Of a stretch of 27,361 nucleotides of DNA, positions 1 to 27,361 are shown in pieces (position 1 is the stretch's first letter; the number at the start of each line of letters is the position of its first letter). Origin of the DNA: a virus. The position numbers and the translations under genes were made by a program. Below the pieces are notes generated by a model that had not been told where the DNA came from, made no database searches, and saw only the letters and a list, made by a program, of their open reading frames with translations. The stretch lies in IMG/VR virus record IMGVR_UViG_3300030419_000691, positions 1 to 27,361 of that record, one strand, 5' to 3'.

Positions 1-1
1 A

Positions 2-364
2 CGTGTCATAGTTTCAGCCGATAAAGATATGAAGACCATACCCTGTATTCTTCTGAGGAATGGAGAACTTGAAACCATTTCTGAAAAGAGGGCAGATAGA
101 AATTGGATGGCTTCTGTATTAGTGGGTGATAGGTGCGACAACATACCTGGGTTGGTAGGTGTCGGGCCAAAAACTGCTGAAAAAATTTTGGGAGATTCCG
201 AAACCCTTTCTGATATGTGGGACAAGGTGATAGGTGCATACGAGAAGAGGAAACTTACATACAAATCAGCATTACTTTCAGCACGACTCACTAGAATCTT
301 GAGACATGGCGAGTACAATTTACATAAGCAAGAAGTAAAACTCTGGAACCCACCACATGATTGA
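2..364 (+). CDS. 5'-3' exonuclease, C-terminal part (T7 gp6-like, FEN family), 5' end outside window
   Basis: The frame is open from the first bases (reading RVIVSADKDMK) to the stop at 362-364, so this is the last 120 residues of a longer gene cut by the window edge. The SADKD segment matches the metal-binding aspartate region of flap/5'-3' exonucleases. The following GDRCDNIPGLVGVGPKTA is the helix-hairpin-helix (H3TH) DNA-binding motif of that family. In T7-like phages the enzyme degrades host DNA to supply nucleotides and removes RNA primers during replication. It is the last replication-type gene before the virion genes. It overlaps the next gene by 8 bases. The first ATG in the window (29) is internal to the domain and is not the real start. 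Confidence 0.9.
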   Translation, partial: RVIVSADKDMKTIPCILLRNGELETISEKRADRNWMASVLVGDRCDNIPGLVGVGPKTAEKILGDSETLSDMWDKVIGAYEKRKLTYKSALLSARLTRILRHGEYNLHKQEVKLWNPPHD

Positions 365-539
365 TGAAGAACTCTGGCCTCAAATAGATGAGGTGCTTAT
401 CAGGAAACTAGAAGAGATCTACCCTGATAAATGTCCATCAATAGATGCACATGACCGAGAGATCTGGAGGTACGGTGGACAGGTGGAGCTAGTAAGAATG
501 TTGCGATCTGTATATAATGAGCAGAACAACATCGAATAG
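357..539 (+). CDS. Small acidic protein of unknown function (60 aa)
   Basis: A 60-residue protein whose ATG at 357 overlaps the exonuclease stop (ATGATTGA), a typical translational-coupling arrangement. It ends 2 bases before the next ATG at 542. It is rich in Glu/Asp and predicted mostly helical, with a conserved-looking central DREIWRYGGQVELVRML stretch. I see no signal peptide, membrane span or catalytic motif. Small proteins of this style sit between replication and structural genes in marine T7-like phages, but I cannot assign a role. Position, tight packing and absence of a better frame support it as a real gene. Confidence 0.75.
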   Translation: MIDEELWPQIDEVLIRKLEEIYPDKCPSIDAHDREIWRYGGQVELVRMLRSVYNEQNNIE

Positions 540-541
540 CG

Positions 542-1987
542 ATGGCAACGTCAGCAGCAATACAAGAAATAGGCCAGAGTCTTTTAGATAGAGACTTTGG
601 TGCTGATGGTTTAGCTTATTGGTCTGCTGAATATGACAAGGCACAAGCTGATGCTATCGCTGCTGGTAAGACACCAGAACAAGCAGCACAGATAGCCAAC
701 ACAGCAGTAAGAAGAAACGTAGCTAGATCTTCAGAAGCTAAAGGAGTAGCAGGTGTACCTGATTGGTTCCAACACCAAGACCATGATGTTGCTTTAGGTG
801 TTAGACCAGAGGATTGGTCTACCAAACTACAAACATCTAACCTTGAAAACTATTTAGATCACCAGAATTATTCTTATGGAATGTTGCAAGGTAATACTGT
901 TGGACAAGAAGGTAGTGAATGGTGGGGCTACCAAACTACACAGGATATACAAAGCCACTTAGCACAAGGTAAGAGTTGGGACGAAGCTTACAAAGCAGCA
1001 ACCGATCAGGTAACCTCTGACATCTCAGCTAATACAGGCCACCAGAATTACAAGAAGTTTGGAACAATAGGATATGGCAACCCATTACAAATAAAGACAA
1101 GCACTGATCCTTCAGGAGATATTCTTACAGAGAAAAGATATTTAAACTTACATGCGAAAGCAATCGCTGATGGTATGGGTCTTGGTGGTGGCAGTAAGAC
1201 TGCTACTTTATATGAGTTAGATGATGATGGGAACGTAAAGTTAGATGATGACGGCAATCAAATCGTTGCAACTGATGACGATGGAAATCCAATAACAGGT
1301 ACTCCATACCAATGGAGCTATGTACCAGATGACAGTGCACCTGGTGGATACAGGATTGAACCAATACCGTTCAACACTGGTACTCAAACATCAACAACAG
1401 GCCATGACTTTTACATGGCTAACTACCAAAAGGATGGGCTTTTTGTCCCTGGAGGTGGTGGTGCTAATCCATTTAGCATTCCACCTAATGTTCAGAACGT
1501 AGACGCTACACAATTCACTTCAGGTGGTGCTGACAAGTTAGACCTTGCACAGTGGGCCGAAACTCCTGGTGGCAAATCATCTATTGCGGCTGGCAACTTT
1601 GATGTAAAAAATAAATGGTTTAGACCTGGTGCTGATGGCAACCTTTACAGCACAGCAGCAGCAATAGATCATTCAACAACTGACAGTAACCTTGGCATAG
1701 CAGCAGGAGACACAGCAAACATAGACTGGGGTGAAGGTTGGCAGACTACTCTTTCAGGTGGGCCTAAGACTTCTAACTATGTACCACCCGAGGAACAAGC
1801 AATGGGTGGAGCAGGTGGTGGTGGCAATACAATTATTAATTTAGATACAAATCAAAAGAGTACAACAGCGGCAGATAAGCTAGTCAAACGAGATGAAAGA
1901 ACTGCGTATTCAGGTGCAGGAAGAAAAGGTTTTAGTACACTCAAGTACAAGCCAACAGGCAACATCAGTACACTTGGAATAGTTTGA
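542..1987 (+). CDS. Unidentified probable virion-associated protein with gp7.3-like C-terminal tail (481 aa)
   Basis: I do not recognise a family. The N-terminal ~200 residues are Ala/Gln/Trp-rich and probably helical (AAGKTPEQAAQIAN, DWFQHQDHD, SEWWGYQTTQDIQ). Residues ~224-250 carry three closely spaced Asp-Asp-Gly-Asn turns (LDDDGNVKLDDDGNQ, then DDDGN), like calcium-binding or beta-turn linker repeats. The second half is Gly/Thr/Asn-rich, as in structural proteins. The last residues, GNISTLGIV, are shared with the next gene. Its place before the tail-adaptor-like 115-aa gene and the portal suggests a virion or tail-assembly component. T7 has no counterpart of this size here. The Asp-rich loops could also be linkers, so a tail or head-tail role is inference only. 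Confidence 0.8.
   Translation: MATSAAIQEIGQSLLDRDFGADGLAYWSAEYDKAQADAIAAGKTPEQAAQIANTAVRRNVARSSEAKGVAGVPDWFQHQDHDVALGVRPEDWSTKLQTSNLENYLDHQNYSYGMLQGNTVGQEGSEWWGYQTTQDIQSHLAQGKSWDEAYKAATDQVTSDISANTGHQNYKKFGTIGYGNPLQIKTSTDPSGDILTEKRYLNLHAKAIADGMGLGGGSKTATLYELDDDGNVKLDDDGNQIVATDDDGNPITGTPYQWSYVPDDSAPGGYRIEPIPFNTGTQTSTTGHDFYMANYQKDGLFVPGGGGANPFSIPPNVQNVDATQFTSGGADKLDLAQWAETPGGKSSIAAGNFDVKNKWFRPGADGNLYSTAAAIDHSTTDSNLGIAAGDTANIDWGEGWQTTLSGGPKTSNYVPPEEQAMGGAGGGGNTIINLDTNQKSTTAADKLVKRDERTAYSGAGRKGFSTLKYKPTGNISTLGIV
1961..1983 (+). repeat. C-terminal coding repeat, copy 1 (encodes NISTLGI)
   Basis: These 23 bases at the end of the 481-aa gene match 2348-2370 at the end of the next gene at 22 of 23 positions (one A/G difference). 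They encode the same C-terminal peptide in both proteins. The match falls off sharply upstream of the repeat. Confidence 0.85.
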
Positions 1988-2029
1988 TAGTAATATCAAG
2001 CTATCATTAAGTAATTACAGAGATTAGCT

Positions 2030-2377
2030 ATGTGCGGTGGTGGCGGTGGTTCCAACGAAGATGCTAAGAAGGCAGCCGAAGAGCGTCATCAAGAGAACCT
2101 TGCTCTACAAAAAGAGCAGATGGAAGAACAGAAGCGACAGTTTGAATTAACTAGAGCAGACAACCAAGCTAGATATGACGAACAAAGACGACAAGCAAAA
2201 GCTGCACCACCTCCACCACCAGAGGAGACAGCAGGAGTAGCAGCACCAGCACTAGATTCTAAGAGATGGGCTAAAGGTGGTGGTAAAAGACAATACACAA
2301 ACCCACCAACCAAGCAAGTAGCGACAAAGAAATCCAAGTCAGGAGATAACATCAGTACACTTGGGATAGTCTCATAA
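2030..2377 (+). CDS. Small coiled-coil protein, T7 gp7.3-like tail/virion assembly factor (115 aa)
   Basis: The protein begins MCGGGGGS, followed by a charged Gln/Glu/Arg-rich helix (residues ~9-60, coiled-coil-like). A proline run (PPPPPPEE) comes next, then a basic Gly/Lys-rich tail ending GDNISTLGIVS. Size, position just upstream of the portal and the basic Ala/Gly-rich region closing in a short hydrophobic peptide recall T7 gp7.3, whose end I remember as GGGINI. T7 gp7.3 is a small virion protein needed for tail-fibre attachment. The MCG start is also seen in the gp14-like protein at 10179. The match to gp7.3 rests on position and composition, not clear sequence identity. It starts 42 bases after the previous stop and ends 5 bases before the portal ATG. 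Confidence 0.7.
   Translation: MCGGGGGSNEDAKKAAEERHQENLALQKEQMEEQKRQFELTRADNQARYDEQRRQAKAAPPPPPEETAGVAAPALDSKRWAKGGGKRQYTNPPTKQVATKKSKSGDNISTLGIVS
2348..2370 (+). repeat. C-terminal coding repeat, copy 2 (encodes NISTLGI)
   Basis: This is the partner of 1961-1983, with 22 of 23 bases identical. It encodes the last residues before the stop of the 115-aa protein. Confidence 0.85.
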
Positions 2378-2382
2378 TATAA

Positions 2383-4140
2383 ATGGACTTAAGCATTGAC
2401 CCTATCGATCTAGCACCAGGGAAAGGAGCTAAAGATAAGAAGGAAGGTACTACCCTTGCTGGTAGATACGACCAACTAAAAACTAACCGTGATCCTTTCC
2501 TTCAAAGAGCTAGAGATTGTGCAAAGGTAACTAACCCTGCTGCCTGCCCTGACTCCAACATGGGAGATCATGGAAAACTCAAGACACCTTGGCAATCAAC
2601 AGGTGCAATGGGTGTTAGTAACTTACAAAATAAATTAAATTTAACTCTCTTCCCTCCTAACACTCCCTTCTTCAAGCTAGAGATTGACAGCCTTGCGTTA
2701 AGGATAGAAGAGCAAGGGCCAGAGATTAAGACAGAACTCGACACAGCATTAGTAAAGGTAGAGCAAGCTGTGATGACTGAGCTAGAAACTATGAGTGCAA
2801 GAGCATCACTTGCTCAGGCATTTCAACAGTTGCTAGTAACAGGTAATGTCCTTCTCTATGTACAAGAAGACAGAATCAGAACTATACATCTACAAAACTA
2901 TTGTGTCGTTCGTGATCCAATGGATCATGTGACTGAGATCTTAGTAGAAGAAGAAGTATATCCTGAAGCATTACCAGATGGATTCTTCCCTGAACAAGAG
3001 AAGGAAGAGGAGAAGCTAGGCCCAGTCAAGAAGACAGTAAAGATACATACATGTGTTAAGACTGAGAACGGTATCACTCGCTGGTATCAGGAGTGTAAAG
3101 GTAAGGAGATTCCTAACACATACGGCATGTGTCCAATGGATTGCAGTCCTTGGATTGTGTTGAGGTATGAGCGTATTGAAAGCGGAGAGGAATACGGAAG
3201 AAGTCATGTCGAAAAATACTACGGTGACTTGACTGCACTTGAATCTTTGTATCAAGCATCCATCGAAGCAGCAGCAGCAGCCAGTAAAGTTCTGTTCCTT
3301 GTGAATCCCAATGGAACCACTAGGCCACGTACTCTCAGCAGTGCGGCAAATGGTGCAATAGTCCAAGGTAACGCTGCTGATGTGACTGTCGTTCAAGCTC
3401 AGAAGCAAGCCGATCTACAAATAACAATGAGTATGATCGAGCGTATAGAACAGAGACTTGAGTTTGCTTTCCTACTTAACCAAGCAGTACAACGACCAGG
3501 TGAAAGAGTTACAGCAGAAGAAATAAAATATATGGCTCAGAGTTTGGAAGCAACCATCGGAGCCTTCTACTCAATACTTACTCAAGAACTACAGCTACCA
3601 CTGGTACGCAGGCTGATCTATATGTTGCAAAAGAAAGGCAAACTACCTGAGTTCCCTAACAGTCAGGAGACAGGTGAACCTTTAGTGCAGCCAAGAGCAG
3701 TGACAGGTCTTGAAGGTATAGGTAGAGGTGATGATATGAATAAGTTAACTGAGTTCTTAACTATTACTCAGCAGGTACTAGGCCCAGAGATAGCACAACA
3801 GTATGTAAATTACGAAGAAGCACTGCGAAGATTGGCAGCTAGTGCTTCAATAGATACGACTAACCTAGTCAAGACCAGCGAGCAACTACAGCAAGAAGCT
3901 GCTGCTGCACAAGCACAACAGCAACAACAGCAGCAAGAGATGCAGATGATGGAAGCAATGAAGTCCTCTGCTATGGCTAAAGTTGCAGACAACTACACTA
4001 AACCAGGTTCACCTTATGGCCCTCAATTCTCAGGAAACTCCGAAGACGGAGCAGCAGGAAGCATCCCTAACACCGTCCCCGATCTCGGGGCAGCAGCCGA
4101 AGGACTCCCCAGTGGCCCAGTCTCAGGAGGAGAAACCTAG
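2383..4140 (+). CDS. Portal (head-to-tail connector) protein, T7 gp8-like
   Basis: 585 residues against 536 in T7 gp8. It forms the dodecameric ring at the packaging vertex, the channel for DNA entry and exit. Family features are the N-terminal YDQLKTNRDPFLQRARDCA, then WQSTGAMGVSNLQNKLNLTL and FPPNTPFFKLEID (residues ~67-100). Next come the GNVLLYVQED region and the conserved late segment ERVTAEEIKYMAQSLE. The C-terminus is extended: a poly-Gln/Ala stretch (~508-528) leads into a Gly/Ser/Pro-rich tail of about 50 residues that looks disordered. A second frame (4016-4243) is open across that tail. The start is ATG 2383, 5 bases after the previous stop, with no clear Shine-Dalgarno. Confidence 0.95.
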   Translation: MDLSIDPIDLAPGKGAKDKKEGTTLAGRYDQLKTNRDPFLQRARDCAKVTNPAACPDSNMGDHGKLKTPWQSTGAMGVSNLQNKLNLTLFPPNTPFFKLEIDSLALRIEEQGPEIKTELDTALVKVEQAVMTELETMSARASLAQAFQQLLVTGNVLLYVQEDRIRTIHLQNYCVVRDPMDHVTEILVEEEVYPEALPDGFFPEQEKEEEKLGPVKKTVKIHTCVKTENGITRWYQECKGKEIPNTYGMCPMDCSPWIVLRYERIESGEEYGRSHVEKYYGDLTALESLYQASIEAAAAASKVLFLVNPNGTTRPRTLSSAANGAIVQGNAADVTVVQAQKQADLQITMSMIERIEQRLEFAFLLNQAVQRPGERVTAEEIKYMAQSLEATIGAFYSILTQELQLPLVRRLIYMLQKKGKLPEFPNSQETGEPLVQPRAVTGLEGIGRGDDMNKLTEFLTITQQVLGPEIAQQYVNYEEALRRLAASASIDTTNLVKTSEQLQQEAAAAQAQQQQQQQEMQMMEAMKSSAMAKVADNYTKPGSPYGPQFSGNSEDGAAGSIPNTVPDLGAAAEGLPSGPVSGGET

Positions 4141-4243
4141 AGAGTTAGCTACTATTAAAGAAGAGAAGCCAGTTGCTAAGAAGAAGAAAGATAAAGAGCC
4201 GCAAGTTATTAAAGACGGCGAACGGCACATCACTATCAAATAA
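4016..4243 (+). CDS. Small Lys/Glu/Pro-rich protein overlapping the portal 3' end (75 aa), hypothetical
   Basis: This frame is open in the +1 frame relative to the portal, covering its last 125 bases and running 103 bases beyond, to 24 bases before the scaffold ATG. An ATG lies at 4016; a TTG at 3983 would add 11 residues. The product is hydrophilic with a lysine cluster (KPVAKKKKDKEP) and ends GERHITIK. There is no membrane or catalytic signature. The stretch after the portal stop would otherwise be an unexplained gap. Two readings fit: a separate overlapping gene, or a +1 frameshift extension giving some portal subunits a basic tail. I see no convincing slippery site, so an independent gene is the simpler call. 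The overlapping part could be partly chance. Confidence 0.55.
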   Translation: MALNSQETPKTEQQEASLTPSPISGQQPKDSPVAQSQEEKPRELATIKEEKPVAKKKKDKEPQVIKDGERHITIK

Positions 4244-4266
4244 CAACCTTTCACCCATCACATCCA

Positions 4267-5076
4267 ATGCCAGATCCAGTAACTATTGTCGAGCCAGAAA
4301 CAGGTGCGTTATCTCCTGAACAGGAGACAGCAGCTAAAGACGAAGCACTTGTCAATGAAGCTCAAAGCCAAGAGCCAGCTAAATTTGCTGGCAAGTATGA
4401 GTCTGTTGAAGAGCTAGAGAAAGGATACGCAGAACTTCAGAAGAAGTTAAGTGGTCAAGAAGAAACGACAGAAGAAGTATCTGAATCGAAGGAAGAGGAA
4501 GCAGCACCTGCCAACGCTTCAGAAATCTATGGTGAATACATAGGTAGTCGCCTTGATGAAGCTGGTGTCGATTACCAAGGAATGAATACTAAATGGCAAG
4601 AGACAGGCAAGCTAGATGATGACGACTACAAAGCATTAGAAGGTGCTGGCTTTAGTAAAGATATGGTTGAAGCATACCTAGATGGTGTGCAGTACAGAGC
4701 AGAACAAGACTCACAACTTGCAGCTAAAGAAGTAGCAGCAATTAAGAATGAGTTCGGAGGTGAGCAGGTCTACACTGAAATGATTACGTGGGCTGCTGCA
4801 AACCTAGACAAAGCAGAAGTTGATGCGTTCAATAACATGCTTAAGACCAGTAACCCACATCAAATAAGGATTGCTGTCGCTGGTATTCAAGCTGCTTACA
4901 TGAACAACGCACCAAGAGAACCCAAGCTTGTCGGAGGTAGAACAGCTAAAGCAAATACCACTAAGTTCAATTCAACTGCACAGGTAGTAGCTGCTATGAA
5001 TGATGAACGATATGCAACTGATCCAGCGTATAGACAAGAGGTACAAGAAAAACTTAGTCGCTCAAAAGTGTTGTAA
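4267..5076 (+). CDS. Capsid assembly scaffolding protein, T7 gp9-like
   Basis: 269 residues against 307 in T7 gp9, placed between portal and major capsid genes as expected. It is strongly acidic in the N-terminal ~90 residues (Glu/Gln-rich, including a KFAGKYESVEELEKGYAEL segment typical of phage scaffolds). The middle is helical, and the C-terminus is basic and Thr/Ser-rich (VGGRTAKANTTKFNST, then EKLSRSKVL). In T7 the C-terminal region of the scaffold contacts the shell protein. The protein fills the procapsid and leaves during maturation. The start is ATG 4267, 23 bases after the small overlapping gene, without an obvious ribosome site. Confidence 0.92.
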   Translation: MPDPVTIVEPETGALSPEQETAAKDEALVNEAQSQEPAKFAGKYESVEELEKGYAELQKKLSGQEETTEEVSESKEEEAAPANASEIYGEYIGSRLDEAGVDYQGMNTKWQETGKLDDDDYKALEGAGFSKDMVEAYLDGVQYRAEQDSQLAAKEVAAIKNEFGGEQVYTEMITWAAANLDKAEVDAFNNMLKTSNPHQIRIAVAGIQAAYMNNAPREPKLVGGRTAKANTTKFNSTAQVVAAMNDERYATDPAYRQEVQEKLSRSKVL

Positions 5077-5085
5077 GGGGTATTA

Positions 5086-5118
5086 TATAAACAACCTAAA
5101 CATTCTCGTATAAACAAC
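5086..5118 (+). repeat. Two direct copies of TATAAACAAC in the capsid gene leader
   Basis: TATAAACAAC occurs at 5086-5095 and again at 5109-5118, 23 bases apart (about two helical turns), in the only sizeable gap among the head genes. The spacing and AT-rich core suggest a promoter or protein-binding site ahead of the capsid gene. The polymerase or protein that would read it is unknown. Confidence 0.4.
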
Positions 5119-5121
5119 GGC

Positions 5122-5183
5122 CCCTTGCGAGGGATACCCTGCGTTGAAGAGATAGTGAAGGGCAACCTTTCTTTCTTTTTTCC
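5122..5183 (+). promoter_or_regulatory. Structured 5' leader of the major capsid gene
   Basis: The leader contains CCCT (5122-5125), AGGG (5130-5133) and CCCT (5137-5140). AGGG can pair with either CCCT but not both at once, giving two mutually exclusive small hairpins. Just downstream, GAAGG (5157-5161) pairs with CCTTT (5166-5170) around a GCAA tetraloop, followed by a pyrimidine tract (5171-5183) ending at the GTG start. The only Shine-Dalgarno-like bases before the capsid gene lie inside this stem, 22 bases from the start codon. That is too far for ordinary use. The element could tune translation or act as a weak terminator or pause site. The structure is read by eye, not computed. Confidence 0.4.
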
Positions 5184-6149
5184 GTGGCTAATTTTACTAG
5201 CTCACGGCTAGGTCTTGTAAACAATACAGGAACTAGCTATGACGCTTTATTTTTGAAAACGTTTTCGGGAGAGGTCTTGTCTGCCTTCCGTAAAGCGACC
5301 GTGTTCGAGCCTCTACACACTGTACGCACGATATCATCTGGTAAATCTGCTCAGTTCCCTATCATTGGATTAAGCAGCACAGCCTACCATACACCTGGTA
5401 CACAGCTTACAGGTAATGCTATTAAGCATGCTGAAGCTGTTATCAACATCGATGACAAGCTCGTATCAAACGTATTCGTTGCTGACATTGATGAAGCTAA
5501 GAACCATTATGACGTTCGTAGCCAGTACACCACAGAAATGGGTAACGCATTAGCGTACACATTTGACCAGAACGTAGCAGCTACTATCTGCCAAGCAGCA
5601 AGAACAGCTACTAACTTCAACACTGACCTGCCTGGTGGTACTCGTATCAAGATTGTTGCTTCTAGTAAAGCAGCTATCACAGGAGCACAGCTAGTCAGTG
5701 CTATGTGGTCAGCAGCCGAGCAGATGGATATCGATAATATTCCAGAGGACGGGAGATACTTAGCTCTTGGTCCAACTGAATATTATAAAATCGCTCAAAC
5801 AACAGACGTACTCAACAGAGACTGGGGTGGTTCTGGAGCATACGCAGATGGAACAGTCTTAAAGGTAGCTGGTATCAGCATCGTTAAGTCCAACCACTTG
5901 CCAACTACAAACCGTTCTGCTGTAACTGGTGAGAACAACACATACCATGCTGACTACAGAGACAGCGTTGGACTTGTATTTAACAAGCAAGCTGTTGGTA
6001 CTGTTAAGTTGATGGATCTGAAGATGGAACAAACTGGTTCCGATGTACATGCACTATGGCAAGGTACATTCATGGTCGGATCTATGGCTCATGGTACTGG
6101 AGTTCTACGTCCAGACTGTGCTATCGAGATATACACAGCAACCAGCTAA
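5184..6149 (+). CDS. Major capsid protein, T7 gp10A-like
   Basis: 321 residues (T7 gp10A has 345), forming the icosahedral HK97-fold shell. The N-terminus MANFTSSRLGLVNNTGTSYD followed by ALFLKTFSGEVLSAF is the characteristic opening of T7-like shell proteins. Also typical are the FPIIGLSST segment and the late LWQGTFMVGSMAHGTGVLRP. The start codon is GTG at 5184: homologues begin at this point and no in-frame ATG fits. The gene lacks a normally spaced ribosome site, which is odd for what should be the most abundant product. No readthrough or frameshift extension like T7 gp10B is possible for long, because a terminator follows 7 bases after the stop. Confidence 0.96.
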   Translation: MANFTSSRLGLVNNTGTSYDALFLKTFSGEVLSAFRKATVFEPLHTVRTISSGKSAQFPIIGLSSTAYHTPGTQLTGNAIKHAEAVINIDDKLVSNVFVADIDEAKNHYDVRSQYTTEMGNALAYTFDQNVAATICQAARTATNFNTDLPGGTRIKIVASSKAAITGAQLVSAMWSAAEQMDIDNIPEDGRYLALGPTEYYKIAQTTDVLNRDWGGSGAYADGTVLKVAGISIVKSNHLPTTNRSAVTGENNTYHADYRDSVGLVFNKQAVGTVKLMDLKMEQTGSDVHALWQGTFMVGSMAHGTGVLRPDCAIEIYTATS

Positions 6150-6156
6150 CTACCGT

Positions 6157-6182
6157 GGGGGCTATATGCCCCCTCTTTTCTT
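6157..6182 (+). terminator. Rho-independent terminator after the major capsid gene
   Basis: GGGGGC (6157-6162), loop TATAT (6163-6167), GCCCCC (6168-6173), then TCTTTTCTT (6174-6182) directly before the next ATG. This is a perfect six-pair all-GC stem with a U-rich tail. It occupies the same place as T7 terminator T-phi, which follows gene 10 and lowers, without abolishing, transcription of the tail genes. Confidence 0.88.
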
Positions 6183-6791
6183 ATGGGTCTTAATCTCACA
6201 TCAGAACTAGAAGCAGTCAACAAAGTATTAAGGATGATGGGTGAAGCACCTGTTAACTCCTTGGCTGGTCAGTTCGGTCTTGCAAAGCAAGCAAACGATA
6301 CTCTCAAAGAAGTAAGCAGAACAGTTCAATCAGAAGGGTGGTCATTTAATACTGACTACGAGAGAACTCTGACTCGTACTGCTGGCACTAATGAAATTGA
6401 ATTGAGTTCAGATATAAGCAGAGTAAAGATTGATCCTTATGAATACCCAGACAATGAGGTAGTCCAAAGAGGATTGAAGTTATACGACAGAAGAAAGAAT
6501 ACTTCTATCTTTGAAGAAGATTTAACAGCAGATGTAACGTACTTCCTAGAGTGGACTGACCTGCCTGAACACGCTCGTCAATACATAATGACGAAGGCAG
6601 GCCGCACACTACAAGAGCAGATACTGGGTAGTGCAGATCTAAGTCAGATAAATATCACAGCAGAAGCAGAAGCAAGAGCACAGTTCTTAGAAGAAGAAAC
6701 TAATGCAGGAGATCACAATATGATTAGAGGTAATCCTAACCACACAGGAGTATTCCAGACTTATCAACCAAGTCGTACTGTTCTTAGATAG
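6183..6791 (+). CDS. Tail tubular protein A, T7 gp11-like (adaptor/gatekeeper)
   Basis: 202 residues against 196 in T7 gp11. The opening SELEAVNKVLRMMGEAPVNS followed by a short loop and helix is the family hallmark. So are EGWSFNTDYE and the ending-in-basic region. It forms the dodecameric ring below the portal to which the nozzle and fibres attach. The ATG at 6183 follows directly on the terminator tail, so its translation start has no Shine-Dalgarno and the mRNA is probably made by readthrough. It ends 2 bases before the gp12-like gene. Confidence 0.94.
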   Translation: MGLNLTSELEAVNKVLRMMGEAPVNSLAGQFGLAKQANDTLKEVSRTVQSEGWSFNTDYERTLTRTAGTNEIELSSDISRVKIDPYEYPDNEVVQRGLKLYDRRKNTSIFEEDLTADVTYFLEWTDLPEHARQYIMTKAGRTLQEQILGSADLSQINITAEAEARAQFLEEETNAGDHNMIRGNPNHTGVFQTYQPSRTVLR

Positions 6792-6793
6792 TC

Positions 6794-9718
6794 ATGCCTT
6801 TAATTACTTCTTCTATACCTAACCTCATTAATGGAGTTAGTCAGCAGCCACCTGCCTTGAGGTTGGCATCACAAGCAGAGGAAGTTGTTAATTGTATGTC
6901 GAGTCCAGTCGAAGGACTGAAGAAGAGGCCACCACTGAATAATGTCGCTCGCTTATTTATTGAGAACAAGTCAACAGTCCGACCATTTATTCACATGGTT
7001 TCAAGGACTAACGATATTAACTACATCATCATTATTCAAGATGGTGCAATCAAGGTAGCAAACTTAGACGGAACACTTGTTACTCCTACCGCTACCACTG
7101 CTGATCTAAGCTACTTAGATATAACTGCTGGTCATCCTTCTGAGCAATTCAGAGTTGCATCTATTGCTGACTACACATTCATTGTTAACAAAGAAAAGGA
7201 AGTGGCTATGTCCACTGACTTGTCACCAACAACTATCACTGATCCCACAGCGATGGTGTTTATCAAGTCGGCAGAATATGACACTGAGTACAGCGTTACG
7301 CTAGGAGGCACAACCAAGTCATATACAACACCTCCTGCTGGTGGAGAACAGATTGCAGCCTCTTATCAACAGGCAGCTAACAGTGCCTCTGTTGGAGTTA
7401 CAGCAACTGATCATGGAATGATAGTAGGTGATAAGTTTAAAATCACTTTTGCTACTGCTTCTGGTGGGGTGGCTGGCACTTATGAGGTGGCTTCTGCTGC
7501 AACAGATTCTTTTACTTACACAGCAGGAACATCAAATGATTCAAGTGTTAACTCTGGTAATTGCACTGTCGTACCTGAAGTAAAATTATCAACAGTTGAT
7601 ATTGCAGATAAATTAGGACAACAGTTACATTCAATTAGTGGGTTCACTGTTGACAACGATGACTACATAATTCACGTCAAGAAGGATGATGGAAGTGATT
7701 ATGAAATCACAAGCAAAGATGACAAGACAGGAGAAGCAACTAAAGCAATTAAAGGTGTTGTCGATGACTTAGACGATCTACCTATCAAGGGATATGAAGG
7801 GTTTATTGTTAAAGTACAAGGCTCTCAAGCTACTAGATATGACGACTACTATGTAAAGTTCACAGTTAACAAAGACTATGCAACCCTTGGAGAATTTGGT
7901 GATGGAGTATGGAGAGAAACAGTAGCACCAGGAATTAAATATAGATTTGACGAGGCAACGATGCCTCATGTATTAATCAGAAAAGAAGATGGTAGCTTTA
8001 CATTCCAGAAATATATAAAAGGAGAAACTACTGCTACCTATGCACAGTCAGGTACAACAGTTACTGTTACCAAAGCAGATCACGGAGTAGAGAATGGAGA
8101 CTTACTACTACTCAAACCTTCTACTGGAACCAACACTACTGCAAACACAGGAGTCTTTTCTGTCAGAGCAACAGCCTCAAATACGTTTACTTACACGTCC
8201 TCGCAAAGTCAGACAACTTCAGGAAACATAACCTATGGAACTACATGGTCAGGTCGTATAGCTGGTGACAAGAAGACAGCATTAGAGCCTACCTTTGTAG
8301 GTAGAACGATAAACAATTTAAACCTATTCAGAAACAGATTAATAATGTTATCTGAAGAGAATGTCATCCTTTCTGCTAGTGATGACTATGGACGCTTCTG
8401 GCCTGAAACTGTTCAGACTATGGTGGATAGTGATCCAGTAGATCTTGCTTGCGGTGGTAGCTCTATCAACATTCTTCTATCTACTGTCGCCTTTGCTAAC
8501 ACTCTTCTCTTATTTAGTAGGAACTCTCAGTTCAGGTTAGATGCAGGACTAAACGTAGGCTCTGCCTTAACACCTAAGACAGCCACCATTACACAGATGA
8601 CCTCCTTTGACATGGATACATCTGTTGACCCGATAGCTGTTGGTCGTAATACATACTTCCCTATACCTAAAGGGAACTTCAGTGGCTTAAGAGAGTTCTT
8701 CCTGCCTGACTCCAGTGGATCAGTACCTTTATCAGAAGACGTAACATCCAGTATCCCTAGATATATACCGACAAATCTATGTAGTCTTATCTCTGCTGTG
8801 GCAGAAGATGCTGTTGCAATGCTTAGTCTTGACCAGCCTAAGAGAATATATATTTACAAGTTCTTCTTTGAAGAAGATACGAAACTTCAATCAGCTTGGT
8901 CTTACTGGGAAGTTAGCGGTGCAAAGAAAATAATAGGTGCTGCAATTAAAGGTAGTGATTTATATGTACTTACTGAATATGACGAAGATGGAAACTCATC
9001 TCAATCAGGAACTTACCTAGAGAAAGTATCATTAAGACCTGAACAAGTAGACCCAGGAACAGAGATAGAAATACTGCTAGATAGAAAGATTACTGAGTCA
9101 GAAGTTACATCGACAAGTCTTAATAATGCTGGTGCTTTAGGTGTAGAAACTGTCATCACTCTTCCTTACCCTATTAATACTGGGGCAGACATGATTGTAG
9201 TAGGAAGATACGAGGCAGGTAATACTCTCCTAAGACATGGACAAGTTATCGAACCACTCTCTCAAACATCCAATACAATCACAGTCCTTGGAGACTTGAA
9301 GACTCAGGTAGGAGGTAAGACACCACGCTTCTTTGTTGGAGAAAGATACACTATGACTTACGAGTTCAGCACTCCATATATAAAAGAACAGCCGCAAGGT
9401 GGTGGTGTTGCATTAGCAGCAGGGCCGAAACTACAGATGAGAACGTGGACTGTAATCTTTGATGAGTCGTCAGCTTTTGAGTTAAAGGTTACTCCTGCAA
9501 GTAGAGACACAAACACCTATCCCTATAACGGAGTCATTGTTGGTGAAGCTCCTCCACTCATCGGAGATCCTTCAGTTCTTACAGGATCTTTCCGTGTTCC
9601 TGTGATGACCAGCAATATAGATACTAAGATAGTAATTAGTAGTACGAGTCCATTACCTTGTCGATTCCAATCAGCCGAATGGGAAGGGTTCTATCATACG
9701 AGAGCGAAAAGGCAGTAG
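6794..9718 (+). CDS. Tail tubular protein B, T7 gp12-like nozzle, with two inserted repeat domains
   Basis: 974 residues, longer than T7 gp12 (794). The start LITSSIPNLINGVSQQPPAL, followed by RLASQAEEVVNCMSSPVEGL, is diagnostic of the nozzle protein. So is the central region with FRNRLIMLSEENVILSASDD and the QFRLDAG loop. The extra length comes at least partly from two related inserts, residues ~197-260 and ~417-480. Each runs as a DHG turn, a GD, a GTY/GVF strand, then FTYT, and ends SGN. That layout resembles the small beta modules often annotated as ubiquitin-activating enzyme E1 FCCH-like in phage tail proteins. These probably decorate the outside of the nozzle. It overlaps the next gene by 40 bases. 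Confidence 0.95.
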   Translation: MPLITSSIPNLINGVSQQPPALRLASQAEEVVNCMSSPVEGLKKRPPLNNVARLFIENKSTVRPFIHMVSRTNDINYIIIIQDGAIKVANLDGTLVTPTATTADLSYLDITAGHPSEQFRVASIADYTFIVNKEKEVAMSTDLSPTTITDPTAMVFIKSAEYDTEYSVTLGGTTKSYTTPPAGGEQIAASYQQAANSASVGVTATDHGMIVGDKFKITFATASGGVAGTYEVASAATDSFTYTAGTSNDSSVNSGNCTVVPEVKLSTVDIADKLGQQLHSISGFTVDNDDYIIHVKKDDGSDYEITSKDDKTGEATKAIKGVVDDLDDLPIKGYEGFIVKVQGSQATRYDDYYVKFTVNKDYATLGEFGDGVWRETVAPGIKYRFDEATMPHVLIRKEDGSFTFQKYIKGETTATYAQSGTTVTVTKADHGVENGDLLLLKPSTGTNTTANTGVFSVRATASNTFTYTSSQSQTTSGNITYGTTWSGRIAGDKKTALEPTFVGRTINNLNLFRNRLIMLSEENVILSASDDYGRFWPETVQTMVDSDPVDLACGGSSINILLSTVAFANTLLLFSRNSQFRLDAGLNVGSALTPKTATITQMTSFDMDTSVDPIAVGRNTYFPIPKGNFSGLREFFLPDSSGSVPLSEDVTSSIPRYIPTNLCSLISAVAEDAVAMLSLDQPKRIYIYKFFFEEDTKLQSAWSYWEVSGAKKIIGAAIKGSDLYVLTEYDEDGNSSQSGTYLEKVSLRPEQVDPGTEIEILLDRKITESEVTSTSLNNAGALGVETVITLPYPINTGADMIVVGRYEAGNTLLRHGQVIEPLSQTSNTITVLGDLKTQVGGKTPRFFVGERYTMTYEFSTPYIKEQPQGGGVALAAGPKLQMRTWTVIFDESSAFELKVTPASRDTNTYPYNGVIVGEAPPLIGDPSVLTGSFRVPVMTSNIDTKIVISSTSPLPCRFQSAEWEGFYHTRAKRQ

Positions 9719-10176
9719 CTTATCAAAGGCGTACAGAATTAGAAGATATTAGATTTATTGGTGAGAATATGAGAGATGAGGATATAGCTGAGATCAGAGC
9801 ACAGTCAGGACTAACACCCATAGCTAGTTTGTTCTACTGCTTTTTCAAGAGTAATCCCTGCATGACTATGGTTAGCAGGCATGGACACCCAATGGGTATG
9901 TGGGGCGTGATACCTGAATCAGAGACATCTGGTCGTATATGGATGTTGGGTTGTCAGTCTATGTTGGATGATCCAAGCGACAAGCGTACATTCTTAAGAC
10001 GATCTAAGGTAGAACTAGACAAGATTATTCAGGAGTATCCTGTATTATTTAATGTAGTAGATGCTAGAAACAAAGTCCATGTCAGATGGCTTCAATGGAT
10101 GGGATTTACATTCATTAAAAAGCACTCAGAATATGGGCCAGAGAGTCGGCTCTTCTATGAATTCGTGAGGATCTAA
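9679..10176 (+). CDS. gp13-like protein, GNAT-type fold (T7 internal virion protein A family)
   Basis: 165 residues from ATG 9679 (T7 gp13: 138). A TTG at 9658 would add seven. The layout is that of the T7 gp13 / DUF2833 family: an early MRDEDIAEIRA, then GMWGVIPE and RIWMLGCQSM strands, a helix (RRSKVELDKIIQEYPVL), NVVDARNKVHVRWLQWMGF and a final aromatic strand. This is the core of a GNAT acetyltransferase fold. In T7, gp13 is required for particle assembly and no acetyltransferase activity is established. The start lies inside the gp12-like gene (40-base overlap), and the stop is 2 bases before the next ATG. Confidence 0.85.
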   Translation: MGRVLSYESEKAVAYQRRTELEDIRFIGENMRDEDIAEIRAQSGLTPIASLFYCFFKSNPCMTMVSRHGHPMGMWGVIPESETSGRIWMLGCQSMLDDPSDKRTFLRRSKVELDKIIQEYPVLFNVVDARNKVHVRWLQWMGFTFIKKHSEYGPESRLFYEFVRI

Positions 10177-10178
10177 TT

Positions 10179-10856
10179 ATGTGCGGCCCAGCAGCAATAT
10201 TTATGGGGGTGCTGTCAGCAGGTCTGAGCATCATGCAACAACAGGCAGCAGTCAGAGCACAGAACGCACAGATAGAATATCAAAATCAAGTAGCAGAACA
10301 GGAGTATCAATACAATATAGGGAAAGCAGACGCTGCAAGAACTAACGAAGCACAACAAAAACAATTACAAGATGATGTTATAGCTCAGAACCTCTTCCTT
10401 GCTAATGAAGCATACGAAAGTGATATTGCTGCATTGAACTTAAGAATGATGCAAGAGCAAGCAGCAGCAGGAGCAGAGAAAAGGAAAGGCTCACTTGCTG
10501 CATTGCAAGCTAAAGGAGAAATAGTTGCTGCTGGTCGAGTAGGAAATAGTATTCAAAACCTTATTGCTGATGTTCAACGACAACAAGCAGCATTTGATTA
10601 TGCAACAGATCAGAATCTAGCCTTTACTGGTAAGCAATTAACAGAACAAAAACGTGGAGCAGGAGTAGAAAGAGCTAGCCGAATTGCAAGTCAACAACCA
10701 TACTTAGAACGAACGATATTAGATCCTTGGAAACCTATAAAACGACAGAAAGTAAAAGGCCCAGGATTAGTAGGGTTTTTAAGTGCTGGTTTGGGTGGAG
10801 TCACTACAGGCTTGAATACACAGGTGGGACTTAAACAAGCAGGTCTTATCGATTAA
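10179..10856 (+). CDS. Internal virion protein, T7 gp14-like
   Basis: 225 residues (T7 gp14: 196). It begins MCGPAAIFMGVLSAGLSIMQ, the short hydrophobic start found in gp14 homologues. A long Ala/Gln-rich amphipathic helix follows (residues ~20-165) and then a Gly-rich hydrophobic end (LVGFLSAGLGGVTTGLN). In T7, gp14 is part of the inner core and after ejection forms a pore in the outer membrane. The long helix and two apolar ends agree with that role. No enzyme motif is visible. It is tightly packed: 2 bases after the gp13-like stop and 3 bases before the gp15-like ATG. Confidence 0.9.
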   Translation: MCGPAAIFMGVLSAGLSIMQQQAAVRAQNAQIEYQNQVAEQEYQYNIGKADAARTNEAQQKQLQDDVIAQNLFLANEAYESDIAALNLRMMQEQAAAGAEKRKGSLAALQAKGEIVAAGRVGNSIQNLIADVQRQQAAFDYATDQNLAFTGKQLTEQKRGAGVERASRIASQQPYLERTILDPWKPIKRQKVKGPGLVGFLSAGLGGVTTGLNTQVGLKQAGLID

Positions 10857-10859
10857 CTC

Positions 10860-13127
10860 ATGGCAAAATTTACACAACAAGGTCTTCAATCCAGAAAGAA
10901 AGCTTACAGCGATGAAGCTACTGGATCTGTCGCTACTCCTCTTAAAGGATTAGAGATCCAAGCACCTGGTCTTAATCCTCAAGCTGCACCTGTCGATTCT
11001 TTCGTAAGAACAGGTAGACCTAATGCACCTGGGGCTGTTCAGTTAGGTGAACTCGCAAGGCTTCCTGAACCAGCAGAGATTACAAACTTAGAGAACTTAT
11101 CTAGGTCGTTAGGTTCTTTAAATGCAAACTTACAAAACGCTGTTAACGCTTACCTTGGTTATCAGAAAGATGTCAACGAAGAATTAAAACTAGAAGCGAA
11201 ATCTATTGTTGAACAAACTCCTAACACAGGTCGTAACCCAGAAGAAACCTTAGCTCAAATTGGTAAAGAGATGATTGTCATCTCAAGTAATCCTGAAAAT
11301 GATATTAAAGAAAGAAGAGGTGCAGAGAAAGTATTATCTCAGTTACAAAATGATGGAAGATTAAAACGACATATCAATTCAGAACTTAAGAAGCAACAAG
11401 TAATTACTAATGCTTCTAATTTAAAGCAAACATTATCTGGCTTATATGTAAAGAATGAGGCAGGTGAAGATGTTCCTTTTAATTCAATATCATCTAGTGA
11501 TCCAAGATACCTTGAAATAATAAAACCTCGTATCTATGGCGATATTGAATTAAGCCCTAAAGAATATAATGATGTTAGCGGTACAATTACAAACACTCTT
11601 GCTAACTACAAAGCAACACATGATAAAAGCCATAAAACATATTTAATCAATGAACTCAGGTTATCCCAAGCCACTCGTATTAAAGAGATTGGTAATACTT
11701 TAGGTACGAATGGAACATCTTCTGTCGTTGAAAGTGTTATTAACTTACAAACAGTATTAGATGAGACTCGTCTTAAGTTACCTGGTCTAAGTACAGAACA
11801 AAACAATAAAGTAAGTGCAACTTTAATTAGTGATTTAGTTAGTGGATTTATGAGAAATAATAAAGGTGCTAATACAGATGCTTTAGAAGAAGTTCTTTCT
11901 AGTTTAATGATTGGGCCAGTAGAAGGTAGAACAAAACAAGTTGAAAACGCAGACGGTAGCGTGAGTACGATAATTAATGAGAAGCAAAGATGGATTAATC
12001 AGTTCGGTGGTGAGCCTTGGCTAGAACAACAAATCATCACTGCTAAATATAATCTTGCAGAACTAGATAATAAAGAAGAAAAAGCTTATATTATTACTGA
12101 AAAGAACGAAGCTGACGATTCTTTAAGAGATGGAACTGATGAAGATCCTAGTGTCTTAACACTAATTCAAGAGAAAGATTTTGAAAGAGCAAGAACAAAG
12201 TTAGAAGAATTAAAAACAAATTACAGAACTAAAGCTATTGCTAACAATGTCGATTCTTCTGCTATTGCCGAGGTCTTAGATCATTACGATAGTGTCTTTA
12301 AAAAGTTTACTAAAGCAGATTCATTTGACATGAATAGTCGAATGACAGAAATCTCAAGACTATTACCAACCGCAGTTCTTAGTGTTTCAGATGCTGCAAC
12401 AGCATTAGAGTTACTAAGTTCACTTGAAGATGAATATGGGTACGATAAAAATGTTGTTGATTTTGCATTTCAAACTAGAAAAGTTCTTGACTATTCAAAG
12501 CTGCCAGATATGAAACAACAGATGACAAGTTTAACTAATTTGTTAGGTGAAATAGAGAAAGATTGGAAAGATTATTCAGTACGACCTTCTTCTGCTGGTG
12601 GAGAAGATTCAACTATAGAATTATCCGAATGGGGTAACGCTAAAGCTAAAGGAATAGAAATAGGAACAGAAATTATTATTAGAAATTTAAAAAACAAAAC
12701 ACCAGGAAATATTGCAAAAGAACTTCAACAAGTAATTACTAGAAGAGGATTAGGTTTAGAAAAAGAATTTGAAAAGAAATGGTCAACAGACCAAGGGGTT
12801 GAATTTGAAGGGAGCTATGAAAGTTCTTTAGATGATGTATCAGATCAGTTCAAGTTAGACAGAGCAGACATTGGGCCTAATAATCGACAGAAATTAATTA
12901 GATCAGTTCAAAGCTATAGACCTATGTTTGGCCCTGACACTATTAGAGACATGGCAACTAAAGCTTTTCAAGGGAAAATGGATAGGAGACTAAGACGAAT
13001 CTTAATAGAATCAGGCATGAAGCCAGGTGACTTCTTTGTAGAACAAATGGAGAAGTTCAACGGTTATATCCAATTAAGTAAGCAAGAGAGAGATAATCTT
13101 CTAAGATTGAATGAAGTACCGCTTTAA
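10860..13127 (+). CDS. Internal virion protein, T7 gp15-like
   Basis: 755 residues, almost the same as T7 gp15 (747), in the gp15 position between gp14 and gp16 homologues. It is mainly helical, rich in Lys/Glu/Asn/Leu, with no signal peptide or membrane span. I see no lysozyme-like catalytic motif; marine relatives sometimes carry one in this gene or its neighbours. T7 gp15 stacks in the core inside the capsid and after ejection builds a periplasmic tube with gp16. The identification rests mostly on length, composition and order. The next gene follows 12 bases later with a clear ribosome site. Confidence 0.85.
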   Translation: MAKFTQQGLQSRKKAYSDEATGSVATPLKGLEIQAPGLNPQAAPVDSFVRTGRPNAPGAVQLGELARLPEPAEITNLENLSRSLGSLNANLQNAVNAYLGYQKDVNEELKLEAKSIVEQTPNTGRNPEETLAQIGKEMIVISSNPENDIKERRGAEKVLSQLQNDGRLKRHINSELKKQQVITNASNLKQTLSGLYVKNEAGEDVPFNSISSSDPRYLEIIKPRIYGDIELSPKEYNDVSGTITNTLANYKATHDKSHKTYLINELRLSQATRIKEIGNTLGTNGTSSVVESVINLQTVLDETRLKLPGLSTEQNNKVSATLISDLVSGFMRNNKGANTDALEEVLSSLMIGPVEGRTKQVENADGSVSTIINEKQRWINQFGGEPWLEQQIITAKYNLAELDNKEEKAYIITEKNEADDSLRDGTDEDPSVLTLIQEKDFERARTKLEELKTNYRTKAIANNVDSSAIAEVLDHYDSVFKKFTKADSFDMNSRMTEISRLLPTAVLSVSDAATALELLSSLEDEYGYDKNVVDFAFQTRKVLDYSKLPDMKQQMTSLTNLLGEIEKDWKDYSVRPSSAGGEDSTIELSEWGNAKAKGIEIGTEIIIRNLKNKTPGNIAKELQQVITRRGLGLEKEFEKKWSTDQGVEFEGSYESSLDDVSDQFKLDRADIGPNNRQKLIRSVQSYRPMFGPDTIRDMATKAFQGKMDRRLRRILIESGMKPGDFFVEQMEKFNGYIQLSKQERDNLLRLNEVPL

Positions 13128-13132
13128 GAGGA
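13126..13132 (+). promoter_or_regulatory. Ribosome binding site for the gp16-like gene
   Basis: AAGAGGA, with its AGGA seven bases before the ATG at 13140, overlaps the stop codon of the gp15-like gene. It is one of the few good Shine-Dalgarno sites in this window; most genes here lack one. It supports the chosen start and suggests the giant protein is translated independently. Confidence 0.7.
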
Positions 13133-13139
13133 AACAGGG

Positions 13140-16100
13140 ATGGGGCAGACAATTATAGATGAAGAGACTAAGATCGAGTCTCAAACATGGTCGGCTCCTG
13201 CAAACTTTGAACTACCTACTAAGTTTGAAGATATTCTTACTGACGAATTAACAGACGAAAAAGATACTGAACTTATAAATAATCAGAAAGATACAAATCT
13301 AATTCAAGAAAAAGAACAACGTAACTATGTACCTCCTACACCTGGAGAATATTTAGCCACTCATCCGTTAAAGCCTGGTGCTGATTTCTTAGGGAATGTT
13401 GTTAAAGGTGGGACACAACTTGCTTATAACAGTTTACTTGATAATTTATTGCAGCCGAATACTTTACTAGGAGGTGAACAGCTTGATCCTGATAACTATT
13501 CTCCTGAAACACATCCTCAGTTTTATGATAAGAAGTTTGTTACAGATAAAGATGGAAACCTTATACCTATTGAAGGCATTGAAGTAGGTGATACGACTGA
13601 TTTAAAAAAGGAATTAAATCCTCAAACTTCTACTCTTTATCAGACAGAATTTGTTGGGCCTATTAGACCTACTGTTGGTATAGATGGCAAATTCAATAGA
13701 AATCTTATTAGTATTGCAGGTAAAAATGGAATATTAGGTGAGTGGGGAAAAGCAAGAACAGCTAATAAAGATGGGGTTTGGGAGGATTACAACTTTTTAT
13801 TTAGCGATCAACCTCTTGATTATGACAAAGGCATGTTGTCAACAATGACTTCATGGCTTCTTGTTCATGCCTTAATAAGTAGAGGTGGGAAAGGAAGCAA
13901 ATTAGATTTTATGAATTGGAAGAAGCCAAGAGCTTTAACTAGATTAGGAAAACAAGTAGGTGGATTAAAAGGTTTAAAACTCAATTTGAAAGGCAGAGGA
14001 CTTAGAGCATTAACAGAAGGTCAGGCAACAAGTCTTTTGGTCAATGAAGTTCTAGGTACTCCAGGGGATACAGGCGTAGGTGGCTTTGCTTCAGATGCTG
14101 TTGTCTCTATGGGAGATCAAGCAGGCTTAAACTTAAGAAGTCCTATTACTGATTTCTTAGGCTCAGAGAATACAGCGAATGATCCATATCAAGTCGCCAA
14201 GCTTAAGAATCGACTTGCTGAACTCTTCATTGAAAATCAAGTTGGAGGTGCATTACCTGAAGGCATTGGATTAGGTAAGAATCAATTACTGAAAGCACCA
14301 GCTTTAGCAAAAAGTTTTAGCAGAGGATTTAATACACAGCTTGAAAAAGTTACAGACTTTGCAGCAGATTTAATTGTTCAACAAAAAGCAGTAAGTGATT
14401 TAGAAAAAGCTGTCGTCTTAGCTAAAGATGGCCCAACTGAAATTAAGACAGAAGTTGTTCCTACTGAAAGAATTACTGGAAGTAAGAACACTGAACCTTC
14501 AGGAAAAAAAATAGAACCAAAAGCAACACAAGAAGAATTAGATATTCAAGTTAAAGAAGCAGAAGCAGAAGTCGTTAAAGCAGAAGAAAACGTAGAGAAG
14601 TCTGTTGAAACTCTTGGACAAAGAGATGGTCTAATTAAAAACGCATTACAAGGAGAACTTAAAAAGGTTGCACAATCTGATGCAAGAGCATTAAAAGAAA
14701 CAGATGCAGTATTAAAGCAAACAAGAAAAGGTCGTAAGAAGATAGAACCTGGTACACCTCATCCAACAGATCCTAATAAAGTTAGAAGTAATAATGGCAG
14801 ATGGGTTACTAAGGCTTACTACGACAAAGTTAATAAAGCATTAGCAGGGGCAGAAGAAATCAAAAAAGAAGTCTTTGCAAAAGATAAGGCTAGAATTGAA
14901 GACTTAGGTGATGCAATTAAGAAAGCTGAAGCAACTGCTAATACTCAAAGAACAATAGAACAAATAGAAGCAGAAGTAGAAGCTCAAGTTAATTCAATGA
15001 CTGACGCTGAGATCAAAGAAAGCTTGAGACAAAATCCTAAATACAAAGAGATTATTGACGAAATGGATGCAGTAATGGAAGACATAGATAAAAATTTAAA
15101 AGATCTGAATCAGAGATTTGAAAACATAGATGAAATTATTCGTGAAACAGATGAATACCTTGATGGATTAGATGAACAAATATTCAATCCAAAGACAACA
15201 GTTGAAGACAGAATTAAATTAGAAAAGTTATATCAAGGTGCTGATGCTACTAGACAAGATTTAAAACTACAAAAGAAATATCAAGCTGAACATCTTACAA
15301 ATGAAATAGGTACTAAGCCTGAGACTGTTGAAAGTCCTTTAACAGAACGTCCTCTCTTTGGTTTTGACATTAAAGGTGCGAAGCCTAGGTGGAGGCAAAT
15401 GAGTATTGAGTTTGAATCAGATATTGATAGAGCTATTTATATAGTTACTAAAAGACAAAAAGGAAGTGGCCCTGCAAAGTCAAGACCTTTATACATTGAA
15501 CAAGCTAATAAAGATGCAAGTAGAGCTAATCATAAATATCTAGCTTTCTTATATGAAAATGGTTTTAAAGATAAAGATATTCTCAAACATGCACCAAAAA
15601 TATATAACAAACTAGCTGATAATTATAGTGCTAATAGTGTTTATGATTTAAAAGATACTGGTGCTTGGAAAGATGGTAGCGACTTTGATTTTGAGATAGA
15701 TGAATCAGAATTTTACAATCCAGAAAGAAAACTAGGCGACATAATTAAAGATGTAGATGATAAGTTAACTGATGAATATAAGGCTAGAACAAGTCCTAAA
15801 GATCCAGGTGATGCGTTTGATCCTAACAACTTTATTGATGATGAAATAATCTTTGAAGCACCTAAATTACCAATACTACCGAAGAAAGGAATTAAAGGAA
15901 AAGCTTATGAGCCAATATTAAAATCAAGAACAAATGCAATCCTTAATAGAGCTTTAGAAGAAGGTATATCCCCTGCTGGTTGGAACAAGATATTAGATGA
16001 TATGCAGAGAATCTCTGGACTATCAGATACTAATTTCAAAATAATGCCAAAGGCATCAAGAGGGCCAATATCAGCAAGGGCAGCAGCAAATTATGGAATA

Positions 16101-19100
16101 GAACCAGGCACTATTGTTACAAAAAGAGGTGGCTATGACCCAAGGAAAGATCTAATAATAATGTCGATGATGGTTGATGGAGAATATTTAGAATTTAGTA
16201 GGGGTTTACAAACTGCATGGCATGAATCTTTCCATAGATTGCAACACAGATTTCTTTCAAAAGCAGAGAAAGAAATGCTTAAAAAGGCTGCACCAAAGTT
16301 AAGAGAAATAGTTAAAGATGGTTTCCCTGAAGTAAGTGACGATTTTATTAAAAAATTAAAAGATCACGAATTACAAGCTTGGGCTTTTGGTGCTTGGTCA
16401 AATAAAGATATTAGATCTAAATACGGAAGAAATACAACATGGTCACAACCATTTAAGAAAATAAGAGAAATATTAGAGTCTGTTATTGCAGTAGTTAGGT
16501 CAGAACATAAGACATGGGATAGTTTATTTGAAGGGGCAAGGAAAGGTGAAATAGCACAACGACAAGCATTAGAAGTTCAAGCTAATGCAAGAAGAATGTC
16601 ATACGAAATAGATCCTGATGAGTTAGTAAGTGGAATGGGTAAGTATCAAGAAGGTATTGAAAATGGCGATATAACTTTAGACACTGCAATGGAATCTGAA
16701 ACTAGAAGATTAATTAGTCGTAGCGGTCAAACTGACTTTGTAAGTAGAGATAACACAGCTTTAATTGCAATGAACGCAACAATGGAAGATGCAATAAGAG
16801 GAGCGTTTGGAAGCAGAGAAGAAGTAACAAATATGCCAGCGTATAAGCTTAGACAAGTATGGGATAAAGCATCAAAACAAGTAGAAGCAGATGGTTTTGA
16901 CCCTGCTAAAACTATCGAACTATATGAATACGCAAGGAAAAATGATATTCAAGCAATGGATGATATTTACGCTGCTGCTGGAATCCTCTATCACAGAGAT
17001 TTAAACCTTAAGTTAATGACAGAAGCTGCTGTTGGCTTCAACGGAGCAGATACAGATAAAGGTGCTGCATTGTTTGGTAAGAAATTACTTGCAAGAATGG
17101 AAGATCAAATAAAGTTAGATATTGCTTGGACATCTGTTACAAGAAAAACAGGACAGATCTTACGTTTAGCTGCTACACCACATGAAGAAGTCTTAGCATC
17201 TTCATTAGCTTCTGGTGTCGAATTAAAAATGACTACCAGCAAGGAAGCTGCTACAGCAGCAACCTCTGGAGGTTTCGTACCACAGCAAGGATTAATAGGT
17301 GAAGGTGTTTACTTCTCTACCAGTTCAACTCCTGGGCCTATAGGTAGTGTGGAACTTTATGGAACTACACCTGAAGATATTTTAATTCTTGATCTTGTCT
17401 CTACAAATAAAAGGATTACAGACCTGATTAATGAATTAGGACTAGGTGTAACTAAGAAAACAAAAGACGGTATTCAACTTACACCTCAACAACAAGAAGG
17501 AATCAAAGGATGGGCAGCAGAACAAGGATACGGTGGTATTAGATATGGAACAGACTTCACTCTAAATCCAAAGACAGGAGATCAAGTTGTCGTCTTTGAT
17601 GTGAATACTGCTAATAGAATGATTGATTCAGATGCAGCAGTTCCACCACCTAAGAAAGAAACACCTTCTATAAGAACTCTTTTACAAACAGCATTACAAA
17701 AGACAGAAGAAGTTCTAGGTAAAAAGTTACCAAGGAAAGTTAGAAAGTCTATTGAGTCAGGAAACCTAACACCAGAAGCAAAGAAAATACTAGATACACT
17801 TGCTGCTATTACTTACTCAATAAAAGATGATGCTGGTGCAAAAAGAGCAATGTCAGATCTTATTGAAAGAGTTCCAGACGGCAAGCTAGACAGTTCAACA
17901 TGGGCAAATTTATATAGAAATTCTATTTTCTTTAGAATGAGAACATGGATGAAAGTGTTATTTGGTAGTGGATATAGAGCAGCAACACTTCCTATTACTC
18001 AATTAGTAGGAGAATTTGGCGACCAATTAAACATGAGTGATGCTCAAATAAAACTTTCACAAAGAAGGCAACATTTGAACCTAATGATATATCCCCAATA
18101 CATGAGAAATATTCCTTATGCACTAAGGATGATGGTTGCTGCTATGAAACATAATGAGGTGTTCGTAAACCTTGGAAGAAGAAAATACGAAAACTTAAGT
18201 ACAAGAAGTTTTAAAGAAAGACAAGAGCAGTTGGAGTTTGACTTTGAAGCAAAAACAAGATTGACAGAGCAGCCACCTGAAGGACATTTCATGTTGGATG
18301 AAAATGCTAATCCTGTCGCTCAAGGAATTTGGCAGATTGCATCAACACTTTCTGGCAGAGCATTAGGAGGATTTGACACCTTTATGGCTGGTGTTACTGG
18401 CCCTTCAACAGAATGGGCAAGAATAATGGAAATGGAATTATTTAATGCAGATGTGAAAGGCTTTGAACCTGGTTCTTCTAAAGCATGGGATTGGGCTGCT
18501 AATAGAACAGATGAAATATTGAAATCGCACTTCCAAGATGTTGATCTTGCTAATGGCGACATTATTAAAAATGGTCGATTAACAGGCAAACATGCAAAGA
18601 AAGCAATGGATTGGGTGAACTTTACTGATTCAGTAAAAGTAAAACAAGAAGAAATAAGTTATGAATACGCAGTCAGACAAGCAAGAGAAGAAGGTATAAC
18701 TGATCCTTTAAAAATAGTAGAAAGAGCAGACTTCTTAATGAAAGAAGAATTAGATCAAGGAAGTCAATTCAGACAAGCAGTAGAAGGAGCACTTAATTTT
18801 ATTCCAGACGCAGTAAGTAAAGGTCATGGCAGCGACAATCCTTTTATTGCTAACACCGTAGGTATTGCAATTCCTATAATGAGGACTCCTGCAAACTTAA
18901 CCAAGTCAGTAATACGAACACTCCCTGGGGCTAACAGAGCAGTTGATAGTTTCTGGAGAGATATACACAGTGAAGATCCGTTTACAAAACATAGAGCATT
19001 AGGAGAGGCAGGAGTTGCTTATATGACTCTTGCTTTTGGAGTAATGATTGTAAATAGTGGATATGTCGAAGTAACAGGGCCACCTCCTTTAAGTACAGCA

Positions 19101-20246
19101 AGAAGAAAAGAATTAGCAGATAAAGGATGGCAAGCGTGGAGTATTCGTTTTAAAAATCCTTGGGCTGGTGATACAGAAAACGAATGGAGTTCTTACTATT
19201 CCATAGAAATGTTCGATCAACTTGCAACTGTTTTAGGTGCAGTTGGTGCTTACACAGAAAACTACAAAGGATTAAGAGAAGAAGATAGAGAATCTTTGTT
19301 TGGGGCTGGAATGATTGCTCTTCGACAGACAGCACAAGAAATAGGAATTGGTCAATTAATTAAAGGGCCAACAAAAAGTCTTACTGATCTGATGGATGTG
19401 ATTACAGAATTAGGCAGTACAGAAAAAGCAAAAGCAGGTAGCAGAAACGTTTTTGAATATTATTTAACTAACAAATTGGCAGGTTTTTGGCCTGCTTTTA
19501 TGGATGAATCTCGTAATGCAGTTGATCCTTATGTGAAACGTATTAACCCAAGCAAATTTCCTTTTCCTTTAAATGTTGTCGAGAATGTTGCAAAGACAGT
19601 TGCAGCCAAGTCAGCAGGACTTTCTGATCTAATTCCTAATCGTTTGCATCCTGTTACAGGTGATCCAATCGTTAGTTACCAGACCCCTGGCAATCAAGGA
19701 ATAGATAAAGATATGCCTTGGTTAAAGATGCTTAGTGCAAATATGCCTTGGGGTGTAACAAAAACAAGATCACTTTCAACTGATCCAGTAGACGAAGAAA
19801 TGCTACGAATAAAAGGAAGAGGGGGTACTTTCCAGATCTGGAGCAGAAGAGCTTTTGGTTTGCCAGATAGAGTGTTAGATCAAAATGAATTAAATAGATT
19901 AATAGAAATTGGTACGAAAGAAATCAGGATAGATGGACTAACCTTGCACCAAGCATTGAAAGCTAAAGTCAATTCCCCTGTATATCAATCGTTACCTTAC
20001 GAATCAGTCTCATCTTCAATATCAACATCAAGAGGTCTTTCTTTAATGAAAACTATTAGACCTTATATAAACAAAGCTAAAGACGCTTTTGAGATTGAAT
20101 ATGACACAGGTGTAGGTTCACTTGGATGGGAGATAAAGAACTTCAAAGCTGAGCAAGCCACAAGAAAATATAATGCAGAAAGAACAGAGGCTATAATCCA
20201 AAATAGGAACACTACGTCAGAATTTAACCAGAAGGTTAACTACTAA
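13140..20246 (+). CDS. Giant internal virion (ejection) protein in the gp16 position, with zincin, ADP-ribosyltransferase-like and LPD38-like regions
   Basis: 2368 residues, far above T7 gp16 (1318). The N-terminal ~430 residues are unassigned; residues ~440-760 are charged and coiled-coil-like. Around residue 1028, WHESFHRLQH gives an HExxH zinc site (H1028, E1029, H1032). E1077 in HELQAWAFGAW is the likely third ligand, and the domain closes with FEGARKGEIAQR, as in phage polyvalent-protein metallopeptidases. Residues ~1345-1495 have an ADP-ribosyltransferase-like layout: GFVP, GEGVYFSTS (1387-1395), GYGGIRYG (1463-1470) and GDQVVVFD (1480-1487). The usual Arg/His and Glu appear replaced. 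The C-terminal part (RTPANL 1915-1920, an apolar segment 1957-1978, VTGPPP, GWQAWSIRF 1996-2004) resembles LPD38. No N-terminal transglycosylase is seen. It is probably injected ahead of the genome; activities are inferred. Confidence 0.9.
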   Translation: MGQTIIDEETKIESQTWSAPANFELPTKFEDILTDELTDEKDTELINNQKDTNLIQEKEQRNYVPPTPGEYLATHPLKPGADFLGNVVKGGTQLAYNSLLDNLLQPNTLLGGEQLDPDNYSPETHPQFYDKKFVTDKDGNLIPIEGIEVGDTTDLKKELNPQTSTLYQTEFVGPIRPTVGIDGKFNRNLISIAGKNGILGEWGKARTANKDGVWEDYNFLFSDQPLDYDKGMLSTMTSWLLVHALISRGGKGSKLDFMNWKKPRALTRLGKQVGGLKGLKLNLKGRGLRALTEGQATSLLVNEVLGTPGDTGVGGFASDAVVSMGDQAGLNLRSPITDFLGSENTANDPYQVAKLKNRLAELFIENQVGGALPEGIGLGKNQLLKAPALAKSFSRGFNTQLEKVTDFAADLIVQQKAVSDLEKAVVLAKDGPTEIKTEVVPTERITGSKNTEPSGKKIEPKATQEELDIQVKEAEAEVVKAEENVEKSVETLGQRDGLIKNALQGELKKVAQSDARALKETDAVLKQTRKGRKKIEPGTPHPTDPNKVRSNNGRWVTKAYYDKVNKALAGAEEIKKEVFAKDKARIEDLGDAIKKAEATANTQRTIEQIEAEVEAQVNSMTDAEIKESLRQNPKYKEIIDEMDAVMEDIDKNLKDLNQRFENIDEIIRETDEYLDGLDEQIFNPKTTVEDRIKLEKLYQGADATRQDLKLQKKYQAEHLTNEIGTKPETVESPLTERPLFGFDIKGAKPRWRQMSIEFESDIDRAIYIVTKRQKGSGPAKSRPLYIEQANKDASRANHKYLAFLYENGFKDKDILKHAPKIYNKLADNYSANSVYDLKDTGAWKDGSDFDFEIDESEFYNPERKLGDIIKDVDDKLTDEYKARTSPKDPGDAFDPNNFIDDEIIFEAPKLPILPKKGIKGKAYEPILKSRTNAILNRALEEGISPAGWNKILDDMQRISGLSDTNFKIMPKASRGPISARAAANYGIEPGTIVTKRGGYDPRKDLIIMSMMVDGEYLEFSRGLQTAWHESFHRLQHRFLSKAEKEMLKKAAPKLREIVKDGFPEVSDDFIKKLKDHELQAWAFGAWSNKDIRSKYGRNTTWSQPFKKIREILESVIAVVRSEHKTWDSLFEGARKGEIAQRQALEVQANARRMSYEIDPDELVSGMGKYQEGIENGDITLDTAMESETRRLISRSGQTDFVSRDNTALIAMNATMEDAIRGAFGSREEVTNMPAYKLRQVWDKASKQVEADGFDPAKTIELYEYARKNDIQAMDDIYAAAGILYHRDLNLKLMTEAAVGFNGADTDKGAALFGKKLLARMEDQIKLDIAWTSVTRKTGQILRLAATPHEEVLASSLASGVELKMTTSKEAATAATSGGFVPQQGLIGEGVYFSTSSTPGPIGSVELYGTTPEDILILDLVSTNKRITDLINELGLGVTKKTKDGIQLTPQQQEGIKGWAAEQGYGGIRYGTDFTLNPKTGDQVVVFDVNTANRMIDSDAAVPPPKKETPSIRTLLQTALQKTEEVLGKKLPRKVRKSIESGNLTPEAKKILDTLAAITYSIKDDAGAKRAMSDLIERVPDGKLDSSTWANLYRNSIFFRMRTWMKVLFGSGYRAATLPITQLVGEFGDQLNMSDAQIKLSQRRQHLNLMIYPQYMRNIPYALRMMVAAMKHNEVFVNLGRRKYENLSTRSFKERQEQLEFDFEAKTRLTEQPPEGHFMLDENANPVAQGIWQIASTLSGRALGGFDTFMAGVTGPSTEWARIMEMELFNADVKGFEPGSSKAWDWAANRTDEILKSHFQDVDLANGDIIKNGRLTGKHAKKAMDWVNFTDSVKVKQEEISYEYAVRQAREEGITDPLKIVERADFLMKEELDQGSQFRQAVEGALNFIPDAVSKGHGSDNPFIANTVGIAIPIMRTPANLTKSVIRTLPGANRAVDSFWRDIHSEDPFTKHRALGEAGVAYMTLAFGVMIVNSGYVEVTGPPPLSTARRKELADKGWQAWSIRFKNPWAGDTENEWSSYYSIEMFDQLATVLGAVGAYTENYKGLREEDRESLFGAGMIALRQTAQEIGIGQLIKGPTKSLTDLMDVITELGSTEKAKAGSRNVFEYYLTNKLAGFWPAFMDESRNAVDPYVKRINPSKFPFPLNVVENVAKTVAAKSAGLSDLIPNRLHPVTGDPIVSYQTPGNQGIDKDMPWLKMLSANMPWGVTKTRSLSTDPVDEEMLRIKGRGGTFQIWSRRAFGLPDRVLDQNELNRLIEIGTKEIRIDGLTLHQALKAKVNSPVYQSLPYESVSSSISTSRGLSLMKTIRPYINKAKDAFEIEYDTGVGSLGWEIKNFKAEQATRKYNAERTEAIIQNRNTTSEFNQKVNY

Positions 20247-20249
20247 GCC

Positions 20250-23200
20250 ATGAGTTACACAGCATCGTACATAGTAAATTCTTCGTCAGCACAGGGTACT
20301 ACTGACTTTACGTTTACCTTTCCGTACATCAAGGAAGAGCACATTGAGGTCTACCTTAATTATAACAAGATCACTCAAGGGACAGGATCTAACCAGTACC
20401 AAGTAATAACTAACGTATCTCCTAAACTGATACGACTTAATACAGGTCTAGCGTCAGCAAACTTAAGAGTAGAAGTAAGAAGAAACTCATCACTTGGTTC
20501 ACCTCTTGTCGATTATGCAGATGGTTCAACCCTTACTGCTAATGACTTAGATACAAGTGCTTTACAGAGTTTATATATAGACCAAGAGCTAAAAGATAAC
20601 CAAGGAAAAACAGTCAGCGTTGACCCTGCCACAGCCCTACCAACACTAAATAGTTTAAGACTAACGAATGTCGCTGACCCAACAGCAGCACAAGATGCAG
20701 CAACTAAGAACTATGTAGACACAACAGCCGAGCCTAAGAGTGCCAAGCTAACTGAGCTAGCAACAATGGCTCAAAATACAGCTAATGCACTAGCTGACTT
20801 AACAGAAGCCGAAGTTCAGGCAATAGATGGATTAACTGCTAGCACCGATGAATTAAATAAACTTGATGGAGTTACTGCTACAACTGCTGAACTTAATTAC
20901 GTTGATGGTGTTACTTCAAATATTCAGACTCAACTAGACGCAAAGCAACCTTTAGATGCTGAGTTAACAGAACTCGCAACAATGGGTTCTACTACAGCTT
21001 CAGCTTTGGCTGACCTAACCCAAGCGGAAGTACAGATACTGGATGGAGCCACGGTAACTACAGATGAGCTAAATATTCTTGATGGTGTAACTGCTACAAC
21101 AACAGAAATTAACTATGTTGATGGTGTTACTTCTAACGTACAAACACAGCTAGATGCAAAACAACCCTTAGATGCTGAGTTAACAGAACTCGCAACTATG
21201 AGTTCAGGGACAGCCTCTGCATTAGCTGATCTAACACAAGCAGAAGTCGAAACACTAGACGGCCTAACTGCTACCACAGCAGAACTAAATAAATTAGATG
21301 GTGTTACTGCTACAACAGATGAATTAAATAAAACAGATGGATTATTAGCGACACCAACAGAACTAAACACGCTAGATGGAATCACTTCTAATACTTCAGA
21401 ACTAAATAAATTAGATGGTGTTACGGCCTCAACTACTGAATTAAATATTGTCGCTGGTAAAACTTTTAAAACTTCCAGTGGAACATTAGATACCACTAGC
21501 GATACAGAGATACCAAGTTCAAAGGTTATTGCTGCTCACGTTGCTAGCTCTCAAACAGCTATTGGTGGTTTCGTAACTATTGCAGACGAGGTTTCGTTCC
21601 CCAATACTCAACCTGCCAATGGAGTTGTAGTCAGTATTAATAATGCTGCTGGTGTAGTAATTAACGGCTCTGGTGTAAGTACGTCAGGAAAGAGAGTTGA
21701 TAATACGACAGTAACTATTAATGGATTTCCTAGCTCGTTAAACGGAGAAACACTAGCTGCTGGTGTTGGATTAATTGTCGTATCTACTTCCACTGCCAAT
21801 ACCTATAGCTATCACAAGATTCTTTCAAGTGAGACAGATGTTAAACAGTTAAGTGATGACATCAATGACTTTAATAGCAGATATCGAATAGCTGGTTCTG
21901 CACCTGGGTCTAGTAACGATGCTGGTGATCTTTACTTTGACACTTCAGCTAACAAGATGAAGGTGTACAACGGTACAACTAATGCTTGGGATGATGTCGC
22001 TTCTGTCGGTAACTTCTATATCAATACAATCTCTAGTTCTTCTGGTACTGGTGGAGGCAGTGCAACATTTAACAATAATGCTTATAGATTTACCTTAAGC
22101 AATCCACCAACAATGGCACAGCAATTAATTGTGTCAGTTAACGGTGTAATTCAAAAACCTAACAGTGGAACTTCTCAACCTAGCGAAGGTTTTGCTATTA
22201 GTGGTAATGACATAATCTTCAGTGCTGCACCTGCATCTGGCAGTGATTACTTTATAGTTACTCAGGGATCTAGCGTATCTATTGGTACACCTAGTGATAA
22301 CACAGTTACATCAGCTAAGATTGTTGATGGAAGTATTGTCAATGGAGACATATCAAGTAGTGCAGCCATCGATGGCTCTAAAATTGCAGCTAATTCAATT
22401 GGTGCAGGTCAAATAGCTAGTTCAGCAATAACAGTTTCGGAGTTAGCGGTAGATGCTGTAGAAGACGATAGAATAAAAACATCAAACAGTCCAGCCGCAG
22501 GTAAGTATTTACAATATAAAGATGCGTCCGATAAATTAACGTGGGCTGATGGTGCGTCTGAAGGTACTGATGTTAAATCAACAGGCGAATCAGGTGGTAC
22601 TAAGTTCCTAAGAGAAGATGGAGATGGATCATGTTCTTGGCAGAATGTTGGAGGATTCTTACCTTTAACTGGAGGTACTATTAGTGGAGATACGGTAATC
22701 AGTGGAAGCAATGTTGAACTAACTTTTGGCGATGGTGTTAAAGCTGCGTTCGGCGGCGGACATGATCTAAGTGTCTTCCATTCAGGTACTGAGAATTTCA
22801 TTAGATGTGCCAATTCAGCATCTCGTTTATATATTGATTGCACTGAACATCTTAGAGTTCGACATTTAGACACGAATGGACTAAATGATGAGTCCATGAT
22901 CTATGCCAAAGGTGATGGAGCTGTAGAACTCTTTTACGACGGTGCAAAGAAAATAGAAACCACCAGTTCGGGAATCAACGTAACGGGCCAGATTAATGTT
23001 AATGGCTCTGCTTTATCGGCGGCTCCAGAAGTCTCTTTAGTAGCAGACGGAGCTATTGCAGCAAACAAACCTGTAGCTGTTCAAAGTGATGGAAAGATAA
23101 AAGAAATAAAAGAATTTGCTATATCAGCGTCAAATGGTAGTGCCACAATTATTGATGGCAGTCAAGGTCAGAGTACAATGATAAGTGATTCATGCAGGAT

Positions 23201-24440
23201 AGGAGATAATAAATTTGTTGCAGTTTGGATAGCAGATAACGATAGCGACAAGTTATACGCAGTTTGTTGCACAGTAAGTGGTACAACCATTACAGCCGGT
23301 ACTCCTGTTTTAGTCGCATCTACTGCAAATGATCGTATGATTAAATGTGCCTATGATCCTGTTAGTGATGCCCTATTAATTGTATGGGTTACTGGAACTG
23401 GAGGAAGTGCTTATGTCAAAATGAGGGCTGCAAGTATCAGTGGAACATCTCTGACTTTTGGAACAGAACTCTCTGAAGCTCACAACTCGGCTCAAGTTAT
23501 TTCTCTTTGTTCTAATGAAAATGGTGGGTTCTTGGCTGCATGGACTGGAAATTATGCTTCTGCAATGCAAGCTTATACCGTTAGTGGTAATACAATCACA
23601 AAAGGTAGTACGTCAAATTCAAACCTAAGAAGTGATTTTAGGCCAGAGAGAAATGCTGTAGATATTGTCTATCACAAAGATGATGGTAAATACATCGTTG
23701 GCTGGTGCTTAGACGGTGGAGACATGAAAGGTATGGTAACAACAGTAACTGGAACTACTATTAGCAATAGCTCACTAAGCAATCTTGGTAATGCTAATGA
23801 GAAAATGTTGCAACTAGCTTATGACGAAGAAAACAAGCAAGTGTTCTGTGTCTATTATGAAAGTAGTAAATTATATGGAAATATATGGTCAATAAGTGGA
23901 GATTCTATATCAAAAGCTAACGATACTAACTTTGGTAATGAGAATCCACAAGCATTTAGAGTTGATTACAACTCAGATACTAAGAAAGCAATAGTTATGA
24001 TTAGAGATGGCAATGGTTCAACAGCTAAGAAAACTTCTTGGGCTGAGCTAACTAATAATAGTGGCACTCCTGCTCTAGGTTCATACACACAAATTTGGAC
24101 TAGCGAATCTGCCTTTATAAATATTTCCTATATAGGAAAAGGTAAATTTGTTACTGCCTGGAGGGGTGCAAGTGAACATGGCTATGCAACTATTTGGCAA
24201 AGAGCATTTACTGATTCAACTTTAACTGAAGGTTATATTGGGTTTAGCAGTGCTGCAATTAATGACACAGCAACAGGAACAATTGGAGTAGTTGGCAATA
24301 CTAATTCAAGTCAATCAGGATTAACTGCTGGAAAAAAATACTATGTTACAAGAACTGGAGGTTTATCTACAACAGCCGCAACTCCAAGCGTAGAAGCTGG
24401 CATTGCCTTATCTTCCACTAAACTATTAATCAAAGGGTAA
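20250..24440 (+). CDS. Tail fibre with T7 gp17-type N-terminal anchor and seven-repeat C-terminal tip
   Basis: 1396 residues (T7 gp17: 553). Residues 1-~150 are the T7 tail-fibre N-terminal domain (MSYTASYIVNSSSAQGTTDF, FTFPYIKEEHIEVYLN, then LRVEVRRNSS), which docks on the tail tube. After TKNYVDT come 72-residue repeats and 13-residue TELNxLDGVTA repeats (~169-400), a probable triple-stranded shaft. A mid region has strand-turn repeats, then a VADGAIAANKPV motif (~929). Next are seven repeats of about 45 residues (~975-1325), each with a W/Y strand and an SGxxI turn, read as a seven-bladed beta-propeller. The end contains QSGLTAGKKYYV and AGIALSSTKLLIKG. The tip is the likely receptor binder. 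The gene starts 3 bases after the gp16-like stop. Confidence 0.93.
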   Translation: MSYTASYIVNSSSAQGTTDFTFTFPYIKEEHIEVYLNYNKITQGTGSNQYQVITNVSPKLIRLNTGLASANLRVEVRRNSSLGSPLVDYADGSTLTANDLDTSALQSLYIDQELKDNQGKTVSVDPATALPTLNSLRLTNVADPTAAQDAATKNYVDTTAEPKSAKLTELATMAQNTANALADLTEAEVQAIDGLTASTDELNKLDGVTATTAELNYVDGVTSNIQTQLDAKQPLDAELTELATMGSTTASALADLTQAEVQILDGATVTTDELNILDGVTATTTEINYVDGVTSNVQTQLDAKQPLDAELTELATMSSGTASALADLTQAEVETLDGLTATTAELNKLDGVTATTDELNKTDGLLATPTELNTLDGITSNTSELNKLDGVTASTTELNIVAGKTFKTSSGTLDTTSDTEIPSSKVIAAHVASSQTAIGGFVTIADEVSFPNTQPANGVVVSINNAAGVVINGSGVSTSGKRVDNTTVTINGFPSSLNGETLAAGVGLIVVSTSTANTYSYHKILSSETDVKQLSDDINDFNSRYRIAGSAPGSSNDAGDLYFDTSANKMKVYNGTTNAWDDVASVGNFYINTISSSSGTGGGSATFNNNAYRFTLSNPPTMAQQLIVSVNGVIQKPNSGTSQPSEGFAISGNDIIFSAAPASGSDYFIVTQGSSVSIGTPSDNTVTSAKIVDGSIVNGDISSSAAIDGSKIAANSIGAGQIASSAITVSELAVDAVEDDRIKTSNSPAAGKYLQYKDASDKLTWADGASEGTDVKSTGESGGTKFLREDGDGSCSWQNVGGFLPLTGGTISGDTVISGSNVELTFGDGVKAAFGGGHDLSVFHSGTENFIRCANSASRLYIDCTEHLRVRHLDTNGLNDESMIYAKGDGAVELFYDGAKKIETTSSGINVTGQINVNGSALSAAPEVSLVADGAIAANKPVAVQSDGKIKEIKEFAISASNGSATIIDGSQGQSTMISDSCRIGDNKFVAVWIADNDSDKLYAVCCTVSGTTITAGTPVLVASTANDRMIKCAYDPVSDALLIVWVTGTGGSAYVKMRAASISGTSLTFGTELSEAHNSAQVISLCSNENGGFLAAWTGNYASAMQAYTVSGNTITKGSTSNSNLRSDFRPERNAVDIVYHKDDGKYIVGWCLDGGDMKGMVTTVTGTTISNSSLSNLGNANEKMLQLAYDEENKQVFCVYYESSKLYGNIWSISGDSISKANDTNFGNENPQAFRVDYNSDTKKAIVMIRDGNGSTAKKTSWAELTNNSGTPALGSYTQIWTSESAFINISYIGKGKFVTAWRGASEHGYATIWQRAFTDSTLTEGYIGFSSAAINDTATGTIGVVGNTNSSQSGLTAGKKYYVTRTGGLSTTAATPSVEAGIALSSTKLLIKG
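20754..21436 (+). repeat. Tandem repeats in the fibre shaft: 216-bp units and 39-bp sub-repeats
   Basis: Units begin at 20754, 20970 and 21186, exactly 216 bases (72 codons) apart, each opening with the codons for ELATM. The sequence TTAGATGCTGAGTTAACAG and the ten bases after it are identical at 20952-20980 and 21168-21196. The third unit departs after ~120 bases into additional 39-base (13-residue) ELNxLDGxxAxT repeats. Whole-codon periodicity indicates growth by in-frame duplication, a route to changing fibre length. Confidence 0.88.
24432..24437 (+). promoter_or_regulatory. Ribosome binding site for the second fibre-like gene
   Basis: AAAGGG, nine bases before the ATG at 24447, overlapping the last codons of the preceding fibre gene. 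It supports the chosen start. Confidence 0.5.
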
Positions 24441-24446
24441 TCACAA

Positions 24447-26648
24447 ATGGCATTAACAAAAATCTCTACAGGCGGTGTTAAAGATGATACCGCTGATGAA
24501 GCAAAACTCAAAGTAAGTAACGCTGGGAGTAATGGACAGTTCCTACAGAAACAATCAGGTAATACTGGTGGATTGACTTGGGCTACTGTTGCTGTTCCTG
24601 ACTCAGATAAAATTGAAGAAGGTCAGGCATCAGTAGAATGTGACGCTACTGGTGGATCAGACCATGTAGAAGTAAAAACCGCAAATACACAAAGAATACT
24701 AGTTCAAACTAGTGGAGTTGTTAATGTTGGTGGTGCTGGTGGAGATCTTAACTCTGTCAATTTCAGTGTAAAAGGATCATCCGTTACAAGTAATGTTGGA
24801 AAAGTTGCTATCGGTTCATCTTATAGCAATATGCCTAATGCTGATAATTTAGGTTTAGGTCAAATTCTTTTTGGTCATGGTACAACTACCTCTGGCCCTA
24901 TCATTGAAGGAGCATCAGCAGGCGGTTGGTCAACAAATAATCTACCTTCACAGTTAAAGTTTTATACAGTTCCAGGGAGTTCAACTACCCAAACTGAACG
25001 ACTTAGAATATCTAAAGATGGAGCTCTAGGAATAGGTGGAGCTAATTATGGTACGTCTGGACATGTCCTTACGTCTGGTGGTGGTAGTGCGGCTCCTAGT
25101 TGGGCTGCTATTCCTCCAGCAGGTAATACCATTGATTTAGTAGCTGATGGTGCTATCGCTGCTGGTAAACCAGTAATTATCAAAAGCAACGGTAAAGCAG
25201 AACAAGTAGGAGAACAGTTAAATGCTATCAGCCCAATAACTAACAATAGTGGAAGTTACTGGATAGGGAGTTTTAATAATGGAAAATATTATGATATTTG
25301 CTATGACGAAGCGAATGAAGGTGTTTGGACAATTTATACAGTAGGAAATGCTAGTGATAGAATTGATGTTGCATTTAATAAAATAAGAACTGGAACTTTC
25401 AATGATTTCATCGATTCATCTAGTGGTAACTATCAAGAAACAACCGTAGATTCTTCAACAAGTTGTTCGGCTCCTCAAATAGAATATGACCCAGACACTC
25501 AAAGAGCAGTAGCTATATGGATTGATAATAATAATTTAAGGGCAGCAGTTCTGAAATACGACTCAAGCAACAATAGTATTACGGTGGGTTCAGAAACAAC
25601 TGTTTTTACTGGAGGTGCATATCAGCCAACTATGTGTTATGACACTGCCAACAATAGAATGGTTGTTGGTGCTGTCCGTACAAGCAGTGGTAATCATTTC
25701 CGAGCTTATGTAGGTGAAGTTACAGGAGGTAGTACAAACTCTATATCTTTTGGAAGTCTATCTCATAATCAAGGTGTAACAGGAACTACAGAGAATAGAT
25801 TTCCAACTCTTGTCTATGATCCAGATAATGAAAAAATAATCCTATATACACGATGTGATGGAGGTTCTTGGTCTAATGATGGAGTTATTTGCGTAGGTAC
25901 TGTTAGTGGAGGATCACTGACTTGGAATGGTGCTCACAATATGGGAAGTAATCACGGCCCAGGTACTATTGTTTATGACCCAAATGTAAATAAATTTCTA
26001 TTATGGTTTCCAAATATAGGTGATTCAAATAACAGATATACAAAGGTAGTCACTGTTAGTGGTACAAGTGTATCTGCTGGTAATACTACAGCTCAAAGTA
26101 ATACAGGTCGAGGTACTAGTGGTACTGGAAACCAATCAATGACCTACTGTCCTGTTACTAATAAAATTGTATTCTTCTACTTTACTGAAAATGGTTATGA
26201 TTTAAAATTTACAAGTGGAACTATTAGTGGAACAGGTATAACAATTGATTCTCCTATTAATATTGATACAAATAATATTTATCGTTCAACTGATTTCCCT
26301 GGATTTGCTGGTACATATACTAAGAATGGACAACATTTAATTATACATAGACAGTCAAACAATAATGATAGAGTTTATATAAGGAATGTAAGAACTGCAA
26401 GCGTTACTACTAATGCTACTGCTACTAATGTTATAGGTTTTGCACCTTCAGCAATTAGTGATGGAAATACAGGAACTATAAATACATCTGGAAATACTGT
26501 TGAAAATCAATCTGGTTTAACTGCTGGTACTAGGTATTACGTTAAAGGTGATGGAACATTAGTTACATCAGGTTATGCAAGTACAGCAGGAGGTGTAGCA
26601 GTTTCATCAAGCAAAATCATTATTAGAACAACTAGTGAAACAGCTTAA
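24447..26648 (+). CDS. Second tail-fibre/receptor-binding-like protein with seven-repeat tip (733 aa)
   Basis: It begins MALTKISTGGVKDDTADEAK, a start I associate with marine phage fibre proteins, and has no T7-type anchor. Residues ~30-45 (NGQFLQKQSG to GLTW) echo a GKYLQYKDAS to LTW motif in the preceding fibre. After a glycine/serine-rich middle comes VADGAIAAGKPV (~230). Seven repeats follow (~278-660), most opening with a YDP/YD turn (EYDPDTQRAVAIW, VYDPDNEKIILY, VYDPNVNKFLLWF). The end includes QSGLTAGTRYYV and AGGVAVSSSKIIIR. The same order of motifs closes the 1396-aa fibre, so the two C-terminal halves look paralogous. It could be a separate fibre, a tip subunit bound to the first, or an alternative receptor binder. 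It starts 6 bases after the fibre stop. Confidence 0.82.
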   Translation: MALTKISTGGVKDDTADEAKLKVSNAGSNGQFLQKQSGNTGGLTWATVAVPDSDKIEEGQASVECDATGGSDHVEVKTANTQRILVQTSGVVNVGGAGGDLNSVNFSVKGSSVTSNVGKVAIGSSYSNMPNADNLGLGQILFGHGTTTSGPIIEGASAGGWSTNNLPSQLKFYTVPGSSTTQTERLRISKDGALGIGGANYGTSGHVLTSGGGSAAPSWAAIPPAGNTIDLVADGAIAAGKPVIIKSNGKAEQVGEQLNAISPITNNSGSYWIGSFNNGKYYDICYDEANEGVWTIYTVGNASDRIDVAFNKIRTGTFNDFIDSSSGNYQETTVDSSTSCSAPQIEYDPDTQRAVAIWIDNNNLRAAVLKYDSSNNSITVGSETTVFTGGAYQPTMCYDTANNRMVVGAVRTSSGNHFRAYVGEVTGGSTNSISFGSLSHNQGVTGTTENRFPTLVYDPDNEKIILYTRCDGGSWSNDGVICVGTVSGGSLTWNGAHNMGSNHGPGTIVYDPNVNKFLLWFPNIGDSNNRYTKVVTVSGTSVSAGNTTAQSNTGRGTSGTGNQSMTYCPVTNKIVFFYFTENGYDLKFTSGTISGTGITIDSPINIDTNNIYRSTDFPGFAGTYTKNGQHLIIHRQSNNNDRVYIRNVRTASVTTNATATNVIGFAPSAISDGNTGTINTSGNTVENQSGLTAGTRYYVKGDGTLVTSGYASTAGGVAVSSSKIIIRTTSETA

Positions 26649-26682
26649 TTTACTTAATTAGAATCCCATCTATACTAAAACC

Positions 26683-26877
26683 ATGAAAATCATTGCAATC
26701 ACTTCTCTCGCTCTTAACGTATTAGTTATTGGCACAGGTGCAGGTCTTTACTTCAACAGAGGAAAGATCATTGATATGGCACTAGACAAAGTAAAAGGAG
26801 AGATCCCTTCATTAGTTAAAGGATCAATCCCTTCACTTCCAAAGAGCACAGGTTTACCTAGTATGCCTCGCTTCTAA
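26683..26877 (+). CDS. Small single-span membrane protein, unknown function (64 aa)
   Basis: The N-terminal ~24 residues are MK followed by a hydrophobic stretch (SLALNVLVIGTGAGLYF), one probable membrane span or uncleaved signal anchor. An amphipathic stretch follows (NRGKIIDMALDKVKG), then a proline-rich tail with repeated IPSL/LPS motifs. It lacks the two or three spans of common holins and has no lipobox. A lysis role (pinholin-like or spanin-like) is conceivable from its place after the fibre genes, but nothing in the sequence proves it. It lies 34 bases after the previous stop and 2 bases before the TTG start of the next frame. Confidence 0.7.
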   Translation: MKIIAITSLALNVLVIGTGAGLYFNRGKIIDMALDKVKGEIPSLVKGSIPSLPKSTGLPSMPRF

Positions 26878-26879
26878 AC

Positions 26880-27361
26880 TTGGATGAGATACCAGATATT
26901 GAAGTCGATAATATTTTTATCCCTAGTAATTTTATCGACAGAGTTTCTACGAACATTCCCAATGTTCAACCCGTAACTCTTAACTTACAGCAGCCTAATT
27001 TAATATTTGAAATCCCTGGTTGCGTTGAAGCACATCCAGATTCAGGTAGCAATAAGAAGTTAAAAACAGATGACGATAGAGGAGTTCAGGTGTACTGTGA
27101 CGCAGGGATGCCCTCATATAATCCTGTCGATTACAGGCCAGAGGATATAGAGCCAACTCCCAAACCCACCACACCAAAAATTGATACAAGTAGCAGGGAA
27201 ACTTCTACTGAGACAAAAACAAATAACGAAGTACCTGTTAACCCACCACCCCCTCCCATCCCCCCTTGCCCTAGACCTGGAGACTTACCCATAGGAGCAG
27301 TCGGGAAGTACGGAACAAAAAGAATTATTGGGTATGAACGAGATGGAAATCAATGCAAAAC
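26880..27361 (+). CDS. Proline-rich conserved-looking phage protein of unknown function, 3' end outside window
   Basis: This frame is open to the window edge (160 codons seen). The last stop in frame is at 26859-26861, and the only sensible start is TTG at 26880 (product start MDEIPDIEVDNIFIP). The first ~85 residues look folded and conserved-like, with NIPNVQPVTLNLQQPNLIFE, PGCVEAHPDS, DDDRGVQVYCDAGMP and YNPVDYRPED. A Thr/Lys/Pro linker and a PPPPPIPPCPRPGDLP run follow, then a basic GKYGTKRIIGYERDGNQC segment. From memory, similar proteins occur in marine cyanophages without known function. The Cys residues and polyproline could suggest a virion surface or fibre-associated role, but this is a guess. 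The opposite-strand frame here is an artefact. Confidence 0.72.
   Translation, partial: MDEIPDIEVDNIFIPSNFIDRVSTNIPNVQPVTLNLQQPNLIFEIPGCVEAHPDSGSNKKLKTDDDRGVQVYCDAGMPSYNPVDYRPEDIEPTPKPTTPKIDTSSRETSTETKTNNEVPVNPPPPPIPPCPRPGDLPIGAVGKYGTKRIIGYERDGNQCK

Follow-up and report, generated by a model that had tools for sequence, protein, structure and literature searches.

A predicted zincin-like metallopeptidase domain of the polyvalent-protein type in the gp16-position protein of a T7-like marine phage

What would a zinc metallopeptidase motif be doing in the middle of a phage internal virion protein? The window analysed here, an IMG/VR virus fragment of 27361 bases, is a partial genome of a T7-like marine phage, and its Pfam matches follow the T7 gene order: portal, scaffold, capsid, tube, nozzle, gp13, gp14, the gp15 position, a giant protein and a T7-type tail fibre (Table 1). 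The giant protein, a 2368-aa ORF placed after gp14 and the gp15 position and before the tail fibre, occupies the position of gp16, or internal virion protein D. Scans with Pfam, NCBIfam and PHROGs assigned it to no functional family, and Pfam gave no match to a lytic transglycosylase at its N-terminus. Judged by the T7 gene order and the gp16-like homology described below, the phage probably carries this protein in its head and injects it along with the DNA. Within this gp16-position ejection protein, the region considered here most likely forms a zincin-like zinc metallopeptidase domain that is intact and of the polyvalent-protein type, with zinc binding and activity predicted from the sequence and from a structural model.

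The motif HESFH was found at residues 1028-1032, within WHESFHRLQH, and E1077 follows in HELQAWAFGAW, 45 residues past H1032. The domain is closed by FEGARKGEIAQR at residues 1130-1141. An earlier note on this DNA had pointed out the motif, the glutamate at this spacing and a GEIxxR close; the first two were confirmed in the ORF translation, and the closing pattern was also present in the distant relatives L121 (SGEIAQR) and L117 (SGETARR). HESFH is the single HExxH in the 2368-aa protein, for which composition predicts 0.019. HExxH by itself is weak evidence, because T7 gp16 carries an HERLH of its own at residue 559 that is not conserved, its first histidine being replaced in T7 relatives. 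At the level of sequence, the signal for a zincin domain is conservation, not the presence of HExxH.

Table 1. Position of the predicted metallopeptidase domain, its motifs and the neighbouring features in the window
Feature	Position	Strand	Basis
gp14-like internal virion protein	10179..10856	+	Pfam T7_gp14, E 5e-13
gp15-position protein, 755 aa	10860..13127	+	position only; no family match
Giant gp16-position (internal virion / ejection) protein	13140..20246	+	ORF and translation, 2368 aa; T7 gene order
Conserved region, unknown domain, residues about 729-829, motif RWRQM.IEFESDIDRAIYI	15324..15626	+	blastp with P-SCSP1o and S31-C1; tblastn from S31-C1 to P-SCSP2
Zincin-like metallopeptidase domain (predicted), residues about 945-1141	15972..16562	+	AlphaFold2 model; 55-sequence alignment; N4 vRNAP profile match
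HESFH, H1028 E1029 H1032: two predicted zinc ligands and catalytic base	16221..16235	+	invariant 55/55, 66/66
E1077, predicted third zinc ligand, in the following helix	16368..16370	+	invariant 55/55, 68/68; model helix 140-150
gp16-like C-terminal part, residues about 1168-2368	16641..20243	+	profile matches to CRP-804 and to gp16-position genes of split relatives
ART-like (ADP-ribosyltransferase-like) region, residues 1349-1544	17184..17771	+	alignment
Tail fibre, T7-type N-terminus	20250..24440	+	Pfam Phage_T7_tail, E 1.9e-22

Relatives were gathered in successive search rounds, and 55 non-redundant sequences were aligned, with identity to the analysed protein down to 16%. In this alignment of divergent relatives, H1028, E1029, H1032 and E1077 were the sole invariant columns. 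Because motif-based searches are biased, two motif-independent checks were made. Most loci of one round had been fetched by the pattern of the E helix only, and HE[AS][FW]H was present in all of those. For the other check, 80 loci were fetched using the gp16-like C-terminal half alone, and 70 of the 80 carried the zincin upstream in the same frame. The H-E-H residues were kept in every one of the 66 loci that reach the motif and the glutamate in all 68 loci that could be read there; the missing ones are contig ends. The x residues of HExxH varied among these loci (S/A/C/N and F/V/M/T). Many of the contigs fetched in this way overlap those of the earlier rounds, and 13 loci have motif variants beyond the earlier patterns. 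Five gp16-like loci, including one that is truncated on the 5' side, were without the zincin domain entirely. No degenerate copies were seen among the readable C-terminal-fetched loci, in which the domain was either intact or absent. Comparison of the four residues among homologues, which the earlier note had suggested as a check, thus found them kept without exception. One peptide-pattern scan of a bacterial and archaeal genome collection confirmed no relatives. The domain occurs across a broad range of ocean phages; among them are common Prochlorococcus phages in which the protein is annotated as 'hypothetical'.

AlphaFold2 prediction on the 55-row alignment gave a model with a pLDDT of 86.6 and a pTM of 0.83; an earlier run with 17 sequences had reached a pLDDT of 66.7, and the Foldseek search on that model was meaningless. 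The model runs from an N-terminal helix through short strands to a helix that carries HESFH (model residues 84-102) and a further one with E1077 (140-150). This order of elements is zincin-like, with a helix, a three-stranded sheet and two C-terminal helices, and the candidate glutamate ligand E1077 lies in the second C-terminal helix. Among PDB structures, Foldseek ranked chains of anthrax lethal factor first, M32 carboxypeptidases next and TACE further down; all are zincins, and all of these matches are non-significant (best E 0.2). Structure prediction, also proposed in the earlier note, returned a zincin-like fold whose best solved-structure matches are zincins below significance. In BFVD, a viral library, Foldseek matched the relative from the uncultured phage S31-C1 at 1.4e-6, and then crAss-like zincin fusions and polyvalent, IrrE and SprT proteins.

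The kind of zincin was addressed by profile comparison. The metallopeptidase domain of the N4 vRNAP is the prototype of the zincin-like metallopeptidases of polyvalent proteins, of which Iyer et al. (2017, PMC5512222) distinguish 12 clades, and the N4 vRNAP structure has been solved with the HExxH domain present (PMC12633501; PDB entries such as 9pnr). Aligned by hhalign against eleven N4-type vRNAP domains, a set drawn from the phage collection, our clade scored 42.9 (E 2.7e-5, probability 74%, for this one pair), with the N-terminal helix, the strands and HExxH in register. Control scores were at most 20.2 for column shuffles (150 trials), 21.3 for the reversed alignment and 21.0 for unrelated slices. 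Collection of diverse ArdC-type (L046) and N4 metallopeptidase relatives from IMG/VR returned almost nothing. Relatives of the zincin domain lie in proteins with the Pfam domains LPD38, LPD39, LPD3, SNF2, InPase and ART-PolyVal: the distant relative L121 has LPD39, LPD3, SNF2 and a methylase, and L123 has InPase, ART-PolyVal and LPD38. Company of polyvalent domains was thus found in L121, L123 and L122, and the analysed protein itself has an unproven ART-like region only. The suspicion in the earlier note of a polyvalent-protein domain is borne out by these relatives and by the detectable relationship to the N4 vRNAP metallopeptidase.

No Pfam model covers the zincin clade. At its curated cut-off, MPTase-PolyVal (PF18818) matched neither the analysed stretch nor 10 of the 11 further records, and its single hit, in L046, is another gene. 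A profile search of PDB sequences gave only weak matches to FtsH, at the FtsH HExxH helix, which we set aside. Conservation, the AlphaFold2 topology and the N4 vRNAP profile homology together favour the earlier reading of the region as a zincin, an assignment that we make with high confidence. The domain is a variant of an already known kind of polyvalent metallopeptidase, from a clade without a Pfam model. The opposite reading, that HESFH arose by chance in a helical protein and that there is no zincin, draws on the HERLH of T7 gp16 as an example of just such a motif. With that control in hand we reject it as exceedingly improbable, as the motif-independent loci all keep H-E-H and the glutamate, and both the modelled fold and the profile homology to N4 speak against it as well.

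We then considered the remainder of the giant protein. Sequence comparison places the zincin at a joint, with cargo on its N-terminal side and a gp16-like part on its C-terminal side. Upstream of the zincin, the region of residues about 729-829 is common to P-SCSP1, P-SCSP2 and S31-C1 phages. The C-terminal profile matched the 'internal virion protein D' of Roseobacter phage CRP-804 (hmmsearch 5.6e-20; hhalign 6e-26) and also the zincin-less gp16-position protein of P-SCSP2 (1.9e-8), and no direct profile match of this part to T7 gp16 was found. In the analysed clade an ART-like insert, absent in the L049/L050/L034 group, sits between the zincin and the gp16-like part. Compared with the H-Y-D active site, this region keeps Y and D, and the expected strand-1 H reads M. 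It has no Pfam match, and hhalign to ART scored 19.2 versus 16.6 for shuffles; its identity as an ART is unproved.

The joint coincides with a gene boundary elsewhere. The gene ends with the zincin domain in 15 other lineages. Wherever that end is complete, the stop comes 181-248 aa beyond the motif, and a gp16-position ORF lies directly downstream as long as the contig reaches. Taken together, these ORFs match the analysed C-terminal part (8e-14); a single one, such as that of S31-C1, is below significance. On the tree, the fused and split forms need three changes, at least two of which are forced by supported branches.

What might the domain do? We give an even chance to the full mechanism, in which an active peptidase processes the cargo polypeptide that is injected, possibly cutting its own chain. 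H1028, H1032 and E1077 would hold Zn2+ and E1029 would activate water, roles suggested by the fold, by the way the residues are conserved and by what has been published on polyvalent proteins. The 2368-aa protein would be packed in the head and enter with the DNA, and either while virions assemble or at entry the peptidase would cut the giant polypeptide or its partners in the cargo; the cut would free the N-terminal cargo from the C-terminal membrane or channel part. An active peptidase is favoured because the catalytic quartet is intact, general base included, and processing is favoured because the zincin lies at the cargo/gp16 joint and because P1 DdrB provides a precedent, in which self-processing was inferred and the protein is processed before packaging (Iyer et al. 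2017, PMC5512222). Against processing, the N4 vRNAP is reported to be packaged unprocessed (PMC5512222), and N4 vRNAP could be expressed at its full length of 3500 residues and its structure solved, the HExxH domain included (PMC12633501). Cutting the cargo/gp16 joint also cannot be the only job of the zincin, since lineages split at the gene level keep it intact. We offer only tentatively the broader proposal that this unmodelled clade of virion metallopeptidases, lying between the cargo and the gp16 channel part, serves as a hinge protease of T7-type ejection machines and parts the two inside the cell. If this is true, T7-like ocean phages would deliver enzymatic effectors through the gp16 apparatus, as N4 delivers RNA polymerase.

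The split lineages also bear on the main rival, a serious one, namely that the active zincin is an injected effector that cuts a host protein, such as a defence, replication or envelope factor, and not phage proteins. Because the quartet is kept even where the gene is split from gp16, and because the N4 vRNAP is packaged, and can be prepared, at full length, this rival has to be taken seriously. It was named as an alternative by Iyer et al. (2017, PMC5512222), the relatives combine the zincin with host-directed ART-PolyVal, SNF2 and methylase domains, and the five gp16-like relatives without zincin would fit an accessory function. The place of the domain at the cargo/gp16 joint nevertheless suits processing better, and the one experimentally hinted precedent, DdrB, is a case of processing. 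Attack on a host protein is possible but, in our judgement, somewhat unlikely.

The two remaining readings do less well. If the domain were a zinc-binding structural module that lacks peptidase activity and only stabilises the fold of the ejection protein, it would resemble the HExxH domain of N4, which belongs to a larger C-terminal region with an autoinhibitory role and for which no cleavage is reported (PMC12633501); zinc binding does not need the general base, however, and the invariance of E1029 in both samples makes this improbable. Opening of the cell wall, with the zincin cutting peptide cross-bridges in place of the T7 gp16 transglycosylase, is the least likely and least supported of the functional suggestions. 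T7 gp16 does bear a transglycosylase at its N-terminus (PMC8954989), and a Pfam scan of the structural proteins turned up no peptidoglycan hydrolase, but the genome is partial and such negative scans are weak. The detectable relatives are polyvalent metallopeptidases that have no wall role and the domain lies mid-protein, and we regard wall opening as highly improbable.

Returning to processing of the cargo, the cultured cyanophages give the proposal a practical side. Proteins g20 and g21 of P-SCSP1a and g29 and g31 of P-SCSP2 were described as candidates for internal virion proteins that resisted annotation and had no similarity between the phages (PMC9860041). We find that P-SCSP1 g21 is a homologue of the analysed protein with its zincin intact, and that the gp16-position relative in P-SCSP2, which is without the zincin, is g30 and not g31, whose start resembles a tail fibre. 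The P-SCSP1-type (MPP-C) clade is reported to account for almost half of the cyanopodovirus reads in the surface ocean (PMC9860041), and the analysis offers a testable function for the largest 'hypothetical' protein of these cyanophages. P-SCSP1 phages can be cultured on Prochlorococcus MED4, so cleavage is in principle directly observable. The metallopeptidase at the cargo/channel joint also links T7-type gp16 ejection proteins to the N4-type polyvalent world. Neither T7-like nor internal virion nor Prochlorococcus proteins are mentioned by Iyer et al. (PMC5512222); the silence of a single paper does not prove novelty.

With T7 gp16, or internal virion protein D, the giant protein shares gene position; its C-terminal part is homologous to the annotated internal virion protein D of CRP-804 and gave no direct profile match to T7 gp16 itself. 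It differs in length, with 2368 aa compared with 609-1337 aa for the reviewed homologues (PMC8954989), and in that T7 gp16 has no conserved zincin motif whereas the analysed protein has no transglycosylase match. The likeness to anthrax lethal factor and the M32 carboxypeptidases is a fold resemblance only (E 0.2 or worse), with no sequence similarity. The ArdC-associated MPTase-PolyVal (PF18818) is also an HExxH zincin of polyvalent proteins, and its model does not match the analysed clade.

Two known counterparts carry the same zincin domain with the quartet intact, namely gp21 of the Prochlorococcus MPP-C cyanophage P-SCSP1 and a polyvalent protein of the uncultured Nohivirus S31-C1. Both have a ParB-like motif upstream that the analysed protein is without, and in S31-C1 the gp16-position part is a separate gene, in contrast to the fused protein described here. 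In the N4 vRNAP the cargo is an RNA polymerase, unlike that of our protein, whose C-terminal part is gp16-like and gave no detectable homology to N4 C2; most members of the analysed clade also have an RxQ after HExxH, unlike the N4 vRNAP domain. The analysed domain nevertheless has detectable profile homology to the N4 C1 domain (residues 2124-2375), with HExxH and a downstream E helix in common. In both of these giant proteins, ejected in the case of N4 and probably so here, the metallopeptidase separates the cargo from a long helical part at the C-terminus.

The gp16-position protein of P-SCSP2, encoded by gene 30 (L043:7654-12444), is a homologue without the zincin. In the literature on this phage it is genes 29 and 31, not gene 30, that are singled out (PMC9860041); the beginning of the gene 31 product resembles a T7-type tail fibre. 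T7 gp16 itself contains an HERLH at residue 559 that is not conserved, which cautions against taking a single HExxH for a peptidase.

The phage of locus L032 encodes both a member of the window's zincin clade and a distinct ArdC-like gene (L046:871-1935), in whose product the Pfam domain MPTase-PolyVal is clearly recognised (4e-35). The giant proteins of L135 and L142 (3519 and 3883 aa), probably from crAss-like phages, carry TAYHE[SA]FHGVFRNLLT and are weakly related zincins.

Further features of the window
Feature	Position	Location	Sequence
ART-like region	17184-17771	between zincin and gp16-like part	GEGVYFS...
Tail proteins	20250-24440 and 24447-26648		common distal stretch VADGAIAA.KPV...GK...

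The ART-like region, which retains the D of strand 5 and has M in place of the strand-1 H, is possibly a degenerate ADP-ribosyltransferase. Since their distal stretches are alike, the sequences of the two tail proteins suggest a duplicated receptor-side domain.

A ParB-like motif (VVNGHNRL), of which the window protein has none, lies 5' of the zincin in P-SCSP1o gp21 and in S31-C1; polyvalent DdrB-ParB proteins likewise carry a ParB-like motif.
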